Shown here piece by piece: positions 1-52,376 of a stretch of DNA of 52,376 nucleotides. Each line of letters begins with the position of its first letter. Position 1 is the stretch's first letter. The stretch spans positions 1-52,376 of the forward strand of contig JAFGQO010000103.1 in NCBI GenBank assembly GCA_016935615.1, written 5' to 3'. The DNA comes from Bacteroidales bacterium (GTDB taxonomy: Bacteria; Bacteroidota; Bacteroidia; Bacteroidales; UBA10428). Position numbers and translations under genes: made by a program. The notes under the pieces were generated by a model. It did no database searches and was not told where the DNA came from. It worked only from the letters and a program-made list of their open reading frames with translations.

Positions 1-110
1 CTAAAATAGTATGATTAAAAAATGCCACAAAGTCACCAAAACACAAAGAACTCACTAAAAAGCTTTTTTAAATAATTGATACTTAAGTTTTTTTATTTCG
101 AACTCACGTT
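1..110. repeat. MITE-like interspersed repeat, copy 1 (right part only)
   Basis: This is the right-hand part of the element that is complete at 33106-33312. It matches that copy almost base for base from the AGTATGATTAAAAAATGCC segment to the terminal TTTCGAACTCACGTT. The left half is missing because the window starts inside it. The first 57 bases also match the last 57 bases of the window with one difference, so both ends of the contig stop in copies of one repeat. Confidence 0.85.
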
Positions 111-761
111 AAAACCTCATTTTAAATTCCGGTTATGCTCAGACCGCTTTTTTATATTTGTAGTATTTACTACCTGTTATTGTCTCCCTGATCACACCGG
201 CTTATTTTATTGGCTGGTTCAAGCATCTGCCCGGACTCCTATTTATAACACCTGATTTGTATGGCGTGACTGTAATCGACTAAAATCTACAGGATTAGAA
301 CTTGTTATCAGAGACCTTTTAAGCCCCTTGTTAGGCTTGGCCTGAGACTACGTCTTTTTCTTATGAATTAACAAATTAACAACCATTAACAAGAAAAGAA
401 ATGGAACTATGTACTTTAACGAACAATAGCCTCCGTAATTTTTATATCGAATAATGAAAGAAATATAAAAGAAAAACATAAGTTTAGCACCGCATCCCAC
501 AGCCATCCCTTCGCCGCTAAACATATGTTTTTCTTTTATAGTTTGAAACAAATTAATAAAAAGTTTGATTAAATATATAGTTACAATAACCTATGATAGA
601 CGTAAAAAATTAATTATGGTAAACACAATTATTAAACAAAATAAAGGAGGTGTTATTATAAGAATTTAAATTAAAGAAATCATTTAAAAAGAGTTATTTT
701 TTCTTTTTATAATTTATTTTCGATATTTAAAAAATTTAATCATACGTTTAACTTAAAACTA
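111..761. other. AT-rich gene-free stretch upstream of the GH16 gene
   Basis: I see no convincing gene in these 650 bases. The right half is extremely AT-rich. GTTAGGC at 330-336 fits the integron R-box consensus GTTRRRY, but I found no complementary GCCTAAC farther right, so it may be chance. AAGGAGGTG at 644-652 resembles a Shine-Dalgarno sequence but is followed by no start codon. TACGTTTA at 743-750, just before the GH16 start, is one base off the Bacteroidota -7 element TAnnTTTG. Confidence 0.5.
348..551 (-). CDS. Possible small membrane protein, doubtful
   Basis: This open frame of 67 codons on the minus strand has hydrophobic stretches at about residues 23-33 and 46-61 and a lysine-rich C-terminus, so a small membrane peptide is possible. 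I recognise no family. It is isolated in an AT-rich intergenic region, points away from the GH16 gene, and ends close to the GTTAGGC box at 330-336. Its central stretch (about 490-525) is GC-richer than its surroundings and weakly palindromic (TTTAGC...GCTAAA), which suggests a repeat rather than a gene. It is listed only so that the frame is not lost. Confidence 0.2.
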   Translation of the reverse strand: MFQTIKEKHMFSGEGMAVGCGAKLMFFFYISFIIRYKNYGGYCSLKYIVPFLFLLMVVNLLIHKKKT

Positions 762-2243
762 ATGAAAATGAAAAAAACTTTTGCAATTTTCTTTTTGGTT
801 GTTTGTGCCTTAAGTATTAAATGCCAAACTCCGAACAAATCTCCGACAAGATGGACTAAAATTAATTCGCTTTCGGATGATTTTAATAATAGTACTTTAA
901 ATACTAGTTTATGGGAAAGTGATAATTCAAGTGATAATACTTGTGTAACATCCTTCTCTTCTAATAATGTTTACTTTGAGACTTCAGCATTTACAAGTGA
1001 TAAAGTTATGAAAATTAAGACAAAGAAGCTTGCTAGTTCAATTGTAAAAGCCTGTAATGGGAATGATGTGACCTTTAATCTTGAATCAGGATTAATTAGA
1101 TCAAAAGAGTTATACCAATATGGATATTATGAAATAAATGCAAAAATACCAAACACAACACATAGTGTTGGCTCATCTTTTTGGTTATGGTATTCTGATT
1201 TTTGTCATACTGATGAAACGATATATTTAGAAATTGATATTTTTGAAAATCTTTCTAATTTTCCAAACAATCATGTTTCACACATTCATAAAGGATGTTG
1301 CGGTTGTGATGAATATTCTTACGATTACAATTTTCAAACTTGCCCAGGTTATAGGTGTAGTTGTGTTGGTGAAGAAAATTCAAATTTAGGATATGATCAA
1401 TCATTAGGTTTTCATAAATATGGTTTGGATTGGCAACAAAATTATATTGATTTTTATGTGGATGATAAACTTATATACCATGTAGCATCTTTACCAAGGC
1501 ATAATACACAGTGCCCAACATCTACTACGAGTAGTATTAGTGTTAATGAATTAGACTACTTACCACTTCGTGTTATTTTAGATGGTGTTGTTCGGTCATA
1601 TGAACATTATCATAGCTCTACGGATTGTGACTACAATGAAATAAGTTATCCTACTACTTCAGGTGATATTTTTGAAGTAGATTATTTTCATTATTATAAA
1701 AGAAATCCTGAAATTATTGATGTAAAAACTGATTTTTCAACGTATCAAACTGAAATAACATTTTCAAGTGGAATAAAAGATGACGAATATTCTCATAGTA
1801 TAATACCGTCTGGCTCATCAACAATATATCTTTATAATGATAAAGCAAAAATTAGTTTTAATTCAAGTTCTGTTACTCATATAACAGTAAATGCAACACA
1901 AAAAACACCACAACAATGGTATAATACTAACTACGAATGCAAAAATTGCACTACAGGTAATATGTATAATTGTCCTTCAATTACTATTAAAGATACTCCA
2001 AATTTTAATACTGTTATTTCTACCTCAGATTTTGATATTCAGTACTCTAGCAATTTATATCTAAATAGTTATAATACAAATACTGTATATATTGCAAATA
2101 CGATTACTACTCCTTATTATCAAGATTCAGCTATAATTAGTAATGCAGATATAATTTTTAATGTTAAGGATTATGTGTATTTTAATTATGGCTTTGAGGT
2201 ACAATTAGGAGCATCATTATATGTAAATCCAATTAATAATTAA
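762..2243 (+). CDS. Secreted GH16-like endo-glucanase/laminarinase-type protein
   Basis: This is a predicted secreted glycoside hydrolase of the GH16 (concanavalin-like) fold, a family that cuts beta-1,3/1,4-glucans or galactans. An N-terminal signal peptide ends near residue 21. The domain spans about residues 31-310. It carries the family catalytic signature ExDxxE as E157, D159 and E162 (LEIDIFE), followed by the usual tryptophan/aspartate-rich strand GLDWQQNYIDFYVDD. A cysteine cluster at about 179-200 (CCGCDEY...CPGYRCSC) may be disulfide-bonded and is unusual for the family. The last 180 residues form an unassigned beta-rich region without a T9SS tail. The gene is strongly AT-rich and lies 15 bp upstream of an S74/T9SS protein, probably in one operon. 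The exact substrate cannot be read from the sequence. Confidence 0.75.
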   Translation: MKMKKTFAIFFLVVCALSIKCQTPNKSPTRWTKINSLSDDFNNSTLNTSLWESDNSSDNTCVTSFSSNNVYFETSAFTSDKVMKIKTKKLASSIVKACNGNDVTFNLESGLIRSKELYQYGYYEINAKIPNTTHSVGSSFWLWYSDFCHTDETIYLEIDIFENLSNFPNNHVSHIHKGCCGCDEYSYDYNFQTCPGYRCSCVGEENSNLGYDQSLGFHKYGLDWQQNYIDFYVDDKLIYHVASLPRHNTQCPTSTTSSISVNELDYLPLRVILDGVVRSYEHYHSSTDCDYNEISYPTTSGDIFEVDYFHYYKRNPEIIDVKTDFSTYQTEITFSSGIKDDEYSHSIIPSGSSTIYLYNDKAKISFNSSSVTHITVNATQKTPQQWYNTNYECKNCTTGNMYNCPSITIKDTPNFNTVISTSDFDIQYSSNLYLNSYNTNTVYIANTITTPYYQDSAIISNADIIFNVKDYVYFNYGFEVQLGASLYVNPINN

Positions 2244-2258
2244 TTAAAACTACAAAAT

Positions 2259-3227
2259 ATGAAAACAATAAATATTATCTTCTTAATTTCATTATTACTT
2301 ATCTCTAACAAAATGTTATCACAATTAAAAATCCAAAGTAATGGAAATGTCAGTATAGGTACATCAACTTCAACGAGCAATCAATTATATGTAAAAGGTT
2401 ACAATCAAGGCACGTTTTACTCAGAAGGTTACTATCTTGCTACTTATGGTGAAAATATTCATGCAAGAGTTAATGGAAGCTCATCAACATACAGAAACTA
2501 CACAAGATGTTTTGTTGTTGATAATAACGGTTCTTATAAATTCTATGTTTATGGTGATGGGACAGCTTATACAAAAGGAGTACTAGTGACTTCAGACTCT
2601 AGTCAAAAAAGGGATATTACTACAATAGAAAATGCTTTAGATAAAGTAATGAATTTAAGGGGCGTTTCTTTCAATTTCAATGATAATCATGAAGAAATCA
2701 ACGAAAATTATTTAAAGTCAAGTGCTGTAAATATGAATTCTAATTTAATTCATCAAATCGCTAAAGAAGCACAAAGAAAAGATATAGGAGTTATTGCCCA
2801 AGAGGTTGAAACAGTAGTTCCAGAAGTAGTACGAACTATGGAGGATGGAACAAAAGCAGTTGCATATCATGAGTTAATAGGATTACTTATTGAAGCGATG
2901 AAAGAACAACAAACGCAAATTAATGTATTAAAGAATGAATTAGATGAGCAAAAGATATTATTAACTAATAGTTATTCACTCAAAGCATATCCAAATCCTA
3001 CAACATCAGAGGCTATTATTAATTTTAAATTGCCAAATCAAACAAGGTCAGCTTCAATAAATATTTATAATTCAGAGGGATTTTTAGTAAAAACAATTAA
3101 AATTAATGCAAAAGAAAACAATGAATTAGTATTAAATACAGAGCAACTTAGTAGTGGGTTATATACTTATTCTTTAGTTGCTGACGGTAAAATTATAGGT
3201 ACTGAAAAGTTAATTATTGTTAAATAG
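2259..3227 (+). CDS. Secreted protein with S74 intramolecular chaperone domain and T9SS tail
   Basis: A signal peptide (about residues 1-21) is followed by a short beta-rich passenger (22-110). Next comes a peptidase S74 / endosialidase-type intramolecular chaperone (about 111-230), which trimerises and cuts itself off phage tail fibres. The catalytic dyad spacing is intact: S112 and K117 in SDSSQK, matching Ser-x4-Lys of the family, and the typical IGVIAQEVETVVPEVV segment follows. A helical coiled-coil stretch (208-233) leads into a T9SS sorting domain (about 240-322) starting at the YPNPT motif. Self-cleavage at S112 would separate the passenger from the chaperone plus sorting domain, an odd arrangement for a T9SS cargo. 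The gene is AT-rich like its upstream partner, the GH16-like gene. Confidence 0.8.
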   Translation: MKTINIIFLISLLLISNKMLSQLKIQSNGNVSIGTSTSTSNQLYVKGYNQGTFYSEGYYLATYGENIHARVNGSSSTYRNYTRCFVVDNNGSYKFYVYGDGTAYTKGVLVTSDSSQKRDITTIENALDKVMNLRGVSFNFNDNHEEINENYLKSSAVNMNSNLIHQIAKEAQRKDIGVIAQEVETVVPEVVRTMEDGTKAVAYHELIGLLIEAMKEQQTQINVLKNELDEQKILLTNSYSLKAYPNPTTSEAIINFKLPNQTRSASINIYNSEGFLVKTIKINAKENNELVLNTEQLSSGLYTYSLVADGKIIGTEKLIIVK

Positions 3228-3734
3228 CATTATTATTAATTAATTAAAGATGTTTGACAATTTATTATTTATTAATATCAAAAATAGTTATGGAAGAATA
3301 TATTTTTATAAGTTGGACCTATATTTTTAATAGTTGGGAATTCATTTGAAACAATAAGGACAAGATTTTAAAAACTGGGGAGAAGTGCAGAAAAATCATC
3401 TCACGGCATCACTGCCCTGAAAAGCTCTTTTAGCATTTGCGCAAACCCAACGCACAAACCAAAAATACTAAAAGAGCATTCCAATCCTTCAGCGCCCCAC
3501 ATCTTGTTTAATAATATAACTTTACAGGCATGATTACGGGGGCTACAGTAACTAGTGCAGTATAAAAAATTGGGCAGAAGGTGGTATATTTAAGGTCAAA
3601 ACATTTAATCAACGGTTTATCGGTCTGATAAGTATGGAGCTTCGAAATCGCCTACTTTTCATATACTGGACCGTTAGGGTTAATATAAAAATGACGCAAC
3701 CTTATGTAAGAGACAAACATCCTTATAATAAAAA
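3228..3734. other. Intergenic region before the first cassette-like unit
   Basis: No gene is seen. The region holds the large inverted repeat at 3424-3477. Its right part ends with GTTAGGG at 3673-3679, the left boundary of the first cassette-like unit. The segment 3607-3679 is partly palindromic (GGTCTGATA...TATACTGGACC) and may be a degenerate recombination site. Confidence 0.5.
3424..3477. repeat. Large inverted repeat with GCGCAAACC/GCACAAACC loop
   Basis: Arms at 3424-3438 and 3463-3477 match in 14 of 15 positions (GCTCTTTTAGCATTT against AAATACTAAAAGAGC). The 24-base loop contains two near-identical units, GCGCAAACCCAAC and GCACAAACC. Neither arm is followed by a T-run, so it does not look like a simple terminator. 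The loop includes ACCCAAC, which fits the integron box consensus RYYYAAC, but no exact partner is seen. Confidence 0.6.
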
Positions 3735-4593
3735 TTAAAAATCACGAAAAATATAATTTTGACTATTTGTATTAGTCTGTTTCTCTTTAGTTGTAATGAG
3801 GACGACCTAATAAATCCTCAAAAAAATTCAGACGCTCTATTAAAATCCAAAACCCTTTATTATTCTTTAACGCAGACTACCACTCCTTTAATTACCGAAT
3901 ATCAATATGACTCTTCTGGTAACTTAATAAAAGAATCAGATTTTGAAGGAGAGGACAAACATCTTGCGAGATACTTTGCATTTGAGTATAACGACAATCG
4001 TCAAGTGATTTTAAAAAACTATTTTTCAGAAGATTTTGAAAATAATGACTACAGAATTATTGTAAAATATGAGTATGATTATTCTGGAGAACAATTAAAT
4101 TCAATGAATAAATACAGAAAAAAGGCAAACACTGAAAATGAATTTTACATACATGAGACCCATTCATATAATTATGGTTCGGGTAGATTATTAGAAGAAA
4201 ATATAGATTACGAAGAAACAGGAAGCCAAACAAAATATGAATATCAATACGATGATAGAGGTAACATAACTAAAAGAACGGAATACTTATTTTACTCCGA
4301 TGACATTTTTGATTACAGGTGGAAATATGATGAGAATAATAATAAAATTGAAGAAAAGAGATATTGCAATAATGAAGAGCAAGTAAAAATAATATTTGAT
4401 TATTCTGGGACACAATTGGATAAAGAATCAACTATCAATGATGGTAATATTGTTAGAGAAATCACTTATTTATATGATGACAATGGAAATCTGATTCAAG
4501 AAAAGAAAGTAGTAAAAAATCCGTTGAGTAATGAAATGCCTGAGCTAATCATTTATGAGTATTATTAACCGAAGATAAAATACTAACCCTAAC
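3673..4593 (+). mobile_element. Integron-cassette-like unit 1 (YD-repeat lipoprotein)
   Basis: The unit starts with GTTAGGGTTA (3673-3682) and ends with its exact complement TAACCCTAAC (4584-4593). In integron cassettes the left edge (second half of the preceding attC) and the right edge (first half of the cassette's own attC) derive from one circular junction and are therefore complementary, as here. The single gene inside runs left to right with the site behind its 3' end, the standard cassette layout. No integrase gene is present. An inverted-repeat-bounded element of another kind cannot be excluded. Confidence 0.5.
3759..4568 (+). CDS. Lipoprotein with YD/RHS-like repeats, start codon apparently lost
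   Basis: The frame encodes a lipoprotein: a hydrophobic segment ends in the lipobox LFLFSC, followed by NEDD and then repeated YxYDxxGNxxxE-type units (about residues 45-265) typical of RHS/YD-repeat extracellular proteins. The only standard start in the open frame is TTG at 3759, which gives a signal segment of 11 residues without positive charge. The frame continues upstream to a stop at 3729. Reading from TTA at 3735 gives a normal lipoprotein leader, (L)KITKNIILTICISLFLFSC, so the native start seems to have been an ATG at or near 3735 that is now mutated. It is the sole gene of cassette-like unit 1. The ligand or role is unknown. Confidence 0.65.
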   Translation: MTICISLFLFSCNEDDLINPQKNSDALLKSKTLYYSLTQTTTPLITEYQYDSSGNLIKESDFEGEDKHLARYFAFEYNDNRQVILKNYFSEDFENNDYRIIVKYEYDYSGEQLNSMNKYRKKANTENEFYIHETHSYNYGSGRLLEENIDYEETGSQTKYEYQYDDRGNITKRTEYLFYSDDIFDYRWKYDENNNKIEEKRYCNNEEQVKIIFDYSGTQLDKESTINDGNIVREITYLYDDNGNLIQEKKVVKNPLSNEMPELIIYEYY

Positions 4594-4718
4594 ATTTTAT
4601 ATAAGTAATGGCAGGCAAAGTGCTAAATATCAAGGTTTATATCCCGCTCAAACTGCGTAGCGGTTTGACAGGAAACTACCACGCAATCTGCCACTACTCA
4701 TACAATTTATCGTTATGG
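4587..4718 (+). other. attC-like recombination site between the two cassette-like units
   Basis: The site begins with box CCCTAAC (4587-4593) and ends with GTTATGG (4712-4718), which are complementary in 6 of 7 positions. Inside them, arms 4597-4614 and 4688-4705 pair over 18 positions: 15 Watson-Crick pairs plus three A/C mismatches. On the bottom strand those mismatches become T-G wobbles, so the bottom strand folds without interruption. attC sites are recombined as folded bottom strands. The apex contains a further imperfect hairpin around GCTCAAACTGCGTAGCGGTTTGAC. The length of 132 bp is in the normal attC range. Confidence 0.55.
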
Positions 4719-4780
4719 CCAAGCGGGGCTGAGTGCATGGAAGATGCTTATCCAATGAGATAAAACATTATATTTGCTTT

Positions 4781-5101
4781 ATGATCCATAAAGAACAAAT
4801 ATTACAAAAGATCATTAGAGTAGTTAATGATAACGATCCTGATTCGGAAGTTTATTTATATGGATCTCAGGCAAGAGGTGATCCAAAGCGACTTTCGGAC
4901 TGGGATTTATTAATATTGCTTGACCGAGGACAGATTCCTTTTGAGGTTGAGACTAAATTTATGGACGAACTTTACGAAGTAGAACTTGAAACTGGTGAAA
5001 TAATATCGCCATTAATATATTCCAAGAATGATTGGATAAGTAATCATTCTATTACACCTCTTTACGAAAACATCCAAAAAGAAGGAGTTCGGATAAAATG
5101 A
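4781..5101 (+). CDS. MNT-type minimal nucleotidyltransferase (antitoxin of MNT/HEPN pair)
   Basis: This is a minimal nucleotidyltransferase with the polymerase-beta-type motif GSQARGDPKRLSDWD: Gly28-Ser29 and the metal-binding aspartates Asp40 and Asp42, counted from the ATG at 4781. In characterised HEPN/MNT modules the MNT protein adenylylates and silences the HEPN ribonuclease. I chose the ATG at 4781, giving 106 codons. The open frame extends to an ATG at 4733, but that adds a tail uncharacteristic of the family and begins only 13 bases after the cassette boundary. It overlaps the HEPN gene by four bases (ATGA), implying coupled translation. The third catalytic acidic residue is not certain. 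Confidence 0.85.
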   Translation: MIHKEQILQKIIRVVNDNDPDSEVYLYGSQARGDPKRLSDWDLLILLDRGQIPFEVETKFMDELYEVELETGEIISPLIYSKNDWISNHSITPLYENIQKEGVRIK

Positions 5102-5451
5102 AAGGCACAAAAAAAGATTTGATAAAATATAGACTTTTACGTGCCAGAGATACATTGGATGATGCTCATATTCTTGCGGAAAAAAATAAATGGAATTCAG
5201 CTATTAACAGGCTATATTATGCAAGCTACTATGCAGTAATGGCTTTGCTACTTGATTCTGATTTTAAGCCGACGACTCATAATGGTGCCAAATCTAATTT
5301 CTCCGAGTATTTTATTTCTACAGGTAAGATTTCAAAAGACCTAGGTAAAATATATTCTCAACTTTTCACTTGGAGACAAAAAGGTGATTATGATGACTTG
5401 TTTGACTTTGATAAGGAGAAGGTCATGCCATATTTTGAACCAGTAGAGTAA
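5098..5451 (+). CDS. HEPN-domain protein (toxin of MNT/HEPN pair)
   Basis: This all-helical HEPN protein of 117 residues is the partner of the MNT gene that it overlaps by ATGA at 5098-5101. It shows the HEPN core NRLYYASYYAVMALL (residues 38-51), the downstream THNGAKSNF segment (60-68), and the conserved RQKGDYDD near the C-terminus (93-100), whose tyrosine region is where related toxins are modified. The compact RxxxxH ribonuclease motif of the HepT group is not present as a contiguous motif, so this is the PF05168-like HEPN subgroup, and toxic RNase activity is inferred from the pairing only. The gene sits inside cassette-like unit 2, 42 bp before the right boundary. Confidence 0.85.
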   Translation: MKGTKKDLIKYRLLRARDTLDDAHILAEKNKWNSAINRLYYASYYAVMALLLDSDFKPTTHNGAKSNFSEYFISTGKISKDLGKIYSQLFTWRQKGDYDDLFDFDKEKVMPYFEPVE

Positions 5452-5595
5452 CTTATTGAAACGATTGAAAGTCTTTTGGTAAAATAACTGCCAGGCCATA
5501 ACAGGCAGTAAAGCAAATAACTATGCCGGTGGTTTACCAATGTTTAATATATTTGTTAAGTAACGATCACCGGGGACACGAACGCCTGCCTGTCA

Positions 5596-5640
5596 GCCTG
5601 CATACCAGCAGGGATTGTTTATCTTTCCTGGTATGCCGGC
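5596..5640. repeat. GC-rich extragenic palindrome
   Basis: Arms 5596-5608 (GCCTGCATACCAG) and 5628-5640 (CTGGTATGCCGGC) match in 12 of 13 positions with a 19-base loop. A CCTGCCTG unit precedes it at 5585-5592. It is GC-rich within an AT-rich stretch and belongs to the same style of palindrome as those at 12441-12497 and 45967-45987. No T-run follows, so a terminator is unlikely. Confidence 0.6.
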
Positions 5641-5673
5641 GAAAGATCAATTATTATTTTTTGAGATGACAAT

Positions 5674-7737
5674 ATGGATAACAAAAATGATAACAAAATG
5701 AGAACAAAAACAATTAAAGCAAGTTTATTACTGCTTCTTTTTAATTCAATCCTGATCCTGATTTCATTTGGCCAGGAGATACCTCCCTTTGTCTATACCG
5801 TTGAGAACACGGGGGTGGATTGTACTGCGCCACCTTTGCCCGCTTTCGCCGATCTTCCGGTCATTAAGCCTCTGACCGACCCCTTTGAGTGGTCCGATAG
5901 GAGCGGCCGCGACACCACCTTCGCAAACTGGACCCGCCGGCGGGCTGAGATCAAGGCAGAGATCGAACATTATGAGATCGGACTGAAACCAGATCGTCCG
6001 GATACCATTTCAGCCTTTTATGCTAATGATACACTTACGGTTCATGTAGTGAAAAACGGAGATACCCTTACCCTGATCTCACCAGTTATACTGCCCGAAG
6101 GGGAAGGCCCCTTTCCTGCAGTGATAGGAATCGGACTTCCTTCAGGATTCATCCCGGCTGATATCTTTACAAGTCGTGATATTGCACAAATTGAATTCAA
6201 CTATACACAGGTAATGGCCCATACACAGAGTCGTGGCCACGAACCGATCAACAAGCTTTATCCCGATCTTATTTATATGGGAGCCTACAGTGCCTGGTCC
6301 TGGGGAGTCAGCCGCCTGATCGATGGTCTGGAACTGGTTTCGGGGGATCTCCCCATTGACCTTGAGCACCTCGCCATTACCGGTTGTTCCTTTGCCGGTA
6401 AGATGGCACTCTTTGCCGGGGCGTTTGACGAGCGTATTGCACTTACAATCGCACAGGAGTCAGGGGGAGGAGGTGCAGCAGCATGGCGTGTTTCTGAGAC
6501 CCTGGGAGCTGTTGAAACGCTGGGTTCGACCAGCCATGCCTGGTTTATAGAAGACATGTTCCAGTTTGCAGGCCGAAATGTTTCGAAACTACCACATGAT
6601 CATCATGAGTTGATGGCAATGGTAGCCCCCCGTGCATTGTTCGTGATTGGAAATCCCTCTTATATATGGCTGGCAGATGAGTCGGGCTATGTCTCTTGTG
6701 AGGCTGCAAAAAGGGTTTGGGAAAATTTTGGAATAGAAGACAGGTTTGGATATTCTATCGTCAGCGATCCAAACCACTGCTTTCCATTCCCGGCAGCTCA
6801 TAAACCAAGGGTAGAGGCTTTTGTAGATAAATTTATGCTTGGGGATACATTGGTAAATACTGACATCGCAGTTCATCCCTATGCTGATTATGTCATTCCT
6901 GCCTACTGGACAGAATGGTGGGGTAAAGGGGACCCGTATTTCCCGGTATTTGACAGGGGAGAAAGTGAAGAGGTGTGGTATGAAGCAGAATGCTCAACAG
7001 TTGGAGCGGCCTGGAATGTCAGGCTTGATACAATGGCGTCGAATGGTAGCTATGCAGTCGTTAAACCCGGATTAAATAACAATAAAGCACCTGCTGATAG
7101 CGGAGCAGCAATTTATTTTCCGTTTAACGTGGCTTCGGGTAATACCTATTATGTATATGGGCGTGTGAATAGTCCGACATACGATAACGATCAATATTGG
7201 ATAAAAATTGACGATGAACCGTATGTCTATAATCGTACTTATTTAACAGAAGGATGGGAGTGGAATAAATTTGCCGGATATACCCTCTCAGCGGGTGAGC
7301 ATACTCTCTCCATTGCTTTTCGAAGTGAAGGCTTCAAACTGGATAAAATATGTATTTCAGAGTTTTACTATCCCCCCGGGGAGAAAGGTGAACCTGCAGA
7401 ATTTTCCTGTGTACCGGATACAACCACAAAACCTTATGTTGTAATCACATTGAATGATGAAGCTGCAGCCGGTGCATATTCCCTGGGTCAGAACTTCCCG
7501 AATCCTCTGAATGACAAAACAACAATAGATTTTGAGCTTCCACGAAATACGTATGCTTCCCTGAAGGTATATTCAATATTGGGTGAAGAGATAGCAGAAC
7601 TTGCCGGAATGGAATATCCTGCAGGCAAGCATACCGTTGAATTTAATGCCCGGAACCTTTCCGGAGGCATGTACTTCTACACGCTGAAAACGGCCGGCTT
7701 CTCTGCAACCCGGAGAATGATTATTCTGGCCGAATAG
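5674..7737 (+). CDS. CE15-like glucuronoyl esterase with carbohydrate-binding module and T9SS tail
   Basis: This is a predicted secreted esterase of family CE15, whose characterised members cut ester bonds between lignin and glucuronoxylan. A signal peptide ends near residue 34 (start at 5674, or the ATG at 5698). The alpha/beta-hydrolase domain covers about 70-390. The triad is readable as S239 in GCSFAGK, E262 in QESGGG and H368 in NHCFPFP, with spacings close to fungal CE15 enzymes. The usual Arg after the serine (GCSRxGK), which helps build the oxyanion hole, is F240 here. A CBM6/35-like beta-sandwich follows (about 430-575), then a T9SS sorting domain (about 600-687, from QNFPNP). Base composition is clearly GC-richer than the cassette region to its left. 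A hairpin terminator follows. Confidence 0.8.
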   Translation: MDNKNDNKMRTKTIKASLLLLLFNSILILISFGQEIPPFVYTVENTGVDCTAPPLPAFADLPVIKPLTDPFEWSDRSGRDTTFANWTRRRAEIKAEIEHYEIGLKPDRPDTISAFYANDTLTVHVVKNGDTLTLISPVILPEGEGPFPAVIGIGLPSGFIPADIFTSRDIAQIEFNYTQVMAHTQSRGHEPINKLYPDLIYMGAYSAWSWGVSRLIDGLELVSGDLPIDLEHLAITGCSFAGKMALFAGAFDERIALTIAQESGGGGAAAWRVSETLGAVETLGSTSHAWFIEDMFQFAGRNVSKLPHDHHELMAMVAPRALFVIGNPSYIWLADESGYVSCEAAKRVWENFGIEDRFGYSIVSDPNHCFPFPAAHKPRVEAFVDKFMLGDTLVNTDIAVHPYADYVIPAYWTEWWGKGDPYFPVFDRGESEEVWYEAECSTVGAAWNVRLDTMASNGSYAVVKPGLNNNKAPADSGAAIYFPFNVASGNTYYVYGRVNSPTYDNDQYWIKIDDEPYVYNRTYLTEGWEWNKFAGYTLSAGEHTLSIAFRSEGFKLDKICISEFYYPPGEKGEPAEFSCVPDTTTKPYVVITLNDEAAAGAYSLGQNFPNPLNDKTTIDFELPRNTYASLKVYSILGEEIAELAGMEYPAGKHTVEFNARNLSGGMYFYTLKTAGFSATRRMIILAE

Positions 7738-7770
7738 TTTAGAATACAATAAACAGGTTATTTTGAAAGA

Positions 7771-7798
7771 AAAGGGACTGATTAAACGGTCTCTTTTT
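7771..7798 (+). terminator. Intrinsic terminator of the CE15 gene
   Basis: The stem AAAGGGACT (7771-7779) pairs with GGTCTCTTT (7788-7796) using two G-U wobbles and an 8-base loop. It is followed directly by a T-run (7794-7798). It lies 34 bp after the stop of the CE15 gene. Confidence 0.6.
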
Positions 7799-7803
7799 AA
7801 TTT

Positions 7804-7922
7804 TATGTAAGTTCGATATAATTTACAACTACTTGAAATGATGATTTTCAGATAATGTAGCATGTATTATCTATCTATTAATCGCATGAATTCGATAATT
7901 TTCATTTATCGAACTCACGTTA
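7804..7922. repeat. Diverged short relative of the MITE-like repeat
   Basis: The right end TATCGAACTCACGTTAA (7906-7922) is the same terminal sequence as in the complete element at 33106-33312. The left end TTATGTAAGTTCGATATAA (7803-7821) is its diverged inverted counterpart. The roughly 119-bp interior is unlike the complete copy, so this is either an internally deleted or rebuilt derivative or an old decayed copy. It sits in the 350-bp gap between the CE15 gene and the convergent Snf2 gene; apart from the terminator I see nothing else there. Confidence 0.6.
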
Positions 7923-8090
7923 ATTACAAACTCCTTTAGAGGTGACGGAGATTTCAGTATTTTTAGATAATAAATTCCTGAAGAAAAAACCAAAATGAAC
8001 CACAGAGAGGAACAGATGGTAATAGATCCTTCGGATTTAAATAACTAAGATCCATCAAAACCGGATTTGGAACAATTGTTACTTTTTTGG

Positions 8091-11036
8091 TTAATCAAAT
8101 AACTCCATGATCTGCTCTGAGGAAATATTCTTCAGGGAATCATGAATAAATGCATCGGCAAGCTGCGATTTATGCTGCTGTAATTTGACGATCTTTTCTT
8201 CGAGGGTATTTTTTGAAATAAACCTGTAAACCACAATGTGCTTATCCTGGCCAATGCGGTGAGTGCGACTTATTGCCTGCATTTCGGCTGCCGGATTCCA
8301 CCATGGATCGAGGATAAATACATATTCAGCCGCTGTAATATTTAATCCAACGCCACCTGCTTTAAGAGAAATAAGGAAAAACCGGCAATCCGGATTTTCC
8401 TGAAATTGTTTGATCACCTTCTCTCTGTTCCTGGTTTCTCCTGTTAACATGACATATTCAATGGAATGTTCATCCAGAAATCGCGTGACCATATTCAGAT
8501 GCTTGACAAATGAGCTGAATATCAAGGCTTTGTTACCTTCAGCATGTAAGTTTTGTATAATACGGGTTACCTCGTCGAATTTGCCCGAACCGGCAAAATA
8601 ATCCTCATCCACAAGAAAGGGATGGTTGGCCACCTGGCGTAATTTAGCCAGTGATTGCAAAATGATCATGGATGATTTACTGATCCCCGACCGGGTGATA
8701 TTCTCCAGAATATAGTTTCTTGCTTTTGATTTCTCACGTTCATAATAGCTTCGTTGTTCTTCCACCAGATCACAGTAAATAATCTGTTCCGTAAGAGGAG
8801 GCAGTTCAGGAGCCACTTCATTTTTTGACCTTCGTTTGATAAACGGAGTAATTAATTGGTGCAACTTTTCTTTGGCAGTTTCGTCTTTGTATTTTTCAAC
8901 GGGCAACTGAAATTCAGCGCGAAAAAAAGTATAATTACCCAGAAGACCCGGATTCAGAAAATTGATCTGGGCCCATAGATCTCTGAGTGAGTTTTCAATT
9001 GGTGTTCCGGTGAGCACAATTTTATGATCGGCCCGGATCTGCATGACCGCTTTATATATCTTTGAAGATGGATTTTTAATCACCTGGCTTTCATCCAGTA
9101 CAAAATAGTCGAAATCGTGGGCAATAAATGTCTCTATATCATTTCGTAAAATACCATAGGATGTAAGCAGGACATCATTGTTTGCAAAGAGTTTTGATAA
9201 TGCGGTGCGCTGGGATCCCACATAAACAGCCATGGATATATCCGGGACAAACCGATAAGTTTCATTGACCCAGTTGTGCACGAGTGAAGCAGGTACAACA
9301 ATAAGGGATGTTTTCGATCTCTTTTTGCCACAACTTTCATGTTCAGCAAAGAGGGAGAGCTGAGGCTCATCTTCCTCTCTGTTATTTTGGTCAATTTTGG
9401 CGAATTCCCGGTTTTCAGTAACAGACCTTATGAGCAAGGTAAGTGTTTGCAGTGTTTTTCCCAATCCCATATCATCTGCCAGGCATCCTCCGAAATTATT
9501 CTTTGATAATTGATATAACCAGCTATAACCTTCCTTTTGATACTCTCTTAAATTGGCTAAAACCCCTTCAGGGACAGGTTCGATATCTGATTTCGAATCG
9601 ATCAGTTTGCGCAGGCTATCCCTGAATTTTACAGAAAAACCTTCCAGGTTTTTGTTGATCAGGGGAAAATGCTGTTTATCCAGTTGGATAAGGTCTCCGC
9701 TGATTTTTGAAAAACCCAGTATATCACGGTACATTTCAAACCATTCTTCAGGCAGGATCATTACACGTCCGTCAGGTAAGGTATATTCTCTTTCTCCCTG
9801 TATTATATGATCAAAAAAAGCAGTGAAAGGGATTACGAATCCCCGGAATTCCACTTTTGCATTAATATCAAACCAGTCCTTGTCTTTTTCAGAAACATTG
9901 ACTTTCAGTGCAAAATCATCGAGATAGTAGAGATTGCTATGATCAGGCTGTGCGATAGTAAAACCGGCATTTTTAAGAGCAGTACTGTTATAATTGATCC
10001 AGTTAATGATTTCATAAGCAGTATTTGTCTTATGCGAACTGATCTGCAAGGGCAGAAAGAAGGGCCCTTCTTTATTGACCAGTCCCTGTGCCAGCAATTT
10101 GGCAATACAGTTGTTTTCAAAGGCATAATCCCGTTGAAGCCGGTAAAAATAAACATCATCTTTCACCCATTCACAGGTTACTTTCCGTTCTGTTCTCCGA
10201 TTCGCATAGTATATACTTTTTTCATCGTAAATAAATTTTAAGGCAATGGTCAGCCTTCCGGAAAGTGTATTTTCCAATGCCAGAACCGGCTTTGGATTTG
10301 TGTCCCTGTCAATAACAGAAAAACCTTTTGCATTGACCTTATATTTTTTGATCGCGGTACGGACAAAGACATCAAAGTATTTCTTCTCGGCAGATTTGGG
10401 TATGCTGATAGATTCTTTGGTAAAAAAAGGAAGCAGCTTTTTCCCGTCGATATTACTGAAAACGAACAGTCTGTTTTCAATGACCACACAACAGGGTATA
10501 TTGATCACCACGAACCCGTTTTTTCCGGTGAGTTTTATTCGTTCTCCGTTGCTTTCGATCGTCAGATAATACTTTAACTCTTCCGAAGATCGGTGGAAGT
10601 TAAAAACAGCTGTACCTTCTTCATCCGTTACTTCAATTCTTTCATTTTCATAGATCATGTTTTGGAGGACTTTATGGTAAACCGGTATATCTTCGGATAA
10701 TAGGATATCCAGGCATTTTGCCATGCGTCTCTCGATATACGGACGGACATGTTCTTCAATGAAATCGCGGGTCAGGTCCGACAAAAACTCCCGTACCGGC
10801 ATTTTCTTTTTGGAGAAGATCCTGTATAGTGTGTTGTCATTATATTCTTCAATGGTTTTAACAAGTTGATTTTCTTCAGGCGTAAGGATCGATTCATAGG
10901 TGGATATATTCATAAGGTTCACCCTTTCATATACCGAATATTTTTCAAGCTTCCGGTCTTTCCTGATCAGGTAGGGAGCAAAAATCAATCCCAGTATACG
11001 GTGTTCCGTAAGGCCTATAACAAATTGTATATCCAT
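8091..11036 (-). CDS. Snf2/RapA-type DEAD/DEAH-box ATPase
   Basis: This is a large bacterial Snf2-family DNA translocase of 981 residues. The N-terminal ~480 residues are a poorly conserved region seen in bacterial Snf2 proteins. The ATPase core starts with the Walker A DDMGLGKT at about residue 525, and motif II is DESQ at about 645. The C-terminal helicase lobe ends with SLKAGGVGLNIT and the signature DPWWNPAAE...RTHRIGQ. Such proteins remodel protein-DNA complexes or recycle RNA polymerase; the exact role cannot be told. It is a single gene on the minus strand, convergent with the CE15 gene, with 540 bp of non-coding DNA upstream. I see no restriction or defence partner next to it. Confidence 0.92.
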   Translation of the reverse strand: MDIQFVIGLTEHRILGLIFAPYLIRKDRKLEKYSVYERVNLMNISTYESILTPEENQLVKTIEEYNDNTLYRIFSKKKMPVREFLSDLTRDFIEEHVRPYIERRMAKCLDILLSEDIPVYHKVLQNMIYENERIEVTDEEGTAVFNFHRSSEELKYYLTIESNGERIKLTGKNGFVVINIPCCVVIENRLFVFSNIDGKKLLPFFTKESISIPKSAEKKYFDVFVRTAIKKYKVNAKGFSVIDRDTNPKPVLALENTLSGRLTIALKFIYDEKSIYYANRRTERKVTCEWVKDDVYFYRLQRDYAFENNCIAKLLAQGLVNKEGPFFLPLQISSHKTNTAYEIINWINYNSTALKNAGFTIAQPDHSNLYYLDDFALKVNVSEKDKDWFDINAKVEFRGFVIPFTAFFDHIIQGEREYTLPDGRVMILPEEWFEMYRDILGFSKISGDLIQLDKQHFPLINKNLEGFSVKFRDSLRKLIDSKSDIEPVPEGVLANLREYQKEGYSWLYQLSKNNFGGCLADDMGLGKTLQTLTLLIRSVTENREFAKIDQNNREEDEPQLSLFAEHESCGKKRSKTSLIVVPASLVHNWVNETYRFVPDISMAVYVGSQRTALSKLFANNDVLLTSYGILRNDIETFIAHDFDYFVLDESQVIKNPSSKIYKAVMQIRADHKIVLTGTPIENSLRDLWAQINFLNPGLLGNYTFFRAEFQLPVEKYKDETAKEKLHQLITPFIKRRSKNEVAPELPPLTEQIIYCDLVEEQRSYYEREKSKARNYILENITRSGISKSSMIILQSLAKLRQVANHPFLVDEDYFAGSGKFDEVTRIIQNLHAEGNKALIFSSFVKHLNMVTRFLDEHSIEYVMLTGETRNREKVIKQFQENPDCRFFLISLKAGGVGLNITAAEYVFILDPWWNPAAEMQAISRTHRIGQDKHIVVYRFISKNTLEEKIVKLQQHKSQLADAFIHDSLKNISSEQIMELFD

Positions 11037-11606
11037 ACGGCAAAGTTGGCGATTTTGCTTTTTGTCATGAAATTTTTTTTGATAAAATCAGGGGTTTTTG
11101 AGGATGGTTTTTCGTGATTAGGAGACACACCCACAAACCCCCTTCTAAGCGTAGACAGAATCAACGTCGTTATTAAATGTTGGTTCAAACTTTTGGCTGG
11201 CAGATCTATAAAACATAATTGTGCAAACTTCTACCTGTAAATAAGCCGCTTTTTGTATTTTGCCAATTAAAAACAGTGCGATGCAACGCCAGCGGCACCA
11301 TACAACAGGGCCGTTGGCATTAATTAATTTGTGCAAAGATGCATTAAGCACTATTCTATTTTAATAGAATTCTTATTTGCACACAGGTCTATTGTCAAGA
11401 CTTCCCTGTTGTTGTCACCACTTTTGAATGAGAGTGTTTTATGGAACAGATGATCCTAATGCAATTTGTGAAAGGACGGAATACAAAAATTACTATACAC
11501 ATACGTGCATTGGCACATTCAATTGTATTACAGGTGAATTTGTCAGCAGTGTTACCGGCAAATTAAACATTTCCAAAACTTGTATCAACTACTTAAATCC
11601 GTAACC
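11037..11606. other. Non-coding gap between Snf2 and FMN-binding genes
   Basis: I see no credible gene in this 570-bp divergent gap. Two structures stand out. A GC-rich hairpin has arms GCCAGCGGC at 11288-11296 and GGCCGTTGGC at 11309-11318. A perfect 8-bp palindrome ATTCTATT-TT-AATAGAAT lies at 11353-11370 and is operator-like. The first contains a GTTGGC box reminiscent of integron sites, but no matching partner was found. Confidence 0.5.
11353..11370. promoter_or_regulatory. Operator-like 8-bp palindrome
   Basis: ATTCTATT and AATAGAAT form a perfect inverted repeat around a central TT. It lies about 240 bp upstream of the FMN-binding gene. No promoter pair is readable next to it, so a regulatory role is only a possibility. 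Confidence 0.25.
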
Positions 11607-12368
11607 ATGAAAACTGTACTACATATGTTTATTATTTGTGCTGTGCTAATCCTTATTCCAGCACCTTCACTTGATAATGAGACCGGTGAAAAAAATACCG
11701 GCGCTGTGCTGAGTGATACTTCCAGTAATTTTCTTGACGGTAATTACGAGGGCTGTTCACGAGATGGATATACTGGTGAAAACTTCTGGGGTCACATTAA
11801 GATAACGGTGGAAAGCGGTTCATTTACCGATATCTGGTTTACCATCAGGGATTCCTCGCTTCACGAGCCGGTAGATTCGATGTATGGCGTGAATCATTAT
11901 TCAGGAAGTCCTCTTTATATGCAACAGTGCGTGGAAGACGGACATGGTATTGAGATCTATCCGCAATTATTAATGGAATCACAGAGCCTCGATGCTATCG
12001 ATGCCATTACAGGAGCTACCTGGTCGTGTAATATTTTTATTGCTTCGGCTGAGAAGGCCCTGGAAGGTGCCCGGATACACACACATGTCGATGAAAATCC
12101 TGATCATGCCGGGGCACTTATGAAAATTGTACCTAATCCTTTCCATTCGGAACTTGCTTTTGAATACAATGTATCGGAACCTTGTTTTGTGAAACTAAGC
12201 GTCTATAACTCGGAAGGCAGGTTGATAAAACATTTGGTTAATCAGGAACAGCAGGCAGGTCATTATTCCATTAGCTGGAATGATTGTTCCTCTGACGGAG
12301 TATATTTTGGCTCCCTTAGTACCGGAAATAAAGTATACTGCAGTAAATTGGTAAGAGCAGGCAGATAA
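11607..12368 (+). CDS. Secreted FMN-binding domain protein with T9SS tail
   Basis: I start this gene at the ATG at 11607; the open frame reaches back to 11580. That gives MKTVLHMFIICAVLILIP as signal peptide. An FMN_bind-type domain (the flavinylated domain of RnfG/NqrC) covers roughly residues 40-155. Its motif DAITGATWS corresponds to the flavinylation site D-x-I-S-G-A-T-x-T, in which the threonine of the GAT triplet carries FMN through a phosphoester bond put on by ApbE. The C-terminal 80 residues, from KIVPNPF, are a T9SS sorting domain. A secreted or surface-anchored covalent flavoprotein would be an extracellular electron carrier, which is an inference. No apbE or rnf genes lie in the window. 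Confidence 0.75.
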   Translation: MKTVLHMFIICAVLILIPAPSLDNETGEKNTGAVLSDTSSNFLDGNYEGCSRDGYTGENFWGHIKITVESGSFTDIWFTIRDSSLHEPVDSMYGVNHYSGSPLYMQQCVEDGHGIEIYPQLLMESQSLDAIDAITGATWSCNIFIASAEKALEGARIHTHVDENPDHAGALMKIVPNPFHSELAFEYNVSEPCFVKLSVYNSEGRLIKHLVNQEQQAGHYSISWNDCSSDGVYFGSLSTGNKVYCSKLVRAGR

Positions 12369-12440
12369 AGTATTCCGACAGGTGCTGACTGATGACCCGC
12401 TGCGGTTGGTTGCAACTTCGCTTTTAGTAAAAGGTAGCCT

Positions 12441-12497
12441 GCCTGCCATGACTGCCAAAGGCAGTTAAATTCGCCTTTGGCGGTTAAACCGGCAGGC
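12441..12497. repeat. Nested GC-rich extragenic palindrome
   Basis: The outer arms GCCTGCC (12441-12447) and GGCAGGC (12491-12497) enclose inner arms ACTGCCAAAGGC (12451-12462) and GCCTTTGGCGGT (12473-12484), which match in 11 of 12 positions. A second, mutually exclusive small hairpin, ACTGCC-AAA-GGCAGT (12451-12465), overlaps the left inner arm. It lies in the 235-bp gap between the FMN-binding gene and the convergent ankyrin/MBL gene. The style is that of bacterial repetitive extragenic palindromes. Confidence 0.65.
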
Positions 12498-12603
12498 ATA
12501 CCTGCGGACTAATAATGAAAAGCCCCAAAAAACCAGGATAAGAAAACCCGTACCGCATTCCTGATCGTTTCTGACAGTTTGCGATACAGGTTATTCTGAA
12601 CTC

Positions 12604-14439
12604 TTATTTGGAAGCTACCATGGTTTTGGTATATGAGAAACTATCGCCGTTATTTTCTGTACAAACAATGTGGCTTTCAATCTTTTTATTATCCGCCAGT
12701 TCGGCAAACTCCCTCAAACTGTACTCGCGTTGAAAGGCATGCATCGGGAACACTTGTACCGGATCCAGTTTGTCGATCGAGTAGAAGAATCCTTTTACAA
12801 TAAACTCCTTTTTCCATCGCGAGGGACAACCAGTAACCGGTAAGAAGGCAATATCTATCTGCTGTTCCTGATCTGCAATAAAATCAACCTCTTTTTTGAA
12901 AACCATCTCATCTTCGGCAGAAAACCATGCATGGTCCCCCGGATGATAAATCGTTATTCCATCGGCGCTAACAAGAAATCCCTGACCCGAATCATTCGAT
13001 TTCAGTGTAGTAATCGTAATATCATCTATTTGTTTTGCCTGATTGTCATTGATATATACGTATTCAGGGCCATGATATCCCTTTTCATGATGGATCCATG
13101 CTTCTTCAGGTTTAAATCCATACACATAGGTTATGTTTATTACCTGATCGGCCCATTGATAAATGCAGGTATCGTAATGATCGCTATGCTCGTGCGAGAC
13201 AAAGACAATGACATCCAGATCCTTTATTTCTTCAGGACAAACGGAACCATTGGCTAATCCGGGTTTGTCCGGTTTGTTCATGTTCCAGTAATCAAATATC
13301 AGAAGATGTTTTTCAGTTTGTATCACCCATCCTGAGTGACCGCAATAAATCACTTTGGCTTCTCCGTCGTTCACCGTAACAATACCGGATGATTGTTTTT
13401 CCTTTGCAGCAAGAAGTGCTTCTTCAGTGGCCAGAGAATTCGATAGATAATAGTCTACAACCTCAACATATCCGTACTGTATTGCATAGTCGAGGGGAGT
13501 TTTTTGTGCGTAATTCTTACTATCTGCTTTAGCCCCCGCTTTAATTAATAGTTCAGTGGACTTCAGATCACCGTTTATAGCAGCAATATGCAAAGGGGTA
13601 TTCCCCAGACGATTTTCCTGCAAATTAATATTCTGTGTCTTACTGAGAAGCAATGAAACGACTTCTGATTTTTTGTTGATTACAGCATGATGAAGAGGAA
13701 TTCTGCCATCTGAATTTATCCTGTTTGCATTGGCACCATATCCCTGAATTATTTTGATAGCCTCCGAATGTCCTCCGCTTGCCAGGTTATGCATGATCGT
13801 ATTTCCATTAGAATTTGCAAAATTAACATCGGCACCATTTTCGGCTAAAAACCGGATGATCTCCGCATTTCCGTTCCATGAAGCCCGGGCCAAGGGAGTC
13901 TGATCATAATCGTTTGTGGCATGTATATTACCTCCGGCTTTTAGCAAGAGTTGAGCACTTTCCAGATGATCATTTTCCACAGCAAAAAAAAGTGAATTGT
14001 TCCCATTTGTGCCTCTGGCATTGACATTAGCACCATTGTTCAGGAGCAAGGTAATAATGTCGTTATACCCTTTCTGCGCAGCATTATGTAAGGGTGTGTT
14101 TTGCCAGTCGTTCCGGCAATTCACATTTGCTTTTTTGCTTACCAGATATTCTGCCATATCGTAATTCCCTCTCCAGGCAGCAAGGGTTAACATAGTTTCT
14201 TCATTTTTCAGTCGTGCATCGACAAGATCATTATTCTCCTCAACAAGTTCCTTGATTTTGTCCAGGTCCCCGTTCCAGACATAATCGGCCAGTTTTTCAG
14301 TCAATGGTTTTTCTTCACTTTTGTTCGCTGCTTTATCGCAGCTCTGAGACCGGATCCCGGCAGTTGAAAAAATAAGGAACAGTGCTGCCAGAAATACAAT
14401 TCTGATATTCTGTTTCTGATGCTTTTGATTGTTTTTCAT
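12604..14439 (-). CDS. Secreted ankyrin-repeat / metallo-beta-lactamase-fold fusion protein
   Basis: The start is the ATG at 14439, four codons inside the longer frame, and is followed by a signal peptide. About eight to nine ankyrin repeats (roughly residues 48-345) show the typical xTPLHxAAxxGxxxxxxxLLxxGAxxN pattern. A metallo-beta-lactamase-fold domain follows (about 360-600), with metal motif H-x-H-x-D-H (SHEHSDHYD), a YHPGDHAW element, and a final histidine in FPMHAFQRE. This variant resembles the UlaG/YfhB-like lactonase or phosphodiesterase group (GHSGWVI...FDYW...). The substrate is unknown; the ankyrin part could dock it onto a partner in the periplasm. It lies 111 bp downstream of the hybrid regulator gene on the same strand and may share its transcript. 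Confidence 0.85.
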   Translation of the reverse strand: MKNNQKHQKQNIRIVFLAALFLIFSTAGIRSQSCDKAANKSEEKPLTEKLADYVWNGDLDKIKELVEENNDLVDARLKNEETMLTLAAWRGNYDMAEYLVSKKANVNCRNDWQNTPLHNAAQKGYNDIITLLLNNGANVNARGTNGNNSLFFAVENDHLESAQLLLKAGGNIHATNDYDQTPLARASWNGNAEIIRFLAENGADVNFANSNGNTIMHNLASGGHSEAIKIIQGYGANANRINSDGRIPLHHAVINKKSEVVSLLLSKTQNINLQENRLGNTPLHIAAINGDLKSTELLIKAGAKADSKNYAQKTPLDYAIQYGYVEVVDYYLSNSLATEEALLAAKEKQSSGIVTVNDGEAKVIYCGHSGWVIQTEKHLLIFDYWNMNKPDKPGLANGSVCPEEIKDLDVIVFVSHEHSDHYDTCIYQWADQVINITYVYGFKPEEAWIHHEKGYHGPEYVYINDNQAKQIDDITITTLKSNDSGQGFLVSADGITIYHPGDHAWFSAEDEMVFKKEVDFIADQEQQIDIAFLPVTGCPSRWKKEFIVKGFFYSIDKLDPVQVFPMHAFQREYSLREFAELADNKKIESHIVCTENNGDSFSYTKTMVASK

Positions 14440-14549
14440 AATTACCTCCATGTTTTGATTTTATACAGCCAAATTAGGGTATTGGAGGTATTCATAAACG
14501 ACGAAATAATCCTAAAAACAGCAGAAATAGCTCAAAATTGCAAGATAAG

Positions 14550-17500
14550 CTATTTTGTTGCCTGGGAGAGTTCAGAATAGCTTTTTGGAGATCGATTGAA
14601 TTGTTCCTTGAAACACTGGTTGAAATAGGAATAGTTACTAAATCCTGTTTCCTGCATTACTTCAAAGATATTCAACTGGTTCTGACTAAGAAGTTGTGCA
14701 GCTCTCTTCAGTCGGATAACACGGATAAACTGGTTCCCCGAACAGTCGGTCAGCGCTTTCAGCTTACGGTAGAGCTGTGTGCGGCTCACGTTCATTTCGG
14801 ATGCCAGGATATCGATATCCAGTTCCGGATCATTAATATACTTTTCAATTATGGCAATGGTCTTTTCAAGAAAACACTTGTCAGCATCGGGGAGTATCAC
14901 CTCGGAGGGTTCAACCTGGAATCGTTGGGAGAATTTTTCAATCAGTTTGCGCCGTTGATTTACGAGGTTCTGTATACGCGATTTCAATAATACAGCACTG
15001 AAGGGCTTAATGATAAAGTCATCTGCTCCGATTTTGAAGCTACGGAGCATACTGTCCTGATCGGTTTTTGCCGTGAGAAGAAGTATTGGAATATGCGAGG
15101 TGCAAGGATTATTTTTTAGCTTTTTACACATCTGAATTCCATCCATCACGGGCATCATAATGTCGCTGACAATAATGTCAGGTATATGTTTAACAGCCAT
15201 CGCCAATCCTTTCTTACCATCGACAGCCTTCAATATTTTATAATCCTCGTTCAAAATACCCCCAACGAATTCCAACAGGTCGACATTATCTTCAACAATC
15301 AGCAATGATTTTTCATATTCACCATCGTTTTCATCATGCCTAACATTCTGGTTTATTTCTACAGGATTTTCATCGGTGGTGAAACTGCTTATCGCAGTTT
15401 GTGGCTCTCTCTTACGTGCAGTTCTTGCTGATTGGGATTTATCTTTGCTCAGGTTTTGCATTTGATCAAAGGGTATTTTTACCCTTACCCTGGTCCCTTT
15501 ATCAAGTTGACTTTCAATGTTGATATGTCCCTGCAATAAAGCAACCAGTTCTTTGACCAGTGCCAGTCCTATTCCACTCCCTCCATACGAATCGGTTGCC
15601 TGGTAGAAGGGTTGAAAAACATGCTCTATTTGTTTGGAAGATATCCCTTTGCCAGAATCTTCCACTTCAATGACAAAAGCCGGTTGGGGATGGTTTTCGC
15701 TATATAATGTTACACGAACACGATCGTTTTCGCCACAGAACTTAATGGCATTCGAAATCAGATTATTCAGAATTTTGTCGAGCTTGTCATAATCAGAATT
15801 CAATATCATGGTATTCTTTTCCGATACAAATTTTAGCTCCACATGCTTACGCCTGGCATAGTCTTCAAACAGGGCAACAATTCCGCTCACAAACTTTACC
15901 ATGTCGCCGCGTACGGGTTCTACAACAGCATCTCCGTTATCCAGTTTCCTGATGTCGAGGATCTGGTTCACCAGATGCAGCAATTTCGAAGCATTCTTTT
16001 GAATTATTCGAAGTTGATTTTTCCAGGTTTCTCCATTAATTTTATGTTTTGGCAATTCTTCGGTCAGTCCGGTTATCAAGGTAAGTGGAGTGCGGAATTC
16101 GTGGGATATATTTGTAAAAAACTGCAGTTTCATCTTATCAGCCTTATGAATTTTTGCCGACATGTCTTCAATTTTTTTCTTTTGACTTTCCAACAATATA
16201 TTGGCTTTTTTCTTTCTTCGAAAACTAAGGAAAAGAAAGGCTCCCAGTATGCTCATTAAAATAAATCCTGCAAGAAAGAGATTCCGCGTGAGAACTTGTT
16301 TCTCGATTTCTGCCTCTGCTTTTGCATTTTCTACCTCCTTCTGCCTTCTCAGATTTTCAAATTCAAACAATGTTTCCAGCCGGGCTAAATTTTCGGTTTC
16401 ATTCACAACGAGAATACTATCTTCGAGCAAATCAGATAATTGCTGGTACTTAAAGGCACTTTGGTAATTGTTTTGCTGAGAATAGATCTCACTAAGCTTA
16501 TCGGAAATCTTAATCTGAAGTGAAAGATTTTTTGTTTTTGAAGCATTTTCAAGAGCCTGTAGATAGTTGTTCGTTGCTGCGGGAATATTATTTTTTGCTA
16601 TTTGCCAGTCGCCCAGACTAACGAGTGAAATGGATCTGTGCTGTCGGTCGTCAAGCGAGTCGGCCAGACGAAAACTCTTCAGGTAGAAATTATAAGCAGC
16701 CTTTTTATCCCCCATTTGTGAGTATGTGTTGCCAAGATGGATTAAAATTTCGTGAGCATAAATAGCATTACAGTTCTTACATTTTACGTTGTAGCTCTTT
16801 AAAAACAGAGATAATGCTTTTTCAAAATCCTTGTTTCGAAAATAGATTTCACCCATGTTTTTGTATGCTTTCGACATGGAATACGAATAATCTATCTTGC
16901 TTGAAATTTCCAGACTTTCAGTAAAATACCTGAATGCCAATGAATCATTTTGCATCTCTTTATAGACAATTCCAATTTCGATCAACACTTCGGCCGTTCC
17001 CCATGAAACATTATATTTTCGATAGATTTCAAGGATCTTTTCGTAATACTGCAACGCAACCGTATGATTGTGCTGAATATCTCTCAGGTAGGCTCCTATG
17101 GATGAGTAGGCGTAAGCAATCACTTTCTGGTTATTTGCTTTTTCTGCCACTTCAAGCGCTTGCAGTACATATTCCAGTGATTTTGACTGGTTCTCAAGCA
17201 TACTGTATACTTTGGCAAGATCGAGGTATCTGAAGGTCAGATTGTTTGGGTCATCTGTCGATTGAATGACATCTTCAATTTTAGAAATCATTTCCTTGTA
17301 GAGCTGTTCACGCCGGTCTCCATCAACGGCTTTAAGCATAAGCCAGTAGCTATTGATCATCCAGTCGTCCATATTAGCTTCATGAAAAGCCGCCTGGCTC
17401 TTTTCTGTATGTTCCAGCACCAAATCAGGCTGGTTTTCGTTCAACGCTATTGATGCCAGATTATAATGGCACCAGGCAATTCGATCCGGAAGTTTGTTTT

Positions 17501-17843
17501 CTTCTCCGATTTTTAAAGAGATTTTGTATAGTCTGATAGCAGATGCAAAATCCCTGGTTACCCAATGTGCCAGAGCAGCGGCATCGTATGCTTCGGAAAT
17601 AGTCCGGCTTTCTTCATCCCCTTTTATTAGTGAAAGGGCTTTTGTTCCGTAATAAAAGGTTTTTTCAGGATCGTATGTAGAAATATTCCAGGTAAGGTGG
17701 CAGAGTATTTTTATACTATCCTCTGTAGCAGCAGCTTTCGACAATTCATTTTCCAGGCTGTCGATCATTCTGTTCTCTTTGGCATGGAGAGTAACGACAG
17801 CAAATAATTGCATGATGATCAATAAGGATTCTGTTCGTTTCAT
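14550..17843 (-). CDS. Hybrid TPR-sensor histidine kinase / response regulator / AraC regulator
   Basis: This is a one-protein two-component system of the Bacteroidota hybrid type (1097 residues). A signal segment is followed by tetratricopeptide repeats over about residues 45-475, a coiled coil (480-518) and one membrane helix (about 521-541). The kinase core has phospho-acceptor H581 in NISHEFRTP, the N-box near N698, and the G-boxes DSGKGIS and GGSGIGL. A receiver domain has E851/D852 and phospho-acceptor D894 (VSDIMMP), and an AraC-type helix-turn-helix covers the last ~100 residues. The TPR sensor differs from the beta-propeller sensors of most polysaccharide-utilisation regulators, so the input is probably not a simple oligosaccharide. 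The likely target is its own neighbourhood (ankyrin/MBL gene), by inference. Confidence 0.92.
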   Translation of the reverse strand: MKRTESLLIIMQLFAVVTLHAKENRMIDSLENELSKAAATEDSIKILCHLTWNISTYDPEKTFYYGTKALSLIKGDEESRTISEAYDAAALAHWVTRDFASAIRLYKISLKIGEENKLPDRIAWCHYNLASIALNENQPDLVLEHTEKSQAAFHEANMDDWMINSYWLMLKAVDGDRREQLYKEMISKIEDVIQSTDDPNNLTFRYLDLAKVYSMLENQSKSLEYVLQALEVAEKANNQKVIAYAYSSIGAYLRDIQHNHTVALQYYEKILEIYRKYNVSWGTAEVLIEIGIVYKEMQNDSLAFRYFTESLEISSKIDYSYSMSKAYKNMGEIYFRNKDFEKALSLFLKSYNVKCKNCNAIYAHEILIHLGNTYSQMGDKKAAYNFYLKSFRLADSLDDRQHRSISLVSLGDWQIAKNNIPAATNNYLQALENASKTKNLSLQIKISDKLSEIYSQQNNYQSAFKYQQLSDLLEDSILVVNETENLARLETLFEFENLRRQKEVENAKAEAEIEKQVLTRNLFLAGFILMSILGAFLFLSFRRKKKANILLESQKKKIEDMSAKIHKADKMKLQFFTNISHEFRTPLTLITGLTEELPKHKINGETWKNQLRIIQKNASKLLHLVNQILDIRKLDNGDAVVEPVRGDMVKFVSGIVALFEDYARRKHVELKFVSEKNTMILNSDYDKLDKILNNLISNAIKFCGENDRVRVTLYSENHPQPAFVIEVEDSGKGISSKQIEHVFQPFYQATDSYGGSGIGLALVKELVALLQGHINIESQLDKGTRVRVKIPFDQMQNLSKDKSQSARTARKREPQTAISSFTTDENPVEINQNVRHDENDGEYEKSLLIVEDNVDLLEFVGGILNEDYKILKAVDGKKGLAMAVKHIPDIIVSDIMMPVMDGIQMCKKLKNNPCTSHIPILLLTAKTDQDSMLRSFKIGADDFIIKPFSAVLLKSRIQNLVNQRRKLIEKFSQRFQVEPSEVILPDADKCFLEKTIAIIEKYINDPELDIDILASEMNVSRTQLYRKLKALTDCSGNQFIRVIRLKRAAQLLSQNQLNIFEVMQETGFSNYSYFNQCFKEQFNRSPKSYSELSQATK

Positions 17844-18388
17844 ACTATGTTCATCCCATTTTTCATCAGTTGAGAATCAAACTTACATGCTCTTTCTGTT
17901 CACAAGATATGAATTTTCGGGGAAATGAACCGGACGAAACAATTCAAAAAACATCACAATCAGACCAGGGTCGAAGAAAACATGAACCAACTGGGCGACC
18001 GGTTTCCGGTATCAAAGAGAATTCCATGAAAGATAATAGCGCGATAATTCCTTTTCATACAATAGAATCAATGATTTTTCGGGATAATACATAAATGATG
18101 TATTCACGGGCCACAGCCAGGCGTATATTATTGGCTTACTTGCCGGCTGGTTAACCGACTGCGGCTGGTAAATTCCCGCTGGCGCGGAGTGTATTCCGGG
18201 CCTTTGCTTTAAAACTATTGTACGGCCGGTATACTGAATGTACAAATTACAATTGATCACCTGGGTACTAGATCCACACAAAAGCTTGTCTGTTGCAATT
18301 GTATGAGCAATGAATACGTCCGGATTAGCTTCGCTGAGTTCCCTCCGGTCGGTTGCAAATCCGCGCGAGCCTTTGGGCAATACCACGC
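17844..18388. other. Gap with unassigned GC-richer segment
   Basis: About 545 bp without a gene I can support. A minus-strand frame (18012-18428) exists but overlaps the small cysteine-rich gene and has no family features. The part 18096-18380 is GC-richer than its surroundings and contains repeated GGCTGG units (18145-18170); it may be a decayed repeat or an untranslated RNA. Confidence 0.4.
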
Positions 18389-18571
18389 TCATTCTTCCCG
18401 CATACAGAACCCTGCACCACAACCACAACCAAATTTGATACCGGAGTCATCTTCTTTCCTGCAACTACCCTCTGCTTGTTTTGACGGGTTGTTAAAAAGC
18501 AGCTTCAGGCCCAATCCAGGCAAGGCAATGGTGAGGATTATCAATGCAATCAAAAATACTTTAAAGATCAT
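18389..18571 (-). CDS. Small single-span membrane protein with CGC cluster
   Basis: This gene of 60 codons has one N-terminal membrane helix (residues 3-25) and a short hydrophilic tail with cysteines C37, C49, C51 and C56 (GCGCGAGFC). The cysteine spacing looks metal-binding or redox-active. It lies 42 bp downstream of another small membrane protein of the same build, and the two probably form an operon. Such pairs are annotated only as membrane or secreted protein in Bacteroidota. No function can be assigned. Confidence 0.6.
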   Translation of the reverse strand: MIFKVFLIALIILTIALPGLGLKLLFNNPSKQAEGSCRKEDDSGIKFGCGCGAGFCMREE

Positions 18572-18613
18572 ACAAAATGCTTTGCTTGTATAACAGGTTA
18601 TACGCCGAAAAGT

Positions 18614-18859
18614 TTAGGTAAGGCGGCTAAGGTCTATTTTTAATTTTCCCGGATTGAGTCTTGGTGTCCGGTTTTTCCTGGATTTTTTCCAGCTTTTCAT
18701 CTCTTCACATTTAGCGCAATAAATACCCAGTTCACGCATCTTCTTATTTTTCCCGATCTCAGTTTCAGGAAATTTCCCGTTCCTGCGAAAAAAGATGCTG
18801 ACTCCCAGGGCAAGGAAAGAAACAGCAATAAGTACAACAGCGATAAGAAAGATTTTCAT
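18614..18859 (-). CDS. Small single-span membrane protein with CxxC motif
   Basis: The gene has 81 codons: an N-terminal membrane helix (residues 2-24), then NGKFPETEIGKNKKMRELG and a CxxC pair (C48, C51), followed by a basic tail. The segment KFPETxxGxNKxMRxxGI is one I recognise as recurrent in small Bacteroidota membrane proteins of unknown function. It is the first gene of the two-gene minus-strand unit and is divergent from the E1 gene. A thiol or metal role is inferred from the cysteines in both partners. Confidence 0.7.
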   Translation of the reverse strand: MKIFLIAVVLIAVSFLALGVSIFFRRNGKFPETEIGKNKKMRELGIYCAKCEEMKSWKKSRKNRTPRLNPGKLKIDLSRLT

Positions 18860-18954
18860 ATTCTGTGTATAAATCCCTCAAAATTAGCAAATCGGCTGTA
18901 AAAAACGCGAATCTTTTTGTATTAAAACCAATCGGGATTTAATCTGTTACTATC

Positions 18955-18986
18955 ATTGCACATCTGGTGCCGGTGTCCTATTTTTG
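18955..18986 (+). promoter_or_regulatory. Promoter of the E1 gene, Bacteroidota type
   Basis: The -33 element ATTG (18955-18958) is followed after 20 bp by a perfect -7 element TATTTTTG (18979-18986, TAnnTTTG). Transcription would start near 18993. This rules out the in-frame TTG at 18984 as start codon, because it lies inside the promoter, and supports the ATG at 19008. Confidence 0.6.
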
Positions 18987-19007
18987 AATAAAATTGAAAG
19001 AAATCCA

Positions 19008-21440
19008 ATGCCTGTTGCTGAAAAGACATTCACTCAATTATCATTTCAGGAGTTTAAAAAGGAAGTATTAAGCGACTATCTGATGGCAAACCGGAGCAGG
19101 AATCTTAGTATTGCCGGTCGTAAGGAAGTACTTGCAGGGAAAGCCAAGTTTGGTATTTTCGGGGATGGAAAGGAAGTTGCCCAGATTGCCATGGCCAAAA
19201 CATTTCGGAATGGTGACTGGCGTTCAGGGTATTATCGTGACCAGACCTTTATGCTGGCCACAGGCATGTTAACGCTGCAGGAATTTTTTGCGCAGCTTTA
19301 TGGTGTTACGGACACACGGTATAATCCGTCGAACGGAGGAAGATCATTCAACAATCATTATGCAACACGAAATATTGATAAGGAGGGGGAATGGCTGAAC
19401 CTTATGAATCAACCCAACTCGGCAGCTGACATATCCCCTACTGCCGGACAAATGCCACGTATGCTTGGTCTTGGTCTGGCATCCAAATTATTTCGTGCAA
19501 ACAAAAATCTTCATCAGCAGGTGAAACTCACGAACAAAGGTAACGAAGTGGTTTTCGGAACCATTGGTGACAGCAGTACATCCGAAGGCCATTTTTTTGA
19601 AGTGATGAATGCTGCTGCTGTAAAGCAAATTCCTCTGGCAGTGGCTGTGTGGGATGACGGATTCGGAATTTCGGTAGAAAAAAAGTATCAGACACTGAAA
19701 TCTTCAATCTCTGAAGCACTCAAAGGCTTTGAAAAAAAGAACGGCACCAACGGAATATTGATATACCAGGGGAAAGGATGGGATTATGCCGGTTTATGCA
19801 AGCTTTTTGAAGAAGGTATAAAACAATGCCGGGAAGAACATATCCCCGTATTGTTTCATATAGATGAAATTACACAGCCCCTGGGGCATTCCACCTCAGG
19901 TTCTCATGAGCGGTACAAATCGGGAGAGCGGTTGAAATGGGAGAAGGAATACGATTGCATCTCAAGAATGAAAGAATGGATACTGAAGCACAGCATTGCT
20001 GCCAGGCAAGAGCTTGAATCCATAGAAAACCGGGCTTTTCAGGATGTGAAAATCGCAAGACAAAAAGGATGGAAACTATACCAGGATCCGATACTGAAGG
20101 AAAGACACGATCTGTTAAAGATCATAGAAGATAAGAAATGCCAGTGTAAGAGAGAGAAAATGGATAAGATGGATATTATTACAAAGAACCTTCGGAATCT
20201 GGAAGCACCCATAAGAAAGGACAATATCAGCAGCGCAAAAAGGATTCTGCGGTATATTTGTAAGGATTGTTCGCAACGTGCATCTCTGAAAGAACAACTT
20301 TCTGCATGGTTTGATTTGCGTTTTGTGGATAAATACGAGCAATACAATGCTTTTCTTCATGTCGAAAACAAACACTCGGCATTGCATGTCAAAGAAATAA
20401 AACCTGTATTTCCGGAAAAATCGCATGAAGTGCCGGGCAGAGAGATCATCAGGGCAAATTTTGATAAGCTCTTCAGCAAATATCCTCTCCTGGTAGCTTT
20501 CGGAGAGGATGTCGGGAAAATAGGCGGTGTAAACCAAACCTATGCAGGACTGCAGGAAAAATACGGAGAACACAGGATTTTTGATACCGGGATACGCGAA
20601 ACTTCCATCATTGGCAAAGGCATAGGTTTGGCACTGCGAGGTTTCAGACCCATAGCCGAAATACAATACTTCGATTATTTGTTGTATGCATTGCAGACTA
20701 TCAGCGATGATCTGGCAACCACCCACTGGCGCACTGCAGGAGGACAAATAGTGCCGCTTATCATAAGTACCAGGGGACACAGATTTGAGGGCATCTGGCA
20801 TGCAGGCTCACCATTGAGCATGATCATCAATTCCATACGCGGGGTATTTGTTTGTACACCAAGAAATATGACCCAGGCGGCGGGTTTTTATAATACACTC
20901 CTCAAAGGACATGACCCCGGTCTTGTTATTGAACCATTAATTGCTTACAGGTTAAAAGAATATATGCCTGAGAATATCGGTGAGTATTGTGTGCCGCTGG
21001 GAACTCCTGAAATACTCACAGAAGGAACTGACATTACAGTGGTTACATATGGATCCTGTGTCCGGATAGCCCTCGATGCGATAAAGCAATTGAAAGAGTT
21101 TGATATAAGCGCAGAACTGATAGATGTTCAGACATTGTTGCCATTTGACATCAATGAGACCATTGTGGAATCTGTGAAAAAAACAAACAGGATCTTATTT
21201 TTTGATGAGGATGTTCCGGGAGGGGCCACTGGCTTTATGATGCAAAAAGTACTTGAAGAGCAAAAGGCATACCGTTATCTTGATGCGGAACCAAAAACAT
21301 TGACAGCTATGGATCACAGGCCTGCCTATGCAAGAGATGGCGATTATTTTTCCAATCCGAATGCCGAAAATGTATTTGACACCGTGTATGAATTGATGCA
21401 TGAAGTGAATCCGAAGAAATATCCTTCCTTATACAAATAG
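19008..21440 (+). CDS. Fused alpha-beta 2-oxoacid dehydrogenase E1 component
   Basis: This is a thiamine-diphosphate-dependent E1 enzyme with both subunits in one chain (810 residues from the ATG at 19008). It decarboxylates a 2-oxoacid, pyruvate or branched-chain, and passes the acyl group to lipoyl-E2. The alpha half (1-about 460) has the cofactor motif GTIGDSSTSEG...NAAAV...VWDDGFG. The beta half (about 475-810) begins with REIIRANFDKLF and shows GEDVGKIGGVNQTY and the C-terminal transketolase domain TYGSCV...DVQTLLPFD. The insert around 380-450 is charged and cysteine-containing. No E2 or E3 gene is adjacent, so the partners are elsewhere. It is convergent with the receiver/PPDK gene (31-bp gap). 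Confidence 0.9.
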   Translation: MPVAEKTFTQLSFQEFKKEVLSDYLMANRSRNLSIAGRKEVLAGKAKFGIFGDGKEVAQIAMAKTFRNGDWRSGYYRDQTFMLATGMLTLQEFFAQLYGVTDTRYNPSNGGRSFNNHYATRNIDKEGEWLNLMNQPNSAADISPTAGQMPRMLGLGLASKLFRANKNLHQQVKLTNKGNEVVFGTIGDSSTSEGHFFEVMNAAAVKQIPLAVAVWDDGFGISVEKKYQTLKSSISEALKGFEKKNGTNGILIYQGKGWDYAGLCKLFEEGIKQCREEHIPVLFHIDEITQPLGHSTSGSHERYKSGERLKWEKEYDCISRMKEWILKHSIAARQELESIENRAFQDVKIARQKGWKLYQDPILKERHDLLKIIEDKKCQCKREKMDKMDIITKNLRNLEAPIRKDNISSAKRILRYICKDCSQRASLKEQLSAWFDLRFVDKYEQYNAFLHVENKHSALHVKEIKPVFPEKSHEVPGREIIRANFDKLFSKYPLLVAFGEDVGKIGGVNQTYAGLQEKYGEHRIFDTGIRETSIIGKGIGLALRGFRPIAEIQYFDYLLYALQTISDDLATTHWRTAGGQIVPLIISTRGHRFEGIWHAGSPLSMIINSIRGVFVCTPRNMTQAAGFYNTLLKGHDPGLVIEPLIAYRLKEYMPENIGEYCVPLGTPEILTEGTDITVVTYGSCVRIALDAIKQLKEFDISAELIDVQTLLPFDINETIVESVKKTNRILFFDEDVPGGATGFMMQKVLEEQKAYRYLDAEPKTLTAMDHRPAYARDGDYFSNPNAENVFDTVYELMHEVNPKKYPSLYK

Positions 21441-21471
21441 ATGAACCTGAAATGGTTCTTACCGCGACAGA

Positions 21472-24468
21472 TCAGGGTTTGCATACAATAGCCTTCGTAC
21501 TTCTTCCGTCAATTTCAATTTGCAGGGCTTTGTTGAATCGTATATGTCTCAGGTATTTACTCTCGTTTTCGGAGAAAAGGGAATTGAGGTATTCAAGGTC
21601 GATTTTCCCATCGCCAATTTGAGTGTTTATGGTCAGATAGCCCACACCAAATGTGGTAAGGTTATGGAAAAAATGGGTTCCCTGGCTGGGATCAACTTTG
21701 TATTTTTCCAAACCCAATTCAACAATAATGCGTGCTGAGGATATTTGCGCCCATTTTACCGGAATTCCCAGCCACGGATCACTTGAACCCCATCTGCCTG
21801 GACCGATCAGTACATAGTTCCTGTTTTTTTCTGCCAGAGTTTTATTAATTTTTTCAAGCTCAGAAGCGATTTTCGCATTGTCAGCCTTATTGAACGAATC
21901 CAACTTTACATAGACAATATCCTTTATATTTTCCATGCGGCCGTTGCCCATTGCTCTTTCTGATGAAATGATGATTTGATCTTCAGGAATTTCAGATAGT
22001 TTTTTAATCAGGATTGTTTCATGAGATACTATGGGTCTTACCTGTAAATAATAAAAATCTTTTGGTTCGTTTTGCGGAGTATCCAGGTTGGCAGCAAATT
22101 CAATTTCAACAGGATGATTTAATGCGTGGCTGCTGATTTGAAGCAAGTCATTAACAATGTCGGTAAGAGGAAATTTGTTATGATTTAATATGTTTGAAAA
22201 AGTAATCAATTTTTTCCCTGAAGCAACAAGTCCGTCAACAATACTATTGTTCACATGATCGTAAGTGGAAGCTGCATATTGGAATGACGGATTATTTTCC
22301 GCTTCTTTCACAGGGATCTTCAGAAGATTTATTTTATCATCAACAGCAGCTTTAAAATGCTGCGGGTCCATATCTATTGCGAAAAAATACTTCTGACTGT
22401 CTTTCATGGCTTGCTCAGGCGTTGACAACTGGAGTATCTTTTTTGGATATTTCGGTGAAAAACGCAGAGATGTTCCACCTTCCACGATCAGTCTTCCAAG
22501 TCCATAAGCAAGATTCAGGATGGCATCATCCGATGTTTCTTTGCCAACGGGATAGTAATTTATTGACCGGGCGACACCGGAGAGTGTCGGATAGAAATGG
22601 CCATGATAATTTTTACCGCAAACTGATTGAAGGATGATACCCATCTTTTCCTCATCAATCAGGTTAGATGTTGCTGTGATATAATCTTTACTGGCTTTAT
22701 AAAATACCGATGCATAAACACCTTTAACAGCCTGTTCAAGCATGCCGACAGCCGTCTTTGGATTTTTGTGCGGAGGCACCATAAATGTGTTGTAAATTCC
22801 GGCAAAAGGCTGGTATAATGAATCTTCAAGTTTGCTGGATGAACGTACCGCTACCGGATTGGTTGCTATTGAAGCAATAGCCATGAAATCATTTTTGATC
22901 TTTTCGGGAAATTCAGCTTTAATAAAATGTTCCAGTATTTCCGAATCGTCCGATGCAGATAATCCGATCGAGTAGAGGTCGTTTCTCTGCATAAAATTAT
23001 CAAATATCTCTGTGGTAAGGACAACACTTGGTGGAACGGATATATTCACTCCAGGGTATTTTGCACTCAGATTTTCTGTTTTTAATACGGAGTTCATGAA
23101 AGCAAGCCCCCTGGCTTTGCCTCCCAGGCTTCCCTGTCCGATCCTTGAAAAGAAAAGGTATTCATCAAATTTGCTTCTGTCAAATTCGGCAATAATGCCA
23201 CGGGCTTTGCTGAATCTGAAATTTGTGATACTCTCATAGATGTATCTGCGAACACCATCGGGGCCTTTAAAATCGTCAAATTGAGCTTCTTTAAACCGCT
23301 TTGCAATTGAAAACAAGGCACGCGCATTCAGCCATTTTGAAAAATCATCTCTCCTGGTATGGTATTCAATTATTTCATCAGGAATATCAAGGATGAGTTC
23401 CTGAAGAGATTTCAGATCATAGGCGATATAACTTTCTTTACCTGTTTTCGGGTCAATAAATACAAATTCTCCGAAGCCAAAATTTTTGAGCACAAAATCC
23501 CGCAATTCATTGGATATATTTTTCGAATGCTTATACAAAAACCCGACATTCAATTTTTCAGCAACAGCTTGATTTGAAACGTCAGATGACTGCAACAAAA
23601 AAGGAATATTTATGTCATCGTTCTTTACAAATCTGCAAAACTTCAGTCCGGCACGTGTTTTTGTGTCTCTTTTATTCGGAGCAACTTTATAACTCACATC
23701 TGAAATAATACCAAGAATATGTCCTCTGAATTTTTCATATGTTGAAACTGCTTCCCTGTAATTCTTTGCGAGCAATATTTTAGGTCTTCCTCTTCGTCTG
23801 AGCATTTGTTGGTGTTCGTTCAGTGCCTCTTTAACAAACTCTTTTGATTGCTCCAGTATAATGCGGTACAGATTGGGAAGATAGGATGATATGAAACGAA
23901 TTGAATCTTCAACAAGCAGGATAGACTGCACTCCTATTTTAAGGATATCATTTTCAGCATTCATTGAGTCTTCAATAAGTTTGATGATAGCGAGGAATAT
24001 ATCAGGATTACCCAGCCAGCAGAACACATAGTCAATGGCAGAAAGGTCCTCTCTTTCCAGTCGTACAGATACTTCTCTCGAGAAATGTGTCAGCACAACA
24101 ATAGGAATGTAGGAATATTTACTTTTCAGCTGTTTTGCCAACTGGAAAGCATCAGTATCTCCAATACTCAGCATTTCAATGATAAGGTCAATATCATCGT
24201 TTTTCAATATACCGGCTGCTTTTTTTGCCGAATTGGCATGTATAAAAACAGGAGGATACCTGAGGTTCAGCGATACATATTCATTAAATATATGCTCATC
24301 GATGCGCCCGTCTTCTTCAAGCATATAGAAGTCATACTGACTGCAAATTACCAGCACTTTCCTGATTCGTCTCTGCATCAGCAGATTGAACGAAGTATCC
24401 GGGAGGTTTATAAAATTTGTACTCTTATTATTGTTGCGATTTTTGGACATTACTGTATCGATATACAT
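21472..24468 (-). CDS. Double-receiver protein fused to PPDK-type ATP-grasp domain
   Basis: This 998-residue protein of unknown role has three readable parts. Residues 35-167 are a degenerate receiver-like domain: glutamate replaces the phospho-acceptor in LIIEM. Residues 180-330 form a second receiver with an apparently intact pocket: E187/D188 (LLVEDS), D257 (IISDVS) and K313 (FLYKHS). From about 440 to 800 it is a PPDK_N/PEP-synthase ATP-grasp domain with GSLGGKARGLA and VAVRSSSKLEDS, ending at YYLQVRPIV. The swivelling phosphohistidine domain and the PEP/pyruvate barrel of PPDK and PEP synthase are absent. Instead there is a C-terminal 170-residue region with the distinctive NYVLIGPGRWGSSDPWLG. 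It lies 81 bp behind korB on the same strand. A regulatory kinase or phosphotransferase role toward 2-oxoacid metabolism is inference only. Confidence 0.8.
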   Translation of the reverse strand: MYIDTVMSKNRNNNKSTNFINLPDTSFNLLMQRRIRKVLVICSQYDFYMLEEDGRIDEHIFNEYVSLNLRYPPVFIHANSAKKAAGILKNDDIDLIIEMLSIGDTDAFQLAKQLKSKYSYIPIVVLTHFSREVSVRLEREDLSAIDYVFCWLGNPDIFLAIIKLIEDSMNAENDILKIGVQSILLVEDSIRFISSYLPNLYRIILEQSKEFVKEALNEHQQMLRRRGRPKILLAKNYREAVSTYEKFRGHILGIISDVSYKVAPNKRDTKTRAGLKFCRFVKNDDINIPFLLQSSDVSNQAVAEKLNVGFLYKHSKNISNELRDFVLKNFGFGEFVFIDPKTGKESYIAYDLKSLQELILDIPDEIIEYHTRRDDFSKWLNARALFSIAKRFKEAQFDDFKGPDGVRRYIYESITNFRFSKARGIIAEFDRSKFDEYLFFSRIGQGSLGGKARGLAFMNSVLKTENLSAKYPGVNISVPPSVVLTTEIFDNFMQRNDLYSIGLSASDDSEILEHFIKAEFPEKIKNDFMAIASIATNPVAVRSSSKLEDSLYQPFAGIYNTFMVPPHKNPKTAVGMLEQAVKGVYASVFYKASKDYITATSNLIDEEKMGIILQSVCGKNYHGHFYPTLSGVARSINYYPVGKETSDDAILNLAYGLGRLIVEGGTSLRFSPKYPKKILQLSTPEQAMKDSQKYFFAIDMDPQHFKAAVDDKINLLKIPVKEAENNPSFQYAASTYDHVNNSIVDGLVASGKKLITFSNILNHNKFPLTDIVNDLLQISSHALNHPVEIEFAANLDTPQNEPKDFYYLQVRPIVSHETILIKKLSEIPEDQIIISSERAMGNGRMENIKDIVYVKLDSFNKADNAKIASELEKINKTLAEKNRNYVLIGPGRWGSSDPWLGIPVKWAQISSARIIVELGLEKYKVDPSQGTHFFHNLTTFGVGYLTINTQIGDGKIDLEYLNSLFSENESKYLRHIRFNKALQIEIDGRSTKAIVCKP

Positions 24469-24549
24469 ACACTAATACCTGAATAATAAGGAATATACCA
24501 ATCTTTTGTGAAATAATTCCGATGAATACAGTAAATTTTATCCGGGATA

Positions 24550-25575
24550 TTAGTCTATTCTAAACGTGTTACCACTTTTCAGGAGATCATTTACCGTCTT
24601 TATTCTGGATCTTTTCTTCGCTTCCCTGATTTGTTTATACAGCATATTCTCATACACTCCTGTTTTCCATTCTCTGATAATGCCCATAGCAACAGGGTAA
24701 TCTGGCAGGGTCATTCGTGAAAGCATATAATGTCTTGTATCATCAGGATTATGTACATTATGAACCAGTATATCTTCCTTTCTTATGCCATTCTCACCAA
24801 TTTTCACCACAACAAATTTTGGTCCGCTTTGAATTAGTCCTTTGTCCCTGTTTTTGCCAAATATCATTGGTTTTCCATGTTCCAGGTAAATCTGGTTATC
24901 ATCCCTGACATCTTTGCCTGTGATCTCGGCATGTACCTGGTTATTAAAAATGATACAGTTCTGCAATACTTCCACCAGCGATGTCCCTTTATGTTGAGCT
25001 GCCTTAATAAAAACTTCAGTCATCATTTTTGGATTTGTATCAACAACGCGTGCATAAAATGTACCCTGGGCACCCATGGCAAGTTCACCAGGCAAAAATG
25101 GATTTTCAATGGTACCATCGGGTGATGTTTTCGTTATACTTCCAATAGGGGTTGTAGGTGAATATTGTCCTTTTGTCAGGCCATATATTTTGTTGTTGAA
25201 CAGAATGATATTCACATCAATATTTCTTCTGAGAATATGTATAAAATGATTTCCTCCGATCGCCATTGAATCACCATCGCCGGTGATTATCCATACGCTC
25301 AGATCAGGATTGGATACTTTTATTCCCGATGCAATAGCCGGTGCCCGTCCGTGAAGGCTATGGAATCCGTATGCATTAATGTAATACGGGAATCGACTGG
25401 AGCAGCCTATCCCCGAAACGAAAACCACTTTTTCCTTGGATACACCTGTTTCAGGCAATGCTTTTTTTATGGCGGAAAGCACAGCATGTCCCCCACACCC
25501 CGGGCACCATTTTACCTCGGTGTCGAGATAAAAATCCTGCGGTGTTATAATGGGTGATGTTGATTCGAATGCCAT
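24550..25575 (-). CDS. korB: 2-oxoacid:ferredoxin oxidoreductase, beta subunit
   Basis: This is the beta subunit of a 2-oxoglutarate-type ferredoxin oxidoreductase (341 residues). It binds thiamine diphosphate through GDGDSMAIGGNH (99-110) and the NNKIYGLTKGQ segment (127-137). Iron-sulfur ligands are the CPGC pair (C24, C27) and C58, with another cysteine in LQNCIIF. It follows korA with a 2-bp gap in one operon. Together they oxidatively decarboxylate a 2-oxoacid with CoA and reduce ferredoxin, or run in reverse for carboxylation. 2-Oxoglutarate rather than pyruvate is inferred from similarity to the KorAB family in Bacteroidota. Confidence 0.9.
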   Translation of the reverse strand: MAFESTSPIITPQDFYLDTEVKWCPGCGGHAVLSAIKKALPETGVSKEKVVFVSGIGCSSRFPYYINAYGFHSLHGRAPAIASGIKVSNPDLSVWIITGDGDSMAIGGNHFIHILRRNIDVNIILFNNKIYGLTKGQYSPTTPIGSITKTSPDGTIENPFLPGELAMGAQGTFYARVVDTNPKMMTEVFIKAAQHKGTSLVEVLQNCIIFNNQVHAEITGKDVRDDNQIYLEHGKPMIFGKNRDKGLIQSGPKFVVVKIGENGIRKEDILVHNVHNPDDTRHYMLSRMTLPDYPVAMGIIREWKTGVYENMLYKQIREAKKRSRIKTVNDLLKSGNTFRID

Positions 25576-25577
25576 GA

Positions 25578-27431
25578 TTATATTTCCTCCAGAATTTCGT
25601 TAAACTTATATTTCAATTCTGAGATCATAAATGGTAATCCCTGAACTTTATTGTATTGAATGTAATCAAACTGAGGATACTTTGAACGCAGATACAGAGC
25701 AAATTGACCAAGGTTTAGCTCACATACGATCCTTTTTTTAAATCCTTTCAGAATTTGCCTTGTGTTTTTAGGCAACGGATTAATGTAATTGAACTGAACA
25801 AGTGAAATGCATTTGCCTTCATGCTGAAGTTCTTTAACAGCGGTATTCAATGCACCAAATGTTCCACCCCAGCCAATCACCAGTAAGTCGCCTCTTTTTT
25901 TTCCATAAATCGTCTGTTCCGGAATGTAATCTGCAACACGCTCAACCTTTTCATTGCGCGTAAGAACCATGATTTCATGATTCAGGGGATCATGCGAAAC
26001 CTCACCTGTGACATCTGCTTTTTCAAGTCCTCCTATTCTGTGACGCAATCCTTCCTGTCCGGGTACAGCCCAGTATCTTGATAATTTGTCTGGTTCACGA
26101 TTGTATGGGAGGTAATACGGATCGTTATCTTTTACCAGTTGAGGCTCAATGGGCATGAGGTCTTCTGTATCAGGTATCAGCCATAACTCAGACCCATTGG
26201 CAAGGTAACCGTCTGACAATACGATTACCGGGGTCATATGCTCTATGGCTATTTTTGCGGCATGGTATGCATAATGAAAACAATTTGCAGGTGTCGAAGG
26301 GGCAAGCACTACACAGGGACTTTCGCCATTTCTGCCGTACAATGCTTGCAGTAAATCGGTCTGCTCTGTTTTTGTAGGAAGACCTGTAGATGGGCCCCCT
26401 CTCTGAACATTTATAATTACAACAGGCAATTCCGTGATTACAGCAAGACCTATTGCTTCGCTTTTAAGAGCCAGGCCTGGACCTGAGGTTGAGGTCACTG
26501 CGAGGCTTCCCGCAAATGAAGCTCCTATAGAAGAACAAATCCCTGCTATCTCATCTTCAGCCTGAAAGGTAATCGCATTTAAATGCTTCATTTTTGCTAA
26601 TTCCTGTAAAATTTCAGTAGCAGGAGTTATGGGATAGGAACCCAGGAATAGCTTTTTCCCGGCTTTCTCTGCTGCAGCCAATAAACCCCATGCGGTTGCC
26701 TGGTTTCCGGTAACATTTCTGAACAATCCTTTTTGTTCTGCAATAGGATTGACCTGGAAGGTGGTTGTCAATGCTTCCATTGTTTCTGCATAATTATATC
26801 CTGAATGCAGAACCGTAATATTTGCATCTCTTAAAGTGGGCTTCTTTTTAAACTTTGACTTTAAAAATGTCTCACCAATTTTTATGTCACGGTTAAACAT
26901 CCAGTAAAGCATACCCGCAACAAACTGGTTTCTCATTTTATCGGCGATACGTGTATCAATATCAAATTCAGTAACCGTTGTTCTTGTAAGACTGGTTATC
27001 GGTGCTTTTATTACAGTGTAACCTTCCATACTTCCATCGTGCATAGGATCTTCTGCATAACCTGCTTTCTTGTAATGTTTGTTATCGAAGTTGTCTATAT
27101 CAATGATGATCGTGGCTCCCCTTTTTAACCAGGGCAGATTGGCTTTTAATGCGGCAGGATTCATAGCCACCAGCACATCAGCCTGATCACCGGGAGTTTG
27201 AATTTCTTTATGACCTATATGAACCTGAAATCCTGATACTCCGGCAATAGTTCCTTCGGGAGCCCTTATTTCAGCAGGATAATCAGGGAATGTTGAAAGG
27301 TCGTTGCCGACAAAAGCAGAAGTATCGGAAAACTGACTGCCTGTAAGCTGCATACCATCACCTGAATCACCGGCAAATTTCACAACAACTTCTTCCAGCT
27401 CAATTACTTTCTTTTCTTTCTTGGTTTCCAC
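25578..27431 (-). CDS. korA: 2-oxoacid:ferredoxin oxidoreductase, fused gamma-alpha subunit
   Basis: The 617-residue chain combines the gamma domain (about 10-195, starting at VVVKFAGDSGDGMQLTG) and the alpha domain (about 205-617, with LGSYPITPATEILQELA and the TSGPGLALKSEAIGL loop). This fused order is typical of KorA/OforA of Bacteroidota and other anaerobes. It is the first gene of the korA-korB unit, followed by the receiver/PPDK protein. Its upstream gap of 218 bp (27432-27649) shows no other gene. The enzyme works in the cytoplasm and links 2-oxoacid cleavage to ferredoxin. Confidence 0.92.
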   Translation of the reverse strand: METKKEKKVIELEEVVVKFAGDSGDGMQLTGSQFSDTSAFVGNDLSTFPDYPAEIRAPEGTIAGVSGFQVHIGHKEIQTPGDQADVLVAMNPAALKANLPWLKRGATIIIDIDNFDNKHYKKAGYAEDPMHDGSMEGYTVIKAPITSLTRTTVTEFDIDTRIADKMRNQFVAGMLYWMFNRDIKIGETFLKSKFKKKPTLRDANITVLHSGYNYAETMEALTTTFQVNPIAEQKGLFRNVTGNQATAWGLLAAAEKAGKKLFLGSYPITPATEILQELAKMKHLNAITFQAEDEIAGICSSIGASFAGSLAVTSTSGPGLALKSEAIGLAVITELPVVIINVQRGGPSTGLPTKTEQTDLLQALYGRNGESPCVVLAPSTPANCFHYAYHAAKIAIEHMTPVIVLSDGYLANGSELWLIPDTEDLMPIEPQLVKDNDPYYLPYNREPDKLSRYWAVPGQEGLRHRIGGLEKADVTGEVSHDPLNHEIMVLTRNEKVERVADYIPEQTIYGKKRGDLLVIGWGGTFGALNTAVKELQHEGKCISLVQFNYINPLPKNTRQILKGFKKRIVCELNLGQFALYLRSKYPQFDYIQYNKVQGLPFMISELKYKFNEILEEI

Positions 27432-27649
27432 GGAACAAAATATTGTTGTTCAATTGCTAATCAAATCTTTAAATTACGATAAATGATATTGTCAATGTTT
27501 GCAAATCCATAAAGAATTATAAACAGTAAAAGCCTCAAATTCGAGATTCATGACCAATATCATTTTTATAACATTACCTGGACAAAACCAGCTTAAAATT
27601 ACGATCATAAACCTGTAAAATAAATGACAAATGATAGCAATAGCAGGTT

Positions 27650-29713
27650 TTATTTTTTTGCAAAGTTACGGATCCCTTCATCCAGAAACAGAATAAAAGC
27701 TTCGACATCGGGACTGTAAGTATAATATTTTTCCGAAGTAAGTACGTTACCTTCAGGATCAACTATCGCATATAGAGGCAGAGCATTTGAACCGAATTTA
27801 GAGATCTGTAAATCATTGAATTTCTTTCCTATGGTTTTTTTCACTTTCCCATCAAGTTTTGATTTTGTCCAGTCAGCTTCCGGCATTTTTGTCCTGTCGT
27901 CCGTATACAAAACCGCAATGATAAAATCATTCCGGAGTTTAGCGAGTACATTACTATCGGCCCAGACTTCGGCATACATTTTTTTGCAGTTTTTGCAACT
28001 GTGACCTGCAAAATCCAAAAGGACCGGTTTATTCAGCTCTTTAGCACAGGCCAGGGCCTCTTCGTAATCAAAGTATCCTTTCAGTCCATGCGGTAAATGC
28101 AGGAAATCGGAATACTTCGGCGTATCAGTGCAGGCTGCAGGTGAGGATTCATTGACTGCATGAGATGTGATATTTGTGCTTCCAATCTTAGTAAGGTCAA
28201 TGCTGTTTTCATCTTTAGCCGGTAAAAAGGGAGATATACTCTTCAAAGGAGCTCCAAATAAACCGGGTACAAGGTAAATAGCAATACTGAAGGAAAGGAT
28301 TGCAAGAAAAACACGCGGGAATGAAACATGCAATACAGGGCTGTCATGTAAGAACATGATTTTCCCCAGCAAATAAAATCCCAGGAGAACAAACAATACG
28401 ATAGCTAACGAAAGAATGAATATGCGACTCAGACCCAGATTTCCCGCAAACATCAGAGACGATATCAGAAGGATGAAGGCAATAACCACTTTAACTGCAT
28501 TCAACCAACCTCCCGATTTTGGCAGACTTTTCATTAAACCTGGAAAAATAGCCAATAGTGTAAAGGGAAGGGCAAAGGATACTGAAAATCCAAACATACC
28601 TACAACAGGTTTCAAAATATCGCCTTGCATGGCACTACCCAATGCAACACCTACTATTATTCCCGTGCACGAGAAACTAATTACTACCGTAGCCAAAGCC
28701 ATGAAAAAGGGTCCTAATAAACCGCCTTTATCTGCTCTCCGATCGATCTTTGCTGACAGACTACCGGGTAAGGTGATTTCATATACTCCAAAAAATGAGA
28801 TAGCCAGGGCAATAAAAACCAGTAAGAATATCAGATTGGGCAGCCAGTGGGTCCGAACAAGACTTACCAGATCAATTCTGAACAAACCTGCAATCAAACC
28901 AACAAGGGTATAAATAAGAATAATTGATATGCCAAAGGCTATACCATTATATATGGCTTTAGAGCGGGAACTATCCCTCATAAAGAAAGAAACCGTAAGC
29001 GGGATGACAGGATATACACAGGGTGTCAGAAGAGCTCCGAATCCTGCCAGCAGGGCAAGAAAAAAGAGTCGTAAAAGGGAGTTGCCGGATTCCTTATCGT
29101 CAGGATCTGTTTCTATGGTTGCCGTTATACCGGATTCTTCAATAGTCTGCTGTGAATCTTCAGGTAATATGTCGTGGGCTATTCTGATATCAGAGTTCCG
29201 GAATGATTTGCTGTCGCCGGTTGATCCTTTTTGGACAGTCTTTGAGGTTGCTTTTGTTGCAGACAATTCAAAGGAGAAGTCCACTTCTTTTGGAGGAAGA
29301 CATCGGGAATCATCACACACCATGAATTCAACATACCCGTCAATCCTGATCTCTGAATCGGAGAGAATCCGGATCTTTCTTGTAAATTCTACCTGGGAAT
29401 CAAATAACTCAATTTCCATTTCAAAGATCGGATCATATTTTATTTCAGGCTTTTGTAAAGGGATAAGCCTGCTGATAAATTCAATATCTGGATTTTCAGA
29501 AAAATTTATGGATGTTGAGACTGGTCCTCCTTCAGGAATATTTAATCCGTACATATGCCAGCCTTTATCTATGTTGGCTTCAAATGTTAATTCGCAGGTA
29601 TCACCAGACAGTTTTCTTGATGAAAATGACCAGCTGACAGGATCATATACTTGTGCTTTCACAGAAAGGAACAGTATAGCCAGGAATATAGGTATCAACG
29701 CTTGTTTTTTCAT
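27650..29713 (-). CDS. dsbD: Thiol:disulfide interchange protein DsbD
   Basis: DsbD carries reducing power from cytoplasmic thioredoxin across the inner membrane to periplasmic proteins. From the ATG at 29713 (the open frame extends 13 codons further), the protein has 687 residues. It has a signal peptide, an N-terminal DsbD-alpha domain (about 25-150) with C133 and C138, and a polytopic centre (about 215-490) with C232 in LLTPCVYPV and C349 in SFSCTGIIVG. The C-terminal thioredoxin domain (about 535-687) has the active site CKNC (C573, C576). All six expected cysteines are present. It stands alone between korA and RNase G. Confidence 0.92.
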   Translation of the reverse strand: MKKQALIPIFLAILFLSVKAQVYDPVSWSFSSRKLSGDTCELTFEANIDKGWHMYGLNIPEGGPVSTSINFSENPDIEFISRLIPLQKPEIKYDPIFEMEIELFDSQVEFTRKIRILSDSEIRIDGYVEFMVCDDSRCLPPKEVDFSFELSATKATSKTVQKGSTGDSKSFRNSDIRIAHDILPEDSQQTIEESGITATIETDPDDKESGNSLLRLFFLALLAGFGALLTPCVYPVIPLTVSFFMRDSSRSKAIYNGIAFGISIILIYTLVGLIAGLFRIDLVSLVRTHWLPNLIFLLVFIALAISFFGVYEITLPGSLSAKIDRRADKGGLLGPFFMALATVVISFSCTGIIVGVALGSAMQGDILKPVVGMFGFSVSFALPFTLLAIFPGLMKSLPKSGGWLNAVKVVIAFILLISSLMFAGNLGLSRIFILSLAIVLFVLLGFYLLGKIMFLHDSPVLHVSFPRVFLAILSFSIAIYLVPGLFGAPLKSISPFLPAKDENSIDLTKIGSTNITSHAVNESSPAACTDTPKYSDFLHLPHGLKGYFDYEEALACAKELNKPVLLDFAGHSCKNCKKMYAEVWADSNVLAKLRNDFIIAVLYTDDRTKMPEADWTKSKLDGKVKKTIGKKFNDLQISKFGSNALPLYAIVDPEGNVLTSEKYYTYSPDVEAFILFLDEGIRNFAKK

Positions 29714-29863
29714 GACAGCTTTTATTTTTAAAGTTATACAAAAACACAGCATAACATATCTACAAATATATATATGTTAATACATTTTTACCAGAAATAA
29801 ACAAACATTTGCAGGAAGCTATAATTAAAATTACAGGGAGTGTGGAAATCAAAGGCAGAATTT

Positions 29864-31417
29864 TCAGAACTTGATTCTATGTTCTTCATGATCGAAAAAC
29901 CGGAATTCGAGAAAATTATAAGAGCTGACAGGAACAATTTTAATCTTGCATTTGTGTCTTTTTTGCCAGGTTCGTCTTACATTATGAAACAGACCTTTCT
30001 CAATAAATGCAGCTACATAAGGATGCATTTTAATTACCACAGATTTCAGATTATTTTTTGTGACCAAGTTATCGAGGGTATTTTCTATTCTATCAACCAG
30101 CAGAATGCTTGGAGATATTTCTCCTGTTCCGGCGCAAATTGGACACATTTCACGCGTATTGATATCCATTTGAGGCCTGACACGCTGGCGGGTTATTTGC
30201 ATCAGTCCGAATTTACTGAGTGGCAGAATGCTGTGTTTTGTCCGATCCGCTTCCATAACCTGTCTCATTCTCTCAAAGATCTGGTTTTTATTTTCCTGAT
30301 GGTGCATATCGATGAAATCAATGACAATAATACCGCCCATATCACGAAGTCTTAATTGTCGTGCAATTTCATCAACCGCAGCCAGATTAACTTCAAGTGC
30401 ATTGGTTTCCTGGTTATTTACCGATTTCGATCTGTTTCCGCTGTTCACATCTATAACATGCAATGCTTCCGTGTGTTCTATAATAAGGTATGCACCGCTT
30501 TTAAAAGATACTGTTTTCCCGAAAGATCCCTTAATTTGCTGTTCTACTCCATATTTCTCAAAAATGGGAGTTGAGCCTTTATAAAGTCTGACAATTTTTC
30601 CCTTTTCGGGGGCGATGGTATTTACGTATTCTTTTATTTCACGTGAGAAATTTTCATCGTTAACATAGATATTGTTAAAAGAGACATTTAGCATGTCTCT
30701 GAGAATTGCTGCTGTTCTGTTTAGCTCACTGATGAGTAATGCCGGGGGTGAAGTACCTCTTATTTTTTCAAATGCTGATTCCCATTTTTTCACCAGGCTT
30801 CTCAGCTCCGAATCAAGTACCTTTACCATTTTATTTTCGGCAACAGTACGAACAATAACCCCGTAATTATTTGGGCGGATACTTTTAAGAAGTGTTCGCA
30901 AACGTTTTTTTTCTTCTTCAGAGCTAATTTTCTGGGATACCGATACTTTGTCGCTAAATGGTATCAGAACGGAATTTCTTCCTGCAAGAGCAATCTCTGA
31001 TGTCAATCGGGGACCTTTTGTCGAAATAGGTTCTTTTGCAATCTGCACGAGAATGTATTGTCCTGCTCTCAGGACATCAGTAATTTTACCGTTTTTATCA
31101 ATGTCTTTTTCACGTTTCATCTTTTGCATTGAAACGTTTTTACTTGTGTGAGAAAGGGCAAAATCCAAAAATTTTTGTAATGACCTGAATTGTGGGCCAA
31201 GGTCAAGATAATGCAGAAATGCATCTTTTTCATAACCGACATCAACAAAGGCAGCATTCAAACCCGGCATGATTTTACGCACCTTACCGAGGTATATGTC
31301 TCCTACAGAAAATTTTGGATTGCTTTTCTCCTTGCTTAGCTCAACAAGTTTCTTCTTCTCAAGTAAAGCTATATCAATTTCTTTAGAAGCTACATTGATA
31401 ACAAGTTCTATGCTCAC
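29864..31417 (-). CDS. rng: Ribonuclease G/E family endoribonuclease
   Basis: This RNase E/G enzyme of 517 residues processes rRNA and mRNA in the cytoplasm. It has an S1 RNA-binding domain at about 38-125 (GDIYLGKVRKIMPGLNAAFV) and the catalytic DNase-I-like part with VIDVNSG and VIDFIDMHH, which carry the two magnesium-binding aspartates. The zinc-link cysteines are in MCPICAGTGE. Its length fits the short RNase G type without the RNase E scaffold tail. It lies downstream of the HU and THX-like genes on the same strand, after a hairpin at 31474-31499. Confidence 0.93.
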   Translation of the reverse strand: MSIELVINVASKEIDIALLEKKKLVELSKEKSNPKFSVGDIYLGKVRKIMPGLNAAFVDVGYEKDAFLHYLDLGPQFRSLQKFLDFALSHTSKNVSMQKMKREKDIDKNGKITDVLRAGQYILVQIAKEPISTKGPRLTSEIALAGRNSVLIPFSDKVSVSQKISSEEEKKRLRTLLKSIRPNNYGVIVRTVAENKMVKVLDSELRSLVKKWESAFEKIRGTSPPALLISELNRTAAILRDMLNVSFNNIYVNDENFSREIKEYVNTIAPEKGKIVRLYKGSTPIFEKYGVEQQIKGSFGKTVSFKSGAYLIIEHTEALHVIDVNSGNRSKSVNNQETNALEVNLAAVDEIARQLRLRDMGGIIVIDFIDMHHQENKNQIFERMRQVMEADRTKHSILPLSKFGLMQITRQRVRPQMDINTREMCPICAGTGEISPSILLVDRIENTLDNLVTKNNLKSVVIKMHPYVAAFIEKGLFHNVRRTWQKRHKCKIKIVPVSSYNFLEFRFFDHEEHRIKF

Positions 31418-31473
31418 AACTTCTAGTGTTTAGAAGAATAAAAAGTAGTTGAATGGCTAAATAAGAAATGATA

Positions 31474-31499
31474 GACCCAAAGTCGTTTGACTTTAGGTC
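31474..31499 (-). terminator. Hairpin between THX-like gene and RNase G gene
   Basis: Arms 31474-31484 and 31489-31499 form an 11-bp stem (one G-U wobble) with a 4-base loop. Read on the minus strand, only a loosely U-rich stretch follows. It could be a weak terminator after the HU/THX unit or a cleavage site for RNase G autoregulation. Confidence 0.45.
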
Positions 31500-31525
31500 T
31501 TTGGTATTAAAAGAGCTATAGATTA

Positions 31526-31618
31526 CTATTTCTTCTTCTTGTGTCTGTTTTTACGCAACCTCTTTTTCCGTTTGTGAGTAGACATCTTGTGTCTTTTCCT
31601 TTTCTTCCCGCTAGGCAT
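31526..31618 (-). CDS. Tiny basic ribosome-associated protein (THX / AURKAIP1-COX24-like)
   Basis: The 30-residue frame starts MPSGKKRKRHKMSTHKRKKR and continues almost entirely as lysine, arginine and histidine. I recognise this as the very short Bacteroidota protein annotated AURKAIP1/COX24 domain or THX-like 30S ribosomal protein, which sits on the small subunit. It starts 28 bp after the HU gene stop on the same strand and is likely co-transcribed. It is below the usual size cut-off for gene finders. Confidence 0.85.
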   Translation of the reverse strand: MPSGKKRKRHKMSTHKRKKRLRKNRHKKKK

Positions 31619-31646
31619 AATAATAAAAATTTATTTTCCTAAATAA

Positions 31647-31931
31647 CTACTTAATATTTGATTTCACCTTATTCACAAACGTTTTAGCAGGTTTAAATGC
31701 TGGAATAAAATGTTCTGGAATAATAATCGTGGTGTTCTTGGAAATATTACGAGCTGTTTTTTGTGCTCTTTTTTTCACAATAAAACTTCCGAAACCTCTT
31801 AAATAAACATTCTTTTCTTTAGTAAGAGATTCTTTCACCACTTCCATAAAGGCTTCTACTGTTTTTTGAACAGTAATTTTTTCAATTCCGGTGTCTTTTG
31901 AAATTTCGTTTACAATATCTGCCTTAGTCAT
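31647..31931 (-). CDS. hup: HU-family DNA-binding protein
   Basis: This is a 94-residue nucleoid protein that bends DNA as a dimer. The N-terminal helices MTKADIVNEISKDTGI are followed by the beta-arm region with GFGSFIVKKRAQKTARN. The usual RNPxTG arm tip is diverged to RNISKNTTI, as in the Bacteroidota HU branch. It is first in the unit HU, THX-like protein, RNase G. A -7 element (31987-31994) lies upstream. Confidence 0.92.
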   Translation of the reverse strand: MTKADIVNEISKDTGIEKITVQKTVEAFMEVVKESLTKEKNVYLRGFGSFIVKKRAQKTARNISKNTTIIIPEHFIPAFKPAKTFVNKVKSNIK

Positions 31932-31986
31932 TTTTTAAAAGCTTTAAATATCAATTAATTACATTAGTTTTTCTATGAAGGAGTTG

Positions 31987-31994
31987 CAAATATA
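31987..31994 (-). promoter_or_regulatory. -7 element of the HU promoter
   Basis: Read on the minus strand this is TATATTTG, a perfect TAnnTTTG, about 60 bp upstream of the HU start. A weaker TTTC lies about 20 bp farther upstream in the -33 position. Confidence 0.45.
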
Positions 31995-32072
31995 TATTAT
32001 TTATCTCGATATACGAAACACAACAATATTAAATTTGTTATTTAGTTCAAATTTATATAACTCCCTAATTAA

Positions 32073-33107
32073 ATGAATGTTTCGCAATCTGTTGGAAAAT
32101 GGTATGATTTGAATAAACGTGAACTCCCGTGGCGTGAACAAAAAAATCCTTATTATATATGGGCTTCCGAGATCATTTTACAGCAGACAAGAATGAAGCA
32201 GGGCATTGTCTATTACTATAAATTCATCGAGAAATTCTCGACTGTATTTGATCTGGCTCATTCAACCGTTGAGGAGGTATTGAACATTTGGCAGGGATTG
32301 GGATATTATTCAAGAGCAAGAAATATGCACAGGGCTGCAAAACAAATTGTCGATAAATTCCACGGGGAATTTCCTTCTGACTTAAAGACAATAAGGCAAC
32401 TTCCCGGAATTGGCGATTACTCATCTGCTGCAATAGCTTCTTTGGCATTCAATATTCCCGTAGCATGCATCGATGGGAATGTGTATCGTTTGCTAGCCAG
32501 GCACTTTGGCATTTCATCTTTCATAGACAGCGCCGGCGGGAAAAAAGAATTCATGACTCTGGCCACGGAATTGCTCGACGTTCATCATCCCGGAAGACAC
32601 AACCAGGCAATGATTGAACTTGGTGCTGTAATTTGTCTGCCTAAACATCCTCTGTGTTCCGAATGTCCTCTGAAAGATTCATGCATGGCATTGAAAAATG
32701 ATACAATCCACGAATTGCCGAAAAAGAAAAAAAAATTAATTCAGGTTCACAGGTATTTTTACTACCTGGTAATCAAACGTGAAGGGTATGTTTATTTGAA
32801 ACAGAGACCTGAAAAAGGTATATGGGCATTGCTTTATGACTTTCCTCTTATTGAAACAGGAAAGAAGATGGACATCAGGGAACTGATCCGTTTGAAAAGC
32901 TGGAAAGAACTTTTTATGAATACTGAAATAACAATAAAAAGTGTCTCTGATGAATACAGGCATCAGCTTTCTCACCAGTTCATTCATGCCTGGTTTATCG
33001 AGATGGAGGTGAATTTGCCGTTAAAAACCATTCCTGCAAGAGAGATTGAATACGAAAGGATTGATCAATACCCTCTGCCACGCTTAATCGAAAAATACCT
33101 GTATTAA
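32073..33107 (+). CDS. mutY: A/G-specific adenine DNA glycosylase
   Basis: MutY removes adenine mispaired with 8-oxoguanine. Catalytic E33 lies in ASEIILQQTR, the helix-hairpin-helix is LPGIGDYSSAA (110-120), and catalytic D134 is in ACIDGNVYRLL. The 4Fe-4S cluster ligands C188, C195, C198 and C204 have the C-x6-C-x2-C-x5-C spacing. A NUDIX-like recognition domain (about 220-344) ends the protein. The stop codon TAA overlaps the first two bases of the MITE-like element at 33106, and the target duplication shows that the same stop existed before the insertion. Confidence 0.95.
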   Translation: MNVSQSVGKWYDLNKRELPWREQKNPYYIWASEIILQQTRMKQGIVYYYKFIEKFSTVFDLAHSTVEEVLNIWQGLGYYSRARNMHRAAKQIVDKFHGEFPSDLKTIRQLPGIGDYSSAAIASLAFNIPVACIDGNVYRLLARHFGISSFIDSAGGKKEFMTLATELLDVHHPGRHNQAMIELGAVICLPKHPLCSECPLKDSCMALKNDTIHELPKKKKKLIQVHRYFYYLVIKREGYVYLKQRPEKGIWALLYDFPLIETGKKMDIRELIRLKSWKELFMNTEITIKSVSDEYRHQLSHQFIHAWFIEMEVNLPLKTIPAREIEYERIDQYPLPRLIEKYLY

Positions 33108-33312
33108 CGTGAGTTCGATATAAGAATTGATAATGCAGTTATTGATTTATAGTTATTTATATGAGCAGACTTTGTGTTTCTTCGGGTTTTGGAGTCTTCG
33201 TGGCTAAAGTAGTATGATTAAAAAATGCCACAAAGTCACCAAAACACAAAGAACTCACTAAAAAACTTTTTAAATAATTGATACTTAAGGTTTTTTATTT
33301 CGAACTCACGTT
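33106..33312. mobile_element. MITE-like element, complete copy
   Basis: This 207-bp element has terminal inverted repeats AACGTGAGTTCGA at the left and TCGAACTCACGTT (with one substitution) at the right. It is flanked by the direct repeat GTATT (33101-33105 and 33313-33317), a 5-bp target duplication. Inside, 33170-33204 and 33227-33251 form a second inverted repeat (22 of 25 paired, with a 10-base bulge) built on CTTTGTG.../...CACAAAG. It holds no open frame of note. Removing the element and one GTATT restores an uninterrupted mutY end with the same TAA stop. Confidence 0.8.
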
Positions 33313-33480
33313 GTATTAATACTTATCTGCGTTTGCATGAATACCCTTGCCGCAGGATAAAACATCCTCGTTTTGCTCAGGGAACTGCAAAATGACATAA
33401 TCCAGGTCCTTTTTTCCATATAAATACAAGACGGCAGATCAGGATAATTATCAAATGATGCAATTAATACAGGAAGCTTA

Positions 33481-33509
33481 ATCTCATCTGTGAGATTTGA
33501 TTATTTTTG
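33481..33509 (+). promoter_or_regulatory. ssb promoter element with adjoining palindrome
   Basis: TATTTTTG at 33502-33509 is a perfect -7 element 28 bp before the ssb start. Directly upstream, ATCTCA (33481-33486) and TGAGAT (33491-33496) form a perfect inverted repeat with a 4-base spacer. It lies between the -33 and -7 positions, where an operator could act. No good -33 TTG is seen. Confidence 0.4.
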
Positions 33510-33536
33510 TATTGTAATCATAAAAACTCATAAAAT

Positions 33537-33983
33537 ATGTCAGTTAACAAAGCAATCCTGGTGGGTTTTGTAGGCAATGACCCTGAAGTAAGATATCTTG
33601 ATAGCGGAACTCCTGTTGCGAATTTCAGATTGGCTACTTCGGAAAACTACACAAACAAAGCCGGTGAAAAAGTAACACAAACAGAGTGGCATAATATAGT
33701 ACTTTGGAGGGGTCTAGCAGAGGTAGCAGAGAAATACATAAAGAAAGGAACCCAGGTATATATTGAAGGGCGCATTCGCACGCGTTCCTGGGATGACAGA
33801 GATGGAAACAAAAGATATACAACTGAAGTCGTGGCAGACAATTTGCAACTTATGGGAAAACGCAGTGATAGTAGCGTTGAATCATCTGCTGTCCAGGATC
33901 AGGGTACTTATAGTCCCGGAACAACAGAATCAAAAGAAAACTCCACTTCGGAAGATAATGGAGCTGATGATCTTCCATTCTGA
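33537..33983 (+). CDS. ssb: Single-stranded DNA-binding protein
   Basis: This SSB has 148 residues: an OB fold over about 1-108 (MSVNKAILVGFVGNDPEVRY, TEWHNIVLWRGLAE) and a flexible tail ending in the acidic tip DDLPF that recruits repair and replication proteins. It follows mutY and is followed by gldE after 24 bp. The order ssb-gldE-gldD is common in Bacteroidota. Confidence 0.95.
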   Translation: MSVNKAILVGFVGNDPEVRYLDSGTPVANFRLATSENYTNKAGEKVTQTEWHNIVLWRGLAEVAEKYIKKGTQVYIEGRIRTRSWDDRDGNKRYTTEVVADNLQLMGKRSDSSVESSAVQDQGTYSPGTTESKENSTSEDNGADDLPF

Positions 33984-34007
33984 TCTATTTAACTTTATTG
34001 ACAACTT

Positions 34008-35339
34008 TTGGACTCAGATCCCTTTAATTCAGTTTTACTATTAGTAACCAGCATAGAGGTAGAAAAACTCACATTTGGTATTGCATTGGCCATTGTTGTG
34101 ATGTTATTGCTGTTTTTTATTTCCGGGCTTGTGTCGGGGAGCGAGGTAGCTTATTTTTCGTTATCTCCGGGTGAAATAGCCAAGTTAAAAGCAACCGACA
34201 ACAGATTTAGCAGAATGGTATTGTATCATCTGCAGGCACCTGAAAGATTGCTGGCAACCATACTTATTACGAATAATTTTGTGAATGTTGCAATTGTTGT
34301 GATATCTACTTTTATCACTCAATCTTTATTTGTTTTCAGTGGTCCTGTCTGGGTGGCCTTTGTAATTCAAATTGTGGTTGTAACCTTTCTGATTCTGTTT
34401 TTCAGTGAAATATTCCCTAAAATATATGCGAATCGTTTTTCGATCACATTTGCATTGTTAACAGCTCCAAGTCTTAAGTTTTTCAGCAAGCTTTTTTGGC
34501 CGGTGAGTTCATTTTTAATTTATTCTACCTCAATTGTAAATAAGAAGCTGGCAAAACATTCCGGCAATATCTCTTTTGATGAATTGTCGGATGCCCTGGA
34601 ATTAACGGAGAAACATCTTGCCGAAGAAAAAAACATACTGAAGGGAATTATCAAATTTGGTAATATTGATGTATGTGATATAATGAAGTCGAGAGTAGAT
34701 ATTGTTGCAGCTGATATAAACAGCAATTTCAAAGAATTACTGACACTTATCAACAATTCGGGATACTCAAGGATCCCGGTTTTTCAAGATACTTTTGATA
34801 CGATCAAAGGAATTTTATATGTTAAAGATCTCCTGCCTTATGTCAATAAACCAAAGACATTTAAATGGCAATCTCTTATCAGACCTTCATATTTTGTTCC
34901 CGAGAGCAAAAAGATCAACGATTTATTGAAAGAATTTCAAACAAACAGGATACATCTGGCCGTTGTGGTTGATGAATACGGAGGGACATCAGGAATTGTC
35001 ACACTGGAGGATATTCTGGAAGAAATAATAGGTGAGATCATAGATGAGTCAGATGAAGAAACCCCGCCATTTGAGAAAATTGATAACAGCAATTTTATCT
35101 TTGAAGGAAAAACCTTATTGAATGATTTTTACAAGATTATTGAAGTGAGCGACACAATATTTGATGAAGTAAAAGGCGAGGCAGATACACTTGCCGGATT
35201 GATACTGGAACTCAGGGAAGAATTTCCGGCGAAGGGCGATAAACTTGCATACAAGAACTTTGTTTTTGAAATTCTGTCGGTAGATAAACGAAGGATAAAA
35301 AAAGTTAAGGTGAACATAAGATCCAGTATCAATAAATAG
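34008..35339 (+). CDS. gldE: Gliding motility-associated protein GldE (DUF21/CBS/CorC family)
   Basis: This membrane protein of 443 residues contains a DUF21 domain with about four membrane helices (about 18-150), a CBS pair (about 205-340, with VDEYGGTSGIVTLEDILEEIIGEI) and a CorC/HlyC C-terminal domain (about 350-435). The start is a TTG at 34008 (LDSDPFNSV); no ATG fits the family N-terminus. gldD follows immediately. In Flavobacterium johnsoniae GldE partially supports GldD in gliding/T9SS function. The T9SS-tailed proteins in this window agree with a working secretion system. Confidence 0.88.
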   Translation: MDSDPFNSVLLLVTSIEVEKLTFGIALAIVVMLLLFFISGLVSGSEVAYFSLSPGEIAKLKATDNRFSRMVLYHLQAPERLLATILITNNFVNVAIVVISTFITQSLFVFSGPVWVAFVIQIVVVTFLILFFSEIFPKIYANRFSITFALLTAPSLKFFSKLFWPVSSFLIYSTSIVNKKLAKHSGNISFDELSDALELTEKHLAEEKNILKGIIKFGNIDVCDIMKSRVDIVAADINSNFKELLTLINNSGYSRIPVFQDTFDTIKGILYVKDLLPYVNKPKTFKWQSLIRPSYFVPESKKINDLLKEFQTNRIHLAVVVDEYGGTSGIVTLEDILEEIIGEIIDESDEETPPFEKIDNSNFIFEGKTLLNDFYKIIEVSDTIFDEVKGEADTLAGLILELREEFPAKGDKLAYKNFVFEILSVDKRRIKKVKVNIRSSINK

Positions 35340-35341
35340 TG

Positions 35342-35935
35342 GTGAAGAAGACTATGAATTGCTGTAAAAATCCAGGGTATTGTTGCATTGTATTTTTCTT
35401 GTTCCTTTTTGCATGCAAAACACCGGTGACGCCAAAACCCCGGGGCTTTTTCAGAATAGATTTTCCTGAAAAAGAATACCGGAGATTTCAAAGTGACTGT
35501 AATTTTTCTTTCGAATCACCGGTTTACGGAGAGATAATCAGATCCAGTCTCCGGAATGCAGAACCCTGTTGGTACGATATCAGATTTGATGAGTTTGGAG
35601 CTACGATTCATTTGACATACAAGTCGCTGAAAAATATGGATCTGGAATATTACAGTGAAGATGTGAGACGAATTGTTTACAAACATATTGTAAAAGCTGA
35701 TGACATTATTGAAGCTCCGGTATATCTTCCGGAATCTGATGTTTACGGATTTATTTATAACATTGAAGGGAATACGGCTTCTTCTGTAAATTTTTACATT
35801 ACAGATAGTGTTTCCGGGTTTTTAAATGGCTCATTGTACTTTAATGTGCAACCAAATATTGATTCTTTGGCACCATCTATTGAATTCTTTAAAAAGGATA
35901 TTATACATTTGATAAACTCATTTGAATGGGAGTAG
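35342..35935 (+). CDS. gldD: Gliding motility lipoprotein GldD
   Basis: This lipoprotein has the lipobox LFAC and then KTPVTPKPRGFFRIDFPEKEYRRF, typical of GldD. Candidate starts are GTG at 35339, GTG at 35342 and ATG at 35354. I take 35342 because it keeps the lysines of the signal peptide without overlapping the gldE stop. The body (about 195 residues) contains EPCWYDIRFDEFGATIHLTY. GldD is needed for gliding and T9SS in F. johnsoniae. It follows gldE directly. Confidence 0.88.
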   Translation: MKKTMNCCKNPGYCCIVFFLFLFACKTPVTPKPRGFFRIDFPEKEYRRFQSDCNFSFESPVYGEIIRSSLRNAEPCWYDIRFDEFGATIHLTYKSLKNMDLEYYSEDVRRIVYKHIVKADDIIEAPVYLPESDVYGFIYNIEGNTASSVNFYITDSVSGFLNGSLYFNVQPNIDSLAPSIEFFKKDIIHLINSFEWE

Positions 35936-35942
35936 TAAGAAG

Positions 35943-36581
35943 ATGCCTCTAATTTTTAAAGAGAAATTTCAGGGCGATTGTTTATTCGGTATCTGGGAAA
36001 TTAATGAGACCTATGAAGAACTTGCAACTGTCGTGCACCTTTTTCCCGGAGAAAAGGAAAGACTTTTTGGTTTTACCAGTGAGGCAAGAAAAATTGAATT
36101 TCTGAGTGTAAGGATTTTGCTCAAAGCGTTAATAGGTGTGTGTGGCCCTATTGTTTACAGTGATCATAAAAAACCATACTTGCACCAGAGTAATTACCGG
36201 ATTAGCGTTTCACATTCAAAAAAGCTCACATCAATCATGTTGAGCAAAACAAAAAAGATCGGAATTGATCTGGAATATATGTCGCATAAGATCAGTAAGG
36301 TTCAACACAAGTTTATCAATGAGGATGAATACATAACTTCTGATGAATCCAAAAAAAAATACCATCTTTATATTCACTGGTGTGCAAAGGAAGCCCTTTT
36401 TAAGATTTGTGATAAACAGGATATTAATTTCAGAAGGAATTTAACGATAGAACCATTTGAACCTTCTGAATATGGGATTATTTACGGATGGGTTGATAAT
36501 AAATTCTGGCACGATAAATTTGAATTGAATTATTTTACAATAAACAATTATGTTGTTGTTTATTGCTGTAAAAATACGTAA
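35943..36581 (+). CDS. 4'-phosphopantetheinyl transferase superfamily protein
   Basis: This is a Sfp-type enzyme that transfers phosphopantetheine from CoA to a carrier-protein serine. Diagnostic motifs are ISVSHSKKL, IGIDLEYM (GIDxE) and WCAKEALFK (WxxKEA), with magnesium-binding D and E residues present. I start at the ATG at 35943, seven bases after gldD; a TTG at 35922 would overlap gldD. It has 212 residues. Its carrier protein is not in the window. Confidence 0.85.
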   Translation: MPLIFKEKFQGDCLFGIWEINETYEELATVVHLFPGEKERLFGFTSEARKIEFLSVRILLKALIGVCGPIVYSDHKKPYLHQSNYRISVSHSKKLTSIMLSKTKKIGIDLEYMSHKISKVQHKFINEDEYITSDESKKKYHLYIHWCAKEALFKICDKQDINFRRNLTIEPFEPSEYGIIYGWVDNKFWHDKFELNYFTINNYVVVYCCKNT

Positions 36582-36583
36582 AA

Positions 36584-37306
36584 GTGAATCTGTATCAACA
36601 TATTTGTAAACCGGGGAAAAAATTCGCTTTACTTATCGATCCTGATAAGTATACCGTAAATTCTCTCATTGCTACAATTTTTGCTGCAGAAGAATCAGGA
36701 TCTGACCTGATCCTGGTAGGAGGAAGTCTTGTAAATGATCGCATAGATTCTACTATCGAGTTGATCAAAAAAAACACCAGGATACCTGTGATCCTGTTTC
36801 CGGGAAGTCTTATGCAACTGAGTTCAAAAGCTGATGCATTATTACTTCTCTCCCTTATTTCAGGACGAAATCCCGAATACCTGATAGGGAATCACGTGCT
36901 TGCTGCGCCATACCTTAAAAGATCGGGCATTGAAATCATTCCCACAGGGTATATCCTTGTCGGAGAAGGCAATTCTTCAGTGGAATATATTAGCAATACC
37001 AAACCGATTCCTCAGGATAAGACTGATATTATTACGGCAACAGCCATTGCCGGAGAATTAATGGGAAATAAGGTAATTTACCTTGAATCGGGAAGTGGTG
37101 CGGATCAGTCGTTAAGTTCGGAAGTGATCAAAGAAGTAAAACGCAGTATTTCTATCCCGTTGATCGTCGGCGGAGGAATAAAAACCTCATCTCAGATCCG
37201 TGAAATTATTCATGCCGGAGCTGATATTGTAGTGGTAGGTAATGCTGTTGAAAAAGACATTCAAATACTTGATTCACTGGTAAAAGCCATTCATAGTATC
37301 AGGTAA
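36584..37306 (+). CDS. Geranylgeranylglyceryl-phosphate synthase family protein
   Basis: This TIM-barrel protein of the GGGPS/PcrB family couples a polyprenyl diphosphate to glycerol-1-phosphate. The signature ALLIDPDK (15-22) and the phosphate-binding GGGIKTSSQI and GADIVVVGNAVEKD are present. Bacteroidota enzymes of this group are known to make ether-linked prenylglyceryl phosphate in vitro, but the in vivo product is unclear. The start is GTG at 36584, 2 bp after the transferase gene, so both are translated from one message. Confidence 0.88.
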   Translation: MNLYQHICKPGKKFALLIDPDKYTVNSLIATIFAAEESGSDLILVGGSLVNDRIDSTIELIKKNTRIPVILFPGSLMQLSSKADALLLLSLISGRNPEYLIGNHVLAAPYLKRSGIEIIPTGYILVGEGNSSVEYISNTKPIPQDKTDIITATAIAGELMGNKVIYLESGSGADQSLSSEVIKEVKRSISIPLIVGGGIKTSSQIREIIHAGADIVVVGNAVEKDIQILDSLVKAIHSIR

Positions 37307-37520
37307 TTGGAAGCAATAGCTTCGAAATATCTGTTTTGATTCATATTTTTTTTCTATCTTTCTCTAATTAATTCATATCTAAAAAGGATTCATTTGTCAA
37401 TGGATTATCCAAATTAATCCAATTATAAGAACTTGAATTTAAAAGTGTCGTAATACCAGATAGAAAAAGAAAACAATTGTAATCATACTATAGAAATCAA
37501 AAGATTCAATTGATTAAAGA

Positions 37521-37551
37521 TTTGCCCAAGTTGGTTTAGTTAGTAGTTTTG
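37521..37551 (+). promoter_or_regulatory. Promoter-like element directly before a terminator hairpin
   Basis: TTTG (-33) and TAGTTTTG (-7, exact TAnnTTTG) are separated by 19 bp. The expected start of transcription falls at the base of the hairpin 37556-37583. If used, this promoter would make a transcript of about 30-35 bases consisting only of the terminator stem-loop, so it may be coincidental. Confidence 0.35.
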
Positions 37552-37555
37552 TGGA

Positions 37556-37590
37556 GCTGGGGGACACGCAAGTGTCTCCCGGCTTTTTTT
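37556..37590 (+). terminator. Strong intrinsic terminator
   Basis: Arms GCTGGGGGACAC (37556-37567) and GTGTCTCCCGGC (37572-37583) form a 12-bp stem with two wobbles and a 4-base loop, followed by seven T residues (37584-37590). It probably ends the ssb-gldE-gldD-transferase-GGGPS unit or reads out of the promoter-like pair just before it. Confidence 0.65.
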
Positions 37591-37698
37591 GTACACCTTC
37601 TCTCCAGAAAATGTACAATTGACAGGCATTTTCAAAGGATATTCCATACAGGTGCATGAAATACCTCCAGTTAGTGATTTTTTCCTGTATCCTGTGAA

Positions 37699-39345
37699 CT
37701 ATTCTATAATTTCCAGTATAGGATTTCCCGATGCGGAATTTGGATACGATATTTCCAAGAGAGCGCTGATTGTTGGTGCAATGTCTGTAAGATCAACTGA
37801 ACGAAGGATTGAATTTCGCCCTATTTTCCAGCCATACCAGATCAAAGGAACTCTTCTGTCATGTCCGTATGCAGTACCAAAACCATTGTCAGATCCCGGA
37901 CTTTCAGCCCAACCGGCTTTAAAATTAATCATAACATCTCCTGAACGCTTCTGGTTATATCCGTTCTGTATGGTTGCAAATATACCCTGTGAAAAATTGG
38001 TGGAATGCAGGGTAGAGGCAGTCATTGTATTGGCAATACCGCTGAATTGAAGCATTAAATTGGCAACATCATTTTGAACGGATGCCAGATCCATTTTTGC
38101 ATCTTCTATCAGGGTCCTGTTCAAATAAATTTGCTGGCCGTGATATTGCTTGATCCAGTCACCTTTGCCATAAATATTATTCATATAACTTTTTAGCAGC
38201 GATATTGCACTGGCACTATTAAAATAACCTGTTGGAATTTTGTGATCTTGCAGGTATTCAGGCATATGCATAATGCCATGCTCTCCGGTTACATAGATCA
38301 ACACATTTTCTTTTCCCAGGTTTTTATCAATAAAATCCAGCAAATGTGCAATTTCTCTGTCAAGTCTGAGCATAATGTCTTCAACTTCAACTGACAGGGG
38401 TCCGTAAAGATTTCCGATTTGTTCACTTACGGTAAATGTTATTGTTAATACATCGGTATATTCATCTTTGCCCAGTTCTTCCTCAAGAATAGTAGAAACA
38501 GCAAAATCTTTTGTAAGATTATTTCCAAAAGGAGTGTAACGTAAAATTTCATATTTTTCCTTTTTCTTGATTTTTTTGATCAGATCCTTGAGAACGTAAG
38601 GAAAAACTTTATGTCCGTAAATTCCTGTTTCATATTCGTTATTGTCCAGCAAACTGGCATTATATTCGCTCATAGGCAGGAGCGTTGTCCATTCCTGTTC
38701 AATATAAGTGTCTGAAAAATTCTTTTTATTAAATTCATTTACCCAATTGGGAAGGGAATCACAATAAAAGGAGCTGGTAATCCATGTGCCGTTCTTTGCA
38801 TCGAACCAGTAAGCGCAATCGGCCGTATGTCCGGTTGAAAAAATAGCCGGAGCAGGATCCAGAGACACGCCTATTACTTTCGATTTAAAGTTATTGGCAA
38901 GTTTTATCTCATCGGCAAAGGTGGTAGTCATCAATTGATGGGGTGAGAATCTGCCGCTTTCATATCCTCCTCCAATGGTATTGACTTTCTCATCATAAGT
39001 ATAGGAAATGATATCATCACGCAGATTATTGTACCATGAGCTGGCTATTATTCCATGTTGCGACGGATTGGTTCCCGTTGATATTGTCGCACTGCCTACA
39101 CCAATATCAGAGAATAAATAATTGAAGGAGGTATTTTTGCAGTAACTGCCTCTGTTAATAAGCTTTTTAAATCCGTCTTCGCCAAATTTATCCCAATATC
39201 TGGGAATATAATCGTAACGTAACTGACTGATAACAATGCCAATAATTAATTTTGGTTTTTCAGAAGGGATGACGGTGGTTTCCTGAGAACAGACCGGATC
39301 GAACAAAATGATATTGAAAATGAAAAGATATACTAAATACCGCAT
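37699..39345 (-). CDS. PafA-family phosphatase homologue with replaced active site (pseudoenzyme)
   Basis: This 548-residue secreted protein (signal peptide 1-20) is collinear with PafA alkaline phosphatase of Elizabethkingia over its whole length. Anchors include PKLIIGIVISQLRYDYI, GTNPSQHGII, EVEDIMLRLDR and VDLTDIAPTISALL. From memory of PafA, the catalytic residues align as follows. D38 becomes S40, nucleophile T79 becomes I81, and N100 becomes S102. K162 and R164 become D163 and A165. D305 becomes E308, H309 becomes N312 and D352 becomes E355, while H353 is kept as H356. Both histidines of the C-terminal THxxxxxYDxH stretch become F489 and R498. Hydrolysis by the PafA mechanism is therefore unlikely; a binding or scaffold role is inferred. 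It lies 10 bp behind ychF on the same strand. Confidence 0.85.
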   Translation of the reverse strand: MRYLVYLFIFNIILFDPVCSQETTVIPSEKPKLIIGIVISQLRYDYIPRYWDKFGEDGFKKLINRGSYCKNTSFNYLFSDIGVGSATISTGTNPSQHGIIASSWYNNLRDDIISYTYDEKVNTIGGGYESGRFSPHQLMTTTFADEIKLANNFKSKVIGVSLDPAPAIFSTGHTADCAYWFDAKNGTWITSSFYCDSLPNWVNEFNKKNFSDTYIEQEWTTLLPMSEYNASLLDNNEYETGIYGHKVFPYVLKDLIKKIKKKEKYEILRYTPFGNNLTKDFAVSTILEEELGKDEYTDVLTITFTVSEQIGNLYGPLSVEVEDIMLRLDREIAHLLDFIDKNLGKENVLIYVTGEHGIMHMPEYLQDHKIPTGYFNSASAISLLKSYMNNIYGKGDWIKQYHGQQIYLNRTLIEDAKMDLASVQNDVANLMLQFSGIANTMTASTLHSTNFSQGIFATIQNGYNQKRSGDVMINFKAGWAESPGSDNGFGTAYGHDRRVPLIWYGWKIGRNSILRSVDLTDIAPTISALLEISYPNSASGNPILEIIE

Positions 39346-39355
39346 ATACTATGAA

Positions 39356-40453
39356 TTAAACATTGAAACGAATATGTAAAATATCACCATCCCCGACAAT
39401 ATAATGTTTTCCTTCGACAAACAATTTACCTTTTGCTTTGCATTCATTTTCCGAACCCAGTTCAATGAAATCTTTATATTTCATTACTTCGGCACGAATA
39501 AAACCTCTTTCCAGGTCGCTGTGAATTACACCCGCAGCTTCCCGGGCATTCATTCCTTTTTTAATTGTCCAGGCTTTTATTTCTTTGGGACCCACAGTGA
39601 AAAACGATTGTAAATTGAGTAAATTGTATGCCGATCTTACAAGTTTGTTGACACCTGGTTCAGCAAGACCTGCATCCTGAAGAAATGCATTGCGGTCTTC
39701 CATATCTTCAAATTCGGCTATATCTGCTTCCAGCTTGCCGGCAATGATCAGAATTTCTTTTTTCTGTTCAGTTAAAAAGGTCTTTACGCTTTCCACGTAA
39801 GAATTTCCGTGAACAGCTGAGTCTTCATCCACATTGCATACATACAGCATGGGTTTTGCGGTAAGCAGGAACAAATCAGAAATATGCCTGGTCTCTTTTG
39901 AATCCAGTCCCATATCCCGGATGTTACCAAAATTTTCCAGGTGCTCTTTTGCTTTATTCAACACTTCCATAGCTATGCGAGCTTCCTTATCACCAATTTT
40001 GATCAGTTTTTCAAGACGGGGCATTTTTTTTTCAACAGATTCCAGGTCTTTTATTTGAAGTTCCAGATCGATGGTTTCAATATCGCGCACGGGATCAACA
40101 GATCCTTCAATGTGAGGCAAATCAGGACTGTCAAAACAACGAAGTACATGGATCAGAGCATCTGTATTGCGTATATCTCCAAGAAATTTATTTCCAACTC
40201 CCTCGCCCTGGTTTGCGCCTTTTGTTAATCCCGGTATATCGACAATATCTACTGTAGCCTGAATTACTTTTTCAGTTGGCTGAAGTTTTTCCAGTTCATG
40301 CAGCCTTGGATCGGGGACAAGTACCAGCCCGACATTCGATTTATTTGTACTAAAAGCAAAATTGGTAGTTTCTCCTTTTGTATTTGATATGCAATTAAAA
40401 AGAGTCGTTTTCCCAACATTGGTAATCCCGACAATACCGCAATGCAAAGCCAT
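39356..40453 (-). CDS. ychF: Ribosome-binding ATPase YchF (Obg family)
   Basis: YchF has 365 residues, a P-loop GIVGITNVGKTTLFN (6-20; usually ...PNVGKST), the G3 motif DIPGLTKGANQGEGVGNKFL, a coiled-coil insertion (about 130-200) and a C-terminal TGS domain ending HIRFNV. It is an ATP- rather than GTP-preferring ribosome-associated protein. A well-formed promoter lies upstream (40481-40512). It is co-directional with the PafA-like gene after a 10-bp gap. Confidence 0.95.
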   Translation of the reverse strand: MALHCGIVGITNVGKTTLFNCISNTKGETTNFAFSTNKSNVGLVLVPDPRLHELEKLQPTEKVIQATVDIVDIPGLTKGANQGEGVGNKFLGDIRNTDALIHVLRCFDSPDLPHIEGSVDPVRDIETIDLELQIKDLESVEKKMPRLEKLIKIGDKEARIAMEVLNKAKEHLENFGNIRDMGLDSKETRHISDLFLLTAKPMLYVCNVDEDSAVHGNSYVESVKTFLTEQKKEILIIAGKLEADIAEFEDMEDRNAFLQDAGLAEPGVNKLVRSAYNLLNLQSFFTVGPKEIKAWTIKKGMNAREAAGVIHSDLERGFIRAEVMKYKDFIELGSENECKAKGKLFVEGKHYIVGDGDILHIRFNV

Positions 40454-40480
40454 AATTATAACGTATTCAGAATATTGCTG

Positions 40481-40512
40481 TAAAAATACATTTATATCCG
40501 TTTTATTACAAT
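40481..40512 (-). promoter_or_regulatory. ychF promoter, Bacteroidota type
   Basis: On the minus strand the -33 ATTG (40509-40512) is followed after 20 bp by TATTTTTA (40481-40488), one base off TAnnTTTG. Transcription would start about 20 bp before the ychF ATG. Confidence 0.55.
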
Positions 40513-40707
40513 TAACGATTCTTGCAGTTCAGGTGTTTTTTAGGGTTTGATGGATTATTATTCCTTGTTTATCAGGCAAATGCCAATTCCTTTGCTGTTT
40601 ATAAAAGTGAACAAAAACATAGATTATCATGCCTGTTTTATTTTTATCTTTCACAGTACATAATGGATATACTATTTGTCCGTTATGATATTAAACCTCT
40701 CTGCATT

Positions 40708-42099
40708 ATGAAGAAATCCAGCTTTGTTGTGTGTTTCATTTGTTTCTTTCTTTCTTCACAAATCAGTGCGCAGCTTACAGCACCAGCCAGGTATGAACCA
40801 CCGGATACACGAATTCTCTTTATTTTTGATGCTTCGCAAAGTATGATGGCATACTGGGAGAGTGACCGTAAAATACACATTGCCAGAAATACTTTAATCA
40901 GCATTATTGACAGCCTTGAACATCTGGACAATGTGCAAATGGCTCTCAGATTGTACGGGCATCAGAGTCCGGTACCTCCCCAGGATTGCAGTGACACACG
41001 TCTGGAAGTGCCTTTTGCCAAAGGAAATGCTGCACGCATACGACAGGAACTCAGGTATGTAACACCCAAAGGGACAACCCCGATTGCGGGGTCGCTTGAG
41101 GCAGGGGCAAAAGACTTTCCCCCGGATTGTTACAATTGCAGGAATATAATTATATTGATTACAGATGGTATTGAGGCCTGTGATGGCGATCCCTGTGCAG
41201 TATCATTGGAATTGCAGCGACAAGGCATTGTACTCCGACCATTTGTAATTGGTATTGGCATTGATGAAGGATTTCGGAAAACTTTCGAATGTATTGGATA
41301 TTACTACAATGCTGCCGATGAAGAACGGTTTTCTGAAGTACTCGAAGTAGTCATATCACAGGCATTAAATTCTACTACTGCACAGATAAACTTACTCGAC
41401 ATTAAAGGGAATCCGACGGAAACAAATGTAAATATGACTTTTTCTGATTATTATTCCGGCAGAATCCTTCATAATTATATGCATACAATGACACACAAGG
41501 GTACACCTGATACACTGGTCCTGGATCATCTTGTAACCTATAAATTAAGAGTTCATACAATTCCGCCTGTCGATGTGGATAGCTTCAGGGTTTATGTGGG
41601 AAAACATTCGGTTATTGATGTTGATTGTCCGCAAGGGACTCTCGAAGTCCAGGTTGAAGGCAGCAGGCAATACAGGGGGCTGCAATATATTGTTCGAAAA
41701 TCAGGTGAAATGAAAACCCTGAATGTTCAGGAAATAAACAAACAGGAGAAATACATTGTAGGTAAATATGATCTCGAAATCCCTGTTTTACCTCGCTTGT
41801 ACGTTAACAATATTAAGATCGACCAGAGTAAAACTACTACCATTATGATTCCGCGACCGGGTATTCTTAATATCATAAAGGGTGCGCCGGGTTATGGAAG
41901 TGTATATATACGAAATGACAAGAAAAATGAAGAATGGGTGTGCAATCTTGATCCCGATGTTAAAAATGAAGCCCTTGTACTTCAGCCGGGAAATTACAGG
42001 ATTGTATTCAGGGCACAGAATGCCAAACAAATATTATATACTATAAACCGGACTTTTGAAATAAAGCCCGGCGGAAGTATTGCTATGAATCTGTATTGA
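40708..42099 (+). CDS. Secreted von Willebrand factor A domain protein
   Basis: From the ATG at 40708 (the open frame extends to 40522 without family features), the protein has 463 residues with a signal peptide ending at about 21. A VWA domain (about 35-215) has the metal-dependent adhesion site D41-x-S43-x-S45 (DASQSM), the TPKGTTPIAGSL threonine loop and ITDGIEACDGDPC. Two or three beta-sandwich segments follow (220-463). It resembles periplasmic VWA proteins that bind partners through a metal ion. It is convergent with the membrane protein gene (2-bp gap). The ligand is unknown. Confidence 0.8.
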   Translation: MKKSSFVVCFICFFLSSQISAQLTAPARYEPPDTRILFIFDASQSMMAYWESDRKIHIARNTLISIIDSLEHLDNVQMALRLYGHQSPVPPQDCSDTRLEVPFAKGNAARIRQELRYVTPKGTTPIAGSLEAGAKDFPPDCYNCRNIIILITDGIEACDGDPCAVSLELQRQGIVLRPFVIGIGIDEGFRKTFECIGYYYNAADEERFSEVLEVVISQALNSTTAQINLLDIKGNPTETNVNMTFSDYYSGRILHNYMHTMTHKGTPDTLVLDHLVTYKLRVHTIPPVDVDSFRVYVGKHSVIDVDCPQGTLEVQVEGSRQYRGLQYIVRKSGEMKTLNVQEINKQEKYIVGKYDLEIPVLPRLYVNNIKIDQSKTTTIMIPRPGILNIIKGAPGYGSVYIRNDKKNEEWVCNLDPDVKNEALVLQPGNYRIVFRAQNAKQILYTINRTFEIKPGGSIAMNLY

Positions 42100-42101
42100 T
42101 A

Positions 42102-43949
42102 CTAATAGCTGACAAGATCTGTAAAGAAAGTCAATATCTTTGAAAGAAGGCTTATTCTTGATAGCATAAAATATACAAGGAATGCTGTGATTATGAATAA
42201 TGTTGCCCCCAAAAGAGGTTGCTTGTTGTCTTTTTCACGAATCTGAGCTATAGTGGTCAACCAGTAACTTTCTTTTGTATCGTTTCTGAATACAAATATC
42301 CTGTAAAAGACATTTCCCAGATAAGAAATTGCAAAAGCAAAAACCATTCCGCCAAAAATTACCAGCCATACGCCGCCAAAGAAATACAGCAGAGGTATCT
42401 GTTTTTTCTTAAGCGTAAGGTAATTGATATGAGAATTCAGTTTTGCTATATCAACCTTCTTTACTCGTTTAAAATTATCAAACTGATTTTGCAACTGCTC
42501 TTTTTCACTGCTTAATTTGTCTACGGTAAGATCGGCAGGATTGTTTGCCAGCCGAAGTTCTATTTCTTTTTGTAAAGCGCTTATTTTCTTTTCATAATTT
42601 TCTTCAACCTGCAGGTATTCTTCATTTTCCGTTTTTATATCTTCTTTCGAGTAAAGCAGTTCTGATGTTATGTTTCCCCGATGTTTCATTTCCTGGGTGA
42701 TGTTCACAGGAAACTGCTGAAGATCAATCAGGTGATCTATCTGTTTCTGGTATGAATCGGCAAGAACAGGATCTTGTGTTGTAATTTGATTGCTTCTCAG
42801 ATTTTCGATTCTTATCTCCACCATGTAATCTTTAAGATACATTGTAAAATAAGCAACTACTATCATGATCAGGGCAGGAATGGCCATAGCAATTGCCGAG
42901 AAAAACGCTGAAGGAAGCGCAATGGTGATGTATTGCAGAAATTTCCTGGCTATGGTTCCCAGAAGTGTTGCGCTATGAGAAAATCTCAATTCGCTGAAGG
43001 GATTGTATATTCGATAGGATGGAATAATAATTACACCGAAAACAATAAGTATGCAAATGAAAAGCAGCAGGATACTGATCAATGTGTTGATATTGAATAT
43101 GAAACTACCGATGGGTACGCCTGAATCTGGTATCCATCCCAGAAGATTCAGCCCCAGTTGTGCAAGGATAAGTACAACAAAAAGCATGATATAGAACAGC
43201 ACACTTCTTACTGCTTCAATTCCATTCTGGAACTTTGCTTTTACAGCTTGATAATTTTCTTTGTGTGTTTTTTGTGCCCTGATACTGGCAATTTCCCCGA
43301 AACTCCAGGTCAATGGAAGCAGAGACAGAATAATGCCTATGTATTTTATTATGTTAAGTACTTTTTCATCCCCTTCGAGCATAATTTCAATAAAATAAAA
43401 CAGGAAGATGATAAATCCTGCCAGAAGGGTTCCGGGAAGGGCAACACGATAAAAATTTTTATTAAAGGCAAACCGCAAATTCCTGTAAGCAATCCTGTAA
43501 AGCCACCAGGGCCATTTTATCAGGTAGTGGATGGCTATCTTAAATAAAAATACAACAAAAGGAACATATTGTCTGAATATCCAGAGTATTCCATGAATGA
43601 TCCAGAAAAAAATGGTTTTCAGCAGGTCAAGAAGATCAATAACTAGAACATAAACAAGGTAAATTCCCCATATTGCCCAAACAACGACATCAAATAAAAA
43701 CCCAAGAATGGTAACAAGTATCCTGAGAAGATCTCTTATGCCCCCTTTTTTAAAATACTCTTCCGTGCGGTAAAAGGCAAAAAGATGTGGAGGTCTTTCT
43801 TCAGTAATTCTAAAATGAAGCAGTGAAAATGTAAGACTCAGAACAGGTATACTGACAAAAAACGGAAAATAGGGCAATGAAAAAAAATACAACAGGGAAC
43901 AAAGTATAAATGCCAGCAGACGTTTGATGTATTGGTCGACTTTTGCCAT
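42102..43949 (-). CDS. Polytopic membrane protein with large central coiled coil, unknown
   Basis: I do not recognise a family. The 615-residue protein has about ten hydrophobic segments: around residues 10-45, 75-130, 130-147, 170-190, 198-215, 248-272, 284-310, 340-370, 518-545 and 578-605. A hydrophilic, heptad-like coiled coil lies between the last two groups (about 375-515). Charged loops contain RIYNPFSELRFSHSATLLG. The layout, with a long coiled coil between membrane segments, suggests a stalk-forming membrane component. It stands between a VWA gene (convergent) and hldD. Confidence 0.6.
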   Translation of the reverse strand: MAKVDQYIKRLLAFILCSLLYFFSLPYFPFFVSIPVLSLTFSLLHFRITEERPPHLFAFYRTEEYFKKGGIRDLLRILVTILGFLFDVVVWAIWGIYLVYVLVIDLLDLLKTIFFWIIHGILWIFRQYVPFVVFLFKIAIHYLIKWPWWLYRIAYRNLRFAFNKNFYRVALPGTLLAGFIIFLFYFIEIMLEGDEKVLNIIKYIGIILSLLPLTWSFGEIASIRAQKTHKENYQAVKAKFQNGIEAVRSVLFYIMLFVVLILAQLGLNLLGWIPDSGVPIGSFIFNINTLISILLLFICILIVFGVIIIPSYRIYNPFSELRFSHSATLLGTIARKFLQYITIALPSAFFSAIAMAIPALIMIVVAYFTMYLKDYMVEIRIENLRSNQITTQDPVLADSYQKQIDHLIDLQQFPVNITQEMKHRGNITSELLYSKEDIKTENEEYLQVEENYEKKISALQKEIELRLANNPADLTVDKLSSEKEQLQNQFDNFKRVKKVDIAKLNSHINYLTLKKKQIPLLYFFGGVWLVIFGGMVFAFAISYLGNVFYRIFVFRNDTKESYWLTTIAQIREKDNKQPLLGATLFIITAFLVYFMLSRISLLSKILTFFTDLVSY

Positions 43950-44043
43950 GTTATCTATTCTTGGGTAACTGATAATACAATATTAAGAAAAACTCCATAG
44001 ATATCCTATGGTTTAAATTTTCCCTTTACTTCTTGAGAATTAA

Positions 44044-45009
44044 TTATTTGTAACGTTCCTGTAAAAGAAAATATTTAACGTAATCGTCAATTCCCTGTTC
44101 CAGTGTGGAAAATGGCAGAAAATATCCTGTTCCTGAAAGTTTAGACATATCGGCTTCTGTGAAGTACTGGTATTTATCACGTATATCCTCAGGAGTATCA
44201 ATAAATTCAATATTCTCTTCTGTTCCGGTTGCATGGAATGTGGCTTTTGCCAGATCCAGAAATGTTCTTGCTTTTCCTGTGCCCAGGTTGTATATACCGG
44301 ATTTTACTTTGTTTGTCATCAGGAAAAAGAGTACATCAACAACATCTTTTACATAAATGAAATCCCTTTTTTGTTCACCATCTTTAAAATCCGGATCATG
44401 AGATCTGAAGAGTTTTATTTTTCCTGTTTCTTTAATCTGATTGTAAGCATGGAAAATAACCGATGCCATTTTGCCTTTATGGTACTCATTTGGTCCGTAA
44501 ACATTGAAAAACTTAATTCCTGCCCAGTATGGGGGAGCTTTTTTGCTTTTGATCACGAGATTATCAAATTCATTTTTTGACTCACCGTAAGGATTCAGGG
44601 GCTTTAAATTACTGATTATTTCTTCGTCATCCTTGTATCCGAATTCTCCCAAACCATATGTGGCAGCCGATGAAGCATAAATAAGCGGTATTTTATATTT
44701 TGTACAGTATTCCCACATCTTTGTTGAGTAGCCAAGGTTAAGTTTATCAAACACTGCCTTGTCAAATTCAGTAGTGTCGGTTCGTGCTCCAAGGTGTACA
44801 ACAAGTTCAACTTTCTTATGATTTTTTTCAAACCACTCAAAAAAAACATCACGATCGATGGTTTTGGAATACCTTTTATCTTCCAGGTTTTTGTTTTTCC
44901 GTTTGTTTGAAAAGTTATCGACCAGAATAAGATCGATGTGACTTTCGGAATTTAGTTTTGCAACCATGTTGCTGCCGATAAAACCTGCAGCACCTGTTAT
45001 TATAATCAT
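44044..45009 (-). CDS. hldD: ADP-L-glycero-D-manno-heptose 6-epimerase
   Basis: This SDR-type epimerase of 321 residues makes the heptose precursor of lipopolysaccharide. The NAD(P)-binding TGAAGFIGSN lies at 5-14, the catalytic Y-x3-K is in NPYGESK, and YASSAATYG holds the serine/alanine catalytic region. KFFNVYGPNEYHKGKMAS and the QKRDFIYVKD segment are typical of HldD/RfaD. It indicates an outer membrane with heptose-containing LPS. Confidence 0.92.
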   Translation of the reverse strand: MIIITGAAGFIGSNMVAKLNSESHIDLILVDNFSNKRKNKNLEDKRYSKTIDRDVFFEWFEKNHKKVELVVHLGARTDTTEFDKAVFDKLNLGYSTKMWEYCTKYKIPLIYASSAATYGLGEFGYKDDEEIISNLKPLNPYGESKNEFDNLVIKSKKAPPYWAGIKFFNVYGPNEYHKGKMASVIFHAYNQIKETGKIKLFRSHDPDFKDGEQKRDFIYVKDVVDVLFFLMTNKVKSGIYNLGTGKARTFLDLAKATFHATGTEENIEFIDTPEDIRDKYQYFTEADMSKLSGTGYFLPFSTLEQGIDDYVKYFLLQERYK

Positions 45010-45126
45010 CTGTTTTTATTTGTATGGAACCGGTATATGTAAACCTTTGGTATTTTCTTTGCGCAAGCAAATTTATACATTCTGATGAAAAAAGATACGT
45101 GCTTCACGTGAAAAGGCGGCAAAAGC

Positions 45127-45816
45127 CTAATCTGTCCGCAATTCGTTGACAATACTGATAACTGATTCGGTGAGGTTTTCCAGGGCAGAGGGTATGTTCC
45201 AGTTTTCTATTCTTCTGATTTCCACAAAATGAGAGATAGCCCGTATTTGAAGAAATGGCACTTTTTCTGAAAGGCAAACATAAAAAAAGGCAGCACCGTT
45301 CATGGTTTCAATCTCCGGAGAATATTTTTCTTGCATCAGATTGATCCATTTCGGATTGCTGTAATAGGTATTCACTGTGATACTTTTTACAGGTATAAGT
45401 GAATCTACTTCTTCGATTTCAAAATTCCCCAGACTGTTTAATTTGCCTTCTGCAAAAGGAAATTCATTTTCATTCATCAACTCCTCTTCGTAAAGGGTGA
45501 AAAGCTTATTCTTATGCTCAACACCCAGGTCTGCAAATTGATCCTGTACAACGTTCACAACAAATCCCTGTTCCAGAAAATGATCAAAACTACCGGCAAG
45601 TCCGATATTAATAGCAAGGTCATAATTGATCATATTCAGTGCCCGTGTAAGATGATAAGCTGTAAATACACCACCATACCCCGTTATAAGAATATCAATT
45701 CCCATTGCACCAAGTTTATAGCTTTTATAATAAGGTTCAATCTGATGTATAAATTCCAACTTGCCAATCAGATCTGCCGTTTCACGATTTGAAGAAGCAA
45801 CAATAAGAATTCTCAA
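45127..45816 (-). CDS. mqnB: Futalosine hydrolase
   Basis: MqnB of the futalosine menaquinone pathway splits futalosine into hypoxanthine and dehypoxanthinyl futalosine. The 229-residue protein has the nucleoside-phosphorylase-like fold: INIGLAGSF, substrate-binding EIETMNGAAFFYVC, and RAISHFVEIRRIENWNIPSAL, the MqnB counterpart of the SNxVxxR loop. No other mqn gene is in the window. It implies a futalosine-type menaquinone route rather than MenA-F. Confidence 0.85.
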   Translation of the reverse strand: MRILIVASSNRETADLIGKLEFIHQIEPYYKSYKLGAMGIDILITGYGGVFTAYHLTRALNMINYDLAINIGLAGSFDHFLEQGFVVNVVQDQFADLGVEHKNKLFTLYEEELMNENEFPFAEGKLNSLGNFEIEEVDSLIPVKSITVNTYYSNPKWINLMQEKYSPEIETMNGAAFFYVCLSEKVPFLQIRAISHFVEIRRIENWNIPSALENLTESVISIVNELRTD

Positions 45817-46188
45817 TATTTAAAGAATTAAAAAGGTTATGTTAATTTGTTTCTATATTTGATCTAATTTACAGCTTGTTTCTAAAGTTAATCATTTTGG
45901 TATGAAACCTCCGTGTTTTTAAAAAACAAACAAGTATAATAATAATTTTCAGAAACATGAAGGTCTCCTGCCTGATAATCAGGCAGGCATCAGATCTTTA
46001 AAATAACCTGGTGTAAATAATAAAATATCTGATGTATACTATAATTTTGTTCGGGTGAAATCCTTATGTATCATGCACACAACAAGGAAATGAACAAAAT
46101 ATAGGGTCTTACGGCATCAAAAGAAGAGAGTTGAAATATATGAATCGTTAATTATAAAAATACAAATGTTTAATCTAATTATATACAA
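45817..46188. other. Divergent gap between mqnB and folE
   Basis: No gene is seen. It contains the perfect palindrome at 45967-45987. TATATTTG at 45854-45861 and TAATTTTG at 46042-46049 match the -7 consensus on the plus strand without a good -33 partner. Confidence 0.5.
45967..45987. repeat. Perfect GC-rich palindrome
   Basis: CCTGCCTGA (45967-45975) and TCAGGCAGG (45979-45987) form a perfect 9-bp stem with a TAA loop. The CCTGCCTG core recurs at 5585-5592 and in the outer arm at 12439-12446. No T-run follows it. Confidence 0.65.
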
Positions 46189-46827
46189 GTGAAATCCAAA
46201 GATTTTTTAGAAAGTGCCGAATATAATGAAGGATTTGATTGGCCGGAAATTCTTAATGAAGAAACCACAAACAAATTGGCAAAATCATACCATGATGTGC
46301 TTATAAATCTTGGTGAAGACCCCAACAGAGAAGGATTGACCGACACACCAAAAAGAGTAGCACGTTCCCTGCAATACCTGACCCATGGGTATTCTATTGA
46401 TCCTTCAGCATTGCTGGAGAGTGCAAAATTTAGGGAAGACTACAAACAGATGGTGCTTGTCAGGGATATTGAACTGTATTCCCTTTGTGAGCATCATATG
46501 ATACCATTCTTCGGCAAGGCTCATGTTGCATATATACCAAACGGATACATCACCGGATTGAGCAAAATTGTCAGGGTTGTGGAAGCTTTTTCGCGAAGAC
46601 TTCAGGTACAGGAAAGACTCACGGTTCAGATCCGCGATTGCATTCAGCATACTCTGAATCCTATGGGAGTGGCTGTTGTTATTGAAGCCAGACATCTGTG
46701 CATGGTGATGCGTGGCGTTCGCAATCAGAATTCAAAAGCTACTACAAGTGCATTTACCGGTGCATTCATGAACAATCCAAAAACACGTGAAGAATTTATC
46801 CATCTCGTCGGGATAAGAAATTACTGA
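46189..46827 (+). CDS. folE: GTP cyclohydrolase I
   Basis: This enzyme makes 7,8-dihydroneopterin triphosphate from GTP, the first step of folate synthesis. Zinc ligands are C100, H103 and C171, at the same spacing as in E. coli (C110, H113, C181). Motifs [15 protein letters not shown] and [16 protein letters not shown] are present. The start is GTG at 46189; an ATG at 46166 is out of frame. It has 212 residues, the normal length. Confidence 0.95.
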
Positions 46828-46867
46828 TTTGAACAAAGCAATACCATTGTGGTATCAGTAATTTTTC

Positions 46868-46897
46868 TTTGTACAAAGAATCAAATTATTACCTTTG
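46868..46897 (+). promoter_or_regulatory. fabD promoter
   Basis: The -33 TTTG (46868-46871) and the perfect -7 TACCTTTG (46890-46897) are 18 bp apart. Transcription would start about 15-20 bp before the fabD ATG at 46920. Confidence 0.5.
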
Positions 46898-46919
46898 AAT
46901 CTCAAAAAAACAGCATGAT

Positions 46920-47798
46920 ATGAAAGCATATGTTTTTCCTGGTCAGGGAGCACAATTTGTTGGAATGGGAAAAGATCTCTATGAAAATTCATCATTGGCA
47001 AAGGAGTTGTTTAATAAAGCAAATGAAATCCTTGGTTTTGCCATTACAAACATAATGTTTGGCGGAACAGATGAGGATTTGAGACAGACAAAGGTTACAC
47101 AGCCCTCCATATTTTTACATTCGGTTATTCTGGCAAAAACTCTGGGAAATAAATTTTCTCCGCAAATGGTTGCCGGGCATTCTTTAGGGGAATTTTCGGC
47201 ACTGGTTGCAAACAGCGCACTTTCTTTTGAAGATGGACTTGTACTTGTTTCCAAGAGGGCAAAAGCGATGCAGGAAGCATGCGAGATTGAGCCTTCAACT
47301 ATGGCAGCAATAATAGGACTTGAAGATGAAAAGGTTGAGGCGGTTTGCCGCGGCATTAAAGAAATTGTTGTTCCTGCAAATTACAACAGCCCGGGACAGG
47401 TTGTTATCTCAGGTTCGGAAAGAGGAATAGACCTGGCCATTGAGAAACTTTCTTCAATGGGAGCCAAAAGAGCATTAAAATTAAAGGTTGGAGGTGCATT
47501 CCATTCACCTTTTATGGAGCCTGCACGTTTGGAACTTGAAAAAGCCATTGAAGAAACAGATTTTAATACACCTGTGTGTCCCATTTACCAGAATGTGAGC
47601 GCAAAACCGGTTATTGATCCTCTGACGATCAAGGAAAACCTCAAGTTGCAGTTGACTTCTCCCGTAAAATGGACACAAACAGTAAAGAACATGATTGCAG
47701 ACGGAGCAACATCTTTTACTGAAGTGGGTCCTGGAATGGTTTTACAGGGATTGATCAAAAAAGTAAACGGAGAAATTCATACCGGGAGTGCTTGTTAA
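46920..47798 (+). CDS. fabD: Malonyl-CoA:ACP transacylase
   Basis: FabD loads malonyl groups onto acyl carrier protein for fatty-acid synthesis. It has the N-terminal FPGQGAQFVGMGKDLY, nucleophile S88 in GHSLGE and catalytic H194 in GGAFHSPFM, with the PGQVVISG loop between. It has 292 residues, the standard length. Its own promoter separates it from folE. Confidence 0.94.
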   Translation: MKAYVFPGQGAQFVGMGKDLYENSSLAKELFNKANEILGFAITNIMFGGTDEDLRQTKVTQPSIFLHSVILAKTLGNKFSPQMVAGHSLGEFSALVANSALSFEDGLVLVSKRAKAMQEACEIEPSTMAAIIGLEDEKVEAVCRGIKEIVVPANYNSPGQVVISGSERGIDLAIEKLSSMGAKRALKLKVGGAFHSPFMEPARLELEKAIEETDFNTPVCPIYQNVSAKPVIDPLTIKENLKLQLTSPVKWTQTVKNMIADGATSFTEVGPGMVLQGLIKKVNGEIHTGSAC

Positions 47799-47906
47799 GG
47801 ATTTCACATCAAACGATTAATTCCTGATAATACAGCAAACAGAATTCCGTGAATAAATATGGAATGAAAACCGTCATTTCATGATGATATAAATTCGAAA
47901 AGTAAA

Positions 47907-48584
47907 ATGTTGATACAGGGAGTTATTTTTGACATGGATGGAACCCTTGTGGACTCCGAACCATTATGGAAAGAAGCGGAACTCGAGGTATTTCATAATT
48001 CCGGTCTGGAAATATCAGAGAGGTATCTGATAGATGCCAGGGGATTGCCCACACTTGACGCAGTAAAATTTTGGCTTAATAATTTGAAATATGAAGGTAT
48101 CTCTCCTGATCTGCTGGCCAGTCAGATAAATTCGAGGGCAGAAGAACTTATTCTTGGGAAAGGAAAGATAATGCCCGGGGCAATTGATGCATTGAAATTT
48201 TTAAAAGACAAAGGATTGCCGTTGGCCGTTGCATCCTCGTCAAGTATGCATCTGATAAAACATGTTGTTCGTATTCATCAGATGGATCTGTATTTCGATC
48301 TTCTTTTCTCAGGAGACGATGAACCCCATGGCAAACCTCATCCCGGAATTTTCCTGTCGGCGGCACGAAAACTAAATATTGATCCCCGGTATTGTGTTGT
48401 TTTTGAAGATTCTGTGAATGGAATATTCGCAGCAAAAGCTGCAAAAATGAAAGTTGTAGCATTGTTGAACGATTCCAAAAAGGAGGATACAAAGTACGAA
48501 ATGGCCGACTTGAAATTGGAATCATTTCATAACTTTGGCAATTCGGAATATGAGTATCTTGAATTGTTAATGAAAAAAGGCTGA
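47907..48584 (+). CDS. HAD-superfamily sugar-phosphate phosphatase (HxpB/YniC-like)
   Basis: This 225-residue HAD hydrolase has nucleophile D9 and acid D11 in FDMDGTLVDSE, a helical cap (about 20-85), motif II in VASSSS, and motif III/IV in GKPHPGIFL and VFEDSVNGIFAA. The cap and motifs fit 2-deoxyglucose-6-phosphate phosphatase or beta-phosphoglucomutase relatives. The substrate is not determinable. It ends 3 bp before thrC, in one unit. Confidence 0.85.
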   Translation: MLIQGVIFDMDGTLVDSEPLWKEAELEVFHNSGLEISERYLIDARGLPTLDAVKFWLNNLKYEGISPDLLASQINSRAEELILGKGKIMPGAIDALKFLKDKGLPLAVASSSSMHLIKHVVRIHQMDLYFDLLFSGDDEPHGKPHPGIFLSAARKLNIDPRYCVVFEDSVNGIFAAKAAKMKVVALLNDSKKEDTKYEMADLKLESFHNFGNSEYEYLELLMKKG

Positions 48585-48587
48585 TGA

Positions 48588-49955
48588 ATGTCTCAAACAT
48601 TGTATTACTCAACAAATCTAAAAGCAAATAAGGTAGACTTCAAAGGAGCACTCCTTAAAGGACTTGCCCCTGATGGGGGGTTGTATATGCCGGAATCCAT
48701 ACCGGTATTTACAGGCAGCGAGATGGGATCTTTCAGAAGCATGGCATATTATGATATTGCTTATCAGGTAGCCCGGAAATATCTGCATGAAGAAATTGAA
48801 GACAGCGAATTGCTTGGGCTGGTCAAAGATGCATATAATTATGATGTACCACTGGAAAATGTATATGATAAAAAATACATTATGCATCTGGACCAGGGTC
48901 CGACAGCTTCTTTTAAAGATTTTGCAGCAAGAATGATGGGGCGTCTTATGCAATATTTTCTGAAAAAGGAAAATAATAATCTTCTTATTCTGACTGCTAC
49001 ATCAGGAGATACGGGAAGTGCAATTGCCAATGCGTTCTATGGTCTGGACAATATCAGGGTGGTAGTACTTTTCCCGGAAACTGAGGTTACTGAACGTCAA
49101 AGAAAGCAAATGACCACCCTTCATAAAAATGTGCAGATCATTTCCATTGATGGCAAATTTGACGATTGCCAGGCCCTTGTTAAAACAGCTTTTAATGATG
49201 CAGAACTGAAATTTCTGAATCTTTCCTCGGCAAATTCTATCAATATCGGAAGGCTTATACCTCAAAGTATATACTATTTCTATGCTTACTCACGCTTATG
49301 TGATATTACCAAAGAAGAAAAAATACTTTTTTCTGTGCCATCGGGCAATTTTGGTGATCTCATGGGTGGTCTTATAGCATATAAAATGGGTCTTCCCGTA
49401 AAAAAATTCGTAGTGGCTACAAACAAGAACGATGAGGTACCTGAGTATTTTTTAACCGGAAATTACAAAACCATTGTTCCTTCCCTGAATTGTATTTCAA
49501 GTGCAATGAATGTGGGACACCCAAGCAATATGGCGCGTATTGTGGCACTTTACGGAGGAGTGATGAATGAGAAAGGCGAAGTGATCAGGTCTCCTGACAT
49601 GGAAGCCATGAAAAGGGATATGTTTACAATAAGTATTGATGATAAAGAAACCCTTGATACTTTAAAAATGGTATATAACAGACATGGTGTACTTCTTGAA
49701 CCCCATGGATCTGTCGGGTGGGCAGGTCTTCGTCATTATTTCGATTTTGTTCCTGAAGATCATACGGCAGAACAGGTTGCCGTATGCCTTGAGACTGCTC
49801 ATCCGGCGAAATTTCCTGCGGAAATACAGGATATCCTGGGTTTTGATCCGGAATTGCCTGAAAGTATGGTCGGACTGGAAGAAAAAGAAGAACAGTTTGT
49901 TAAACTCAAAAACAATTACGATATTTTCAGACAATACCTGAAATCGAATTATTAA
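48588..49955 (+). CDS. thrC: Threonine synthase
   Basis: This PLP enzyme converts O-phosphohomoserine to threonine. The PLP lysine is K110 in GPTASFKDFAAR, with the phosphate loop TSGDTGSAIANAF and the VPSGNFGDLMGG segment. It has 455 residues and belongs to the enterobacterial-type class. It is followed after 20 bp by thrH, which could supply its substrate. Confidence 0.94.
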   Translation: MSQTLYYSTNLKANKVDFKGALLKGLAPDGGLYMPESIPVFTGSEMGSFRSMAYYDIAYQVARKYLHEEIEDSELLGLVKDAYNYDVPLENVYDKKYIMHLDQGPTASFKDFAARMMGRLMQYFLKKENNNLLILTATSGDTGSAIANAFYGLDNIRVVVLFPETEVTERQRKQMTTLHKNVQIISIDGKFDDCQALVKTAFNDAELKFLNLSSANSINIGRLIPQSIYYFYAYSRLCDITKEEKILFSVPSGNFGDLMGGLIAYKMGLPVKKFVVATNKNDEVPEYFLTGNYKTIVPSLNCISSAMNVGHPSNMARIVALYGGVMNEKGEVIRSPDMEAMKRDMFTISIDDKETLDTLKMVYNRHGVLLEPHGSVGWAGLRHYFDFVPEDHTAEQVAVCLETAHPAKFPAEIQDILGFDPELPESMVGLEEKEEQFVKLKNNYDIFRQYLKSNY

Positions 49956-49975
49956 TCACACTTACTGACTATTAT

Positions 49976-50575
49976 ATGCATATTGTATGTTGCGACCTTG
50001 AAGGTGTTTGGGTTCCGGAAGTATGGATTAATGTAGCTAGAAGAACAGGAATAGATGCACTGAAACTTACTACACGCGATATCAAAGATTATGATGAACT
50101 AATGACCTATCGTTTGAAGATTCTCGACGAACACAACCTGAAACTTAAAGATATCCGGGAAGTAATAGGTACCCTGAAACCACTTGAGGGAGCGCTGGAT
50201 ATGATCCGCTGGATAAAATCTGTTTCAAGATTAATAGTTGTGTCCGATACATTTGTTGAATTTGCTGATCCGCTGATAAGAAAACTTGAATATCCAACCC
50301 TGTTCTGCCATTCACTTGAGGTTGATGAAAACGACCGGATTGTAGGGTACAAACTTCGGCAGAAAGATCCGAAAAGACAGGTGGTAAAAGCTTTAAAGAG
50401 TCTGGCATATACGGTGATAGCCTTTGGTGATTCATACAACGATGTAACTATGCTTGAGGAAGCCGACAAGGCATTTCTTTACAAACCTCCCCAAAATGTC
50501 ATGGATGATTACCCTGATTTTCCTGTAGCCAATGATTATAAGAAGATGAAAGAGTTGCTACTAAAAATGTTTTGA
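49976..50575 (+). CDS. thrH: Phosphoserine phosphatase / homoserine phosphotransferase ThrH
   Basis: This HAD enzyme of 199 residues begins CCDLEGVWVPEVWINVA, with nucleophile D7, the diagnostic ThrH start. It also has VVSDTFVEF and FGDSYNDVTM. In Pseudomonas aeruginosa ThrH dephosphorylates phosphoserine and can pass the phosphate to homoserine, bypassing ThrB. Its place directly behind thrC supports the homoserine role here, which is inference. No thrB is in the window. Confidence 0.9.
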   Translation: MHIVCCDLEGVWVPEVWINVARRTGIDALKLTTRDIKDYDELMTYRLKILDEHNLKLKDIREVIGTLKPLEGALDMIRWIKSVSRLIVVSDTFVEFADPLIRKLEYPTLFCHSLEVDENDRIVGYKLRQKDPKRQVVKALKSLAYTVIAFGDSYNDVTMLEEADKAFLYKPPQNVMDDYPDFPVANDYKKMKELLLKMF

Positions 50576-50624
50576 AAGATGATCAGTATGTGTCCGGAGA
50601 TGATCTGAATAAAAATTCTTACTC

Positions 50625-51209
50625 ATGGAAATTACGGAAAAAATTTATCTTAAAAACAGAGTGGAGTGGAGAAACTGGTTAGAAAAATACCATGCCATTG
50701 AAAAGGAAATTTGGCTGATCTATTTTAAGAAAGGTAGTGGCAGACCCCGCATACCTTATAATGATGCAGTGGAAGAAGCTTTGTGTTTTGGCTGGATTGA
50801 CAGTACAGTGAAAGCGGTTGATGCAAATTGCTATGTACAGAGATTCTCGCCCCGAAGAAAAGGAAGCAGATTATCGGAAGCAAATAAGGAACGGATCAGG
50901 CAAATGGTTAAGGCAGGCAGGATGACACCCGCGGGAATAGAGAGTATTAACCGTCACCTGGAGGAAGGAGCGAATACGGAAGATCATGATTCTTTATTCG
51001 GATCATTTGATATGCCGAAAGATATTCTAAAAGCTTTGCAAAAGGATGATATCGTGTGGAAAAATTTCAATCGGTTTCCGGAACATTATAAACGCGTGCG
51101 TGTGGGATGGATTGATAGTGCGCGTATCAGGCCTGAGATCTTTAAAACCCGGCTGAATTATTTTATAAAGATGACAGGAAGAAACAAAATGTATGGGATG
51201 ATCAGATAA
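50625..51209 (+). CDS. YdeI/OmpD-associated family protein
   Basis: This 194-residue protein has the YdeI signature WIDSTVKAVD...RFSPRRKGSRLSEANKERI and the N-terminal EWRNWLEKYHAIEKEIWLIYFKK. The family (bacteriocin-protection, YdeI/OmdA) is widespread with a poorly defined role in resistance to cationic peptides. It is downstream of thrH with a 49-bp gap and likely has its own expression. Confidence 0.85.
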   Translation: MEITEKIYLKNRVEWRNWLEKYHAIEKEIWLIYFKKGSGRPRIPYNDAVEEALCFGWIDSTVKAVDANCYVQRFSPRRKGSRLSEANKERIRQMVKAGRMTPAGIESINRHLEEGANTEDHDSLFGSFDMPKDILKALQKDDIVWKNFNRFPEHYKRVRVGWIDSARIRPEIFKTRLNYFIKMTGRNKMYGMIR

Positions 51210-51535
51210 TAACCCGTATGAAATTCGTATACAATTCACAACAAAACCGTTACAATGCCTTATATTAAACCGGTTAAATATGCATTGAACTATACTCTGA
51301 GGGCATTGATCTGAAACTATGATTAACCGGGTAGATATTTCATTATATATTACGCAATACACAGGGAATTGATCCTGCATAAAAAGAATTGTTGACAATC
51401 TTTTATGAACAGGTTAGATTTTTTTTGTATATTTAAACTAGATCAGGCTTCGGCGCGTGGTTGAATGAACACTGATAACCGGTTTTTCGGAGATATCTGA
51501 TCAGCGAATAGAACCTTACATCAAATTGGTTACTT
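51210..51535. other. Gap containing the promoter of the STAS-like gene
   Basis: No gene is seen in these 326 bp. The only readable signal is the promoter pair at 51391-51422. Confidence 0.5.
51391..51422 (+). promoter_or_regulatory. Promoter of the STAS-like gene
   Basis: The -33 GTTG (51391-51394) and -7 TAGATTTT (51415-51422, one base off TAnnTTTG) are 20 bp apart. The leader to the ATG at 51536 would be about 105 bases. Confidence 0.5.
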
Positions 51536-51925
51536 ATGGCTTACCAACTTACCTGGCATGCATATGGTGTATATATCCGGTATTTGGAAGTACTTACTTT
51601 TCAGGACCTGATCAGAGCACAGGGAAAATTATTGGGCGATAGAAGGTACGATATGATCCAATATGAGATCGATGATTTTACCGCAGTAAAAACGCATCAG
51701 ATCACTGTGCATGAAGCTCAGCTTATTGGTAAAATGGATAAAGCAGCTTCTATATACCATCAAAAGAAACAACACATCCTTGTTTACAATCAGCAGGAAT
51801 ATTCGTCCCTGGTTAATAAATACATTGAAGCATTGGCAGATACAAACTGGGAGGTTCACGTGTTCGAAACATTGAAAGAGGCTCATGATCATTTAAAAAA
51901 ACTTGGCATATTTGTTGAAACATGA
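51536..51925 (+). CDS. Small STAS/SpoIIAA-like protein, unknown function
   Basis: This 129-residue cytoplasmic protein has alternating beta strands and helices: YGVYIRYLEVLTFQDLIRAQ, a central IDDFTAVKTHQITVHEAQLIGKMD, and VHVFETLKEAHDHLKKLGI. The pattern resembles the STAS/SEC14 (SpoIIAA-like) fold seen in many small Bacteroidota proteins. No anti-sigma partner is adjacent. The assignment is by pattern only. Confidence 0.6.
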   Translation: MAYQLTWHAYGVYIRYLEVLTFQDLIRAQGKLLGDRRYDMIQYEIDDFTAVKTHQITVHEAQLIGKMDKAASIYHQKKQHILVYNQQEYSSLVNKYIEALADTNWEVHVFETLKEAHDHLKKLGIFVET

Positions 51926-52221
51926 ACCCGGAATAATTTATACAAAAGTAATCTGAACAATGCAAAGACGAACATTTTTATTTTTTTCTGACAGGAGAAT
52001 ATTATTGCCCTTAAGGAAGAGTTGTTTTTTCAGGGGGAATTGAAAGGCAATCCTGGCTCTGAATAATTTATTGGCCGGCATTTTTTAATTATTTTCCCAG
52101 GATAGAATAAACCGATCAGGATAGGTAGTCATTTTGCATATGGTGATTTCCTGATTCAATAAATTCCATATCTTTCGTATCTTGTACATTCCAACTTCTG
52201 ATGACCAATATTCTTAAAATA
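51926..52221. other. Gene-free stretch before the terminal repeat
   Basis: I see no gene here. The sequence is AT-rich with no clear hairpin. Confidence 0.5.
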
Positions 52222-52376
52222 ACGTGAGTTCGTTATAAGGGTTGATAATACATTTATTGATTTATAGTTATTTATATGGGCAGACTTTGTGTTTCTTCGG
52301 GTTTTTGGAGTCTTCGTGGCTGAAATAGTATGATTAAAAAATGCCACAAAGTCACCAAAACACAAAGAACTCACTA
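52222..52376. repeat. MITE-like interspersed repeat, copy 3 (left part, cut by window end)
   Basis: It starts with the terminal AACGTGAGTTCG and follows the complete copy at 33106-33312 closely, including CTTTGTGTTTCTTCGGG and the central AGTATGATTAAAAAATGCC. It runs off the end of the window, so its right terminus and target duplication cannot be checked. Confidence 0.85.

Follow-up and report, generated by a model that had tools for sequence, protein, structure and literature searches.

What does a PafA do once nearly every residue of its active site has been replaced? The question is raised by a gene on the minus strand of a 52,376-nucleotide contig from a Bacteroidales bacterium (JAFGQO010000103.1, assembly GCA_016935615.1), the whole of which was analysed and is hereafter called the window. 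Phosphorus-cycle surveys count PafA as the constitutive phosphatase of Bacteroidetes. Its presence has been reported in 78.7% of Bacteroidetes genomes (PMC8115612), and a survey published in 2022 went from 468 to 423 isolate sequences by dropping those with changed key residues, apparently without describing them (PMC8812569). A degenerate PafA family is described nowhere in the literature searched, with subscription papers and preprints lying outside the search, and a claim of priority is unwarranted. The family would point to a conserved protein of the envelope that has apparently gone unstudied, in an order prominent both in the gut and in the environment. The reading that we favor, with a probability of roughly 0.6, is that of a partner-docking periplasmic pseudophosphatase that shed catalysis after it had gained a new surface.

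The Window Gene and Its Homology to PafA

The gene (37699–39345, minus strand) encodes a protein of 548 amino acids from an ATG start without internal stops. Its product matches PafA from end to end: the Elizabethkingia PafA entries 5TJ3/5TOO are recovered by HMMER with E-values of 3e-111 and 1e-111 over residues 21–547, and the Pfam match is PF01663 (E = 6e-28). The two best solved-structure matches of its AlphaFold model (mean pLDDT 93.1, pTM 0.91) are likewise PafA entries (Foldseek; TM 0.94, rmsd 2.2 Å, 36% identity), and such a match makes another register, with the catalytic residues placed elsewhere, unlikely. The first-pass annotation, made from the letters of the window, had claimed full-length collinearity with PafA and an intact reading frame, and both claims hold; the structural comparison that it had named as a possible refutation gave no sign of a relocated site, in a Foldseek search that does not check single side chains. 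A pseudogene or a frameshift was considered and ruled out, the frames being open. PhoK/SPAP of Sphingomonas (3Q3Q, 5XWK) belongs to the same superfamily and matches the fold at a TM of ~0.8, but is an active enzyme with 22% identity to the window protein.

Assignment to PafA itself depends on what is compared. On the one hand, full-length homology, the predicted fold and a signal-like N-terminus are common to the window protein and to PafA as represented by the Elizabethkingia structures and by the NCBIfam equivalog NF042991. On the other hand, the window protein scores 591.5 bits against NF042991, under its cut-off of 650 bits, retains one of the ten residues formed by the ligands of the two zincs together with T79, N100, K162, and R164, and has its constraint moved to residues 375–436. 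The PafA model of NCBIfam is matched by all 82 members of alignment A2, and the only NCBIfam models for such proteins are those of the active PafA and PhoY equivalogs. As read from the sequence, a hydrophobic signal-like segment spans approximately residues 1–20 (MRYLVYLFIFNIILFDPVCSQ; 39286–39345, minus strand) and is probably a signal of the signal peptidase I type; the protein itself would be periplasmic. No further PafA homologue was found in the same genome at E ≤ 1e-3, and a PhoA-family gene is present.

Replacement of the Catalytic Residues

Alignment with PafA reveals replacements at nine of the ten catalytic and metal-binding positions, all coordinates here being on the minus strand. 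The nucleophile T79 is replaced by I81 (39103–39105), the substrate-binding N100 by S102 (39040–39042), and K162-D163-R164 by D163-P164-A165 (38851–38859). Zinc ligand D38 is replaced by S40 (39226–39228), D305 and H309 by E308 and N312 (38410–38424), and H486 by F489 (37879–37881), while D352-H353 correspond to E355-H356 (38278–38283), of which H356 is the only catalytic residue retained. The replacements initially read at the nucleophile, zinc-ligand and substrate-binding positions are confirmed by this alignment, save for one detail: F489 and R498 had both been offered as counterparts of H486, and F489 does align with it, whereas R498 aligns with PafA H495. The window protein is predicted to bind no zinc pair and to carry out no hydrolysis.

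The losses are concentrated at the active site, as is apparent from the other invariant positions. Among 61 active homologues, 61 columns are at least 95% identical, 10 of them catalytic and 51 non-catalytic; the window protein retains 46 of the 51 versus one of the 10 (Fisher p = 1e-6), in agreement with the earlier statement that the flanking conserved segments are well preserved. The five other losses (PafA H83, Y112, D163, S302, and Y492) lie mostly near catalytic residues in the sequence. F489 stands beside the loop around the H486 counterpart, which apart from the N-terminus is the region modelled with least confidence: the pLDDT is 59 for block 481–490 and below 50 for residues 485–487, compared with 84 for the same block in an orthologue with an intact site (L048). 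This low confidence, which is a proxy only, fits a loop without metal anchoring.

Distribution across Bacteroidales

A match at E < 1e-50 was found in 172 of the 295 Bacteroidales genomes sampled. Across the 236 distinct homologues that were aligned, 0–5 of the ten residues are kept in 167 sequences, all from Bacteroidales, 9–10 in 69, and 6–8 in none. The site is kept by all 49 sequences from outside the order, two of them with a gap at D38 only, which is taken as an alignment effect, and this despite a similarity to P0001 that is far lower than that of the degenerate homologues. Every clear orthologue from the genus and family of the window is degenerate. Catalysis is predicted from these alignments to have been lost through most of Bacteroidales in a protein that stays otherwise intact, and since most of the copies recovered by homology in the order are predicted to be dead, PafA counts may overstate its phosphatase capacity.

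Each of the ten residues survives in some degenerate lineage, and which ones survive differs by family. A complete single metal site is kept in some degenerate lineages (Zn1 in six, Zn2 in seven), so that not all degenerate copies need be metal-free. A few lineages keep T/S79 along with a complete Zn2 site, or have the Zn1 site in full, which speaks for some remaining or changed catalytic activity, e.g., hydrolysis of a small substrate with one metal or none; for the window protein this is very improbable, because it carries Ile at the nucleophile position and has lost ligands at both metal sites, and because no new clade-wide invariant acid, His or Ser appears at the catalytic columns. Genomes G022 (L016, L218), G085 (L121, L185), G024 (L217, L028), and G154 (L212, L190) each carry two copies, one degenerate and the other a canonical active PafA; G022 belongs to the family of the window, and its active copy L218 is its second PafA. 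The canonical active copies of these genomes were perhaps re-acquired.

Descent from an Active Ancestor

Trees were built with the ten catalytic columns removed, and the later ones omit the rows on several long branches that had joined in fasttree. The Bacteroidales sequences group together in a single clade in the careful tree (UFBoot 100, SH-aLRT 99) as well as in the quick tree, and eight intact copies lie inside it (L048, L077, L120, L123, L126, L127, L128, and L136); one mixed group of ten rows (UFBoot 99) comprises four intact and six degenerate sequences. The survey of orthologues that the first-pass annotation had proposed as a check thus cuts both ways: the 167 degenerate homologues extend its reading to much of the order, and intact-site orthologues such as L048, L120, and L123 are what it had named as contrary evidence. 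Nested as they are among degenerate sequences, the intact copies date the change and do not undo it, and they indicate that the ancestor was active. Together with the active outgroups, they supply the descent from an active ancestor by which a pseudoenzyme is recognized.

If the ten residues cannot be regained, the tree demands at least three losses (irreversible counting on the careful tree), and the retention of different residues in different families is a further sign that an almost intact ancestor decayed along separate paths. The site may have been lost once or several times, for a tree that gathers all degenerate rows into one clade is not rejected (AU p = 0.117).

Purifying Selection and a Shift of Constraint

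Ratios of dN/dS in the three degenerate pairs near enough for a measurable dS are ~0.07 (L010/L012), 0.06–0.08 (L075/L076), and 0.11–0.14 (L067/L069), and that of the active pair L127/L128 is 0.07. Open frames under purifying selection, the other mark of a pseudoenzyme, are therefore present, the ratio being taken from other degenerate pairs because those of the window gene are dS-saturated. The claim of a selected non-catalytic function, first made from a single sequence, is strengthened by the 167 open frames, by dN/dS values of ~0.06–0.14, by the conserved locus and by the well-packed predicted fold. That the protein is a decaying relic of an unneeded enzyme is hardly credible: the catalytic columns do look relaxed and the host has its PhoA-family gene, but the frames are open order-wide, dN/dS is low and constraint has risen in one segment.

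Averaged over columns, information content hardly differs between active (2.01 bits) and degenerate sequences (1.94 bits); in the catalytic columns it falls from 4.34 to 1.31 bits. The segment of gained constraint, defined by column-information gain, covers residues 375–436 (38038–38223, minus strand) and holds 23 of the 36 most-gained columns, where about four are expected (hypergeometric p = 3e-15). Its counterpart is the fastest-evolving stretch of active PafA, with a mean pairwise identity of 0.213 vs. 0.437 elsewhere (0.25 vs. 0.51 when the closer active set is taken); among degenerate sequences, the corresponding values are 0.448 and 0.409. Many of the gained residues are aromatic, and possibly serve core packing.

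A pattern of 15 positions (F375, L383, Y387, Y392, W397, Y401, Q405, E414, Q424, F430, Q433, G436, W479, W506, and G241) is complete (15/15) in each of the eight intact nested copies; the window protein scores 14, degenerate copies score 7–15 and other active copies 0–11. High degenerate scores arise by construction, the degenerate sequences having served to define the pattern; what is informative is that the intact nested copies score perfectly. Scores of 8–11 in some active copies from outside Bacteroidales suggest that the pattern arose gradually. Since the intact nested copies share the constrained segment, a new role residing in residues 375–436 would have come first, and catalysis would have been lost afterwards.

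The first-pass annotation had suggested binding of phosphorylated or sulfated ligands, taken here as binding in the altered pocket with no cleavage, a suggestion with which the retained fold and the preferred replacements at some columns (E/S at 38, D at 100, D/N at 162) are in keeping. However, the pocket residues are moderately or poorly conserved and vary between sister families, the cationic clamp K162/R164 has given way to mainly acidic or neutral residues (D, N, E, Y, A), the model is least confident in the loop near H486, and the new constraint is located elsewhere. Ligand binding of this kind did not fare well and is in our judgment unlikely, pocket drift and the lost clamp making it less probable than partner docking.

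Under partner docking, the subdomain between D352/H353 and H486 would have become newly constrained in the ancestor of the large Bacteroidales clade while the enzyme was still active, and is probably a docking surface for another protein; it is for residues 375–436 that we infer this protein partner. Once the docking role was established, catalysis would have been dispensable, and the nucleophile, both zinc sites and the substrate clamp may have been lost or left to drift along family-specific paths, with the fold and the new surface retained. The window protein would then be a periplasmic pseudophosphatase descended from active PafA, kept at its ancestral chromosomal place and having a scaffolding or partner role in the cell envelope. 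The receptor phosphatase PTPRK, with its pseudophosphatase domain (PMC9640194), offers a parallel in that a dead phosphatase fold is kept for partner recruitment, but such proteins are eukaryotic and of unrelated fold, whereas in the present, bacterial case inactive copies are the majority of the family across an order. The natural series of intact, half-degenerate and fully degenerate copies at one conserved locus lets the order in which the new surface comes first be tested.

Genomic Context

The YchF GTPase gene lies upstream of the pseudo-PafA gene across a gap of 10 bp (39356–40453, minus strand), an arrangement shared by further genomes of the genus and family, and a convergent block of GldE, GldD, PPTase, and PcrB (34008–37306, plus strand) marks the conserved locus. 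The block recurs in many other families and also beside the intact L048. CrcB is directly upstream of active copies from outside the order (L099, L268), of intact nested copies (L123, L128) and of many degenerate ones, and is thus a neighbor common to some active and some degenerate genes. Because neighbors are shared in this way, the degenerate genes appear to sit where pafA originally stood and, by position and by tree, appear to be its orthologues. At L105, too, the fluoride channel gene crcB is directly upstream of pafA. At L048, L051, L052, L077, L165, and L177, which represent several families, the PafA gene is followed on its own strand by genes for a subtilase (S8) and for a 248-aa protein that has no Pfam match. 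Dependence on the type IX secretion system (T9SS) was ruled out: 15 of the 20 GldN-less genomes among those listed carry a strong PafA homologue, and pseudo-PafA is hence not a T9SS-dependent part.

At ~14 loci of one branch, Lnb, pseudo-PafA, and SecA follow one another on one strand, Lnb being assigned by domains and SecA by sequence. In Bacteroides, Lnb acts as the lipoprotein N-acyltransferase (PMC13251419, PMC13103446), and a narrower form of the docking view would tie the work of the protein specifically to Lnb, SecA, or both, during the maturation or export of lipoproteins. Besides gene order, co-occurrence is consistent with this: Lnb is present in 114 of the 172 genomes with a PafA homologue vs. 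20 of the 123 without one (OR 10, uncorrected for phylogeny), the association persists with one genome per family (OR 11, p = 1e-8, uncorrected for the species tree), and the control gene PhoA is unassociated (OR 0.7, p = 0.5). However, 22 of 67 family representatives carry a PafA homologue but no detected Lnb, YchF, PcrB, and GldD are the neighbors elsewhere, and Lnb is on another contig in the genome of the window. The link to Lnb is suggestive, and the narrower view is for now rather doubtful; its fullest version, a dedicated non-catalytic factor on the Lnb/SecA side of lipoprotein maturation or export, whose bifunctional PafA ancestor evolved the docking surface at 375–436 and then lost catalysis repeatedly, is improbable. 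A search of the literature for an essential SecA-linked gene, or for matching Bacteroides locus tags, returned nothing.

Other Genes of the Window

Several other genes of the window deserve mention. A 615-aa protein (12604–14451, minus strand) unites ankyrin repeats with a metallo-β-lactamase-like domain (PF13483), an unusual pairing, and a 998-aa protein (21472–24468, minus strand) combines a PPDK ATP-binding domain with a weak receiver-like stretch near its N-terminus. The gene at 5674–7737 (plus strand) encodes a fungal-type glucuronyl esterase domain with a type IX secretion tail, and a GH16 hydrolase is encoded near it, at 762–2243.
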